NCBI RefSeq assembly: GCF_001625215.2
Contig: NC_030389.2
Span: 43,575,454-43,639,453, forward strand
Direction of reading: 5' to 3'
Source of the DNA: Daucus carota subsp. sativus
Lineage: Eukaryota > Streptophyta > Magnoliopsida > Apiales > Apiaceae
DNA length: 64,000 nt
Positions within the stretch are counted from its first letter, which is position 1; the number at the start of each line of letters is the position of its first letter. The translations under genes and the position numbers were made by a program. The notes under the pieces are model-generated. The model was not told the origin of the DNA, did not search any database, and was given only the letters and a program-made list of their open reading frames with translations. Below, piece after piece: positions 1 through 64,000 of this stretch.

Positions 1-539
1 ATGATTTGTTTATATTTCTTTTAATTTTTTATATTTTCAAGAAATATATATAATAAATTTTATGATATAAAAATTACTTTTATTGATATATTTATAAAGA
101 ATATTTTCGTGAAGGGTTGTGCAAAACTGGAATAAAATTGAATAACTGAACCAAATCGTATAATTTCTGTAATATTCGGTTCAATTTTTACTAAAAATTT
201 TAGTTATTTCGGTTTTTCGATTTAAACGAATCTAAGTTCATCTTTGTCTCGGTTGTTAAAAAAATAATTTTGATATTATTTAAAGTATTATATATGATAT
301 TTGCATAGGGTGGAATCTATAAAAAAAACTACTTTTTGTTGGAGACTACAGATACATATAATATGTTGTTCTTATAATATCTTGTTCTTATAATCATCGA
401 GATGTTCAATAAATTTGTAATTTTTATATGGCTTTTTCCGTTCATATATAATAGTTATAGAAATATAAAAATAGAATATTGATGACTGAAATCTAAAATG
501 CCTAATCCAAAATTAGAACAGCAAGCTATTTTAGATTAT
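1..539. other. AT-rich intergenic DNA
   Basis: No gene is visible. Positions about 120-240 carry a degenerate stretch rich in CGGTT and AACCG-like words, reminiscent of the ends of old hAT-type elements, but no paired terminus can be placed. The rest is AT-rich with short runs of A and T. Confidence 0.5.
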
Positions 540-785
540 GGGGGTGTTTGTTTCCGGCTTAAAAGCCCGGCTTCTAATTTATAAGTTAGAAGCACTTAGT
601 TGTACCGTTTGTGTAAAAAGTCAAGATGCACTTATAAAAAGCTAGGAATGCTAGCTTTTGTTTCAGGACTTCTGCTTATTTCTCAAACACTTTAATCACT
701 TATAACTTTTACTTTGCTTCTAACTTCTACTCCACTTTTTTATTTTAAGCAAGAAGCACTTATTTTAAACTCACCCAAACAGCCC
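540..785. mobile_element. MITE, GTTTG-terminus family, copy 1
   Basis: The two ends are imperfect inverted repeats: the left end reads GGGGGTGTTTG and the reverse complement of the right end reads GGGCTGTTTGG. The interior is full of the words AGAAGCACTT, TTATAAGT and their complements, so the element folds back on itself. Three relatives lie at 32451-32668, 49625-49874 and 50702-50938. No transposase is encoded. The ends suggest a non-autonomous hAT-like element, but no target duplication was secured. Confidence 0.65.
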
Positions 786-1631
786 ACTTCTACTCCACTT
801 CGTAGTATTACTTTGGTCTCTCCATTAAATTTTTGGAATTTATCAAAACTATAACTTTTTCATATTTTTTTGCATTTTTATTATCTTTTAAAAATATTTG
901 TAAAAATACAATTTTTTTAAAAAAAAAATTTGCAAAATGCGATCTGCAACTAGATATAACCAGATACAAATTCAGCTAATTCGCCCCGCAAAGGTTGCAT
1001 CCGGTTGCAATTACAGTTACATATGGTAGCAACAGGCTGCATTTAATATTTTTTGCAAATATTTTAAAAAATTTGAAATTTTTGTAAAATATTTAAAAAG
1101 GATGTAGTACTTTTACAAAAAATGTTTTGGACTTGGTTATTTATGAAAAAACCTCTTTTATTTATAATATTCTAAAATATTAATCACTCACTACTTTTAA
1201 AATATAGACAATCAAGATTAGCAATACCATGGAAGCATTTATAATATTCGCTTTTCTTGTATTGAGATAAAATTATAATTGGATATGAAAAGATTCTGAC
1301 GCGGGCTCTGGTTACACATTTCCTCGAACATTCTGTCAGTGTAACTAGGACAAACACATTATGCAATTAATCTGAGCCTCATTGCAACTCTATTATTCCT
1401 TTCTGGAACAGATACACAAGAAATTCTTCTTAGTATAACATGTTGTAATGTCTGGGAGCCGACAATGAGGAGGGGGGTGAACATATATTCTCTGATAGGA
1501 TCAAATCCATCAACATTCCATTAAGGAGCAAATCCATGTGGACAGAGTATATACAATATGCATACAGGGAACACACAACATAGGACAAATAGATGCCAGT
1601 TCCATGCTCAAACAAAATGTACATTCTAAAA
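786..1631. other. intergenic DNA, no gene seen
   Basis: This stretch is AT-rich and non-coding in appearance. At 940-1060 there is a cluster of GCAAC, GTTGCA and ATGCAA words resembling the repeats of the elements near 36.0, 60.5 and 63.2 kb, so it is probably an old relative of those. The short open frames here look random. Confidence 0.4.
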
Positions 1632-1802
1632 TTACTTAATAAACTGATAATTGATCCTTAATTGAAATCCCAGGTACGACAACAGAACAGCAGAACATGC
1701 TTCTTTAGCCATAATAGTCGTAGTATTCATCTTGTCACCATAAATTCTAGAGAAGGAACCACAATGCCTATACCATCTAGGAATTCCTTCCGAACACTTC
1801 AT
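1632..1802 (-). CDS. small ORF of 56 codons, unknown
   Basis: A methionine-initiated frame of 56 codons runs from 1802 down to a TAA at 1634-1632, with an in-frame TAA two codons upstream of the ATG. The composition looks protein-like, with tryptophan, several tyrosines and three cysteines. It lies about 550 bases beyond the stop of the profilin-like gene on the same strand, so it may instead be part of that transcript's 3' end, a decayed exon, or chance. I recognise no family, and no splice sites compel a model. Confidence 0.22.
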   Translation of the reverse strand: MKCSEGIPRWYRHCGSFSRIYGDKMNTTTIMAKEACSAVLLSYLGFQLRINYQFIK

Positions 1803-2350
1803 TTCAGCTTATAGTCAGAGCATATCGCGTCGACACCCCGATAGATTCACACCAGAATTTACGGGAAAAGTAGATACTTTGACTAACACAATATTGGAAA
1901 CCGGTTTATTTATCAAGGGTGGCACAGTTTTAAATATAACAAATTTTATAATTTTGGCAGTTATCCTACTCCCGTACGTGATGCATAACGTTACAACTTA
2001 CAAAGCATATTGGAAAAAAAAATGTATTTGTCTATAAAATCCTTTGGTTAAAACTAGTTAACGGACATCAAGCTTTGTATCACGCACAAGGCCCTGTTAT
2101 AGTTGATTATAGTACTCTGAGAATAGATTGTTTACTATGCAAGGTAAAACATTATGCAACAGAAACAAATAAACTCACAACTTATCAAATAATGAACAAC
2201 CTCCAGTAAAAGCGGAAACAATTTAAAGATACTCATCATTCTTAATGTAAATCATCGGCACTAAGAAAGGTTGTAACATATTACCAAAGCCTAAGGTTAG
2301 ATGACTCTCCAAGTGATCTACAACCAAAACGTACTATCTCCGAAAATCAG

Positions 2351-5300
2351 TTAAAGATTTTTTCGGCCCAATTGCCAAGACAATTGATCAACAGCAACCA
2401 TCGCACGAGACGCTGAGGCAATAGAACCATCATATCTGTAGCATACAGAGACAGTTCAAATATTAAGGTCGCTTATAAAATAGATGAGAAAGTAATATAT
2501 TCAAAAGATCAATATATATATATATATATATATATGGCCGTGCTCCGTGGAGAACATTTTTAGCGTGAGAACACTTAACAGAACACTATTGTTCTGTTGC
2601 AGAACAATATAACATTCAGAAAATGAAATTTTTCCAAAACAATTGTTCAGCACTTTCTAAGAAGTGCATAACAATTGTTCTCACTGTTCTCACAAACAAA
2701 ATGTTCTCACCTGAATCACTGTCTATATATATATATACTCTCCATGTCGGGTGAAGGCCCTAATTATCTGTTTTTAAATAAGATAGGACCAAGATACTTT
2801 AAGTCGGAAGTTTGGCCCAAACTACCAACCAGACACGCTATACGAAATAACGTATCCTTGAAGATATGCCGCAGATGAAACAAAGTATATGCAAGACACA
2901 ACAATGTATAGAGCATATCATTCAGTTCTAACCCCAGATATAAGGTCATCCTCAAACAGCATATGGATGCATCACTGTATCCACTATCAATTCAAAATAG
3001 CTCACTCTTTACATTTCTCTCACAAATAAGATAAGATTGCGTTTGAGAACATGTATTTTATTTCAAATTTTGGATTTCAAATGACATGATTTGAAGTGTC
3101 ATTTTAAATTCTCAGCTTTATACTAGTTGGATATGGTATCGAGCATGTCCGGTGATACTTATTTTCGAAAAATGAGGACTTATTTATGGAAAAAAAAATT
3201 ATATTTACATAACTTTTTTATAATTAAGTATGTAACAAGCGTTTAATATTCCATATTTGCATAAATAAGTCACTTATTTCTATAAAAAAAAGTACATATT
3301 ATATGTACTTATTTCAGAAATAGAACCGTAATGTGTTTAGGTTTGTGTGATGATATGATTAAAGATATGATAATAGTTTACTAATTTTAGAAAGTTTTGA
3401 AATGCAAACAATTAGGAAGGACATATAAAAACTGGAAAACGTAAAGAATTGGTTGGCAGTTGGGACGGAGGGAGTATAAGTTAACATATTGCCCGTCATT
3501 ACTTACAATGCCACAAGGAGGAATGCCGCTGTTTGCATCACAATGGCACCTTCACCAGCATGATTTGACGTGTTCATGCATCTTGCAGAAAACCAGTTTT
3601 CAAATATTGACGTTACAACATCTGTTTCATTGTCATATACAACTTCAAACGATTAGAGATCACAAAAGCGTAAATTGTCCCCATGATATCCATCTATCTA
3701 CAAAACATGGTGGCTGACCACTTTCCTCACAAGACCCTTACTATAGAAAGATGGCTATATGAATTCATGATGGTCTATGATAAACTGACTGAAGTCTTAT
3801 GATGGTTAAGTTTTGATACTAAGATCCCCCAACCAAGACAATAAAATTTTTGTGCAGTAGAAAAACTTACATTGATTTGACTCAATATAGAAGCTCTCAC
3901 TCTGAAGATTATTCCGTTTGATAAAGTTAATAAATTGACTCAACTCAACTGGATCTGCTTTTATTCCTTCTTGTTCTTCACTACAAGATTAAGCCAAGCT
4001 TTAACTTTGAGCTCTTAACCAATATATGCGCATTGTGAAAGGCAAAGTAGAAACATCATTCAACATTTCCCACATATACTTGCTGAGATAAAAGTAGCAC
4101 CTCGTTAATCTGCTACTACGTTGAAACATAATTTTATCATGTGAAAAAAGATGCTATATGCAAAAAGTATTATTAGTTGAACACATTACGATTGTGATGA
4201 TGATTACTTCTAATAGTAAGAGCAAGTCCGATATCATATGCAAAATTGTTGAGATTAATAATTCAAACTTATTTGAATTGTTTTAAAATTATTTAAATTT
4301 TTAGCTATTGGGTAACTCGAATTAGTTAGAGATTAGAATGAATAAGTTAGTAGTGATAAGTATTTTGAAGTCCCATCTATTAGGGATGGTTATCCTTATG
4401 TGTTAGCCTATAAAATGCAATTTCATGTATTCAGAATATATATGAGATCATAAAAATCATTTTTCTCAGCATAACATTTTGTTCTTTTTCTCTCAATTAA
4501 AAACCAACAAAAATGACTACAGCCATTGCTAATATATCTTGGTGCTAAAATGGAACTTGTACTCCAATGCTCCTTGCAAATTGCAACCAACTGATTCCAT
4601 ATTTAACCGACAATTTATCCAACTCTTCCAGCTTCCATTTAAAGTGGGCCAACTTGCATTCCGTATCTAGTAATTGATTGATGATATGGCAAGGATGCAT
4701 ACATCCATCCTTAGTTTCAAATTTGGAATCAAAAATGTAAGCATTTTTGCAATTGAGTATGCAATTACTTTCTGGTGGTTATTTTCTTGTATTTGGTTTC
4801 AAATAATAGTAATAGTAATGCAACCAAGCATAGTATTGCATTGGAATTGCTCCAACAATACCAATGTTTTTATCAGGTAAAATATTTGCATATTAGTAAC
4901 AATTACATACAAATCACTTACAAACTCTGAGAAATTTCTATGGCAAGTCAGCCATAAGACCATTTAAATTTTATTTTAAACAAGGGGGTGAGTGTGTAAT
5001 ATAACGTACATCCAATCTGAGTATTCATCTTCACAATCCTAAGAATATATAAGAATATCATATAGCCATATCGACTTACGAAGCCTTGTAGTTAATTAAA
5101 CATTACCTTGATCTCCTACTAATACTTCATATTCTTTGTTGGCCCTGGTAGGGGTCAAATAATCCGTTTTAGACCTTTTAAGATGTGTAATTTAATGTTT
5201 TAAGCCGGAATAAAGGATGATTGAGGCATGGCATACATATACTCCGATAAGCTAATACCCTGTTTAGTTAACAGTGACAATGTGACAGTATGGGGCAAAT

Positions 5301-6009
5301 ATGCAAACAGTGTACTTGTGTACTGGGTACACAGACTATAGTACTAACTGCTACTCCCACTGTCGCATGTGAAAACGAAACACACATGAAACATTCAGAC
5401 AAGAATATCATAAAAAATATCTCGCTGAAGAGATCTATTTAAATATGACAGGAGGTTTCCCAAGACTCTAAGCCTTTGTGGGTCGAAGTTCAACAGGGCT
5501 TTCCTATTCTCCAAGTCATCATCATACTTAATTAAAATTTAGCATTTCCTTATTACTTACAGCTTTGACAGCATCAAAATTACAATATGTATAGGAATAC
5601 TTAGAAATACTTTATTAATCTTCTTTCTCATATAAAACCATAGGGCAGTCCACGAATTTATAATTAGCAAAAAAAAAAAAAAAAACTGATGCACTATAAA
5701 CAAAATATAAAACCCTTGGAGGTGTTAAATGCATTTTGTCTAATGTTAGGAAAGCAACACTATAAATATAGCTTACTATCTCACATGGTCGACAATAAGC
5801 GAGAAGGCCCAGTTGGATCATAGTTAACAAGCATAGCAGCTTTCAATGCCTGACCTAAAATTCAATGTATAAAGCTTACTCATATACACATATTCACAAA
5901 AACTAAAGTAAAAGTTGTATATATAAACGCCTCATATAAGCTCACCAGAAGAGCCTACACAGTGCGATGCCCACTTGTCCCAGGTTCTACTCACAAAAGT
6001 ACGGTCCAT
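2351..6009 (-). CDS. profilin-fold-like conserved plant protein, five coding exons
   Basis: The coding exons are 6009-5946, 5854-5785, 3980-3871, 3621-3507 and 2435-2351. All are bounded by AG/GT and in phase, giving 147 aa. Exon 1 begins with Met and carries RTWDKWASHCVGSSG. Exon 2 carries AAMLVNYDPTGPSRLLS, exon 3 ends in a region rich in Asn, Gln and Ser, exon 4 has AGEGAIVMQTAAFLLVAL, and the last exon has SRAMVAVDQLSWQLGRKNL before TAA. I recall this as a conserved plant family of about 130-150 aa. Its spacing and C-terminus resemble the profilin fold, but I cannot name it securely and actin binding is not shown. An AG/GT-bounded piece at 7042-6984 could be a 5' UTR exon. The introns are loaded with transposon remnants. 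All exons are short and none gives a long ORF on its own. Confidence 0.82.
2511..2735. mobile_element. TA-bounded TIR element A (core 2536-2723)
   Basis: A 188-bp core lies between a (TA)n tract ending at 2535 and another starting at 2724. Its ends are imperfect inverted repeats that share GAGAACATTTT followed by GTGAGAACA. AGAACA and TGTTCT words recur inside. It sits in the last intron of the profilin-like gene. It has no coding capacity and follows the same boundary rule as the elements at 16.8 and 56.6-63.1 kb. Confidence 0.7.
3458..3476. mobile_element. Stowaway-type right terminus, orphan
   Basis: The sequence GGGACGGAGGGAGTA matches the reverse complement of the conserved Stowaway terminus CTCCCTCCGTCCC plus the TA target. 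No matching left terminus could be found within the preceding 600 bases, so this is one end of a decayed element. It lies about 30 bases downstream of the 3507 splice donor of the profilin-like gene. Confidence 0.55.
4247..4509. mobile_element. solo LTR of 263 bp
   Basis: The sequence starts TGTTGAG and ends CCAACA, giving the perfect inverted terminus TGTTG/CAACA. It is flanked by identical 5-bp direct repeats AAAAT at 4242-4246 and 4510-4514. A TATA-like box (CCTATAAAATG) lies at about 4408. TG...CA termini plus a 5-bp duplication are diagnostic of an LTR retrotransposon insertion. Only one LTR and no internal region are present, so this is a solo LTR left by recombination, of copia-like size. 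It is in intron 2 of the profilin-like gene. Confidence 0.85.
4545..4778 (-). other. coding-like open frame, 77 codons, in intron
   Basis: On the minus strand an open frame of 77 codons ends in TAG at 4547-4545. Its second half looks protein-like (about LDTECKLAHFKWKLEELDKL), while the first half looks random. It begins 30 bases beyond the solo LTR's target duplication. It could be a relic of an older transposon or an unused exon of the surrounding gene. I do not recognise a family. Confidence 0.2.
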
Positions 6010-7042
6010 TTCTTTTAAAACTGCAAAACGTACAGGGAAAGTCTGTTAATATCTACACAAGCTAGCTAGAGTTAAATATTCTAATCATCAATCAAGATGT
6101 CATTTCTTTTTAACTAAAAAGTCACAGTTTATTTTTTGACTAGGGCCCTTCCTGTTATGTACCACATTGTGCTACTAATTCCAACAATCGAAATCGATAC
6201 CATTTGCTCAGTTTGGGAAACAAAAGTCATTAAAAAGGAGATATACAGTACGAAGAATCTAATCCACATATATTTTCACCAATTTTATAGCTTAGGTAGA
6301 TGCATAACAAAGAACTTAAAATCTCAGTTCAATATAGACACACATATGTACAATATATACATACATATATATGATATATGTAATACTCCATAAAATAGTT
6401 AAACTGTAACATACTAAACAAACATATTAACGAGATCTACTCACCTTAAAATCTAAAGAACTGAGATCAAGTAGTCATTATAATCCAAATCCCTCAAAAA
6501 CTGGAACTGATACTCAAATCATTTAGTGCACCAGCCGACCCAGGCCCAAATGACTCCCCCCACAAGCATACTTGATCACACAAATCGAATGTGTGTTGTA
6601 GTAATATTCAGTATAATGGATCCAATAACGCATCATAATATAGTATAAATGGTCCACATTCGGCTTTCTTTACAGGTTATGAAACGGGTCAATGCATCTT
6701 CAAATGGTATTAGCTTCAACGCTAATCATCTCTTTCTGGGGTAATGCAAATTGCTTTGAAATTTATATTGAATGTTGGTCTGCATTTATATTCCTTAACA
6801 GGGCAATAATCAAAAATATTAGCCTAATTACAGCTTCAAGTTACAAAATTCCCAAAAATTCTCATAGGCATTTCATCAAACATTCTCAGTGCACTATATT
6901 ATAAAGGTGCCAAAAGCCTTATATCAAAAGAGCAGTTCAAATGCACATGTGTATGTGTTATATATGTGGATATCGAAGATTACCTTGGGGCCTGGAGAAC
7001 TGGCGGCAGGGAGAGAAGTGACGATTTTGATTTCCTTGATTC

Positions 7043-8221
7043 CTGATCTAAAACATGAAATGTGTTCGGTTAGTATAGAGTTCGACTCCGAGTGAGTCCG
7101 AGGAGAGTTAGATAATGGAATTTGATCTAAATATTACATTGAGATATAAGTTACTTTTTCTAAATTGAAGTTGTTTGAGTTAAAAAAATATTGTGAACTT
7201 AACTTATCGAACTCCACCCAGTTAGGAGCATTTTCAAGAGACTTACAGAATATTATTAACAAAATTAATATAATATAAGACTCCTGATTATTAATATTGT
7301 GATAATTTTTTTATTATTTTTGATATTTATTTCCTATTTATCTTTTAATATCATTTGAAGGAAAGCAAGAGATAGAATTATAGAAGTTACCATAAAATAT
7401 AATATTTTTTTAAGCTAAATGAAATATATCATTATTGTTCATTTTAGATTAAAATATTATATAAACATGCTTAGAAATTCAAAACATTGTATCGTTTAAC
7501 ATTACATGAATTTAGAGTTTTATTCAAAATAATATTTTAAAACATTTTTTCACAATAATATTTAGAACCTTGTTCCTCAAGTGAGAAATTGTTACATTTG
7601 ATCATATATATTCAGAGCAAGTTCATCATGTTAATTATATGAATCGTCTCAAATTTTCTGACCATTACTTATTTTTAGGTAATCTCTAGTTATTAAGTAT
7701 TCAATATTTATAAATAAAAAATTCATCTATCTCTTTCTTTTTGACTTCCTCCCATTTCTCACCTTCTTTCTCTCAAATTTATTATTAAAATAATAATTGA
7801 AAATAGAAAAAGAGATTACTATTGAAGTTGACGTTAAAAATAATTCTCTGAATCACATGAACCTCCTAAATTATTACTCCCTCTATTCGCGTGGTTATAA
7901 TTTTATAATTTTTTTTAAATATTTTTTTTCGAATAAAACTTTAAACATCAAATTTTTATTTAGAAACATTTTTTAAAAGAATATATATTATGAAATTATA
8001 TTTCAGAAAAAAAAAGTGTGTGAAAAAACATGACAAAATGTAATGTAAAAAAGGGAGAGGGTAAAAAAGGAAGAGGGAGTAGCAACGGAACATATTGGAC
8101 TTGCTCTGACTCCCAAATTTTACCTTCACCACTTCCTCGTTGCTAGTTAGGGCTCGAGAAGAAACGTCACTGTACAACTGAGTTAGGGTTAGGGTTTGGA
8201 GAGAATCAAATAATTGAGTGA
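7043..8221. other. intergenic region between profilin-like and F-box genes
   Basis: The stretch is AT-rich, with a Stowaway element at 7875-8081 described separately. The 140 bases before the F-box ATG contain a telo-box-like run (GTTAGGGTTAGGGTTT, about 8182-8199) that is also present, slightly changed, before the second F-box copy. Nothing else could be supported. Confidence 0.5.
7875..8081. mobile_element. Stowaway MITE upstream of F-box copy A
   Basis: The termini TACTCCCTCTATTCG and GGAAGAGGGAGTA are inverted repeats of the Stowaway CTCCCTC type and include the TA target at each side. The 207-bp interior is AT-rich without coding capacity. The element ends 141 bases before the F-box start codon, near the point where homology with the second F-box copy begins, so it forms the distal promoter of copy A only. 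Confidence 0.8.
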
Positions 8222-11200
8222 ATGGGGTCTCGAGCTAAGAAGAGAACCAGGGTTCTTGAAACTGAAGTAGATAGACTCAGCAGCTTGCCTGATGATCTGA
8301 TTCACAAAATCCTCTCGTTTCTTGATGCAAAAGAAGCACTTCAAACCAGCGTTCTCTCGAAAAGATGGAAGCTTGTGTGGACAACTCTCCCTTTTCTCAA
8401 TTTCGGTGAGTATGAACACTCTTCATCTTGGAACACATCTGGCTTTATCAACCATGTTATGAAACACAGGTACCGTCAATCTCATATCTATCAACTGAGT
8501 TTATGTGTTTCAAAGAATAGACTTACAAAAGGTTTGCCTCGAAAGTTTATTGCTCATGCAATCTCGCGCAATCTCGAAAACCTAAGTATTGAGTTGAAAT
8601 ATAAACATATGCCTTATAAGTTATCCACTTTAAGCTCTAGGTTGATAAAGAAACTTACTCTGGGAGTCAAACTTGAAGACTTTGCTTCCGAATCAGATCG
8701 CTGGGATCTACCTGCTTTAACATATCTTCGCTTGAAACGCCCAGGTTTGAATGGTAATCACAATTTACCCGACTCATGTTTGACTTGCTTGCCTGCTTTA
8801 AGAACACTGTGTCTTGATAATTGGGATTTTTCAAAATCGTCGTTTTCTTTTAGTTTGCCGGATTTAACAACTCTCCGTTTGTCTGGGTGTACTAGAGTCT
8901 CTCGAAGAGATTGGAACTTCCCAGCTTTATTAAGTCTAGAGCTAGATAATGTAGTTCTTACGTGGAGTTGTATGTACAAACTTGTTAAGCTACAGAATCT
9001 TACATTAACATCGGTGGAGATACCAGGAAACCTTACATTTTCTTTTCCTCAATTGCTCAGCCTTGATATTGAAACCCGCTACTCTGATTCTAGAGTTTGG
9101 ATTGAACTTTCTGCACCAAAACTCTACAATTTTAGGTCTGTTGGTATCTTTTCTTTGTGGCTTGAGGCTCCTGTGTTGGAAAATGCGAACATGAAGTTAC
9201 AGGGTTGGTTTGGGAATTTGGAATGGATATACAGAAAGCAATATTATCGAAGGTTCCAAGATATGCTTTCACAACTTGGTAATGCCAAAAATCTTACTTT
9301 TGACTTGGAGAGCATCGAGGTAACTTTGTTTGATATTTTTTATTTGATCATATTTTTGGTATAGCCTCTTTTTTTATTGGTACTTGATTGTGTAACTTGT
9401 TGCCCTAATATAATTAGTTTCTATTCATGCATTTATCTAGTTGCAAATCTATTATTCACGGGTAACTAGTCACACATCAGACCCTCTAATCTACATTCAG
9501 CGTCATCCGTCCCAGTCTCCCAGATCACTATCTCTCCAAGACTCTCCATCGTGGATATGTTAAAATAGGCCTCTGAATTCTGATAGTTACACTCTGGCTG
9601 TAATAATAGAAAAGTAAGTTATCCATTAATTATAGTAGGGAGATGGTCCATGACAAGTGATTATTGGGAACAATCTTATACACGATAATATACCGCGGAA
9701 AAAAACCCTAGAGTGGGTGTCTAAACCACGGATGGGCCTGATGGGCCCCTGCATACACATAAAAAATTTAGTGTAATCTTTTTCCGCTAAAAAATAGCGC
9801 GGCTAGTTTGTTGCAACTAACGCTTGTCAACGACCTGGACCCGTTATAGTATGTACAATGCATCGGTGCGTTTTTAATTTTAATGATTAGTATTCCAAAT
9901 TAATTTAAATACCAAACTTAACAGAACTGTAAGTTTACTACGGTGGACAGATGTTATATTCTATAAGTTTCCTTAAGAAAAAGTAATTGTCTTCTCTCTT
10001 TAGCTCCTTCAGTGATCTAGCTTCCAGTAAATTTAGGTTCTTCAAACAACAAATACATGAGTATTCGACATGTTAATTTTTATTATTTTCTTGTTGCATC
10101 TTGAAATGCTTTAATGTTGTAGTTCATTTGATGTTTAGTGAATTATCTAAATCTCTTTTGAATTTTGTAGGCACCCTCTATGATTTCCGACAACTTCGCC
10201 GGTAAACCTTCTCCATTCTGTAACTTGAAGTGTGTGAAGTTACCGCATGAATGTAATGAATCAAGTATACCCGGTGCTCTTAGAAGCTACTTAATTGGCG
10301 GCTCTTCAGTAGGGACCATTGTCACAGCATTTCCTCGGGTATTTAATGAATCTATTATCATCCTTCTTGACAACTCACGTCATATATTGTCTTTTTTTTA
10401 GCATGAGATACAATACATGTAGAATTTGTTATTATTAGGCAATCTCCTGTAAGTTATGGTGGTATTGTGATGGGAACTAGGGGATGATTGGTCGATTAAT
10501 GGGCATTTTATTAAGGATTTTCTAGGAAACAGATTTTTTAATCTCTCTCTCTCTATATATATATGTGTGTGTGTGTGTAGGCTTAGCCTAGAGGATATTC
10601 CACATCATCTGTGCATGAGTTTTTAAATATTACACCCTCAGTCCCCTTTAATTGTTTGCATTGGAGGGGAGAGGCTTGACACGCATTCTTAAACTCCTAT
10701 AAAGTATGGTTTTATAAATTATTTGTTAACTTTTTTTCTTTTGAATAAAAGTTTAATGTTTAAGCTTTTATACAAAAGAATAAATTTAAAAATAAGCCCG
10801 TAACTTAAGGGCTTATTTTTAAAGATGCATATTTTTATAATTGTTTTAGACATAAATGTTAAGGAGGTGTTTCATTTAATTATGTTGCAAAATAAATAAG
10901 GGCTTATTTCAGAAAGAAGTATAGTTTCATGTATTTTTCTCTAGAAATAAGTTCTTATTTCTGAAAAATTAGGTAAACCAATCAACCACATTTTTATATA
11001 CATCTTAAAATCCGTGCCAAGCAGTGAAAAAAAACCGTAAAAAAATGAATGAGACGGAGGGAGTATGTAACTGGCCTGGCTAAAAAGGAAAGGACAAAAG
11101 CTTTTTAAAGTGAAGTTGTTTCAACTATAAAGTATGCTGGTCCTTCTGATGATATGAGTTATACTTGGAAGAAAACTAATACCAGTATGAACATAATTAA

Positions 11201-12117
11201 TTAGTTATAGCTAGTTTATGTCCACATATCTTAATGATACATTTTTAAGATCATGTATCACTAACTTTGTTCACACACGCACAATGGGAAATGATGGTTT
11301 GAAACTATGTTTACACTTGAAAATTAGTGAACTCTAATTTCTATTAATTTATATATTAAAATTCTAAAAAAATTAATTATTTGAACAGTTTGTATAGAAA
11401 CAGTGGCAATTGATCTTCACTATGTTGGTTATATTTTGCGACGTTGAGCCGTCAAGGGGATGCAATAGAAAATTTTAATTTGAAGTTGCTTAAATATTAC
11501 AGTTCAGTGTTTGTTTGTGAAAATATCAGGGTCCAAATTGTTATCTGGCTATAATACATAAAAGCATTCAAATCAAATTTAATATTAAATATGTTGATTG
11601 GGATCTAGTATGCATTACAATTGAAATTCTCTGAGTCGTTCTTGTCTTAGTTTGAGCTGATTGATTTTAATATTTTGAACTAATATCTTTTTAGCATAAA
11701 CTGTTGAAGCCATGCCAACATGCTAATTGGTACCGTGGCTATAAACTATCGACTCTATAGGGATTTTATTAAGTTGGATGCTCTACCAATATATGCACAG
11801 GTTACAGTGTGTTGTGTGTACTGTACTAATATTTAGTCTAAGCTTTTAGTTTGTACTGGATATCATATGAAGATGCCCTTTTCTTGTGCAGTTAAGAGTC
11901 CTAGAAATATATCAGTGATTTTTTTTATTTTTTTTTACAGGACACGATTCCTTGCACAGAAGCAGTTTCCATGATAGCTCAAAATTCTGTGCTAAAAGAG
12001 CCCTTGGCAGCTCCTGCCAAGGAGGTTGATGATACTCAGCAAAATATTCACTGGACTAAGACGATCGATGTAGACATGCATGTGCAAGAAGAGCCTTTTG
12101 TAGAAGATTCTGTTTGA
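8222..12117 (+). CDS. F-box/LRR protein, copy A, ending at an in-frame TGA
   Basis: The exons are 8222-9319, 10171-10338 and 11941-12117, all joined in phase 0 with GT-AG borders, giving 480 aa. Residues about 19-60 form an F-box (LSSLPDDLIHKILSFLDAKE, then LSKRWKLVWTTLPFLNF). This is followed by leucine-rich repeats containing LPALTYLRL and LPDLTTLRLSGC. Such proteins are substrate receptors of SCF (SKP1-cullin-F-box) ubiquitin ligases in cytosol or nucleus; the target here is unknown. The reading frame stops at TGA 12115-12117, but the same frame continues open for 214 codons as a conserved-looking domain. CGA to TGA would explain the break. The gene is 6,244 bp from its paralogue at 14466. 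Intron 2 contains a Stowaway element. Confidence 0.85.
10631..11065. mobile_element. Stowaway MITE with probable internal insertion
   Basis: The left end is a degraded CACCCTCAGTCCCC next to TA and the right end is GAGACGGAGGGAGTA. The 435-bp span is about twice the usual Stowaway size. The middle, about 10795-10985, is rich in AATAAG and CTTATT words that read like a second, nested foldback element. It lies in intron 2 of F-box copy A and has no counterpart in copy B, so it arrived after the duplication or was lost from copy B. Confidence 0.6.
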
Positions 12118-12762
12118 GATGCTGACAGGGTGAGAGATATTAATTCTTTACTTGTAGAGACAGGCAAAGATCCAGGGAACTCTTCAGCGGGGAATCAAGA
12201 TTTTGGATTATGGCGGGGACATAAACTCAATTCTGAGTTTGTATGCTTACTCAATCGCATTATGCTCAAATACCCAGAAACCTTTGAGAACTTCACCAAG
12301 AAAAACATGAAATTATGTGCAATGAATTTGAAAATGTTGTGCACCTCAATTGATGAATTTACCAAAATATCTATGACCGAGGTTAACTCTGAGATGCTTG
12401 TCGAGTACAGGGATGCCTTTGCTTACTTGCAGAATAAGGGATTCAATCTAAGTTGGCTGGTGAGCCGACTAGATTATATTGAGCATCTCCTCTTTTCGAA
12501 GCCCCTGATTCCCGAGCTCTATGCAATTGATTGCCGTATTGACGATGGCAAAAGTAAACTGCAAGATCTGCAGGCTTGTGTTAAAAATGCCAGAATTAAA
12601 CTACAAAATCTGCTGGCTCGTGTTGATGATGCAAAAACTGAATTGCAAGATGTGCAAACTCTTCGCGGGGAGAAGTTGACAGAAATTGAGAAGGCTTTTG
12701 GAACTTTGGGTACTAACCTAGCTGTAGGTTTCATTGCAGGTGATCTATTGTCTAATCCTTAA
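12118..12762 (+). CDS. coiled-coil domain in frame after the F-box stop
   Basis: This frame follows directly on F-box exon 3 after the TGA and ends at TAA 12760-12762. If translated alone from ATG 12130 it would give 210 aa. It contains a helical segment (KYPETFENFTKK, later YRDAFAYLQNKGFNLSWLV) resembling the C-terminal region of plant MATH/PEARLI-4-like proteins, then a heptad-rich coiled coil built from repeats around LQDLQ, LQNLLARVDDAKTELQDVQ. The shared frame, the lack of any intron and the single stop argue that it was once the C-terminus of copy A. Alternatives are a separate downstream cistron, or readthrough, for which the base after TGA (G) is not favourable. Confidence 0.6.
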   Translation, partial: DADRVRDINSLLVETGKDPGNSSAGNQDFGLWRGHKLNSEFVCLLNRIMLKYPETFENFTKKNMKLCAMNLKMLCTSIDEFTKISMTEVNSEMLVEYRDAFAYLQNKGFNLSWLVSRLDYIEHLLFSKPLIPELYAIDCRIDDGKSKLQDLQACVKNARIKLQNLLARVDDAKTELQDVQTLRGEKLTEIEKAFGTLGTNLAVGFIAGDLLSNP

Positions 12763-13586
12763 CTTTCATGGATTAGTTGTAGGTTTCATGGTGCCTCATC
12801 CAGTCTTGAAGTTATTATTAGGTACTTGAAGGTATCATTGATCAACTATCCATTTTGTATTACACCGCTTTTGTGTTTGGTTTCAAACTAATTGTCATGG
12901 AAGTGTTGAAATGCTTGTAGCATAATCTATCAAGTTGTTTGATCTAATTCTGAAAAGATGCCTAGAAACTTTTTCTTTGAGCAGTTCCTTGGAAGCAAGT
13001 TGTATGTAGTATGTAAGTTGAAGTTGGACGCTTTGAGCTTTTGCTTCTTAAAAGCTATAAAGTTGTTAAAACTAACTGGTAAATTCGTATGTAATATAAA
13101 GTGTTTATAAACTTTTTTTTACAGATTTAAATTTCCAAGTAAAATTTTGAAATTAGATTATTTGATAAATTAATTTTTAACATACAATTCAGAATTTGTA
13201 AATTTTTGATTACTTGTTTTTTAAATGGCTTATTTTTATTTTTGAAAATTGATTTTACAAAAACGTATACTCCCTTTGTCTCAGTTAATTGTATACGTTT
13301 TTTCCGTACTCGACACGTATTTTAAGATTTTTATAAAATATAATTTTATAACTTATTTTTTAATTTGTCGTTTTTTGTATAAAAATATAAATGCCATATT
13401 TTATAAAGAAAAAGAAAATTTTAAAAATAATTTGTGAAATTATACTGTGTTAAAGCATTAAAACTCATGTCGCGTTCCCAGACGCCTGTGTATACTATTG
13501 GTTGGGATGGGGAGTAATTCATGTAAAAGTATACGGTCTCAACTTAGAAATGAAAGATAGATACTCTAATGAACACTGCATAGACT
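12763..13586. other. 3' flank of F-box copy A
   Basis: Positions up to about 13150 are duplicated at 19316-19700 with few changes, so they belong to the duplicated unit. A Stowaway element at 13268-13516 follows. No gene was found. Confidence 0.6.
13268..13516. mobile_element. Stowaway MITE
   Basis: The termini TACTCCCTTTGTCTCAG and GTTGGGATGGGGAGTA are inverted repeats including TA on both sides. The interior is AT-rich and non-coding. It separates the end of F-box unit A from the GC-rich hAT-like element. Confidence 0.75.
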
Positions 13587-14336
13587 TAGGGATGGACATT
13601 TACCCCGCCCCGCTCGACCTCGATTCGATTCCCGTCGGGTCGGGAATTCAGAGAATTTTTTGGGGTCTGGACGGGGAGCCCCGCCCCGCTCGACCTCGAT
13701 CCGATCCCCGTCGGGTCGGGAATTCGGAGAATTTTTTGGGGTCTGGGCGGGGAGCGGGGAAAATTTATAAAAAATTCGCGGATCGGGGCGGGGTCGGGGT
13801 TTCGTGTCTCCCCGCCCCGATCCCCGACCCTGATCGTATATATATGTAAAAAAAATAATTTTTTATATGTAAATAATAATATATTTATATATATTATACT
13901 AAATATATTATTAAAAATAGATATCTTTTATAATATTATTAAAATTTTAAAAAATAATCTTAATTTTTATTGATCGATTATTATTATATTGTAATATAAT
14001 ATATTTAATAATTTTAAAATTATCGTTTATTTATATTAGAAATAATTTTAATATGATTTGATGTTAAAAATCTGAGATAATATTATTTTATTAGTATATT
14101 ATGAGGTAGTAGTTTGTTTTTTATTGAAATAATATATTATATATTATAAAATTATTATTTTTTATTAAAAACTAAAATTCCCCGAATCCTCCGGGATCCC
14201 CGTTCCCCGTTCAGAACGAGGATGGGGTGGAAAAAAAATCATCGTTCAGGGTTCGGGACGGTATCGGGGATAGACATTGAATTCGGGGATGGGGCAGAGA
14301 TAGCATTTCCCAACCCCGAAATGCTCCCTTGCCCTA
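13587..14336. mobile_element. non-autonomous hAT-like element with GC-rich ends
   Basis: The element begins TAGGGATGGACATTTACCCC and ends with TTGCCCTA. An imperfect 8-bp duplication flanks it (CATAGACT left, CATAGTTT right, with one base of ambiguity at the right edge). Each terminal 150-250 bp is very GC-rich and runs in CCCCGACC and GGGTCGGGG words. The left end holds a 76-bp tandem duplication (starts near 13611 and 13687). The middle 400 bp is almost pure AT. A truncated relative lies at about 39554-39981 in inverse orientation. It ends 130 bases before the start codon of F-box copy B. Confidence 0.72.
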
Positions 14337-14465
14337 GCATAGTTTACCCCCAATTTTTACCCAAAATATTTACGTCGACCTTCCTCGTTACTAAGGGCTA
14401 GAGAAGAAACGTTACACATTCTCTGGGTTACGGTTAGGGTTTGGAGAGGAGCAAATAATCGAGGG

Positions 14466-17424
14466 ATGGGTTCTCCAGCTAAGAAGAAAATGAGGGTTCT
14501 TGATACTGAAGTAGATAGACTCAGCAGCTTGCCTGATGATCTGATTCACAAAATCCTCTCGTTTCTTGATGCGAAAGAAGCACTTCGAACCAGCGTTCTC
14601 TCGAAAAGATGGAAGCTTGTGTGGACTACTCTCCCTTTTCTCAATTTTGGTGAGTATCAATACTCTTCATATCTGAACACATGTAGCTTGATCGACCATG
14701 TTATGAAGCACAGGCACCGTCAATCCCATATTTATCAATTGAGTTTATGTGTTTCAAAGAATGGACCTACAAAAGGGTTGGTTCAACAGTTTATCGCTCA
14801 TGCAATCTCGCGCAATCTCGAAAACCTAAGTCTTGAGTTGAAATATAAACACACTATGTCTTATAAGCTATCCACTTTAAGCTCTAAGTTGTTAAAGAAA
14901 CTTACTCTGGGAGTCAGACTTGAAGACTTTGCTTCGGAATCAGATCGCTGGGATCTACCTGCTTTAACGTATCTTCACTTGAAACGCCCCATTTGGGATG
15001 GTAAATACAATGTACCTGACTCATGTTTGACTTGCTTGCCTGCTTTAAGAACACTGTGTCTGGATAATTGGGATTTTTCAAAATCGTCGTTTTCTTTTAG
15101 TTTGCCGGATTTAACAACTCTTCGTTTGTCTGGGTGTTGTAAATTCCCTCGAAAAATTTGGAACTTCCCAGCTTTATTAAGTCTAGAGCTAGATAATGTA
15201 GTTCTTATGTGGAGTTGTATGGACATATCAGCACACCTTCAATTTTCTTTTCCTCAATTGCTCAACCTGGACATTAGAACCCGCTTCTCTGATTCTAAAG
15301 TTTCGTTTCAAATTTCCGCACCAAAACTCTACAATTTTAGGTCTGTTGGTATCTTTTCAATGAGGCTTGAGGCTCCTGTGTTGGAAAATGCGAACATGAA
15401 GTTACAGGGTTGGTTTGGGAATTTGGAATGGATATACAGAAAGCGATATTATCTAAGGTTCCAAGATATGCTTTCACAACTTGGTAATGCCAAAAATCTT
15501 ACTTTTGACTTGGAGAGCATTGAGGTAACTTTGTTTGATAATTTTTATTTGATCAGATCTTTAGTAGAGCCTCTTTTTGTATTGGTACTTGATTGTGTAA
15601 CTTGTTGCCTTGATATAATTAGTTTCTAGTCATGCATGTTATTTAGTTGCAAATTTATTATTCACGGGTAACTAGTCACACATTAGACCCTTTAATCTAC
15701 ATTCAGTGTCATCCCTCCTAGTCTCCTATAGCACTATCTCTCCAAGTTTATCCATCTTGGATATGTTAAAATAGGCCTATGAATTCTGATTGTTACACTT
15801 TGGCTGTAATAATAGAAAAATAAGTTATTCAGTAATTATAGTAGGGAGATGGTCCATGACAAGTGATTATTGGGAACAATCTTATACGCGATAATATACC
15901 GTGGAAAACAAAAAAAACCCTAGAGTGGGTGTCTAAATCGCGGATGGGCCTGATTGGCCCCTGCATACACATAAAAAACTTAGTGTAATCTTTTTTCGCT
16001 AAAAAATAGCTCAGATAGTATGCTGCAACTAACGCTTGTCAGCGACCCTGACCCATTATAGTATGTACAATGCATCTTTGCGTTTTCAATTTTGATGATT
16101 AGTATTCCAAATTAATTTAAATAACAAAATGACTGATGTTATATTCTATAAGTTTCCTTAACAAAAAGTAATTGTCTTCTCTCATTAGCTCATTAAGTGA
16201 TCTAGCTTCTAGTATATTCAGGTTCTTTAGACAACAAATACATGAGTAATCGACATGTTAATTTTTATTATTTTCTTGTTGCATTATGAAATGCTTTAAT
16301 GTTGTAGTTCATTTGATGTTTAGTGATTTATCTAAATCCCGTTTGAATTTTCTAGGCACTCTCTATGATTTCCGACAACTTTGCCGGTAAACCTTCTCCA
16401 TTCCATAACTTGAAGTGTATAAAGTTACCACATGAATGTAGTGAATCAAGTATACCAGGTGCTCTTAGAAGCTACTTAATTGGCGGCTCTTCAGCAGGGA
16501 CCATTGTGACAACATTTCCTTGGGTATTTAATAAATCTATTATTATCCTTCTTGACAATTCACAGTCACATCATATATTGTCTTGTTTTTGAGGAGATAC
16601 AATACATGTAGAATTTGTTATTATTAGGCGATCTCCTGTAAGTTATGGCATTGTGATGGGAACTAGGGGATGATCGGTCGATTAATGGGCATTCATTAAG
16701 GATTTTCTAGAAAATAGGTTTTGAATATATCTGTCTATATCTATCTATCTATCTATATATATATATATATGGTCCTACTCCACTTCAAACCCTTCTTAAA
16801 CTAAAAACTGAAATAAAATTCTTTAAATCACATCGAAATATAGCACATATGGTATGGAATCGATCCTTGGGAGATGAGGAAAAACACAATGAAGTCGGAT
16901 TTCAAAAAAAAGTTCACCGATTGACGGGAATATTCAAATTAAAAACGGAGAAATTATCTGGAATCATGTGTGGGAGGGTGCAGGTTTATTGTGTGTGGTG
17001 AATTCTAGGGGGGGGGGGGGGGGCATTAGATTAGATTGATCTGATGATGGCTGAGATTAGTTTGTATTTGAACACTTGCCTATATATATTTGTTCAAATA
17101 CAAACTACTAAAATACAAACCAAGGGAAACTATACTTAAACGACATCACCCACCCTCTGTATGTCATCACCCACCCTCTATATGTCATCACCCATCACCC
17201 ACCTAGGGCCCACCCTCGCCCCCATTTAATCCACCCTGAGCCCGGGCCTGGCCCCGCTAGAGCCTCGGCAAGGCTCCCACAGACAGCTTTAAGAGCCAAA
17301 ACTTGGCCCACCATGGCCCCTCTTAGACCCCATCTATGCCCATCTCGGGGTCCATCCCCGGTCTCAAAACCCTTACCATTCTACTTAATCGGATTGGTTT
17401 GTATTTAGTTTGTATTGGTTTAGG

Positions 17425-17502
<78 letters not shown>

Positions 17503-18639
17503 TGGATTCTACAGGATGGTATATTAAAAAAAACTATTGTATAGGATTTGTCAAAAATAATATATGTCAAACCTTATGCAATTGTTTTACTAAAGTCTAT
17601 TACAAAAAATAATATTTGTTTGTTGTATGACCCTATGCAGGGGAGAAATGAAAAAACACTTGATGAAGCCATTATTAATGATGCATGTGCGCGAAATGTT
17701 TTGGAGGGATACCAGACTAAAGGAATTGAGGTTTGTAAAAAACTAGCTCTATAATAATACATGTGAATATAAAATTCTAAATTATTCTATTTTATTCTTG
17801 AAAAGATTTTAAATAACAAATGTTTTGAACATATTCATAGAGTGTGGCTTATTAAAAAAAATTTCTTAAGATTCATCAAAGTGTTTTTTACGATATTAGG
17901 ATTGTCTAGTAACATAAATTCTCAAGATTCAACAAAGTGTGGTCTGAAACTATATTAGGAGTCTTTACTAAATTTCAAATTTAGTTGAGTAATTGAACCA
18001 CACGCTGATTTAAATTATTGTAAGAGTTATATTTATTTAAATTATCTGAAATCTTCCTCAGAATTCTTTTACTCACTTTTTTTCCATGTGCTTGTTTTTT
18101 TACTCGGAAATTAAATTCCCTAACTACTGGATTCTAACAAGTTATCTATTATCTTTATTTTGTTTTCATTCTCTTTCTATTGTTGTTGCTTTAGTTCTGT
18201 TAGCCGTTAGTATTCACAAAATTACTCTATTTTCCTTCTATTCTCGATTCTCTAATTAGTTGTATAAAATATTGTGTGTGGTAATGTATTCTGGTTATAG
18301 ATGTCTTGGTTTTATAGTTCATACCCATATAGAATTGAGATTCCATATAGGTATTCTGTGTTAATCTATTGTTATAAAATTTTAAGATAATGTTTTCACA
18401 ATTATTGACAAACCAAAGTAGGGAGCTAGTAAGTTTTCTAAATTGTCTTGTTTTTGCAGGGGATCGAGATTCTGCTTGATTCATATCAAAAGATACAACG
18501 GAAATTAGTTGTGCGGATAATTGAAGAAAAGTATCGAGCGGAATGTAAAGAACCTCTTCAAGAACTAGCAAAAAAATTCAAGGATCTTAACAATGATTAC
18601 AACAAGATCGTTGAATGTGTTTTAGATGGTTCTAAGTAA
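14466..18639 (+). CDS. F-box/LRR protein, copy B, possible chimeric C-terminus
   Basis: Exon 1 (14466-15524, 353 codons) and exon 2 (16356-16523, 56 codons) match copy A closely, including the F-box at residues about 19-60 and the LRR region. A stretch of about 13 residues around residue 250 of the LRR region is lost. Copy A's third exon is absent. Instead, two AG/GT-bounded segments follow, 17641-17730 (30 codons) and 18460-18639 (59 codons plus TAA). All four junctions are phase 0, giving a continuous 498-aa frame whose new tail is helical (for example KYRAECKEPLQELAKKF). I do not recognise the tail. The splice of exon 2 to 17641 spans two TA-bounded elements and is inferred. If it is not used, the gene is a 3'-truncated pseudogene. 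Confidence 0.6.
16753..17089. mobile_element. TA-bounded TIR element I-1 (core 16771-17080)
   Basis: The core lies between (TA)n ending at 16770 and a short TA tract at 17081-17089. Its left end GGTCCTACTCCACTTCAAAC and its right end, reverse complement GGCAAGTGTTCAAATACAAA, are of the same type as the ends of element C at 57736. A run of 16 G is at 17008-17023. It sits in the second intron of the F-box copy B model. Confidence 0.6.
17081..17497. mobile_element. TA-bounded TIR element I-2 (core 17090-17428) and (TA)n
   Basis: The left end TTGTTCAAATACAAAC and the reverse-complemented right end AGGTCCTAAACCAATACAAA are inverted repeats continuing for about 35 bases. The core is C-rich with tandem copies of ATCACCCACCCTCT. 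It shares its left TA tract with I-1, and its right tract is about 34 TA units (17429-17497). It has no coding capacity. Confidence 0.62.
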
Positions 18640-18977
18640 AACAGAATCAAGTTTGTAGATGGAAAAACTTTATCATTTCACTTTTTTGGAAGACTTTTTT
18701 AGTTGGAAATTTAATATTATCAGATTCTTAAGCTCTTACAGTACAAATTGATTATTCTACTATGTGTCTTTTTGTTGGTATTTTTAATTATGATCTCTGT
18801 ATATAGTTATATTGATGTTTGGTGGATTGAAAAAGTTTTCTTAGACAGAGTACTTGTTGAAATTACTAGTTACCAACAATCGAACATTTATTACTGCACT
18901 AGCTCATAAAATTAAATGAATCTAGTGTAACATTGCAAAACCATAGAGCTGATCTCTGTATATAGTTATATTGATGA

Positions 18978-19315
18978 CTTTGAGATGCTTGTCGAGTACA
19001 GGGATGCCTTTGATTACTTGCAGAATAAGGGATTCAATCTAAGTTGGGTGGGGAGCCGACTAGATTATATTGAACATCTCCCCTTGTCAAAGCCCCTGAT
19101 TCCCGAGCTCTATGCAAGAGCTGCAGGCTTGTGTTAATAATACCAGAATTACACTGCAGAATCTTCTGGCTCGTGTTGATGATGCAAAAACTGAATTGCA
19201 AGATGTGCAAACTCTTAGCGGGGAGAAGTTGACAGAAATTGAGAAGGCTTTTGGAACTTTGGGTACTAACCTAGCTGTAGGTTTCATTGCAGGTGATCTA
19301 TTGTCTAATCCTTAA
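18978..19315 (+). pseudogene. relic of the F-box coiled-coil domain
   Basis: This matches 12390-12762 of copy A at high identity but begins in mid-domain. A 38-bp deletion (between TATGCA and AGAGCTGCAGG, at about 19113-19120) shifts the frame, so the first part ends at TAA 19135-19137. The distal part stays open to TAA 19313-19315 in another frame. The deletion endpoints share TGCA. The 5' half of the domain and copy A's exon 3 are missing. It shows that copy B's ancestor once carried the same C-terminal domain as copy A. Confidence 0.82.
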
Positions 19316-20450
19316 CTTTCATGGATTAGTTGTAGGTTTCATGGTGCCTCATCCAGTCTTGAAGTTATTAATAGGTACTTGAAGGTATCATTGATCAACT
19401 TTCCATTTTGTATTAAACCGCTTTTGTGTTTGGTTTCAAACTAATTATCATGGAAGTGTTGAAATGCTTGTAGCATAATCTATCAAGTTGTTTGATCTAA
19501 TTCTGATAAGATGCCCAGAAACTTTTTCTTTGAGCAGTTCCTTGGAAGCAAGTTGTATGCATTTAAGTTGAAGTTGGACGCTTTGAGCTTTTGGAGTATG
19601 CTGGTTATGTGACCTGGATTAAACTTCTTAAAAGCTATAAAGTTGATTAAAAGTAGCTGGTAAATTCATATAAAGTGTTTATGAACTTTTTTTATAAATT
19701 TAGATCTCCAAGTAATGTTTTGTAATTAAATTATTTGATAAAAGCTTATTAATATAAATTTTAAATTATAGATTCAAATTAAGAAAACATATTAAAATAC
19801 TAATTACCAAAAGAATATATTTTAGTATTACTATTGCACTCCATTTAGAGGGGAGTATAATAGCAGACAGCCAGACACAGTGTGGGTATTTTGTGCAATA
19901 TTTTCGAAAATGGGTATTTTCCATATGAAAGAACTCTTATTTTGACGAGAAGTTTGTACTGGACATGTTAGATTACTTACTTTTCAGAACAGAAATAAAA
20001 GATTACTTTTAGAAAAAATATATAAAAATTCTATTTTTTTCTAAAAAATCTTTCTTTTTTATCACATAATAAATACAAACATTTTATTAAAATTTATTTT
20101 TCAAAAAATTTCAATGAGCAAATAAAATTAAGGTTGTAATTCGAGCGAGACGAATTTTGAGCCAAACCTAATTCGAGCCAAGTTTATTCGAGTCGATCCG
20201 AGCCGACTCGGTTAACTAATCGAGTTTAAATCTTTACCCGAACTCGACTCGGTTAATTTCACGAGTCGAGTCGAACTATCTCGTTTAGCTAAACGAGCTG
20301 GTTTTAATAAGGCGATCTCGCAAGCTGCCCGACTAATTACCGCTCAAAATAAAATTAATGGGCCTATGGGCCCGAAAACAAAGTTTTATGGACAACAGAT
20401 TTATAACTACAACACGGAAAAACATAAAACAGAGCAAACAGATGCTGCTT
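19316..20450. other. intergenic region with TTCGAG-rich repeat
   Basis: The first 380 bp are the duplicated 3' flank. At 20130-20340 there is a degenerate element dense in TCGAG, CGAGTC and GACTCG words, a common signature of decayed plant repeats, with no clear termini. A pyrimidine-rich leader starts at about 20450. Confidence 0.5.
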
Positions 20451-20647
20451 AATCTCAGACTCCCCTCACTTCCTTGCCGTGCTGTTGTTTATTCCTGCTT
20501 ACACAGGTACGCACATGCTCTGTATCTATAGTTTTATTATACTTCAACTTCGATAAATAAATATATTCGATAAAATAATTTTGAAGTAAATAAATTATTG
20601 GATTATCGAGTGTTTGTTACAAAAATATTGAGCGTTGTTTCAGCAAG

Positions 20648-23600
20648 ATGAGCGCGACTACTGGACCAGTTATTCGCAAATTCATCCCAGTTGAACACTC
20701 GCAGACTCATGGTATGTACTTCAATTTAGCTTATCTGGCTTTAAAATTGCTTTTATTACTTCAATTTAGCTTATCTGGCTTTATAATTGCTTTTATTAAC
20801 TGAATTTCGCGGAATTACACGTTCATATCAACTGAATCTGCGATTTGGATTCATCAATTTGATAAGTAAATGGAGAAGATTGAGATAGAGATGGATGGAG
20901 GCGAGGAAATATTCATTTCGTTAATTAGTTAGTGATGAGGCTTGTCTATCCTTTTAACGGTTTCGGCCTAACTCGTGCCGACAAGGCATTCGAATGTAAA
21001 GGAAATTAACAATTGCTAAACACATTGGTGTATCAGCTATATATGAAACTATATCTATACTTATATAAACAATTTCTAAACGACACCGGGAGTTTGTCAC
21101 TTGTGACAGTGTATTGTTGCTTTTGTTTCCAACTTGTCTGGAGTTCAATGTGCTTTGATAATGGTGATGACTGGATAAGTGCTAATGCTGTGATATATTA
21201 ATAATGGAATGTGATGAGGTTGTGTATACATGCTAGACATGTAAGCAAACTTGAGTTCGAGTTCTTGATTTTAATGAAGTACGAGAAACTGTTAACTTTG
21301 TGTTAAGTTTAAAGTTTCGATTATATATTTATATTTATTACCGCTGTGCTTACCATCGTAAATACTATTACAGGCTCCAAATTGCGCCTCGTCTCATATA
21401 ACATTTTGGCCCAGGTATGCCTTAACGTTAATCTAACACCTGTTCATAATTATGAATTTGTAATGTAAACATCCTAATCCTATGTGCTCTGTGTAATTGT
21501 TTGTAGAGAATTTTCTAAATTACTAACTTTTATAAAGTTATTTGAAACTCTACTACATGCATGAAATTATATGCAGAGTTTCGGTCTGCAACCAATTACA
21601 GCTTGAATCAACTTCTTGTATTTTTCCTTTAACATTGGTTTTTTTAGAAAAGGTGGCAGTTGCATATTTGGGTTGGATTTTGTTGCTTTTAGCTGATTTT
21701 GTTTGCAATTTTAATTTATTAGTTGCATGGTTTGGAAAGATGCATTTTGCAAAAAGTTTTTAATTGAACTGTGGTTTTGCCATAAAAATTGTTTTTTGTA
21801 ATTTTTTTTAAAAAACTTTGTCTTAATGAAATCTTTTCTCTTTATTGGTACTAGTGCTTATCCAAGCCATTCATTTAAGTTTAAAATACAAATTTATTAA
21901 CCTGAATAGATATAGTTACAGTTTTAATGCACCTTTTTTTAAAATCTGATTTATTTCCTCTTATGTTGAACTATCATTTCATATGTAATCTGGTGTCTAG
22001 ATTACTCTTAAAAGGAATGACATTTAATTATAGTGATTAAGAGTGCACTTCATGTAAGACACACATGTGTTGTGGTGTTGGTTTAAATATGGCTGTAATC
22101 GAAATTTACTGTATTACTATCATTTAATTTGAACTGAATAACTAATATCACTATTTACATTTATTCATTTTGTAGGCTTATGTGAAGAGCTCCTTGTTTC
22201 CGCATTCACCAGCACCTTGTCTCAAGTAAGTACTTTACTCTGATATGTGTGTCATATTATATATGTTTCCACTAGCATGCACTCACCCTTTTTAGTGCTT
22301 TCAAATAAGTTATTAATTGGAGTTTTATTGTGATTTGAAGTTTGATTTATAATTACTGTTGACAATGCATCAATTCATTGACATGCAAACAAGTCACAAA
22401 ATACATGACGTACAAGTTTTCATGCTAGTATTCTGTTGTTTAGGATTCTTGGGATAGTCATATAGATGACTTCACATAATTTGTATATGAATATTTTACT
22501 GAAAAATACTTTAGAATCCATTCGAGTGTGTAATAAGTTGCTGAAAAGCACTAATTCAAAACTAATTTAATGGTATTTCTCAGAAGGGATCTATAGAACA
22601 AATAACTGCTGTATATGGTCATCAACTCATCAACTAGTCATATTATGCAATAGCAACTTTCAGATGTTGTCTGTGGCCAATTAAAAAATTACTCTAGTTT
22701 TACGAGGTTAACTAAATACGTGGTAAGTAGGTTGTGGATACTATAATCCTGGTATTTGTATCTGATTTTAAAATTTTAAGAATCTCTATCTCTCTTTCTC
22801 CATCCCTCTCCCTTCTCATATTATTACTAAGAACTTAAATATTTCATGGCTTCTACGTTACATCTGTGTATAAGTCGATCTGTTGATACCACCATGACTA
22901 GATCTGGCAGTTCTGGTATTCAGATTGGTGCCGGATCAGAAGTTATTTTTTTGTATAAGTCGTTATGTGATCAGGGTATAGCATACTCTTGACTTCGACT
23001 TGATCATTTACGATGATTTTGTAATCTTGTTCTTATTCATCATTAACAGTTCGGTACTTTGGTTATATGCATTGACTCATTGCTAAGTTCTTTAACTGAT
23101 ATAGGTGGAAAGCTCGTTGCCAGGAACTTTTAACTGTTCTTAGGAGCTTTGAGGCTGATATCCTTTGCTTACAGGTATTCCACTACTTCTGCTATTTATC
23201 TTGATTTCCTTGCATCAAGTTCATGTGCCATGCACTATTTGTTTTTATCTAAGTTAATATTTACTCGCATCACCAGGAAGTAGATGAGTATGATACCTTT
23301 TACAAAGGAAATGTTGAGAGTCATGGCTATTCAAGTGTTTACATCCAGAGAAGTGGCACAAAGCGTGACGGCTGTGGAATTTTTTACAGAAACAATAAGT
23401 ATGAGAGCCTTGTTTTATGTTTTAATGATGCATTAATATATATATATATATATAACAGTGGTTTAAGATTGTTTCAAATAATATGATACTGTCATGCAGA
23501 TTGGAGTTGGTCATGCAGGAGAAAATAGACTATAATGATCTGGTGAACTCTATTCAAGAAGAAGAGGCATTGTGTGCTGGTATGGATAAAATTACCGTTA

Positions 23601-26154
23601 GTGACACCGAACGAGATACTGCATCAAAAGAAGGTAAGATATATTCTCTCCAATTAACCGAACTAAACAGATACATCATGTCCCACTCAAAAGTAGAATA
23701 TGGTAACTTGGGAAGGGTAGATTTACGCTTACTTTACCCCTCCTCTTAGAGAGCCATTAGAAATAATGTAATTAACTTAAAGTAGAAGATAAAATATATG
23801 ATTAAAGACGGTGTGCAAAGTGCCTATAAAATGTAATTAACGTAACAGTAGTACAGTACATATGTGTGCAAGGTACTTAATAGTTACTATGTCCACAAAA
23901 CACACTTTTAACTGCAGTGCTATCCCAAATCACTGTATACCTCTAGCCCCCTAATTACCAAACTGCAGGGAGCCAGCAACTCCCAAGCGTCGCCAAGAAC
24001 TCCTATCTGTCCTTGGAGAGGTTTCAGTCGACATGTCCAACTAATTTTCTTGAATGCCTTACAAACTATTGCATCTCACATGACATGATATATGTAGAAA
24101 AATGCTCTCATAGTGTATCTAGCTATATGGATTGACTTTCTTAGCTCATTCTATTTCCTTTATTTTTCAAGCTGGTCTATTTTACATATATCTGTGCATT
24201 TACTACTATATTTATGTCCTCCCTCCAAGTGAAAACTTGCTTGTTCATTAGTTGCATTATAAATATGTGATCAGCAATGTAGCCATCTCAAATGTTGACA
24301 TATTATTTGTATTTATAGATTTGCAGCCCAAAGACACCAAAGATCGTGGGGATCCTAATGATCCGCGTGTAAGATTAAAACGTGATTGTGTAGGTATCAT
24401 GACTGCATTTCGACTGAAGGAATCTTCTGAGCATTTTGTAATTGTTGCAAATACACATATTTACTGGTAATTTGATTCAGTTGTATCAAGTATTTCTATT
24501 CACATTCATCTAAAATTTGTAGCTTTCGTCAAAAATAAATAAATTAAGCACTAATTTTTCTATGTTGCAGGGATCCAAAATGGGCTGATGTAAAGCTTGC
24601 ACAAGTTAAATATCTACTGTCGCGTCTTGCTAAATTTAAAACTCTGGTATCAGATAAATTTGACAGTGAACCTTCGGTTCTTCTTTCTGGTGACTTCAAC
24701 TCAGTCCCTGGAGATAAGGTATTTGACCAAAACTTTATGTTTTTTCCTTTTTCTTCGATTTCCATATTAATTGTTCACGCACTAAAACTTTACAAAAGGA
24801 TATTAATTGTACAGTCGCACTTACAATCTTGTATCTATTCTTCCAACACAATCGCACTTTGCTCCCCCAGCGTATCATGTGTGGGGGTGGGGGCATTCCT
24901 TACGGTCCCATTAAAAGTGAAATGGCTTCATTGTTGTGGGATTTGTACCATCGCATACCCATAACAATCTTGTATCTATTCTTCTAACACAATCGCGCTT
25001 TGCGCCCCCAGCATATCATCATTACCCTTTCGTAAATTGCCTTCGCAGGTTGAAACCTGTAACTTTGGTATTAAAATGTGAAACCCGGGCCATTTCCACT
25101 AAAAAATGTTAAAGATGTTAATTATCAGGAATATCTTTAGATATTTAATACTACAGAGGCACCTGTATCGTTTAAGGTTGCGGAGGAGGAATCGACCTGG
25201 GATTTGAAGATATGTATGCGTCAGAGAGGTTTAACACTTGCTCAGTCCTTCGCCAGCTACCAAAATTTCTCTTTTCTGATCAGCAACAAGCTGAGAGAAT
25301 TCTTCCAATAATTAATAACATTTCCTCCAAAAACGGTGTTCGTCATACGAAGACTGTCTGAAAATCTCGGCGTAACATCCTTTAATGACAATACGACACA
25401 CAGAAAATTCTTTAGGTCTTCAAAATTGGACATCCTCAGATTAATATCGAATCCACTACCGGGAAACTTGATTATATGTATCCTGAGTTTTTGAAATTGG
25501 TACTGATGTATTAAAATTGGCCAGCAAGGTCTGGAGTCTGGCAAAATGTAAAGACAAAGGCAGAGAGGAGTTTCAGTAATTCTATGTTTACCCTTTCGAA
25601 GTAAAGTTGATTCTCATTTTGGATGAAAATTTGTCCTTGGGTACAAAGTGACCCAATTTTGAGTGCTTTAGGACTAAATTGACAGGCTTTGAAGTTCGTG
25701 TATTGAAGTGTATATGGCTGTATGTAGGGAGATGAGAAGTGCAATGTGTGATTAGGCCTTCTTCTAATTGATTTAAAATGCAAGAGGCCGTGCTTCTAAT
25801 TATGATTTGATGGAAATTGCAGTCACAAGCTCATTTTCGTTGCAGGTATATGAATACCTGATTTCTGGTAACCCTTCCATGGAACCTCAACTGGAACAGA
25901 GGGAGGATCTTCCAATTCCATTAGATAGCGTATACGCATATCTGAGGGGAGAACCGCAATTCACAAACTGCACACCTGGGTTTACTGGTACTCTTGATTA
26001 TATACTTTTTTCTCCCAGTGGAAGCATCAATCCTATCAGTTATCTAGATCTTCCTGAAGCCGACTCTTCTGATGTTAAAGGTGGACTCCCAAATTACTAC
26101 CATCCTAGTGATCATCTGCCAATTGGTGCTGACTTCGTGATTCGTACAAAATAA
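20648..26154 (+). CDS. CCR4-4: carbon catabolite repressor protein 4 homolog 4-type nuclease
   Basis: The nine coding exons are 20648-20711, 21374-21414, 22176-22225, 23105-23174, 23277-23398, 23500-23633, 24319-24466, 24571-24718 and 25846-26154. They sum to 1086 nt, giving 361 aa. The product belongs to the Mg-dependent endonuclease/exonuclease/phosphatase family, whose plant CCR4 members act as deadenylases on poly(A). All signature motifs are visible: SYNILAQ (29-35), LQEVDEYD with catalytic Glu 76, NTHIYW with His 207, GDFNS with Asp 251 and Asn 253, and SDHLP with His 349. No leucine-rich N-terminal CCR4 domain is present, as in the short plant homologues. A 5' UTR intron is likely (donor about 20507, acceptor 20643). 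There is no sign of disruption, and the introns carry only short repeats. Confidence 0.93.
24823..25020. repeat. 141-bp-spaced direct repeat in a CCR4-4 intron
   Basis: A segment of about 56 bp starting ACAATCTTGTATCTATTC and ending near CCCCCAGCGTATCAT occurs at 24823 and again at 24964 with four or five changes. It is probably part of an old inserted element. No terminal repeats were placed. Confidence 0.6.
25176..25361 (+). other. coding-like fragment within the last CCR4-4 intron
   Basis: A 61-codon open frame with protein-like composition (for example GIDLGFEDMYASERF, later LPKFLFSDQQQAERILP) ends at TGA 25359-25361. It is not needed by the CCR4 reading frame, which joins exon 8 to exon 9 cleanly. 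It may be a captured gene fragment, or chance. The opposite strand also has an open frame here, which lowers confidence. Confidence 0.22.
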
Positions 26155-26728
26155 ATTAGCATCAGTACCTGGCAAGAGCACTGTTGAAAACGTTCAGTTA
26201 CTTCAATTTCCCAATTCTTTTCAATTTTTTTTATCCTGGTAGATTGTTTAGTTGGACAATTTTGCGAGCCCAGAGCAGTTTTGCACACAACCCCAAACCC
26301 CACCATTTTCCTTTATGTATGATTTGATTTCAACATATGTACTCCTTTTTTTTATTGAATATGTACAAATTAGTTGTTTATATTTTACATATAAACATCA
26401 CTCAGTTAACCTATACTGAAATTGATATGTGTAGAAATATGTTTTTTTTTTTTGGTGTTACAGGAACTGTCAAAGTGTGTTACATGTCCATTTATTACAG
26501 AAGCAAATCTTCCGTCATAACTTAAACACATATAACCTCCTAACTCTTAAATAGTACTTATCTATTGGTATTGCGAAACCCCTGAAGGTTATTATTCTGA
26601 AATAAAGTAAAGTGAACTCTCTTTATAAAGTTATATTCCTATATCTTTGGAATAATATCTGCTTGTAAAATACTTCATCCGTAAGATTACAATTTAGAAA
26701 GGTGAGACAGGTATCCCTATATTCTTGA

Positions 26729-27545
26729 ATGGCCTGCTTTAACTTAACGGTTGAGATTGATGAGCTTTCTCCGAAAGTGACCCTTGAAGATATTGCAGTT
26801 TTCTTCTCTTACTGTGGGACTGTTGATTCAATCCAACTCCAGAGGTACTCTCCTCCCCTTTCCTCCATGATCTGAACTTATGGTTTTGTTTTGCTGTTTC
26901 TAATGGCTATGAATAATAGGAGCATCGATAAGACGGGGATTGCCTACGTGACTTTCAGGCAGCCATATGCTTATAGAACTGCACTTCTTCTGAATGTGAG
27001 TCCACTTCTCATTCTTCATGCTCATGGCTGCAATTTTCTTACAAGTTATCAGTTTCAGAAACAAAAACACATCTAAATAATGATTTGAAACTGTGTACCT
27101 TTCTTATCCTTTATACTGTCTAGACAGAAAATTCATTTCTGGGCTTGTATTTTTTTCAGGGTGCAGTGATCATAGACAATCCGATAAAGGTGTTGCCTTA
27201 TCAAGATTCCACCAATGTTCCAGTCGTAGACATCAAATATGAAATCCGGGTTCTCCTTCTCTCCCTCTAACAAATTATTGATATTCGATAACAATGCTAG
27301 AGATAGCATCTGCATGCAGTGTGCTCAAGCTCACTACTTTCATTGAAGATAGAATAATTATAATTTAGGAGTGATTTCGGGATTTTCCCTTCAAAATTTT
27401 AAACCATATAAGTTGTCATCGAATCTGCATTTACCTGTCTTGCTTGAATTCAATGTAAATGTTAATCCTAATATGTTGCAATATGATACTAATTCTTCTT
27501 TCTTTTACTTATCTTTCTTTGCAGTACAACTTTGATAGACTATAG
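26729..27545 (+). CDS. small single-RRM protein, BPA1-like
   Basis: The exons are 26729-26844, 26920-26995, 27160-27249 and 27525-27545, in phase, giving 100 aa. If the third exon is not spliced it runs to TAA 27268-27270, also giving 100 aa. The whole protein is one RNA-recognition motif. It starts TVEIDELSPKVTLEDIAVFF and has the core-like GIAYVTFRQPYAYRTALLLN, a pattern I associate with plant BPA1-like RRM proteins that bind partners such as ACD11. Those are normally 250-300 aa with a long C-terminal tail that is missing here. It starts 575 bp after the CCR4-4 stop. It could be a real short paralogue or the 5' remnant of a longer gene. Confidence 0.6.
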
Positions 27546-28571
27546 AGGATCCCAGCAAGACATGGCAGAGGGGCAAATGGCCGAGAACTAACAAGCTGAG
27601 AAGAAATTATTGTTGAATTTGATTTTTCATGTAGTTACTTCTTCGAATATCAATTACTTAGTAAGAGTATCTTGTTCTATCCCAGTATTTTAGAAAAAAA
27701 TAAACAAATATCGCTCCAACGATATTCTATCTCTATGTTCAAAGAGACTTTTGGGCAAAATACAATTTTTCAAATCGTGTATATCCAAGTAACTGTAAGC
27801 ATTTTTATAGAAAATAATTGATACAAGCTATTCAATTATATAAAAGTTTAGAAATTCTATATTCTAATGTGATAATCATAATCATATTACTGAATATATA
27901 ATCAACTAAATACGATGAATTTGAGCACTAATTGAAAAGTTCTTCCCTGACATGAAGAAATTTCATGCGCTTAATTCCTGGAAAATTGGGGAAGAGGTGA
28001 AAATCCAACCTTTTACGTTAAGGAGAAATTGGTGACTGATGGACAATTGGTACCACTCCTTTGAATGGCAAAACACATACATATTTTATGTCAAGAAAGC
28101 AAAAACCTCGTGCATTACGTTCAAAGAGTGTCATCAACATGAATTGCACCGGAGAAACATACAAAAAATGTGAAATAAACTCAATTATATGCCAACGTCG
28201 CATTACAAACCAAAGTTACCAAACCATGCACCATTTTCCTGGATGACGAAAGCTCGGGCTGTCTGGCAGACTTCAGATCTTCTAAAGAAAACGTAATTGC
28301 AAGAGGGAAGGATTCTAGTTTGAATCCTAGCATTAGAGGCCAGCTCCCTTCGATTTTTGGCTACCCTGTGATTGTGTTTGCAAAGCTGGCCACACTGAAA
28401 TGAGATGTAATAGCATTTGGGGCCAACCTGATAGCCTTAGTTCCGAAACCATATGCCAAGAACTTCAAGAGAACAGAAATTCAGAAAACAACTGAAAACG
28501 TAAAATCACACGTCCTTTCACAAGATTTCACGACTCCCAAAACAAACTGAACCAACATACGGTTGGACAAA
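27546..28571. other. intergenic DNA, no gene supported
   Basis: The TAG at 27543-27545 is followed in frame by 17 more codons rich in Gly and Arg before a TGA, so the RRM gene may once have been longer. Beyond about 27620 the sequence is AT-rich without splice-bounded coding segments. Confidence 0.4.
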
Positions 28572-29049
28572 CTACTTTCTGCGCTTCCAGAATAGATCAT
28601 AGAGTTTCTCAAGGGTGTATAGTTCCCATTTTATCACTGTATATATCAGTCTTCCTCTTCGACTCTACAGCCTTCTTAAATATTCCATATTCTCAAGTCA
28701 GCTTGCACATCCATAAATTCATTATAAATACAGATACGAGACTGAAGTATCAGTAAAGTTGGTTTCTTGCGCCTTGACAAAAGAATATGTTGCACATACT
28801 TCAAAATTTTGGCATGACACAGTTTTAATGCCATCAAAGATTTCAGATTCCGCAAGATCAGTTTGGTTGATTGCCATTGCAACTCAAAACCACCAAGACA
28901 GATGGATTGAAGATTCTTGCAATTTACTCCAATTTCTTCAATAGTTCAGGGAAGGTCTAGATCTGCAGGACATAGACCATCGAATGCTCCATAGCCCCAT
29001 CCTTTTCATGCACTTCAGCACCCATCGCCCTTGCAATCCCTTTACCTGT
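28572..29049 (-). other. unresolved minus-strand exon-like pieces
   Basis: Two pieces look like terminal exons. Piece 28636-28572 starts after an AG and encodes a 20-residue lysine- and tryptophan-rich end (LEKLYDLFWKRRK) before TAG. Piece 29049-28961 starts after ATTACAG and encodes about 28 residues (KGIARAMGAEVHEKDGAM) before TAG. No donor joins them convincingly, and the upstream gene at 29795-31517 already ends in its own stop. They may be alternative last exons or remnants of a decayed gene. Family not recognised. Confidence 0.28.
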
Positions 29050-29794
29050 AATATTTTTTGCACAAGGGAGGAGAATATGTTTTAGCTCCGGGGACCTAAA
29101 CTTAATTATTCAAAAGTTTAAAGATATAATAGTAGCAATTCATAATTTAACTTAAATATTAAATTTCATGTATGAGTTCTATGATAGAAACTACTGTACG
29201 TATTCGGATCAGGAAATTTACTTGGTTTTGTCATTGTTGTATGCCCTTAAATTGTATCACGTATTACCAAAAAATAATACATTGCTCGCTTTCTTTTAAT
29301 GAATTGAAATTTAAAAGGTATTTCTTTGATGGCAATCTTTTTTTTTTTTTTAGATAATCACAGAGTTTGGTTTATAGTTAAAATAAAAATACAGTCAAGG
29401 TATTCGCAACTTGCAACCATTTCAACAAGCATGTCAAGCTACTATGACAGAGACCAGCAGAATAAATAACCATAATCATGCTCGCTATATGGCAGAGGGT
29501 TACATACATTCAATAAACAGAGACAAAACGATGATAACAGAATGGTCGTGAAAGTCTTTTTTTTCTGATGTAAAAGGAATGTCATAGCAATAATAGCCAA
29601 AAAATCCTTATCACAAGAGGACAGAACATCAACAAAAGAGACGCCAGTGCCAAAAAAGCAACATATTTACTAGTGATTTGAAATACCGATATGCGATATG
29701 ATACCCACATACTTGAATTGCGAGCATAAGCTATGTACATTCTGTTTTAGTCTAACCTTCATCTGAAACGACCACTGTCTGGCATAGTATACTC

Positions 29795-31517
29795 CTAATA
29801 CTTCGATGACCTCAGGTTATATCGTTTCCGTGGTCTTTCATTCCCCTGAAATTGTGGTGATTCAGAATCAGCATCTTCATGTTTCTGGCTTCTATGACTT
29901 GCTTGATATTCTTCTCTTTTGCGACAAGCACGAGTGCGCATTCCAGAGTAAACTTTTAAGTTGTTATTGTGATTGCCCAACTCGCTAGGTTTGGAATTCC
30001 AACAATTCAGTCCACCAGGATTTTTCAAAGCATCAGATTTATATCTAGTTGACTCTCTGGCATCATCTAGCCCCTTGTTCCAATCAGATGGCTTATTCAC
30101 AGCACTTCCCTGTTTGTTGTCCTTTGTAGCCTCATCACCATCAGGGCCATCCTGTTGCCACAAATCCATAGCACTCTTTGACTCCAGTAAATCACCACAT
30201 TTATTGCAACCCTGTGCTACATCCTTTACATCTACGTTATCTTCCAAGTGATGAGATTCCCGAGGGTTATCAACAGTAATATTATTTCTAACACCAGAAC
30301 CTGAAATCTTATTATTGGTTGAGTTTTTTTCTTTTTCCAACTTTTCAAATTCTGATATCAGTCCAGGATCAATCACCGGGTCCCAGTTTACCTTCTCAAC
30401 ATACAAATCTGGATCAGGTAAGGGATGCTCACAAGGCAGGCCATTAATCATGGAGCAGAAGCGCTCATGTGCTTCAAACAGAGCATCTTTGGCACCAGAA
30501 TCATCCCATTTTCGCACATTCTCGTAGCAGTATTTATGCTTTTGAGCAGCGATAACCTCATACCACGAAATTCCAGCCAGAAGGCAAAACTTTTCCGCCA
30601 ACCGAAGCTTAGTATTCTGTAATACCGCTGCAGGTGAAGGATGACAGTAAAATATAAGCTATAATGCCAGATCATCTGCATAACTTCAAATAACAATTAC
30701 AAAGGGATAATTATAAATACGGCATTAAATCCCAAAAATACTCTCTTTTACAAGACATCCCCCTATTCCACAAAAACAAAAACTTCACATACAAATTAAT
30801 AGAACACTAAGGTTTACCTTTACGAAATTCACATAATTCATGAACAACAAAAGCATATCAAGTCAAAAACCTAAACAAGGTGTTCTTAGGTATTGCTCCG
30901 GGTTTTTTGCTTTTTTTGAAGGAAAACCTTTAGAAGTCCACATGTATCGAACTCCAAACCACAAATTATCCAACAATCTCCGCACTTGGGGGGTTTTGTT
31001 TCGGTTTTTTACAACACCAAATCATTTTACTTAAGACAGTGATAACCAATTCCCAAAAAAAACCACAACAACACCGACTTTTCAATTCCCAAACAGAACG
31101 AGAAAATCATTTAATTTCAATCCAGAACAGTAACAACAGCATCAACAACTCTCAAAAAAAAAAAAAAAAAAAAAAAAACAGCAGCATCAACAAAAGCATG
31201 ATACAACACTTAAACCACATCACTCTTACAATCATCCGTACATCAAAAATAAAAAAACATCAAAAACCAAAAAACATGCATTTCAAACTCTCTTAGCATC
31301 ATCTACAAATCATATCACAAAATCAAACACACACACGAGACTGATAGATAGTTGAAAAAACATGAATTAAAACATAAAAAATAAAAATATTGAAAAATTA
31401 GGAAAGACCTTGAGTATCAATTTTGGAGTAGTGATTTGGGGGTGGAAGTTCATCATCACGAGGATTATTATTTGCAGGAGGGTTCCAGGTTCTATAAGCA
31501 ACTCGTTTTTTCCCCAT
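29795..31517 (-). CDS. conserved plant protein of unknown function, two exons
   Basis: Exon 1 is 31517-31409 (Met-Gly-Lys-Lys start) and exon 2 is 30627-29795, joined at a phase-1 junction, giving 313 aa. The acceptor at 30627 was chosen because the next AG downstream would give an immediate stop. The N-terminal 130 residues look conserved and folded (LAEKFCLLAGISWYEVIAAQ, then KWDDSGAKDALFEAHERFC and DPVIDPGLISEFEKLEKEK). The C-terminal half is polar, low-complexity and ends in a basic patch (PRKRYNLRSSKY) that could be a nuclear signal. I cannot assign a function. The 780-bp intron holds a run of 24 A at about 31155-31178. Confidence 0.75.
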
Positions 31518-32450
31518 TTTTGTGAAGTATCGATTCAGGGATTCGAATGAATGAATGTGCGTGTGTATTTATTATCGCACAGGCCACAGGGTATTTTTTT
31601 TTTTGGCCAAAATATTAAAGTAATGTTGATTTTAAATTTAAACTAAAAGTTATTTATGAAAAAATTTCTAATATAATCTTATCAATCACATTTTTTCAAA
31701 TATGAAGTATGTTACATAATTATCTCATCGAAAGAATTTCTCATCGATTTTCATCGGTGAAAACCTCCAAATCAAGTTATTTTTTATGCTTTTTTTTATA
31801 AATTTTTTTATTTTTCGAGATTGTATTATCTGTTTGATAAAATATGAATGAGTAAGTTGTATATTTATTACGAACCTGTTGGTGGCTAGCAACTTGTTCC
31901 CGAATTAACCCAAGGGACAGTCATCTTCTCCACAATCTTTTTGGGTACTGCATTGACAAAATATGATCTTTATTATACAATGATAAATCTAACAAATGTG
32001 TGTGTCAAATATATTCACATAATATAAAAGTATTTTCAATTGAAGATACAGACTAAAGGCGCAAATAGTGCCAAATCATTAATAATATTATTTTTTTATT
32101 ATCTCACTCTTTTCAATAGTATTTTTTGAACTCACAAAAATTTACTTCAATCATTAGTACTCAAACTTTTCAATATGGGGCTAGGATAACTCCATCACTA
32201 ACTTTAATTATTAATCAAACTTACAATCATACAAATTATGATACTCAAGTATTTTGAAGCATAATTATCATACACAATACACTATGTATGTATCCAGTTA
32301 AACATTAACCACCACGACTTACCATACTTGTTATACAAAACTTACCATACTTGTTAAATAATTATTATTATTCTTAATAACTTATTACCTACACTTGAAA
32401 CCAAAAACACACATTTGAAAACAATTATCTAAACATACAATTATAGGGAC

Positions 32451-32668
32451 CGTTTGGGCAAGTTTAAAATAAGTGACTTAATCTAGAGAAGTGGAGCAGA
32501 AGTGAGAAGTAAAGAAGTTAATAAAGTGTTTGGAAAAGAAACAGAAACTGTGAGAGAGAAGCTAGGAATCTCAACTTCTTAAAAATGCTTCTACTTCTTT
32601 ACACAAACGGCTCAAGAAAAGTAGTAGCCAGAAGCAGCTTTGCTTCTGTAAAACAAACAGGCCCATAA
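32451..32668. mobile_element. MITE, GTTTG-terminus family, copy 2
   Basis: The left end GGGACCGTTTGGGC and the reverse-complemented right end GGGCCTGTTTGTTTT form inverted repeats. The interior repeats AGAAGT and ACTTCT words like the copies at 540, 49625 and 50702. No coding capacity. Confidence 0.62.
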
Positions 32669-33069
32669 TTTATATATATATTTTGGATCATCCAAGACTC
32701 ATACTACCGTATTAAGTTGAATCCAACCAAATTTTATTTTCATTATGGAAGCACTTATGTTAATTTTATCTTTGATTTTAAAAAAATTAAGTATTTAAAA
32801 ATTTAGTCAATTAAACCCGCTTAATAGTATTTCTAAGTAATATATTTCAATAAATTATTCATGTATAATTATTATATATATATAAATACACAATTAATAA
32901 TAAGTGTGCCCGATAAGTTGGGTAGAAATTATATAATGCAATTACCTTCAGGGAAGACGTAGACTTGATATTTTGGAGCACTTTCTTCATTATTTCCTGT
33001 GAATATAAATTATTTCATTAATATACATATAAAAAAATTAATATGATATGTGAAATTTGTAGTGAAATT

Positions 33070-33275
33070 ACAATGTCTTGTATCAAGATTTTGATTTAAT
33101 ATAATATAATATAATTTAAAGATTATATTATACCCGATTATGCATGAATAAATTCATATGATTTGATAAAGATTATATCAAATCAGATTGATTTATTCAA
33201 GCATAATCATGTACAAATAACCTTTAAATCAAATTATATTAAATTAAGATCTTGATACAAGCCAATACAATTTCT
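33070..33275. mobile_element. foldback MITE inside the partial array unit
   Basis: The left arm around CTTGTATCAAGATTTTGATT and the right arm around AAGATCTTGATACAAG are inverted over about 80 bases, with a short AT-rich middle. The other array units (about 40180-40310 and 43860-43980) keep only the right arm. The full element here is therefore either older or restored in this copy. Confidence 0.55.
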
Positions 33276-34341
33276 CAGATTGAACCATAACCCCAGAATT
33301 TTGGTTTATTAAAAATCTGAAATTTGAGAAACACATGAATCGATCGAAATCCTAAAACCAAAATCATAAAAAAAACACACATATTCCAAGAAATTAATTA
33401 AAGAAAATATGAATACACATAATGTTTGATCTAATTCGAAGAAAATGATATCCATTAATTCATCAAATCATCAGTATTTAATATAAAATGAATAATTTAG
33501 AAGACAACGAACGTACCTGATTCACGCAAAGAAATGATATTTATCAATTACGAGTATAGCAAAAACACATCTGTAAAAACAGCAAGTATGGAAAAATTAC
33601 AACATCACAATGGTATATTTTTTTGGTTGTATGATTGTTGTTGGTGGTGCTACCGAGGAACTAATCAAAAAAGGGTAGATTAAGAAGTTTAGATTAGAAA
33701 TAAAAGGGAGAACGAAAAGAAAAGAGGGGTCAATAAGATCTGTCGGTGGCGGCGTTACAAATCTTATGTATATATACTCACACACACAATATCATGGTAT
33801 AGGGTTTCATGAGGGTGATTATACCCTTAAAATTACTAAAATACCCTTCTATCGTATCATTATTATATTAGCTAATCTATAATAAATTAAACGAATTTAA
33901 AATATTAAAATCATATATCACATCTGAATCAAATATCTGATGAGCAAATTTATGGAGGAGTACAACTTGATAAAATTTGTGGATGAATTTTTGTACAAAT
34001 AAAATTTTTCAAAAAATAAATAATATATCCAAAATATTCTTTAAGTATGCAAACTAAGGAGTATAAAAAATATTTATATAACAAATACTATAAATTAAAA
34101 TAATTTTAAATTAATAAAATTAACACAAACATTTCACAATTTTGATATTAGTTAATCTTCACACATATTATATATTTTAGATTCATGTTTATAGTTTTCA
34201 TGCTAATTATATAATGAATATAAATATTTTATATATGATAATAAATTTATTTAAAATTATATAATATAATTTGAACAAATATATATGTCAAAAAGGGTAT
34301 GAGAAGGTACGGCTCCCTTTAAATCATTACAAATATACTTT

Positions 34342-35503
34342 TTGTTTGAAGGGAAAATAGATTTTTTTGCCACTCAACTTATAGCGTTTTTAGAAATCTA
34401 CCATCCAACTATTTTTTTTCTTCTTTTAGTCACTAATGTTAGGTTTGGTTTTATTTTTAGCCACCAACTTAGGTTCGGATTTGAATACTAGCATTATGAT
34501 AATTTTTTGTAGTATCATTTTTACATGGTGATAGTATGTAATATTTTAATGATGTGTCGTATGTTTATATCTTTATATATAGCAATAATAATATAAAATG
34601 AGCCGATGAAAAATTAAAATCAGGAAAAATCGTAATTAGATTCTAAAAATTCAATAAATCATGAATATGAAATCAATGACTTCAAACAATTCACCCAAGA
34701 TAAAGGTGTAATTGAGTGATATGACGCGTCATCTTTCGCTATTAAAGTTTCAATCGACTAGCTCAGTCCAAGATCTCTCTTAAATTTATCTTCAAAAGTT
34801 TTAATAACTTTATCTTATTACAATTTTCAAGATAAATAAATAGAGAGGAAAACTTAATTTTCAATGATTGTCCTCTCTATATATAATGCATCATTCCCTC
34901 TCATTAGTTTAAAGTTTTTTCTACTACTTAGCACGTATTTAAGACTCTTATAAAATATAGTTTCATAACTTATTTTTGTGATTTTTTTTGTGTGTAAAAA
35001 TTCAAACGCTGAATTTTCATTCGAAAGAAAAAAAATAAAGTTATATATGAAACTACACATCTTTTAAAGGCCATAAAATACGTGTAAAATTCTTATCATC
35101 TAAGGTAAACGATCTTGGAGACATAAAAAGTACTATATATAAAGATACAAACATGTATCAAAATATTACAGACTACCACTGTATTTTAATAATGCTACAC
35201 ATAAAATGTCATGCTAATAATTAAATCCGAAACTAACTTCAGTGACTAAATAAAAGCTGAATATAACACTAGTGAGTAAAATAAAAAAATTATAGTGGAG
35301 TAGTTAGTTTCTAAAGACGTTATAAGTTTCGTGACAAAAAAAATTATCATAATATTAGTAATCAAATCCGAACCTAAGTTGGTGGCTAAAAAAAAAACCA
35401 AACCAAACATTAGTGACTAAAAAAAAAAAAAACTAGTTAGGTGGTAAGTTTTTAAAAGCACAATAAGTTGAGTGGCAAAAAAATCTATTTTCCCTTATTT
35501 GAA
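34342..35503. mobile_element. Mutator-like non-autonomous element with ~150-bp TIRs
   Basis: The element 34351-35494 starts GGGAAAATAGATTTTTTTGC and ends with the complement CTATTTTCCC. The two terminal arms match over about 150 bases, including CCACTCAACTTAT and AGCCACCAACTTAGGTTCGG. It is flanked by 9-bp direct repeats TTGTTTGAA and TTATTTGAA with one mismatch, as expected for Mutator-superfamily insertion. The interior, about 34885-35110, contains a decayed Stowaway-like segment. No transposase ORF is present. Confidence 0.82.
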
Positions 35504-38190
35504 AAACCACTCAACATTTGCATTTATACATTAGTGATCAAAGCAACCCTCTCTTATGACCGTGACTGACTCAAAAATCGATGAACCCAACTCCTTCTGA
35601 TCCTTTCATTTCCCTCCTCTCTCTATCATCTCTCTCGGAGCCTCCTTTTTTTCTCTCTCCTTGTTATCATTCTCGAACTCCGCGACAACGTCGATGAAGG
35701 AGAGAGCACGAGTGAGGCAAGTGTAGGGTCGGCGTGGCACCGGCGAAAAAATGTGGCGACGAAGTCTATACATCAATCTCTCTTGGTTGCTCAATTGTTA
35801 ATAATAATTTGTGTGTTAATCTTTGTATAGGTCGTAATTATAAATTTATAGAGAGGATGAGAGAGAGAAATGAAAGAGATATAAGGAAGGAAGGGCTAGT
35901 CTCATATTGCAAAGAGAATGTGTATTTAATTGGTTGCTTTTAGTTGATTAGTCATGACCCCATCAGGGTACTCATTTTCTTCATTTGCAACCACCTGCAA
36001 GTTGCAACTTATTATGCAAATAATTATAATTTTTAGCAGATTTTTTTTTAAAGTTGCATTTGTGGTTGCACATGTGATTGCTAGTAGTTGCAGATATGGT
36101 TGCATATGCAAACTCCGTTGCAAATATTTTTTGAAATATAGTGATTTTATAATTTATAAAATAAAATGACAGTATTTTTGCAAAAATTCGTTTAGACTCA
36201 AGTGTTTGTGAAAAAGTCCCTATAAAGTATACACGGCTTTTAATTATCCGAACACAATTTTGAGGCCGGGTTGTCCAGAACAATTCACATGTCGACATAA
36301 TTATAAAACTCGTATTGTTTACATGAATAAAAATAGAGTTGTGCTAGGTGCACATAATTGTGTACAGAATATTTGTACATAATGATGTGGCAAGTGATGT
36401 GGTGGATTTTAATTGGGGTGGTTGATGTAAATACAAGGGGCCATCCAATTAAAATCCACCACATATCATTATTTACATATTTTTGTATACAATTACGTGC
36501 ACTAAGTATTTTCCATTTTTCATGAAAATAATGACTCAGCTAACACAATCTATTCGAGGATTAACAAATGATCCATTTTAACGTTGATTCTGGTCAAAAC
36601 ATATTAATTTCAAAACAAATGACCCATTTTAACGTTGATTCTGGTCAAAATATATTGACCTTCTCATATCGGTTCGCTTGGAACTTGTTGCTTTCATATC
36701 TGTGGTACTCCATTTCAACTTCATGAAATATTAAAGAGCCAGTCTCGTGAAAAATAACTATGACCAAAAAATATGATGTGCTTCTATATGGTCGAGGGTT
36801 ATATGGACAATTTAGTATCGAAGGGATTTAACAATTCTGAATCCACTACCACCAATTTTTTTTTGCTTGCTTATCGTCATGATTATAAATAAAACAAAAA
36901 TCGGAATCATCCTCCTCTGTTCTTAAATATTTATATTATGACTTTTAAAACATGTGTTAAAGTTTCGTCAAAAAAAAAAAAAACATGTGTTAAAGTAATT
37001 TGATTGTATAATTAAAAGTATTATTTTTAATTTTTTATCTAAACGAAAATATTATAACAATATATTTATTCAAAAAAAATATTTACAAATAATATTCTTA
37101 GCTATTGATCAAAATATCTTAAAATATATGTTAAACAATTAAAAGGCAACGTTTTCATCGATACAACGTTTTCAAAATATTCAATCTTTCGTATCATCCT
37201 GAATGCGCAAGTCATGCTGCGCTGGAGTTTGTACAGCTAAAGCCCGTTTGATGGTTCAAAACTTATAACTTAACCTGACTTATTTTACCCGACGTGATTT
37301 TTATGATAAAGTTAGGAATTTGAAATATCTATATAGATAATTTAGATTAATTAAAGACCTATGAGTTTTTAAAAATATATTAATAAAATTAAAATTAACT
37401 TATGTCTTGTAAGTAATTTTTATCAAAAAAAATTTGAAATAATTAATTCATTAAAAAAGTACCACAAACTAACTTCTGTCTTTAAGTCAGTTTTTAGCTT
37501 ATTTCTAGCTTTAAATCAGATTTTTACTACACAAACAGCTTACAGTTGAAAACAACTTTAAATCCGTATCTTAAACCGGGACACACGGGCTCTGAAACAC
37601 AAGTACCAGTTGGAGATTAACGTCCACGTTTATAACTTTCCCACCGCTGATATGAGTTTAGTGTCACAGTTTCCTCTCTTTCTCTCTTTCTAGAACAACT
37701 CTCTCAGTGATCAATGATCGATTGCGCACCTGATAACACGAGTCCTCATGTTTGGTGTTCAAAATCTTTGCTATATGTCATCAAATTGTCCGCAAGCAAT
37801 CTAAGATCATCTCTACCTAGCCCAAACAAAATTGTACAAAAATAATTACTCGTCAGTAGCTTACTTGGTTGATTGCATTAGCCAAGGTATGAAGAAGATG
37901 TCGATTCAACATTCATTCGGTGCCCATTAGCAATCAAGAGCAGGAGATAGGTTTGATTTGATCGAGCCTAATAGCTTCACAATCAGTCATAAATTATCCA
38001 TAAATCACTTTTATTTTTATTATTACATTTTTAATAAAATAAATCATTAATAAGTCAAAATTGTCCAAACTGATTCTAGCCTCTCATCTCTCAGCTTATA
38101 ACATTAAATCACTTCAAGTCATGAATCACAATTTTAAACTCACCCAACCAGGCTCGTAATCAAAAATACAAAAAACATACGCACAAAAAT
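35504..38190. other. intergenic region with foldback and other repeats
   Basis: At 35580-35945 there is a pyrimidine-rich then G-rich segment without a supportable gene. At 35980-36130 there is a cluster of TTGCA and GGTTGCAT words like that near 60.4 and 63.2 kb. Positions 37238-37593 begin AAAGCCCGTTTGATGG and end ACCGGGACACACGGGCTC, looking like a MITE of a TTATAACTTA-rich family. From about 37590 the sequence resembles 42090-42520, the flank of the tandem array. Confidence 0.45.
36334..36503. mobile_element. foldback MITE of about 170 bp
   Basis: The left arm starting near GTGCTAGGTGCACATAATTG and the right arm ending CAATTACGTGCACTAAGTAT are inverted repeats. A second paired block is GTGGTGGATTTTAATTGG/CCAATTAAAATCCACCAC. 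Nearly the whole element can form a hairpin. The target duplication is not clear. Confidence 0.7.
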
Positions 38191-38331
38191 ATCATTAGAG
38201 TATCAGAAACAGTACATATGTTCAGATGTTCTGATAGATAAATTCTTGCATTATTGGTATATCATTGTATAAATTGTTGATGAACAAATCCGAGGAAAAA
38301 AAGAAAATGATTGTGATCGATGTAGCTAAGG

Positions 38332-38477
38332 ATACCTACAAAATGTATTATTCTTGATACAAAGAAACAGTCTCTCATATGCTAATACCATCCTAGTTGA
38401 TGTAAACATGGATGCTGCAAATTCCCTATATGCTTTTCCTCTTTGAGCTAGTCTTTCAGAGCCTCTGCGACCTCTAA
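38332..38477 (-). pseudogene. 3' fragment of the GT4 glycosyltransferase gene
   Basis: This matches 45802-45950, the last 50 or so codons of the intact glycosyltransferase, with scattered changes. It then diverges. It lies at the head of array unit 1, showing that the duplicated unit included the end of that gene. Confidence 0.8.
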
Positions 38478-38690
38478 ATATCAATACTTCTACTACTTCA
38501 ATACTTGAGCTCCGCCGATTCCGGAGAACAAGGATAAAACCTTAATGCCATCCGAAAACAAATTCTTCAATACTGAAAGATGGTAAGCCACGGTATTGAC
38601 CTAAAATAATTCAAGTAAATTAGAATAAATTCATCACAAGAAAAAAAATGAAATTGTTGATATTAATATTTTCTATGGTGCAATGGATAC

Positions 38691-39093
38691 CTGAAATGCG
38701 TTTGCGAGGCATTTATATCGATCTGTAGTGTTGAGTACACTAGTGTGGTCATCTGGATATCCCATTATATACTCTATCTCATGAGGCTCTAGACAAGTAA
38801 CTTTATTCTTTCCGACCCAAACGTAGTTATATCTTTTGCAACGTCGAAGCACATCTTTTCTAATGTGTTCGGGTGGAGCAGGTCCTGAATTATTAAGAAT
38901 TGTAGCTATGTTGTCGATATCGTTTGGCCAACCATTATTCATAACGACACAGTTGAACTTGGTTCTTTTATCCTATTTCTGCCACCAATATTTGGTCCAA
39001 GGAAGGGCCTCCAAAAAACTGAGGAAAGGTAATGTTGTTTGACACAAAAAAACCTCCGGACTCGTTTTGTGGAAGGTATGTTAATCCTAGGCC
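38691..39093 (-). pseudogene. DRM-type cytosine methyltransferase fragment, unit 1
   Basis: The frame from about 38972 to 38691 encodes a piece of the DRM catalytic domain (YNYVWVGKNKVTCLEPHEIE, then DRYKCLANAFQ) and ends at a plausible donor, GGTATCC. Just upstream, a Trp codon has become TAG at 38975-38973. Beyond about 39015 the sequence diverges from unit 2 into an AG-bounded open segment (39093 downward, GLGLTYLPQNESGGFF) of unknown origin. The following exon, which would hold the SAM-binding FSGIGG motif in these rearranged enzymes, is absent. It is therefore non-functional. Confidence 0.8.
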
Positions 39094-39553
39094 CTGAAAA
39101 TAGGTTGTATATCTTTTACATATGAAACTGCATCAATTATTTATCATTGTGAAAAGAAAATGTTGTGCAACAGTTACTTGCATGCATGATCATCTTCTCT
39201 TATACAATGCTATCTATTTGTTATATAAAAATATTATTTAATCCAACTTTATAATTCCGTGTCTTGTTCTATGTAATCATCTATGATAAGAGTCATTTTT
39301 CACAAACCTGTTGGTGTCTAGCAACTTTTTCATGGATTAGCAAATGGATATTCATCATCTCACAAATCTTTTTGGGAGCTGCATCGATAAAATATGGTTC
39401 TTGTTATACAATGATACATCTTAATGAAACATAGCATCATATGTAAAATGAAATGCACAAACACTCTCTCTCTCACACACACACAAATGTGTGTGTGTTT
39501 CAATTATACACGCATAATATGAAAGTAATAATTTTATAATATATAATATACTT

Positions 39554-39981
39554 TTAATAAAAACAAACAAACTATTAACGTACATATACTAATAAAATGA
39601 TATTATCTCATATTATTAACATCAAATCATATTAAAATTGATTTATAATATGTATAAACGATTTAAAATTATAAAATACATTATATCATAATATAATAAT
39701 AATTTATCAATAAAAATAACGATTATTTTTAATTTTAATAATATTATATATATATTTTTTAAATTTTTTTCGTATAATATATATAAATATATTACTATTT
39801 ACATATATATACAATCGGGGTGGGAGACACGAATCCCCGACCCCGACCCGATACCTTATTTTTTTTTATAAAACTTTCCCTGTTCCCCGCCCCAACCCTG
39901 AAAAATTCCCCGAATCCCCAACCCGTTCGGTCTGAAATCGGATCGGGATCGAGGGGGACGGGGTGAATGCACATCCCTAAT
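39554..39981. mobile_element. truncated hAT-like element, relative of 13587-14336
   Basis: Read on the minus strand this begins TTAGGGATGTGCATTCACCC, continues with GC-rich GATCCGAT and GGGTCGGGG words, then the same AT-rich middle as 13850-14130. It stops at about 39554, so the second terminus is missing. It is inserted in array unit 1 only. Confidence 0.7.
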
Positions 39982-42061
39982 AATAAGTATACTCGATGAG
40001 TTGGGCAGAAATCATATAATGCAATTACCTTCCGTGAAGACGTTGATTCGATATTTTGGAGCACTTTCTTCATTATTTCCTGTGAATATAAATTATTGCA
40101 TTAATGTACATATTGAAAAAATTAAAATGATATGTGAAATTCGTAGTGAATTTTTTGATGGACAAGTTAAACACCTTATAGATAGAGATAGAAATTATAT
40201 CAAATCGGATTGATTTATACATGCATAAACAAGTATCAAATAACCTTTAGATCAAATTATACAAAATCAAAATCTTGATACAAGCCACTATAACTTCTAA
40301 TATTGTACCGCAACCCGGAATTTCTGTTTATTAAAAATCTGAGATTTGAGAAATACCTGAATCGATCGAAAAACTAGAAGCAAATCAAATATTATCATAA
40401 AAATACACACACGCATTATATCTCTGTGTGTGTGCACGCTTTCGGGATCACATTCAGGTCTCTATTCCCAAAAAACACACATGTACCAAAAAAATATTAA
40501 TTTTAAAAAAAAACTTGAATGCAGATAATTTTTAATCTAATTCGAAAGAAATGATAGCCATTCATCGAATCATCGGTATTTAATATATGAAGAACAAGTT
40601 TACATGACAACAAACGTACCTGATTCAGGCAAAGTAACAATCATCAATCACAAGCATAACAAATCTGTAAAACCAACGAATATGGAAAAAATACAACATC
40701 ACAATAACATATTTTTTTAGTTGTATGATTGTTGGTAGTGGTGCTATTGAGGAACTAATCAAAAAAGGATGGATTAAAGAGTTTAGATTAAGAAAAAATG
40801 GGAGAATAGAAAGAAAAGATCATATGAGGAATGATGTTGGTGGCGGCGTTACAAATCTTATATATATAGTCACACATACACTACCACAACGTAGGGTTTG
40901 ATGAGCCTGATTATATACTTCAAATTACTGTAGTACCCCTATATCATATCATTATTATATTAGCTATTTTATTATAAAATAAATGAATATAAAATATATA
41001 GATCAGATATCAAATCTGAATCAAATATCTGAATGAGTAAAATTTATGGATGAATAAATTTTTTGAAGGAGTACAAATAAAATTTTTGAATGAATAAAAT
41101 TTCTTGAGAAATAAATAATATATTTAAAATATTTTTGCAAGTATGCAAACTAAGGAGTGAACAATATTTATATAACAAATACTATAAATAAAAAAGGGAG
41201 TTAATAAAAATCAACACAAATATTTCACAATCCTAATATCAAATAATCTTCACAAATAATATAAACTTTAAATTCATGTTTATAATTTTCATGCTAATTA
41301 TATACCGCATATAAATATTTTATTTTTAATAAAAAAATTAATTTAAAATTATATTATATAATTTAAAATAAGTGTATAGTTCAGGATTATAAATGGGGTA
41401 TTAGAAAGTATGCAAAGTTTTTTAATCATCCGGACACAATTTGGAAGCTGAATTGTCCAGTAGAATTCAAATGTGGTCGAGATGATTATAAATCTCAAAC
41501 AAATGATAGGAACGGAACCGAAGAAAAACAGATCTCCGGAGGATCACCATTTGCTTGTAAGAGTACCTTTGGTTGAGCTCAAAGTGATTTGTGTGAAAAG
41601 CTGAAAACTTAAAATACATGTGTGGATAATTTTGAGTACTTATTAATAACTCGTGAGTTATTAAATATATAATAATAAAAATAAAAGTGTTTTATGGGTA
41701 ATTTATGTCTAATGAGTAATGTTTACAAAAACAAAAGTTTTAAAAAATTAAGTCACTGAAAAAACTATTCAGTGAATTAATATTTTAATAATCTATGAGC
41801 CATAAATTATTAATAAGCTAAAATTATTCGAATAAGACATTTTAAACTCTTAGCTTATAATATTGAATCACGTCAAATCATAAGTCACAATTTTAAACTC
41901 AGCTTAACCGACTCATAACCAAAATTATGAAAAACAGAGTATCGCAAACATGACATATGTCCAGATGTTCTAATAAATAAATTCTTGCAGTATGTTGGTA
42001 TATCATTGTATAAATTCTTGATGAACAATCCGAGAAAAAAAAATTGTATGACGGAGAATAT

Positions 42062-42097
42062 ATCCCCCTAGCTAATCAGGCTTCATGGAGCCTAATG
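42062..42097 (-). pseudogene. short glycosyltransferase fragment, unit 2
   Basis: About 36 bp encode the LGSMKPDQL segment found at 46143-46182 of the intact gene. The piece is cut off on both sides. It marks a deletion inside the duplicated glycosyltransferase portion of unit 2. Confidence 0.65.
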
Positions 42098-43263
42098 TAC
42101 AAGTGTCAGCTGGAGAGTAACGTCCACGTCATAGTTGAGCTGGAGTTTGTTACATAATGTAACAAACTATATAACTTCCTCAGCACTCATGTGAGTTCAG
42201 TTTTACACTTTCCTCACTTTCTCTCTTGCTCTCTCTCTAGAACACCTCTCTGAGTGATTTAACGATTGATTGCGCACCTGATAACACGGTCATCATGTCT
42301 GTTGTTCATAATCTTTGCCATCTGTCATCAAATTGTCTCCAAGCAGTGTAAGATCATCTATCTATCCCAAACAGAATTGCACAAAATAGTTATTTGTCAG
42401 TAGCTTACTTGGTGGATTGCATTAGCCAAGGTACTATAAAGAAGATGTCGATTCAACATTTTATTCGGTGCCCATTAGCAATCAAGAGCAGGAGGTAGGT
42501 TTGATTTTATCGAGCCTAATAAGAACAGAACTGAAGAAAAACAGATCTATTAATTCAAGATCACCATTTGCTTGTTAGACTGTTAGCGCTCGGTACCTGC
42601 AATTAAATTTTTACTGAGAATATATGCATTTAGCTATCGAGTTACACAAATAACAAGAATTATGCTAGGTTCAGACGATACCAAATATCGTGCACATAAA
42701 GGCTTCATTTTACAAATTATGCTAGGTTCAGAGGATATGATCAATTACCAAATCTCTTGCACATAAGGCTACATTCCAGATTTATTTACACCGGCCAAGT
42801 AGCTCACATCGAGCCTGTTTGCCAGAGCTTAGAACCCGGATTTTAAGTCCTTTCCATTTTCAGTTGAAAAATGTATGCTTGTGTAATAAGTCGAAATGGA
42901 TTTTAAGTTAAAAATAAGCTAGAAATTGACTTAAGCCCGGAGTTTGTTTAAGATGTTTCTTTCATTGACTTAATTTTTAAGTTTCCTTTATAACAGTTGT
43001 CCATAAGTCATAAATTACTCATAAATCAATTTTGTTGTTATTTTTATAAATACATTTTTAATAACCCATAAGTTATTAATAAGTCAAAATGATCCAAACA
43101 TATATTTTAAACTCTCAGGTTATAATATTAAATCAAGTTAAGTCCTAAGTTACAATTTTAAACTCATCCCAACGGTGGGATCATATGATAATCAAAATTA
43201 CAAAAAACGTATGCACAAAAATATCATTAGAGTATCAGAAAAATTACATATGTTCAGATTTTC

Positions 43264-43751
43264 TCATATACTAGTGCGGTCATATGGATATTCCATATAC
43301 TCTATCTCATGCGACTCTAGACGAGTAACTTTATTCTTTCCGACCCAAACGTAGTTATATCTTCTGCAACGTCGAAGCACATCTTCCCTAATGTGTTCGG
43401 GTGGAGCAGGTCCTGAATTATTAAGAACTGTAGCTATGTTGTCGATATCGTTTGGCCAGCCATTATTCATAACTATACAGTTGAACTTGGTTCTTTTATC
43501 CCATTCCGGCCACCAATATTTGGTCCAAGGAAGGACCGGGAGAATTTCAAACCTTCCATTAATTGGAATGCTATGAAGGTATCCTCTTCTACTTGCAGCC
43601 GCTGTAAAATGTATCGAGTCCACAAACTCGGGCTTAATCTCGTATAAATGGCTGCTTATGGTTTCCCACGTCCCTTTGGGTGCCCGCGCCACATTCTCGC
43701 AATTACCTTCTGGAAAAACTTGATATTTTGGAGCACTTTCTTCATTATTTC
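43264..43751 (-). pseudogene. DRM-type cytosine methyltransferase fragment, unit 2
   Basis: One exon-like segment begins after CACAG at 43751 and stays open for about 160 codons to TGA. It contains NVARAPKGTWETISSHLYEI, PEFVDSIHF, RRGYLHSIPINGRFEILP and YVWVGKNKVTRLE, all typical of the first half of the rearranged catalytic domain of plant domains-rearranged methyltransferases (RNA-directed DNA methylation). Unit 1's segment after the GYP motif (HTSVLNTTDRYK) is deleted here, and the frame ends in divergent sequence. No UBA domains, no Pro-Cys loop and no SAM motif occur in the window. It is a gene fragment, not an enzyme. Confidence 0.82.
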
Positions 43752-45798
43752 CTGTGAACATATGAACTATTACATTAATGTACATATTGAAAAAAAATTA
43801 GAATGATATGTGAAATTCGCAGCGAAATTTTTGATGAACAAGTTAAACACCTTATAGATATATATACAAATTATATCAAATCAAATTGATTTATACATGC
43901 ATAAACAGGTATCAAATAACCTTTAGATCGAATTATACAAAATCAAAATCTTGATACAAGCCACTATAATTTCTTAGATTGTACCGCAATCCAGAATTTT
44001 GATTTATTAAAAATCCAAGATTGAGAAATACCTGAATCGATCGAAAACTCAGAAGCAAATCAAATATTATCATAAAAATACACACACATTATATATCCCT
44101 CTCTCAGATGTGTGTGCGTTTTCTGGATCACATTCAGGTCTAATATAGATAATTTTTAATCTAGTTCGAAGAAAATGTTATCCATTCATCAAATCATTTG
44201 TATTTAATATACGAATAAGTTTACATGACAGGAACGTACCTGATTCAACAAAGTAACAACTATCAATTACAAGCATAACAAAAACATATCTGTGAAAACA
44301 TTAATAATGGAAAATTTACAACATCACAGTAACATATTAGTCGTATGATTGTTGGTGGTGGTACTATTGAGGAACTAATCAAAAAGGGGTGGATTAAAGA
44401 GTTTAGATTAAAAAGAAATGGGAGAATAGAAAGAAAGTATCATATGAGGAATGATGTTGGTGGCGGCGTTACAAATCTTATGTGTATATATATATACTCA
44501 CACATACACTACCACAACGTAGGGTTTGATGAGCCTGATTATATACTTTAATTACTATAATACCCCTATATCATACCATTATTATATTAGCTATTTTATA
44601 ATAAAATAAATAATATAGATCAAATATCAAATCTGAATCAAATTTCTGAATGAGTAAATTTATGGATGAATAAATTTTTGAAAGAGTACAAATAAAATTT
44701 ATGAATGAATAAACTTTCTCGAGAAATAAAGAATATATTCAAAATATTTTTGCAAATATGCAAACTAAGGAGTATGAACAATATTTATATAACAAATACT
44801 ATAAATAAAAAAAGGAAATAATAAAAAATCAACACAAATATTTCACAATTCTAATATCAATTAATCTTCACAAATATTATAAACTATAAAGTCATGTTTA
44901 TGATTTTCATGCTAATTATATACCGCAGATAACTATTTTATTTATGATAAAAATTAATTTAAAATTATATATTATATAATTTAAAACAAATGTATAGTTC
45001 AGGATTAGAAATGGGGTATCAGAAAGTATGCAAATTTTTATAATCATCCGGACAGTCTGGAAGCTGATGTTCCGGTAGAACTCAAATGTGGTCGAGATGT
45101 CTGCTTATTAAAAAAAAAAAAGTGGTCGAGATAATTATAGATGTCAAACAAATGACATGAATAAAGAATAGTTTAATGGGAATAGAACCGAAGAAAAACA
45201 GATCCTTGAAGATCACCATTTGCCGGCGAGAGTCTGTGGCTGAGTTTATAATTTATGACTTAACGCGATTTGTGTGATAAGTTAAAAATTAAAAATGCAA
45301 GTTTGGATAATTTTGACTTATTAATGACTTATGAGTTATTAAAAATATAACAAAAAAAAGTGATGTATGAGTAACTTATGTCTAATGAGTAATTTTTATC
45401 CAAAAAAAAAAAGTTTAAAAAAATTAAGTCACTGAAACGTCAAACTAACTTCTGGTTTTAAGTCAGTTTTTGGTATTTTTTTCGATAACTTATATTTTTT
45501 TATAATAATCCATGCCCCATAAGTTATTAATAAGCTAAAATTACGCAAACAGGACATTTTAAACTCTTTGTTTATGGTATTAAATCACGTTAAATCATAA
45601 GTCACAATTTTAAACCCAGATTAACCGACTCATAACAAATATTACGAAAATCAGATTATCGCAAACATTACACATGTTCAGATGTTCTCAGAGATAAACT
45701 CTTGCAGTATGTTGGTATATCATTGTACAATAAATTCTTGATAAACAAATCTGAGAAAAAAAAAAGTAACGAAAAATATATATATATAATCGATTTAG

Positions 45799-47280
45799 CT
45801 AAGGATACCTACAAAATGTATTATTCTTGATACAAAGAAACAGTCTCTCATATGCTAATGCCATTTTAGTTGCTGTAAACATGGATGCTGCAAATTCCCT
45901 ACAAGCTTTTCCTCTCTGAGCTAGCCTTTCAGAGCCCTCTGCTACAACTAAATCCAATGTCTCCTTCAAAGACTCCACATTCGGAGAAAACATGAAACCA
46001 TACGCTTCATCAGTGATGATTGTGCCTTTGATGCTTGGAAATCGCGACGCCATGACTGGTTTTCCACTCATCATGGCCTCCATCAGTGTCAGATCAAGCC
46101 CTTGTGGTCTCAGTGTTGGGTTGACAAAAATGTCAATTGCATTGTAAAATCCCCCTAGCTGATCAGGCTTCATGGAGCCTAATGTGATCACTTGGGATCC
46201 CAAGTCTTTGTATCGATTCTCCCAGGGCCCGGATCCTGCAATGATGAGGTACACGTTCGGGTGGCTTTCTATGAGCTTGGAGAAGGCCTCATGGAGAAGG
46301 GGGTGGCCTTTGTCCTTCACCAGTCTTCCTGCAACTCCAAGGACTAAACTTGCATTTTTTGGAAGGCCTATTTGAGCTTTGAATTTTTGGCCTAATTCTC
46401 TGTTTTGTTTGAAATCATTTTCGTCGACTCCATTGACTATGACATGGACCCTTTTGTTAGGAATTTGATAAAGATCTCTGAGCATTTCTCCGCAGCTATC
46501 ACTTATAGCAATATGGTGAGCATAGTGTTGAAAAAACCTTATTTCATCAAGTACTTTAGGAATTACCCCGTGTATTGTTGTGTTAAAACCAGGGGAAATT
46601 TTTTCTTTGGGATCACGTACGAGATCTTGATAGATATTGGAGTGGACACTTTCCATGGCAATGCCATGCCATGAAACCGCAAGGTTGGGGACGTCTCGGG
46701 CTCGCCAGTAAGGCAGTGCTACGCTCTCTGAATGAACCACATCGAAAAGGCCATTTTTCTGTTCCTCTTCATACAGCTCCCATGCCTTGTTGTAGCTCCA
46801 TCTCCCCGCTTCACCCTCGTGGTAATGGATATGAGGAGAGAATTTCGTAGATGGATCACTTTCTTGAGAAGACAGAGTTGAACCAGAGTCCTCCGAAGGG
46901 GGAGAAGTGAAAATATGGACTTGGTGGCCACGGTTGGCCAGAGCAGTATGGAGCGTCTGTGCATGACGCTCCATACCTCCCGGGGAGGCCCCACTGGGCC
47001 ATTTCCGGGAGAAAACAGCTATTTTCATCCGCTCCAACGGGGGATCTTGTTTGTAGAATTTCAGACGGTTCCATGAAAATTCTGCATTACGAAGATCCCC
47101 CGAAAACGTCTTCGTGTAAGTAGAGAAGCTGGTGCAAATGGAAGTTGGGGGGGTGTGGAGAAGTAGAAGAGCCGGAATGGTAAAGAGAATCACAAAGAAA
47201 AGAGTTGTGGTAAGGCCAGATTTTAGAGGGATCATTGGTTTCTTGGACTTGGCTAAGGCCATTCTAATTAATTTTATCAC
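45799..47280 (-). CDS. GT4-family glycosyltransferase, type II membrane protein
   Basis: A single exon encodes 493 aa. A hydrophobic anchor at residues about 22-42 follows a lysine-rich start, suggesting a type II Golgi or ER membrane protein. The catalytic region is of glycosyltransferase family 4 (GT-B fold): KIAVFSRKWPSGASPGGMER (86-105), SWHGIAME (203-210), VNGVDENDF, GVAGRLVKDKGHPLL (315-329), GSGPWENRY, then the donor-binding block GLDLTLMEAMMSGKPVMASR with Glu 401. The acceptor is unknown. Met 7 is an alternative start. No disruption is visible. Its 3' end was copied into the upstream tandem array, so this is the probable source gene. Confidence 0.9.
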   Translation of the reverse strand: MIKLIRMALAKSKKPMIPLKSGLTTTLFFVILFTIPALLLLHTPPTSICTSFSTYTKTFSGDLRNAEFSWNRLKFYKQDPPLERMKIAVFSRKWPSGASPGGMERHAQTLHTALANRGHQVHIFTSPPSEDSGSTLSSQESDPSTKFSPHIHYHEGEAGRWSYNKAWELYEEEQKNGLFDVVHSESVALPYWRARDVPNLAVSWHGIAMESVHSNIYQDLVRDPKEKISPGFNTTIHGVIPKVLDEIRFFQHYAHHIAISDSCGEMLRDLYQIPNKRVHVIVNGVDENDFKQNRELGQKFKAQIGLPKNASLVLGVAGRLVKDKGHPLLHEAFSKLIESHPNVYLIIAGSGPWENRYKDLGSQVITLGSMKPDQLGGFYNAIDIFVNPTLRPQGLDLTLMEAMMSGKPVMASRFPSIKGTIITDEAYGFMFSPNVESLKETLDLVVAEGSERLAQRGKACREFAASMFTATKMALAYERLFLCIKNNTFCRYP

Positions 47281-48440
47281 TAAGATTGTTTTTTTTGGTG
47301 TGTTATGTTAAGTATATGAATTGTGTGTGAAAGCTTAAGAGGTGAGTAAAGTGCGGTGACTTTTAAGTGAGAAATCTTTATTTGTGGGAGTTGGACATGC
47401 ACTAAAGCAAGCTAGTGCGTTGGGCTTGAGTGTTTTTTCGGCTTTTAAGTGCATTTCTCGCGGAAAAGTTGAATGGAGATTAGGCCACAAGGGGGTTGCT
47501 TCTGTACAAGGTTGGCTCACGTTCTTGACTACTTGTTATCAATTTGAATACCTTATTTTGTAATGTTTTTATGTTCTGCAAGTCAACGAGGTTGAATACT
47601 TGAATGTAACTTCTGTGAATCAAAAGCTGCGAATAAAGTGAAATGGTAATCTCTTCACCTCTCATAGTGATATGGGTGTAGTGATATTATTATTAGTTAC
47701 GAATTACAAAATATTCCAAGAAGATGGTCCAGACAAACAATTTCTGATGATAAATATCTTAGCATTTTTTCGCAGCAGATAGATAGAATCCTAGAATGTA
47801 AATTTAAAGAGCGGATAGACGACATAGCCGCCTATATTCACATGAAAAATCACATAATGTGTGTTGGTTATAAAAACCGCGGATAGATTGTTATAAAAAA
47901 TGATTATGAGAGATTCAGATCCTTTCGTTTATATTATTGCAAGATTAGGAAGTAGAGTAAACATTTAAACAAGACGACATCGAGTTATTCCAATACTAGT
48001 TTGATCATATTTGTGAAAATTAAATTTTAACCTGAATGACTAACCTTATACACGATGAATTTTAGCCTCGAGGTGATGTTTTTTAATTTTTACTAATTCG
48101 ACTTGTTGATTATTACTACTGAGATTTGAGCCATATAGCGGTGAATTCGTTTCCGGGCCTTGAAGATAAGAACACCGTGTGATTTTTCTAATGCTAATGA
48201 GAGTTAAAATCACAAAAACATTGCTTGTGATAAAATTAGACGTGAAAAAAAAAAGTTGAGTTGAGTAAATGGCGTTAATCTTATTTGAAGGACATGTGAT
48301 TTGCTTATTTAAATTGATTACTATTTATCGTGTGTTTATGGCTTAAAGCATGATAAGACAAGTGCAGCTGCTCTTTGCTTGGCCTTAAAGCACTAAATGG
48401 TCTAGTGTGTATGAGCCATGCAGTTGTTCATAAGCTGAAG
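47281..48440. other. upstream flank of GT4 gene, no gene seen
   Basis: The first 60 bases upstream of the start are AT-rich and could contain the promoter, though no single TATA box is compelling. The remainder has no repeat with clear ends and no splice-bounded coding segment. Confidence 0.4.
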
Positions 48441-49168
48441 TAGGGGTGAGCAAAAATTCTCCAAACCGGCCGATCCAATCCGTCCAAACCGAATTTAACG
48501 GTTTAATAACGGTTTGGTTTGGTTATGGTTTCAAATTATAAAAACCGAATTATTTCGGTTTGGTTTCGGTTTTTACCTCCAACCCAACCGATAAACCCGA
48601 ACCGAACCGAATGTGTAGATTTAAACATTAATATACATGTACTAATAATGTATTATTAAAAATAAAATTATGATCTACAGAAAAATGTAAAATCTTAAAC
48701 ATATAAAAAGTATCTTAGTAAAGATTTTCTTTAAAAATATTATTTATTCTATTTTATGATATTAATTTTGATGTATGTATTATGTTTCCATTATTTTTAT
48801 TTATATTTTATATAAAAGTATACGAATCACATTTTTTTTATTTTCTTCTGTCTCTTTTTATTTGTCAAGCTTATATATTCTTGTATCCTCTTTAAATATG
48901 ATTAAATAAAAAATATAATTGAATTTTTCATTCATTATTTTTCATGTTAAAATTTAATTTTGTTGCTAACTTTGTTTTACATATAAAAAAACGGTTTAAA
49001 CCGAAACCGAACCGAACCGAACCGTTTTAAACGGATTGGTTTGGTTTGGATTTTAAACATAATGGTTTGGTTTTGGATTGAGATTTTGAAAAACCGATTA
49101 TTCCGGTTTGGTTTGATTTAGACCCTCCAAACCGCCCAAACCGTCCGATGCTCACCCCTAGGCTGAAG
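48433..49168. mobile_element. non-autonomous hAT element of 720 bp
   Basis: The element 48441-49160 has perfect 12-bp inverted termini TAGGGGTGAGCA. It is flanked by 8-bp direct repeats AGCTGAAG and GGCTGAAG with one mismatch. The subterminal regions are dense in CGGTTTGG and AACCGAAC words in both orientations, and the centre is AT-rich. These are hallmarks of the hAT superfamily. No ORF is present. Confidence 0.88.
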
Positions 49169-49292
49169 CCAGTGTTGCCGGGTCTTACTATTTACGCGAC
49201 TATTATTGATTTATTTATTGTGGAAAATTGGCGATTGATTCAGTTCACAATACAAACGATACTTTTGTGTGTGCTCACAGACAATTACGAGC

Positions 49293-49531
49293 TACTCCCT
49301 CCGTCCCACAGTACATGGTTACTTGATTTTTTTCACGTAATTTGAGATGCAAATAAAACATATGTCTATATATTATTTTTCAAATTTTCTTTTTCTGAAT
49401 AAAAATATGGATGTTATACTTTTATTCGGAAAATGAAAATTTGAAAAATAATGTATAGAAGTATGTTTAATTTGCACATCAAATTACGTGCAAAAAGTCA
49501 AAGCGACATGTATTTTGGGACGGAGTGAGTA
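49293..49531. mobile_element. Stowaway MITE, well preserved
   Basis: The termini CTCCCTCCGTCCCA and TGGGACGGAGTGAG with TA on both sides are the canonical Stowaway pattern. The interior is symmetrical, with TGAAAATTTG-like words in both arms. It is 239 bp including the targets. Confidence 0.88.
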
Positions 49532-49624
49532 AATTACACTGATTAATTGTAAATAAAAAAACATATCTAAACACATGAATGAAATTTTGTTAAAAATTAA
49601 AATTATAATAAAATTACAAATTAA

Positions 49625-49874
49625 TGGGGCCGTTTGGGTGGGCTTAAAATAAGTGCTTCTTGCTTAAAATAAATAAGTGGAGTAGAAGTTAGAAGCAAGT
49701 TAAGACTTATAAGTGATTAAAGTGTTTGGTAAATAAGTAGAAGCTCTGAGACAAAAGCTAGCATTCCTAGCTTTTTATAAGTGCTTCTTGATTTTTTACA
49801 CAAACGGTATGAAATAAGTGCTTCTAACTTATAAACCCAGAAGCTGGCTTAAAAGGTGTTGCCAAACAGCTCCA
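49625..49874. mobile_element. MITE, GTTTG-terminus family, copy 3
   Basis: The ends GGGGCCGTTTGGGTGG and, reverse-complemented, GGAGCTGTTTGGCAAC are inverted repeats. The interior has AAGTGCTTCTTGCTT and its complement. It is in opposite orientation to the copy at 540 and the best preserved of the four. Confidence 0.7.
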
Positions 49875-51740
49875 ATATCTATATTATTTGACGGATCGAA
49901 ATCAGGAAGAAAAGTTAGATCAAAAAACTTGAGCACTACGCACAACCAGTCGATTAAGTCCCGATTTGCATAAATATTAGTATAATACTTTTCTAAGTTT
50001 GAGAAGAAAGAAAGAATTAAATTTATAATATTTGAAATAAATAAAAAAGAATAATGATTATATTTAAATAATTACAAAACTCTAAAAATTAGTCGCAGCA
50101 ATGCCTGAGTTAATCACATGAGCAGATACTTCCGGTACAAATAACATGTGTTTGTGCAAAAATGGGAAATGGTTTTCTTGTCAATTTATAAGAGTTTGGA
50201 GGATGCTATATTATAAAACTCCTAATTTTATATCGCTTTAATATCAAAACTTGAGTACACACAGAATTGAAAATGAGAAATGGTTTACTTGTCGATTTAT
50301 AAGAGTTTGGAGGATGCTATATTGAAATAATCAAATAATTCAAAATTTGTTGAGAGAATATATTAGGGAGGCTAAATGAATTTTTTAGTTCTTTTGTTGG
50401 ACTTATAGGTAGAAAAATTTATTAGCGGACTTAGTTAAATTTAGTCTTAAATTCAAATTATAATTTAATTTTTAATTTCGTCATATGTTTTTCTATGAAA
50501 AATTTTATAATAATATTATTTGATTAAATATTATTGATTAATTGATTATGTTTTTATTTAAAAATTTAACTTTTACAAATTATTTTTTATAATTTAAATG
50601 AATAGTATGAATATTATATATTTTTATCATATACGAATGAATAAATTTTTAATATACATATATAGTATTGGGTGATTGTTTTGTGTTTTTCTCACATTGT
50701 TTGGGGTCGTTTGAGTGAGCTTAAAATAAGTGCTTCTTGCTTAAAGTAAAAAAATGAGGTAAAAATTAGAATCAAGTTAAGACTTATAAGTGATTAAAAT
50801 ATTTGGGAAATAAGTAGAAATTATGAAATAAAAAATAACATTCTCAACTTTTTTTAAATGCTTCCTGATTTATTACACAAAAATGCTTCTAACCTAACTC
50901 AGAGTCGGGCTTATAAAAAGTATTAACCAAACACCACCATTATGCCTTTACCTTAATAGAGTCTAGCTTCGGTTACATGTATTAAACATTATTTGCATAA
51001 CTCTTCTGGGCTCTTTTCTGAATATTTTTATTATATGGGGTAATAGAATTTTGCATGAAATTTAAAATAATATTTTGATATACATAATTATCCTGTTTAA
51101 AAATTAGCGGTTAGTGAATTTAATTAGAAATTTTAACTAATGAATTCAATTGCTTCAAAAAAAAAACTAACAAATTTAATTAATAATTTTTCGTAAAACT
51201 GTTTAATAAATAGTTAATTGATTAACGTTTCCTGGTACAAATCAAAATTTTTAACCCAAAAACACTTTAAATAGCTTTTTCTTCTAATAATCAAACTCCT
51301 AATTTTGTCCAAAATTTGTTAATCAATATTCATATTCAAATTTAAGATGTACATATTATTCAATCAAATCGGAATGGGTAGTCATCCAGTCGGATTGTTG
51401 GGTGATTCCTACACATTTTTAATCATGCAGCAAGAAGCCACGTGAAGTTTAGCCTCGTTGAAAATAGACAGATAGTCCTCACCAGAAAAGAAAAAGAAAA
51501 AAAGATGATACAATCACCCGAATCAATTAAGTTTAATTTTTAAACTCTTGTCTCAATACAGACTTACAGTACAAATGAGCTAATATGGCCCACCCTAACA
51601 TGCCAAAATGGTGTCCAAGTAGCCGTTACAGGCATACAATACTAATCTATAATTTCAACAAACACATCAAATTTTCGCATTTTTATAAATTTACAATCCT
51701 CAAATTCAACCAAAACCCTTGTTCATCTTCACTTTTTGCA
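49875..51740. other. intergenic region before the acidic protein gene
   Basis: It is AT-rich and holds the MITE at 50702-50938. A near-duplicate phrase (TTATAAGAGTTTGGAGGATG) occurs at 50187 and 50300, marking a short 110-bp-spaced repeat. The last 150 bases are the probable leader of the following gene. Confidence 0.45.
50702..50938. mobile_element. MITE, GTTTG-terminus family, copy 4
   Basis: The left end GGGGTCGTTTGAGTGAGC and the reverse-complemented right end GGTGGTGTTTGGTTAA are inverted repeats. The interior is a decayed version of the 49625 copy, sharing CTTAAAATAAGTGCTTCTTG. Confidence 0.62.
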
Positions 51741-52502
51741 ATGGCAGATTTTGCAAACCTATCTGATAGTGATGATGATAGAAAAGTTGAAGCCCTTCTT
51801 GCCCAAGCCCTGGACCACTCTGTTCTTGAACAAGTTTCTGCTATTAATTGCGCTGGATTTACTGACCCAATTCTGCCCAATCAGCTTGAATCCAGGTTCA
51901 GTAGGCTCAAATCATTCCCTTCTGCAAAACCCATGTCTCAAATTCCCCCAATTAAGCCTTCTGATCCTCCAATTAAGAGTGATTTGAAGGAGAAAAAGTT
52001 GGGTCAGTGTGATGAGTTTGAAGCCCTTGATGTGAATGTTGGAGCCCCTGTTGTGGAGACAAAATTGGAGAATGGTATTTCGGTTTCCCCTGCGAAAATG
52101 TCGGGGTTTTCGAAGGGAGGAGATGGGGAATTGGGGAAGAAGATGAGGGTGAGAAATGTGTCATTTAGGTCTCCTTCAGATTCCAGGGCTTCGTCGAGGG
52201 ATTCTTCGCCGTCTCCTACTCGTGCGATTGGTTGTTTTTGGTGTTCTCCGAAGAGGGTTTCGGGGAGGAAGAGTAAGGAGTACAGGAGTGATGATGATTG
52301 GGGGAAGAATGAGGAGGTTTTGTCGGACATAAGTGATTTTTCGGCTAAAGGGCAGGAGAAATTGTTGAAGAAAATGATGAAGGAAGAAGAGAAAATTAAC
52401 AGGGAGGCTGCGAAGATTGTGAAGTGGGCGAAGCAAGTGTCAGCCAGGATGGAGCTTTCGGATGCTGAGGATGAGATGAGTGATCATGAGGGTACAAAAT
52501 GA
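51741..52502 (+). CDS. conserved acidic plant protein, unknown function
   Basis: A single exon encodes 253 aa. The ATG at 51741 was chosen because the protein-like sequence starts there (MADFANLSDSDDDRKVEALL); an upstream in-frame ATG at 51585 would add a leader unlike the rest. Features are an acidic N-terminus, a conserved block (LEQVSAINCAGFTDPILP), a serine-rich middle (SRASSRDSSPSPTRAIGCFW) and a C-terminal charged coiled-coil (KLLKKMMKEEEKINREAAK). It looks nuclear or cytoplasmic and phosphorylatable, but that is inference. I recognise it as a plant protein family of unknown role. Confidence 0.75.
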   Translation: MADFANLSDSDDDRKVEALLAQALDHSVLEQVSAINCAGFTDPILPNQLESRFSRLKSFPSAKPMSQIPPIKPSDPPIKSDLKEKKLGQCDEFEALDVNVGAPVVETKLENGISVSPAKMSGFSKGGDGELGKKMRVRNVSFRSPSDSRASSRDSSPSPTRAIGCFWCSPKRVSGRKSKEYRSDDDWGKNEEVLSDISDFSAKGQEKLLKKMMKEEEKINREAAKIVKWAKQVSARMELSDAEDEMSDHEGTK

Positions 52503-53996
52503 TCATACCATCTAATATAGTGCCATCTAAAATACAACATTGTATAGGTTAGTACTGCTATATATGAATCTATTTCCTCCGCGGGATCATATATTCAGGT
52601 TGTATATGCTTATCTTGCTATGATCGTATCGTGCTGAATACTGTATGTTTCTGTTTTGGCTAGTAAAGATTGGAGGTTTATTATCTAGCTTAATTGACAG
52701 AGTAGCAACCTGAGTTGTTCTTTTCTATAAGTTGTGCCTTGTCGCGATGTATGTGATTCTGTCGGAATTAGAAGGAGCTACTCATCTCTTGCAGAATGTA
52801 TTCTTTCTTTTGTTGTAGCGACAGACATGATTGTTTATAGAGTTGGTAATTTACTCGTCTCTTACAGACGGTCAGCTGTTTCATAGCTATGTGTCTATGA
52901 ATGTATGTGGTCAAGTAGTTTAAACTTTAAAGTTTAAAGTTTAAACAACAGGGATTTGATCTTTGCAATGAGCTTGAAGCTAAAGTCTTGTGAACTGGTC
53001 TAACACATTATTTCACTTTAATGAATGTTGCTACTCTTGCTAGTTACTTGTTCTTCATATACTTGATTGTGGTTAAAGGATAATATAACACCATAGGCTA
53101 CCCTAAATAAGTTAATGATGTTTAATGTTTTCATTTTTTTTAACACAACTTAAAATTGTGTTTTTGTTTATTGTAAACACGACATGAAGTTGTATTTTGA
53201 GATGACATTTTGGGCCATTTTTTGAGAAAGTGACAGTTTGTTTGCTAAATGGTGACATTTGAGGTCAAACACCCAGATTGAAAAGAACTCCCCTCCTTGT
53301 AAAGATAGGTTAAGAAGATCACACGTTTTTCTTCAGTAATCTCCTAATATCCTTTCTGTTAATTCCTCATCAGAGAGAAATACCATGTAACCAACTTTCA
53401 TATCTTGCCTCTATCATCCTTTCTTCCTCGGTTCAGTGTATAATCTTCAGCATCTCCTTCATATTTACAGGGTTAAGGGTTTTCTTTGATTAGGATCAGA
53501 ATAAACTTGGTCTTGCCAATCAATATCATATCTATATCGAAAAAAATTACTGTCAAAATATTTTATTACCTGGTTTTCACTGTGACAATTTAATAGTAGA
53601 AGGAGAAAACAAGAAATAGAGGTTAACTTATATAAAAGTTAACTTATATATCTTGTCCTGCAGTAACAGAAATTGGAGAGGCTATCACAAGGTCGGTGAA
53701 CATGCTGTTTGTATTAAATTGGAAGAATAACTCGCAACAAACAACTTATTGCCAATCAACGACTTTACCATAGGCAACTACACCGATCACACACAAACAA
53801 TCCATAGTTCACATTATTACCATGCAAGGTAGCAAATTCTATACATATCTTCCAGTTCAGGGTATCTTCATCTTCACAAGACAATAGTCGAAGAAACTTA
53901 CAAGAAAAACAAGTTTATTTAGTCAATAATGTTGAGTTTCTATAAAGTAGCACAGTACCGGAATCCATGCATGATGTAGTTGCAAACTGCATGGCC
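52503..53996. other. intergenic region between two convergent genes
   Basis: The 51741 gene and the ankyrin gene converge here, so both 3' UTRs are expected. A small perfect palindrome-like run, AAACTTTAAAGTTTAAAG, is at about 52922. Otherwise no element ends or coding segments were seen. Confidence 0.45.
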
Positions 53997-55765
53997 TCAG
54001 CTTTCAGAGCTGTAGGAGGCCTCACCTGATGACGAGCTATCTTGCTGAATACGTTTCATCTCATCGTAAGCCCACTCAAGACCAGGGCAATAATGGAGTG
54101 GGGGATTAAACCTGGTGTCATCAATGTTATCTGGTAAAAAAGCGCCATTTTCAACAAGGTATTTGATTGCTTTTCTATTTCTTTCTTTAGCTGCAATATG
54201 AAGTGGGGTCCCTGATTTAAGAAGCAAACAATTACTGAGAACAGTTGCTAATTCTATAACTACATCCGAAGAATTCAGAAAGGGTTGCCTGTAAAACAAA
54301 AGATACATTAAATTCAAGTTTACTTACATCCACAAGCGCCTTTAGTTCGGGCATCAATATTTGCACCACGATCGAGTAGTTCATCCATGACTTTGATATT
54401 CCCACTCTTAGCAGCAAGATGGAGGGGGGTTACCCCATGTGACCTGGGGCCTAGAGCAGGCACATTGACATCCATTCCTTCATCGAGAAGTCGTCTTACC
54501 TGTGCCATATAAGAATATTTTAAAGTGACATACAACTAATACAGCATAATAATTATATCAGAATTCAGGACCATTGCCAAAATTCTTACGATTTTCTTTC
54601 AGGGTTATGTATGATCATCGTTGCAATAAAAAATGCACCCAAAAGGCAAGGTCACATCAGTACAAAAGTCTATATGCATAGATCCAGTATAAGTAAAATC
54701 TAAAATGCAAAGATCTCCTAAGCAAAAGTAAACTGCAGTAAAAAGGATTTTATATCATCTAAGCCACTGCTCAAAAAATTTTGTAGCAAGCAGCCAAGCA
54801 GCAACACTGTTTGAAAGTGGAAAGGGATACAAGCTTAGGCAATCTGGTGATTTCATGATAAGTATAATTGACAGCGGTTTTTGAGGGATGCAGTATAGCG
54901 GTATCCTAGTCACGGTAAAGGTCTACAATTATCCTTGTAGGCCACTAGCGAGGTAAAATTAAAGAGAAACACTCAAAAATATGAATATATATATACAACC
55001 AGCGATTAGTGGCAGGTACCTAAAGGGTAAACAAACTTTAGTGAAAATCATGCAGGCAAAAAAGATGAATTGTATATAGATGTAAACCAAGTCGAGTTTG
55101 AGCCAATTTACAAGTTCCCGATCCCAAGTCAAGCTACTTGATATTTCAAAGTATGTTATGAACCTAATAGAGAGCCTAATACAGTATATTATTAAGCTCG
55201 AGCTGAGTTCAAGCCAGACAAGTTGAATTTAAATCAAGCTCCTTAAACCATGCGACTTAAATTTCTTATCAAGCCCCAGTGTTTGTTTGTAAGAGCCGAG
55301 TCGAGTTCAGTTGGCTCGATTTGAATTCAAGCCCTGTGTAAACATCTTTACATATGGCAGAAGACAAGCACTTGCTTTAAAAACAATACTTACCATACTC
55401 CAATGCTCCACCGCCGTTTTTCTACATATACATTAAAAAATATTAATGGGCTTATTACTACTGTATTCACTGCAAACGTGAACTTCTTTCACTGCGAAAT
55501 CTTGTGATACAAAATTACAAGAATACTAACTCATAAATTATCAGACAAAAACATATATCACTGCAGACATGAACAACTCACTTACTTATCTCTATCAATG
55601 ATATACGCAACAATCGGAAGTGCATACAGAAAATAACACTACCTCCTTGACATCGCCTTTACACGCACCAATGTGAAGCACTGTCCAACCCCTATCATCC
55701 ATCTCAGTTCCACATCGAGGACTCCTACGCCTTCTTCGATTAAAACCCACGTGTTCCTGTCCCAT
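53997..55765 (-). CDS. phytochrome-interacting ankyrin-repeat protein (PIA1/PIA2 type)
   Basis: The coding exons are 55765-55643, 54499-54328 and 54211-53997, giving 169 aa. The start MGQEHVGFNRRRRRSPRCG is directly in frame with DDRGWTVLHIGACKGDVKEV. The ankyrin repeats are visible as VTPLHLAAKSGNIKVMDELL, then GWTPLHIAAKERNRKAIKYL (the GGW codon is split by the intron), ending with FNPPLHYCPGLEWAYDEMKR, which is diagnostic of the plant PIA family that binds phytochromes and modulates red/far-red responses. The C-terminus is serine-rich. Length matches the roughly 170-aa family. Which of the two paralogues it corresponds to is undecided. The first intron (1.1 kb) contains a decayed repeat at about 55079-55345. 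Confidence 0.88.
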
Positions 55766-56430
55766 AATTCAGTACAAATAACAAAACAAAAAACCCAAAT
55801 TCCCAACCCCCAAGAACCCACAAATCAAAATCAAACAACAATTTTCAACAAAACCCAACAAATATAACACACAATTACATACAACCCTCCTCAAATTTTC
55901 ATAAAAATCATTAATTTCTTGCACAAAAACTAGTAAAGCACCAAACTTTAACAACTAAGAGGATCAAAAAGACCCCAATATCAAAGTTTCAATTTTTTTA
56001 CATAATTTGGGGAAAATAACAAAAGGGTAAGAGGAATTTAGCGAGAGGAATGATTAGCCATGTTGTAAGGTGCAAAAGGATTCAAAATAGGACCAAAAAC
56101 ACGAGGATTTTCAAGATTTTTGCCTGAAAATAATGGTGAAAATTGCAGGGAGATAATCATAATTAAGTGCAGGAAACTTCAAGAAAATTGGTTGATGTAT
56201 CGAGAATTGTTTGGGGGTTGCATATATGATTGATTTGCAGATGAGGATCGAAAAGTTTGGAACCCTAGAATCGGTGAGAATTTTTGGGGAATTAGAGACG
56301 AAGGAACTGTGGGTATAATATGTACGCGATTAATTTTCTGGGGTCACTTTTATACCTTGCTTGCGCATTGTTAGAAATTTTTTATATATTTTTATAAAAT
56401 ATTTTATCAGTTTTGTCAATTATATTTCGA
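55766..56430. promoter_or_regulatory. upstream region of the ankyrin gene
   Basis: This is the 5' flank of the minus-strand ankyrin gene. It is AT-rich, with pyrimidine-rich leader-like sequence near 55870-56100 on the minus strand. No single promoter element stands out, and a short upstream ATG frame at about 56060 ends after seven codons. Confidence 0.35.
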
Positions 56431-56439
56431 TTTGATAAT

Positions 56440-56584
56440 ATATTTTTGGGCTTTTTTTATTCATAATCACTTTTTCAATCTTATTTCCAAAAATACTACA
56501 TTATCCAATCTTATTTTCAAAAATACTACCTTCTCTAAAATATTTTCAAAAATACTGTGGTTGCATTATATATATATATATATA
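56440..56584. mobile_element. partial TTGCAT-type element end and (TA)n
   Basis: The reverse complement of 56455-56565 closely matches 63255-63365, sharing repeated AAAATACTAC and AAATATTTTCAAA words, and ends GGTTGCAT next to a TA tract (56566-56584). It is therefore one end of the same family as the partial element at the right edge of the cluster, in opposite orientation. Confidence 0.6.
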
Positions 56585-57702
56585 GGGGATAGTTCAATGA
56601 GTAACTCGTTTGTTTGGGTAACTTGGTAACTTTTGATCCTAGCCATACAACTCAGCATGCACGCTCCAGACGCTCCAGTATAAGAATAACTGTAATACCT
56701 AGACACCTAGTCATGTGTTTACACACGTAGTCCATATGTTCTGTATTTTCAAAACTCTTAATATATAACTGTAATACCTAGTCACGTGTTTACACAGTAG
56801 TCCATATAATCTGTATTTTAAAAACTTTCAACATATTTTAGTACAAACATAAAACATAAAAAATGTTATTTTACTCCTTGAACACACAACAAAAACTCAA
56901 ATATATAACAAATATAATACAAAACATGTGAAAACATATAAAATAAAATATTTAAACAAATAAAAATACAGCACAAGCTAAAAATAAAAAATAAATGAAA
57001 TAAACAATTCCATATATATATATATATGAAAACAAATAAAATACTAAATATGTGAGAAAATACAGTACAAAAATACAGGACATTGTATAATAAATTAAAG
57101 AACAAACATGTTAAGAAATGTATAATATAAAAATACAGGATATTATATTTGTTGTATCCTGTATTTTCATTATTCTTTCAATTTTTTTTATTTTTTAACT
57201 AGTAATATGAACAATATTTATTTGATATGTGTCTGCATAACTTGTAGTACATATTACTAAAATAAATCAAATCTACACTAAAATGGTACACATTTATTTT
57301 TATTTTTGAAAAACTTATGTCCTGTATTTTATATAATTTAAATTCTTTATTTACAAAATAATCTTTAAAAAAGTAGAGAAATATATGTTCTGTATTGAAA
57401 ATACTTATAACTAATTTAAAATATAAATAAATATTATAAATCAAAGAACAAACATGTCAATAAAATTTAGAGTAAAATAATACAGGACATTGTATTTCTG
57501 TATTAAATATTTTTTTGTTCTTCACTTTTTATTTTTGTTAGTACGTGTCTACACAACTGTGCATGTTTACAGAACCGTGTACCAACAGAACTTGACTAGG
57601 TTTGAAGAGAAGAAACTGTTTTTCTTATATTGGCGCCGTGTCCTTTTTAAGTCTTAGAATAGTTCCTAGGTTACCATTTTATGGGTTACTCAAGGAGAAG
57701 CC

Positions 57703-57705
<3 letters not shown>
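56585..57705. mobile_element. TA-bounded TIR element B
   Basis: A 1,121-bp element lies between TA tracts. The left end GGGGATAGTTCAATGAGTAA and the reverse-complemented right end GGGGGCTTCTCCTTGAGTAA share GAGTAAC and GGTAAC blocks. The right 80 bases, including GACACGGCGCCA, are nearly identical to those of element E. The interior repeats TACAGGACATTGTATT-like words. No transposase. Confidence 0.68.
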
Positions 57706-57735
<30 letters not shown>

Positions 57736-57737
<2 letters not shown>

Positions 57738-58330
57738 CAGGTGCTCAAATACAAACTCCTTAGTGTACAAACGTACAAACAATCACTAAATGACTTGAAC
57801 AGAATCACTAAATGATTGAACAGAATCACTAAATCTAGTGGGGGGTCTGATGGAGAGATAAGGGGAGGGGAGCACTTACGGGGCGGCATAGCCGAGTGGT
57901 GGTGCAACGCGGCCGGCGGCAGCCACGACGCCGGCGCGAGAGCAGTGCTAGAAACACGATTGTGGGAGATGAGAAAAGCAGTGGTGAATGTGTGTGTTTG
58001 TGTGTGTATAGCACTAATCGGTGAGCGAACAACCAGAGAGAGAGAGCCGCTGGCAGTGGTGGTGGTGGTTGGTGGTGAGAGAGAGAGAGGCGCTGGGCAG
58101 TGGTGGATGGTGGAGAGAGAGAGAGAGTGGCGCTGGGCAGTCGTGGTGGGTGGTGGGTGGTGGTGGTGGTGGGTGGGGTGGTCGTGGTGGTGGTGATTGG
58201 AGGTGATTGTGGTGGCGGTGGTGATGGATGTATGTGTATTTGTTAAATTAAAATCTGCTAATCACTAAATATTAGTGTCATAATCACTGGTTTGTACGTT
58301 TGTACAGTAAGGAGTTTGTACCGGAGTAAG

Positions 58331-58334
<4 letters not shown>
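57736..58334. mobile_element. TA-bounded TIR element C
   Basis: A 599-bp element whose inverted ends share TACAAACTCCTTA and TGTACAAACGTACAAAC. Subterminal copies of AATCACTAAAT follow. The core, about 57840-58225, is a G-rich minisatellite of GGTGGT and GAGAGA words. Flanking TA tracts are shared with elements B and D. The long open frames in the core are low-complexity artefacts. Confidence 0.75.
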
Positions 58335-58386
<52 letters not shown>

Positions 58387-58389
<3 letters not shown>

Positions 58390-58810
58390 CAAAGTTCCAT
58401 GTAGTCCACATATTTACTGTAGTACCGTAGACCACATATGTTCTGCAACTATAGAATGACATAAAAACATTGCAAAATGTGTTATTTTGCAAATCATGTT
58501 CTATAAACATCATTATTTTGTTAAAAATTTTGACAATCCTAAACATTCTACAAGTTAAATAGTGAAAACACATTATTCTGCAAAACATGTTAAGTTTGCA
58601 GAACATATTTACATATTACAGAACATATATGTTCTACTTGTCGAACATAAATAATTTTCAATATTTTTCGTGAAATAGTGATATTTATAGAATGTATTTC
58701 ACAAAATAACAAGTTTCATATATTTTACAATGTTTTTATGACATTCTATAGTTGCAGAACATACGTGGTCTACGGTACTACAGTAAATATGTGGACTACA
58801 TGGAACTTAA

Positions 58811-58813
<3 letters not shown>
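58387..58813. mobile_element. TA-bounded TIR element D, ~100-bp near-perfect TIRs
   Basis: A 427-bp element with arms that match over about 100 bases with only a handful of differences, including TGTAGTCCACATATTTACTG and CTGCAACTATAGAATG. The TA tracts are 58335-58386 on the left and 58814-58895 on the right. The two arms would form a long hairpin in RNA. No ORF. Confidence 0.82.
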
Positions 58814-58895
<82 letters not shown>

Positions 58896-58901
<6 letters not shown>

Positions 58902-60390
58902 AGTTCAGCGAGTAACTAGTAACTTGATAACTTTTAATCTGGACCGTAGAATATATGCATGTATGTTGGAAGCCTGTAACTGCAAACCTAATTCTCACGC
59001 ACGTTGCATGTATAAACGTTAAGTAAGCACATGTATAAACGTTAAACGTTAAGTACTTAGTCACGTAGTTTTTTTTTTTATCATGGTTATATATTTCATA
59101 TTCTTAATTTTTTTTATTTTTTTATATTATATTTTTTGTGATGCATATTTTTAGTTTCTGAGTGTGTATTATACTACCTATATTAAAAATACATAACGAA
59201 TTGTATTGAAAAAAAAAATACCTAACATGCTAAAAAAATTATACATAAATAAAAACAGAAAATGGGAGGAAAAAAACTGTATTAGAAATACAGAACATTG
59301 TATTTGTTATTTTTTTTACGTTTTTCTTATTTTTTTAATATTTTAAACAAAAGTGGTGCTCGTTTATTTTAAATTTGTATATCTGAAAAACTTATGTTCT
59401 GTATTTTAAATAATTTTAAAGACACTATTTTAAAAATTATGTTTATAAAATATATAAAAATATGTTATCTATTTAATAAAATTACAACATATTTATATAA
59501 CAAAACATAAAACATAATAAATTACAAATTATGAATAAACATTTGAGAAAAATACAGTATAAGAAAGTACAAGACACTATATTAGTTGTATTGTGCATAT
59601 TTTTTATTCTTTAATTTTTATTTTGAATATATTTATTTCATACTTGTGTACAGAACTTGTAGTACCTGTTTACAGAACTTTAGGTTTGAAAACAAAATAC
59701 AGGATAAAAAAATACAGGACATTGTATTGGTTTTTCTTATAAAATATCAAATATATAACAAAATACAGGACAAAAAAATACAGGACATTGTTTTGATTTT
59801 TTTTATAAAATACCAAATATATAACAAAATACAGGACAAAAAAATACAGGACATTGTATTGATTTTTTTTGTTCTTAATTTTTATACAAAAATGGTACAC
59901 ATTTATTCTTATTTCTTATATTTAATATGTAAATTTTAAAATTAAAAAAATTATGTTCTTTGTTTTTTAGCCTTAACTACTTTATTTAAAAAATTATATT
60001 CACAATATAAATATAAAATTTTTTTTATTTAAAATACTTACAAATTAATTTATATAACCAAATAAAAAATGTGAAATATTATAAATCACAAAATAAACAT
60101 GTCATGGAAATGTAAAAGTATAAAATAATACAGGACAATGTATTTGTGGTATTCGGTATTTTTTTATTCTTCTTCTTTTTTTATTTTTTATAAATACGTG
60201 TCTACAGAACTTGTGATAAGTGTTTACAGAACTTATTAGTTTTGAAGACAAGCACGTGTGTTCCCGTTTTAAGTGTTTTAACGCCGTGTCTTTTTTGGCT
60301 CATGCATCCGTCTTTGGCGCCGTGTCTTTTTTAACTCTTAGAAGAGTTACTAGGTTACTTTTTAGTTGGATCCTCAAGGAGAAGCCCCCT
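58896..60390. mobile_element. TA-bounded TIR element E, relative of B
   Basis: A 1,495-bp element. The left end GGGTAGAGTTCAGCGAGTAA and the right end (reverse complement AGGGGGCTTCTCCTTGAG) match those of element B, as does the subterminal AAAGACACGGCGCCA. A 66-bp tandem repeat built around AAATACAGGACA runs three times from 59694. The long open frame over it is a repeat artefact. It abuts element F with only ATAT between them. Confidence 0.7.
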
Positions 60391-60394
60391 ATAT

Positions 60395-60994
60395 CGATTC
60401 CAACGATGAGGTCGAAAATGACATTTGAAAACTGGAACTTGAAATTAGGATTTGTAGTTGCATATATGGTTGCATATGAGGTTGTATTCATTTGATTCTA
60501 TTGTAATCTAATGGCCCCGCCAGGGGCACCCATACATCAGTTGCAACTTTAAGTTTTCCGTTGCATATGCAACTAAATGCAACTGAAAACTGTAAGTTCC
60601 AACTGAAGTATGGGTGCCCCTGGCGGGGCCATTAGATTGCAATGGAATCAACTGAATGCAACCTCATATGCAACTAAATGCAACTGAAAACTGTAACTTA
60701 CAACTGAAGTATGGGTGCCCCTGGCGGGGCTATTAGATTGCAATAGAATCAACTGAATGCAACCTCATATGCAACTAAATGCAACCTCATATGCAACTAA
60801 ATGCAACTGAAAACTGTAAGTTGCAACGGATGTATGGTGTGCCCCTGGCGGGGCCATTAGATTGCAATAGAATCAACTGAATGCAACCATATGCAACTGA
60901 ATACAACCAGATGCAACTATATATGCAACTGAATTCCTGATTTCGAGTTCCAGTTTTCAAATGTCATTTTCGACTTCATATTTGGAATCCATAT

Positions 60995-60996
<2 letters not shown>
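60395..60996. mobile_element. TA-bounded TIR element F with GC-rich repeat core
   Basis: The arms match over about 75 bases, sharing GTCGAAAATGACATTTGAAA, CTGGAAC and GTTGCATATAT. The core holds one inverted and three direct copies of a unit with TGGGTGCCCCTGGCGGGG (starts 60611, 60712 and 60835; inverted at about 60513-60535). Spacings are 101 and 123 bp. The right (TA)n is 60997-61069, about 36 units. Confidence 0.78.
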
Positions 60997-61071
<75 letters not shown>

Positions 61072-61085
61072 CAACTACAACTGCA

Positions 61086-62108
61086 TGGAGGATTAAGGTC
61101 CGAGTATCAAGAATGTGGCGAACTTTAAATCGGCATGGAGAAACAGTAGCATTGAACTTGATTCTTATTGATGAATTGGTAAGTACACATCTATCAACAT
61201 AGAAATTATACATCCTCATAGCTTAGAACATTACTAAATTGACTGTCACGCTTACAGGGAGGCCGCATTCATGCATCGATTCCACCACAAAACATCGATC
61301 AACTAGAGATTCATCTTAATGAAGGAGAAACCTACAACGTGCATAATTTCGTTGTTCGGCCATATTCAGCAATGCAAACTGAAAGATGCTTTCAAAATGA
61401 TATATATATATATATATATATATACAAATGTATCATATGACTGAAGTTTTCGTTACTGGAGGTGTAGATTACATCCCGGCTCATATATTTCAATTCACTA
61501 ATTTGTCAGCTATAATCAATGCTGCATTGCAAAACATATTCCTCATTGGTGAGCTCTATTTCTCAAGTGCACGCATTTACCACAAGTGAAGCACTTTCTA
61601 ACTGTATGCTCTCTTATACAGATGTTGTTGGTATACTACGACAATTCCAACCAATAAGGAACTTCAAGAACAAATATAATCAAGAACAATCCTGCATTCG
61701 ATTTACGATCAATGACATGCAGTTTGTGCTTGGAATCTTCATCTCTAATTTTATACAAAGACTACATGTACAACAATTTAATTTCTTTTTCCATCTTTTA
61801 ACAGTACTTCAGCAGAGGTTACATTCTACAACGAACTGGCTCATTCTTTTCATCAAGCAATCCAGCAAGCTGACGAGCATCCCATAATTGTTATCATTTC
61901 AAGCTGTCAATCCAAATTCATTCAAGGTACTTCTCAAAATAGGAAATTATCCTTTTCTAATGTCTTCGTAAAACATTGTTAAATTTGTGTTTTAGGTGAG
62001 CCAAAGTTGAGCAACTTGCAAGCAACAAGATATTTCCTAAATCATAATCATGAGGCAGTGGAGGATTTGAGGAATGCATTAAGGTTGGCAAATTGGCGTC
62101 TCGACTAG
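61086..62108 (+). pseudogene. replication protein A-like OB-fold gene, Helitron-associated
   Basis: Exon-like segments are 61086-61178, 61258-61548, 61622-61725, about 61805-61926 and 61996-62108. They encode an RPA70/DUF223-type OB-fold region: SRMWRTLNRHGETVALNLIL, then EGETYNVHNFVVRPYSAMQ, VFVTGGVDYIPAHIFQF, and a C-terminal segment ending RLANWRLD before TAG. Plant Helitrons often carry such single-strand-binding proteins. A (TA)n run at 61401-61424 in the second segment shifts the frame by two bases. No start codon is in frame, because the 5' side ends at the (TA)n of element F. The third junction is also out of phase. It is therefore a decayed copy. Confidence 0.7.
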
Positions 62109-62401
62109 GCTTCTTCAGTATCTTTCAGCAAGAAGATGAAATTCCTGTTATTTCGTCATTTTATTTCTGTAATGAATTCTACTGTTTGTAATAACTTATG
62201 GGAACTTGCTACTACTCTGTAATATTCTATGGTAACTCGGTACTTTGGCTATCTTTGCATTCGGTCTCCTCGGCATGTTCTGCAACATATACTCCACCGT
62301 GTAATCTAAAGTAATATATGTATCCTAACGTGCAGCTTCGCGTAACTGCTTTCATGAAACATGGCATAAATAGTATCAAATTGTTTCTTTGTTAAATTGA
62401 A

Positions 62402-62431
62402 AAGCCCAGCAACGCGGGCAAAAAATCTAGT
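62402..62431. mobile_element. Helitron-type 3' terminus
   Basis: The short hairpin GCCCAGCAACGCGGGC followed by AAAAAATCTAG and then T fits the 3' end of plant Helitrons (stem-loop about 10 bases before CTRR, insertion before T). It is 294 bp downstream of the RPA-like stop codon and in the same orientation, so the two probably belong to one element whose 5' end is missing. Confidence 0.65.
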
Positions 62432-62444
62432 ATATATATATATA

Positions 62445-63128
62445 GAGAGAGAGTTTTACTCCAATAGAAACCTCCTTATTCTAGAAACTAGAAACTATCA
62501 CTAAATTTCTAAGAGAATATCACTAAATTCTCAAACAACCCCATTATCTCCTTCTTCTTCTCCAACCCACCAACCCTCCACCCCACTTCCGGCAGCTTCA
62601 CCCTACCACCCCCGCCAAGTCTCTGCTACTCTCTCCACCTCCATGCCGCCCGACCCTCCATAGCCGCCACCTCCATGTCGGCCTCCATTATTTATATCAC
62701 CACCAAATCCAACCCCCCTCCGGCCTCCACCGTCCCTTCCATTCCACCCCCACCTCCACCTCCACCTGCACCTTCGTCCTCACCTCCACCTCGGTCTTCC
62801 TCACCTACAGTACCGTATATCTAGCTTAATGCCGATTTAAATTCCAGATCTTTGCCAAAAATCTGCCGGACAAAGCTAAAGGCTCCTTCCATGTCTACCA
62901 CCTCCATCTCCACCTTCACCTCCATTATCTCCACCACCGCAACCACCACCTGAATCGGCAACTAGAACAGATTCACAAATTCTGGGCAGTTTCCGCAAGT
63001 TTTCACTAATTCGTGCAACACATATCACTAAATCGTAAAGAGAATATCACTAAATTGTACTGAGGATATCACTAACTTGTATTGGTTTCTAGTTTTTATT
63101 TTAAAAGTGGTTTCTATTTGATCATGAG

Positions 63129-63130
<2 letters not shown>
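62445..63130. mobile_element. TA-bounded TIR element G, relative of C
   Basis: The left end (TTACTCCAATAGAAACCTCC) and the reverse-complemented right end (ATCAAATAGAAACCAC, then AAAACTAGAAAC) are inverted repeats. ATCACTAAAT occurs several times in both subterminal regions, as in element C. The core, 62540-62960, is a C-rich CCACCTCCA minisatellite, the strand-complement flavour of the G-rich core of C. TA tracts flank it at 62431-62444 and 63131-63159. Confidence 0.68.
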
Positions 63131-63159
<29 letters not shown>

Positions 63160-63162
<3 letters not shown>

Positions 63163-63370
63163 TATCGACTCCAAAGATGAGGTCGAAAATGACATTTGAA
63201 AATTGAAACTTGAAATCAAGATTGTAGTTGCATATATGGTTGCATATGCAACCACCGTATTTTTGGAAAATATTTTCAAAAAAGTAGTATTTTTGAAAAT
63301 ATTTTAGAGATTTGAAAATAAGATTGGAGAAGGTAGTATTTTTGAAAATAAGATTGAAAAAACAATATAC
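63160..63370. mobile_element. partial element H, F-type left end
   Basis: After a (TA)n tract the sequence GACTCCAAAGATGAGGTCG, then GAAAATGACATTTGAAAA and GTTGCATATATGGTTGCATA, repeats the left arm of element F. It then runs into the AAATATTTTC and GGTAGTATTTTTG repeats that match 56455-56565 inverted. No right terminus could be placed. Confidence 0.62.
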
Positions 63371-64000
63371 AAGATAATTCCCTTATATTTTTTTTGATTC
63401 ATTAGAAAATTTTGATAAGTCGATTAAGTTCCGATTTCTGATTTGTATAATCATAAACCTTAACTTTAGACTTGATAATAAGTAAGAAAAAAGTTTTATT
63501 TTAATTTTTTCTAAATAAATGTTTTGATATAATAATAACAATAAGTTATTTTAAAATTTTTATTTAATAAAATATAATACAGTGACTATTTTATTAGATA
63601 TCTGATTTAATTATTTTATTAAAGTTTAATACAATTTTTTGTATAAAAATTAATAATTTAGTTTCAAATTTCTAAAGTTTGAAAGTTATATCTTTCTCAA
63701 TATGATTATCTGCAATGATTTACCTGTAACATTACGAGGCTCTCTCTGAGAATCTGGTGGATCTTTTGACATTTTATCCTCCTAGTATCTAAAATAATGT
63801 TGTTGAAGCCAAGAAGAAAAGGAACACCTACTTAGAAAAGTTCTATTGCTAAAATGTACCTGAATTAGTAGAAATTTTCTGGAGCTTTTCAAGTTTAATT
63901 TGACTCAGAGAGTTTGTAATGAAAAATTCAAACAAGCACAAGTGAATTACAAAGTCTTACATGCTAAAAATCTGTTAGAATATAGTATATGATCTTGGTA
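63371..64000. other. AT-rich end of window, no gene seen
   Basis: Nothing supportable is present. The last 300 bases are less AT-rich and have splice-like words (TTACCTGTAAC, ATGTACCTGAAT) that could belong to a minus-strand gene continuing beyond the window, but no frame could be built. Confidence 0.35.

Follow-up and report, generated by a model that had tools for sequence, protein, structure and literature searches.

Elements in the TA tracts of a carrot Mutator-like element point to Mutator-type insertion into a host that carried its target sites along

Results

A Mutator-like element encloses a row of elements in its TA tracts

The window, a stretch of 64,000 nucleotides of the carrot genome, contains five elements with inverted-repeat ends, B, C, D, E and G, each located in (TA)n tracts (Table 1). 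They lie within a Mutator-like element, Z, which extends from 56448 to 63383 and is flanked at both ends by the 9-bp target duplication TATATTTTT. The left tract of Z holds B, C, D and E as a linear row in which neighbours have tracts in common, and the right tract holds a Helitron-like fragment together with G. Z is established by five paralogues, which contain TA tracts at both of these positions and carry 9-bp duplications, four of them perfect and one matching at 8/9 positions. The paralogues were picked because they are empty; at the used sites their tracts range in length from 12 to 84 nt, and in one case the left tract is interrupted. Beside the left arm, about 80 bp of Z (Z positions 120-200) are absent from the window copy, a loss at the left tract that counts as a point against the explanation given below.

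Table 1. Features of the enclosing element, the row and related elements in the window.
Feature	Position	Strand	Remarks
Small element, like make, word GAGAAC	2536..2723	+	Flanking TA 24 and 14 nt
Element, like make; both ends match head (GGTCCTACTCC / GGCAAGTGTTC)	16771..17080	+	TA 17 and 9 nt
Second element; outermost bases poor match to head	17090..17428	+	TA 9 and 69 nt
Left copy of Z's 9-bp duplication TATATTTTT	56439..56447	.	
Z left arm (Z positions 1-119)	56448..56566	+	
TA tract left of B, 18 nt	56567..56584	.	
Element B, word GTAAC	56585..57705	+	
TA tract common to B and C, 30 nt	57706..57735	.	
Element C, word TACAAAC	57736..58334	+	
TA tract common to C and D, 52 nt	58335..58386	.	
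Element D, near-palindromic	58387..58813	+	10-bp duplications at other genome loci
TA tract common to D and E, 82 nt	58814..58895	.	
Element E, B-related	58896..60389	+	
TATAT, remnant of Z's left tract	60390..60394	.	Alignment to Z paralogues
Z core ('F' of the first-pass annotation)	60395..60996	+	85-91% identity to the cores of L069, L071 and L073
Left segment (72 nt) of Z's right TA tract	60997..61068	.	
Helitron-like 3′ fragment, CTAG end, weak DUF223 match	61069..62430	+	
TA tract before G, 14 nt	62431..62444	.	
Element G, word TAGAAAC	62445..63130	+	
Right segment (29 nt) of Z's right TA tract, after G	63131..63159	.	
Z right arm	63160..63383	+	97% identity across 253 nt that include the tract
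Right copy of Z's 9-bp duplication	63384..63392	.	

The first-pass annotation had read this region as six complete elements, B to G, with partial ends. Five of these were confirmed, but 'F' (60395-60996) was rejected as an independent element because the five paralogues reveal the same sequence as the core of Z, and the partial ends, though present at 56448-56566 and 63160-63383, are the arms of this one element. Likewise, the bare ATAT at which E and F were said to meet corresponds to TATAT at 60390-60394, yet it is a remnant of Z's own tract. Neighbours do share a tract at B/C, C/D and D/E, whereas F and G are separated by 61069-62430. The idea of nesting into tracts from earlier insertions is borne out in the sense that the tracts arrived with Z, and the selected paralogues provide unoccupied sites, in which a TA tract stands without any element. 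The elements at 2536, 16771 and 17090 all adjoin TA, as had been stated, and the latter two have the 9-nt tract 17081-17089 in common.

Helitrons are characterised by a 3′ hairpin, a CTRR end before T, a 5′ TC start and a Rep/helicase gene. The fragment at 61069-62430 ends in CTAG before T and forms a small hairpin (z -2.27), and CTAG-type ends before TA occur 29 times, as opposed to 0 in the control. No 5′ TC start of this fragment was found at the tract, and its DUF223 match is weak (22.5 bits, below the cut-off of 24.6).

Beyond the window, eleven further junctions of Z arm, tract and terminal head are present in the genome (control, 0+0), two pairs of which bracket a whole insert. An ungapped palindrome check yielded 55-60 identical positions out of 85 at five tracts and 15-31 at five other listed stretches, and at the right tract of the window copy the two arms, 118 nt long including the tract, are 88% complementary.

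Since a single Z, bordered by one outer duplication, contains the entire row, the row might have moved as a unit, be it a composite element or a duplicated segment. However, B, C, D, E and G recur elsewhere beside other neighbours and with varied termini across their tracts, and the row is absent from all five fetched Z paralogues, themselves chosen as empty. We therefore rejected the row as one amplified unit, which is highly improbable given that its parts recur with other partners. In the genome, a tract leads directly to another terminus at 18/46 C sides and at 7/31 resolved G sides, some of these being doubtful.

TA tracts are preferred but not required

To what extent do genomic copies of these elements depend on TA? 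For B/E, a TA tract was present at all 20 ends read (17 copies); for C, 26/30 copies have a tract of at least 10 nt on at least one side; and for G, a perfect tract of at least 10 nt borders 36/40 sides, with TA on both sides in 20/20 copies, some of it short or interrupted. D behaves otherwise, as 24/30 sampled copies lie outside tracts and 6/30 within them. A TA tract is therefore a preference rather than a need. The proposal of a system that targets TA repeats thus stands for B/E, C and G and not for D, whose sampled copies, mostly outside tracts, fulfil the condition that the first-pass annotation had itself named as refuting.

Outside the tracts, target duplications can be read directly. 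A 10-bp duplication matching at 9/10 positions or better is present in 21/24 non-tract copies of D, as compared with 2/552 mismatched pairs, and three of the four C copies without a perfect tract (L048, L059 and L060, in imperfect TA) show perfect 10-bp duplications, a length within the 8-11 bp of Mutator-like elements. Such a duplication is invisible inside pure TA tracts. With respect to phase, a head following (TA)6 is found 2078 times in the phase expected from the D and C duplications and 529 times in the opposite one, indicating that this phase is common but not strict; among copies flanked by tracts on both sides, 3/20 of C and 2/4 of D are out of phase. Taken together, B-E and G look Mutator-like, and their target appears to be AT-rich DNA in which alternating TA is favoured, with a preference graded among the families.

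As discussed for maize (PMC5907723), elements may instead insert at short TA sites whose long tracts grow later by slippage. In line with this notion, tracts of up to 82 nt occur in the window, lengths differ between copies, the C copies L059 and L060 lie in short imperfect TA, and D is mostly found outside tracts. However, the empty Z copies already possess tracts at the used sites, and the D copies outside tracts show no tract growth at their ends, although they resemble one another as closely as the tract copies do. Hence, we give slippage as the origin of the tracts a small chance only, but growth may well add to the tracts without replacing them as targets.

A terminal head is common to many families and to transposase-bearing elements

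The first-pass annotation had described several unrelated-looking terminus families, a reading that finds no support, as most termini in the window match a single head, GG-N5-RYTCM, or a close variant of it. Across the assembly, there are 1047+1031 = 2078 sites with (TA)6-GG-N4-6-RYTCM and 5+9 = 14 with the reversed control pattern; 44% of the (TA)6-GG junctions continue as the head, as compared with 2.9% in the control. The form of this pattern was noted before the list of tract sides was seen, and its gap was then widened. At 125 tract sides that do not resemble the families of the window, the strict head was present at 12/125 versus 14/5760 shifted positions and a loose form at 14/125 versus 80/5760, a test neither blind nor random, its regular expressions having been written after the list was seen and its loci lying around C and D copies.

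Two FAR1-MULE transposase families begin with a head of the GG-N5-RYTCM type, and 5/6 copies read lie in TA tracts (4/4 of the first family and 1/2 of the second). The inner words of these elements are unlike the ones in B-G, and their 3′ ends were not found, the first family having been searched in L140; similarity between L145 and L140 ceases at element offset 2724. Among six loci with long-frame MULE transposases (L134-L139), L136 has a terminus in a TA tract and L135 the same head outside a tract, and no convincing head was seen at L134 and L137-L139. The transposase-bearing relative that had been sought thus points to the Mutator superfamily, and the FAR1-MULE clade of head-bearing transposases is the likeliest candidate for moving B-G.

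These observations also bear on a model devised for guayule on the ground that duplications are missing from many flanks in that plant. In this model, elements enter tracts not through a transposase but through homologous recombination of circular intermediates whose ends are bridged by TA filler (PMC5907723). The data from pure tracts fit this model equally well, and flanks that are out of phase or differ in make at L024, L046, L058 and L096 speak in its favour. In contrast, the 10-bp duplications in most non-tract D copies and the perfect ones in the three C copies in imperfect TA are not in line with it, and transposase-bearing elements with a similar head occupy the same kind of sites. We consider recombination unlikely; the duplications seen outside tracts and in imperfect ones favour ordinary cut-and-paste transposition with a target preference.

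Discussion

Rows joined by TA tracts are of a kind already known from plants as SaTar or MiM. SaTar arrays of guayule and rice consist of unlike non-autonomous MULEs joined via common TA tracts; copies outside microsatellites have 10-bp duplications, relatives that bear a transposase occupy the same sites, and about 30% of copies are linked (PMC5907723). The carrot elements resemble them in the TA-joined rows, the duplications outside tracts and the relatives in the same sites, and the preference for TA microsatellites is shared by B/E, C and G, but not by D (6/30). No element interrupts another in SaTar as described, whereas here Z is interrupted: the row is nested in a MULE and occupies TA tracts that belong to it. 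The families studied here have a head in common, which is not described for SaTar in the portion of PMC5907723 available to us.

In carrot, 15 MiM families with 2156 copies flanked by TA stretches have been reported, three of them with putative autonomous Mutator relatives; movement and targeting of such MITEs were called unclear (PMC8227079). One or more of the elements B, C, D, E and G may belong to these families. MuTAnT of Medicago is a MULE family in TA tracts with 9-nt duplications in the few outside copies, empty sites with roughly nine TA repeats and a transposase similar to Jittery (PMC4486113). It comprises one family with two subfamilies and its duplications differ from the 10 bp seen here, but its search mask GGGGTTTGCTAGAACA starts with GG-N5-RYT, like the present head, which is a lead and not a test. 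Ac-mMITEs of pineapple likewise lie in TA tracts, are often clustered and have 9/10-bp duplications in outside copies, but form only two families, with TIR similarity, and no autonomous element was reported for pineapple (PMC8449440). Micron elements of rice, with MULE-like TIRs according to PMC5907723, also reside in TA microsatellites (PMC5907723, PMC12550479).

We propose, with a probability of about 80%, that the 6.9-kb stretch is a Mutator-like Z with later Mutator-type cut-and-paste insertions into its TA tracts. Z would have landed with a 9-bp duplication and carried in two internal (TA)n tracts, each centred in an imperfect palindrome. Small elements making 10-bp duplications would then have entered these tracts by Mutator-type cut-and-paste, the left one receiving B, C, D and E and the right one G, beside the Helitron-like fragment. 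Their head, GG-N5-RYTCM with a repeated family word after it, recurs on FAR1-MULE transposase genes of the same genome; B/E, C and G use almost only tracts and D mainly ordinary AT-rich DNA. As TA is left on both sides of each insertion, a next element could land alongside, and so a row would form. The order of insertion, the graded preference, the mobilisation of B-G by these transposases and any role of the palindromes we infer.

Compared with the rows already known, these data contribute a TA landing site that is itself mobile, a terminal head found across many families, and evidence in favour of cut-and-paste. The head motif provides a simple search key for TA-tract families and their transposases. 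As Z shows, a TA landing site can be mobile in its own right, and this would help account for row formation. More tentatively, one FAR1-MULE transposase clade might serve dozens of MITE families via the common head, with a repeated inner word setting family identity, and Z, as a second type of MULE, might disperse paired palindromic TA tracts as mobile docking sites. If so, the target niche would multiply together with its users.

Results

Five of the six elements described in the first-pass annotation as complete and bounded by alternating TA stand as such (B, C, D, E and G). As it had also stated, neighbours share a tract, one each being common to B/C, C/D and D/E, and the window has three further elements, built alike, at other positions. 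The sixth, F, is ruled out as an independent element, since five paralogous copies show it to be the core of Z, a Mutator-like host element around the row.

Features of the window (window coordinates)
Feature	Start	End	Remark
Z	56448	63383	host element; one copy of TATATTTTT on either side
B	56585	57705	TIR element
TA tract	57012	57027	within B; no element inside
C	57736	58334	TIR element
D	58387	58813	TIR element
E	58896	60389	TIR element
F	60395	60996	core of Z
Helitron-like fragment	61069	62430	CTAG end directly ahead of a TA tract
TA tract	61400	61424	within the Helitron-like fragment; no element inside
G	62445	63130	TIR element
GA repeat	62445	62453	5′-end of G
Further element	2536	2723	TIR element
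Further element	16771	17080	TIR element
Further element	17090	17428	TIR element
Tandem repeat	13603	13755	76-bp GC-rich unit
Tandem repeat	20717	20807	40-bp unit

All genome-wide counts refer to one assembly of 441,086,747 bases in 11 contigs, of which the window occupies G000:C9:43575454-43639453. The copies read were the best-scoring ones, so that old copies are under-represented and family sizes are lower bounds. Tracts flank the best 30 places for C, including the window copy (117 matches listed; 40 of 210 candidates scored), on both sides in 20 copies, on one side in 6 and on neither in 4; three of these last four have perfect 10-bp duplications, and in the fourth the match starts within the element. 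One C copy (L144, G000:C3:13653120-13653860) is interrupted by a ~0.63-kb element that resembles hAT-type MITEs; its termini read AGGGGTGTACACGG / CCGTGTACACCCCT, and it is accompanied by a short duplication.

For G, 20 copies were read among 40 scored (1074 candidates). TA, at times short or interrupted, adjoins both ends in 20/20, and a perfect tract of at least 10 nt is present on 36 of the 40 sides. In one copy (L096) a GA run separates the element end from TA; here and in the window, the 5′-end of G passes into GA repeats that differ in length and adjoin the TA tract, and slippage in such a repeat could imitate a non-TA flanking microsatellite. Likewise, all 20 B/E ends, from 17 copies picked where the match extended to a terminus, have a TA tract of at least 8 nt within 6 nt.

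Among the best 30 places for D, including the window copy (84 matches listed; 40 of 748 candidates scored), 24 lie outside tracts, 4 have tracts of at least 10 nt on both sides and 2 on one side. A 10-bp duplication matching at 9/10 or better surrounds 21 of the 24 non-tract copies (perfect in 18), as compared with 2 of 552 mismatched control pairs; no perfect duplication of 8, 9 or 11 bp was found among these 24. One pair of D copies (L026, G000:C2:52994421-52995259) is joined tail to tail, and the junction lacks a tract. Thus, the tract rule is near-absolute in B/E, C and G and applies to a minority of D copies; the annotation's expectation of TA-flanked copies holds for the former and fails for D. 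These duplications bear on the recombination model presented in PMC5907723, whereby circular intermediates with TA filler enter tracts by homologous recombination. It may offer a route into pure tracts, but on its own accounts neither for the 10-bp duplications of D nor for those at imperfect tracts.

The phase predicted by a 10-bp duplication is kept in 17/20 C copies and 2/4 D copies with tracts on both sides, and genome-wide TA precedes GG-N4-6-RYTCM at 2078 places vs 529 for AT (control for AT, 12), which makes phase a bias rather than a rule. Many of the AT-phase places listed show N=4, as though one G were missing.

This pattern derives from the head GG-N5-RYTCM at element termini, drawn from the window elements before other loci were examined. 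(TA)6-GG-N4-6-RYTCM occurs 1047+1031 times, and the control, the pattern read backwards, 5+9 times; (TA)6-GG alone occurs 2394+2350 vs 246+243 times. The head is therefore present on 44% of (TA)6-GG junctions (control, 2.9%). Among 100 places listed, N is 5 in 96, 4 in 3 and 6 in 1, with at least 31 distinct 12-base heads. Behind it, a short family word is repeated, for example GTAAC (B/E), TACAAAC (C), TAGAAAC (G) or GAGAAC (2536). D departs from the head by starting with GA, and the 17090 element fits it poorly at its outer bases.

Tracts of at least 10 nt lead straight to another terminus on 18/46 C sides and on 7/31 resolved G sides (of 36), counts that include the window copy, two duplicated-locus pairs and two or three doubtful heads; about 30% are linked in guayule, according to PMC5907723.

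A genome search with F (40 of 745 candidates scored) revealed that its first 85 bases recur inverted just outside several copies. Five copies fetched with the inverted arm close by, i.e. picked for emptiness, are one element of 1000 to 1337 bp within 9-bp duplications (four perfect, one at 8/9); L070 has lost part of one arm, and L071 contains an additional stretch. All five of these selected copies show TA at the same two places, the left tracts measuring 12, 20, 68 and 84 nt with one interrupted (9, 10 and 9 nt), the right ones 30, 34, 36, 50 and 60 nt; they thereby provide the empty, tract-bearing sites that the annotation had proposed to look for. Growth after insertion may lengthen tracts, but they are already present in these empty copies.

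In the window, B to E occupy the left tract of Z, where ~80 bp of Z are also absent, and the right tract, at which the arms span 118 nt with the tract counted and are 88% complementary, holds the Helitron-like fragment and G. A Z arm, a TA tract and the head pattern coincide at 5+6 places genome-wide (control, 0+0); in two cases a pair of such places encloses a complete insert (C4:41867462 with 41868345; C8:28704419 with 28704868), and at L093 a Z arm and a B-type end face each other across a TA tract. The fragment is labelled Helitron-like on the basis of its 3′-end and of a domain match below threshold. Such CTAG ends also directly precede TA tracts at L043 and L046, and CGGGC-N4-14-CTAG-(TA)6, which covers TA-adjoining ends only, occurs 14+15 times (control, 0).

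A PF10551 profile search (150 matches scored, 813 candidates) yielded one match on C1 located 1.3 kb inward of a head. Together with three other rows of equal open frame (395), whose expected 5′-end places were fetched, 4/4 copies of this first transposase family begin (TA)n-GGGG[GT]AGGTTCAAAAGAGACGGGG, and the frame contains FAR1 and MULE domains. A second family (L135, L136) begins GGAAAATGTTCCACAACC, preceded by a 34-nt TA tract at L136 and by plain AT-rich DNA at L135; L136 has an 808-codon open frame with FAR1 and MULE domains. Judged by eye and without control, a right-orientation head lies 1.3-1.5 kb upstream in 3/16 PF10551 rows on C1 below 23.43 Mb and in 2/11 on C2 below 31.92 Mb. 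None of the six transposase-bearing 5′-ends read shows the family words seen inside B-G.

Discussion

MULE MITEs in TA tracts, and rows of them, have been described in guayule and rice (PMC5907723), Medicago (PMC4486113), pineapple (PMC8449440) and carrot (PMC8227079), and Micron is treated as a superfamily found chiefly in grasses and Rosaceae (PMC12550479). Our literature search of openly readable main texts returned no description of a head common to many families, nor of a MULE whose own TA tracts harbour other elements. Mutator-type cut-and-paste transposition with a preference for alternating TA is the simplest account, every insertion keeping TA at both flanks, available to the next insertion.
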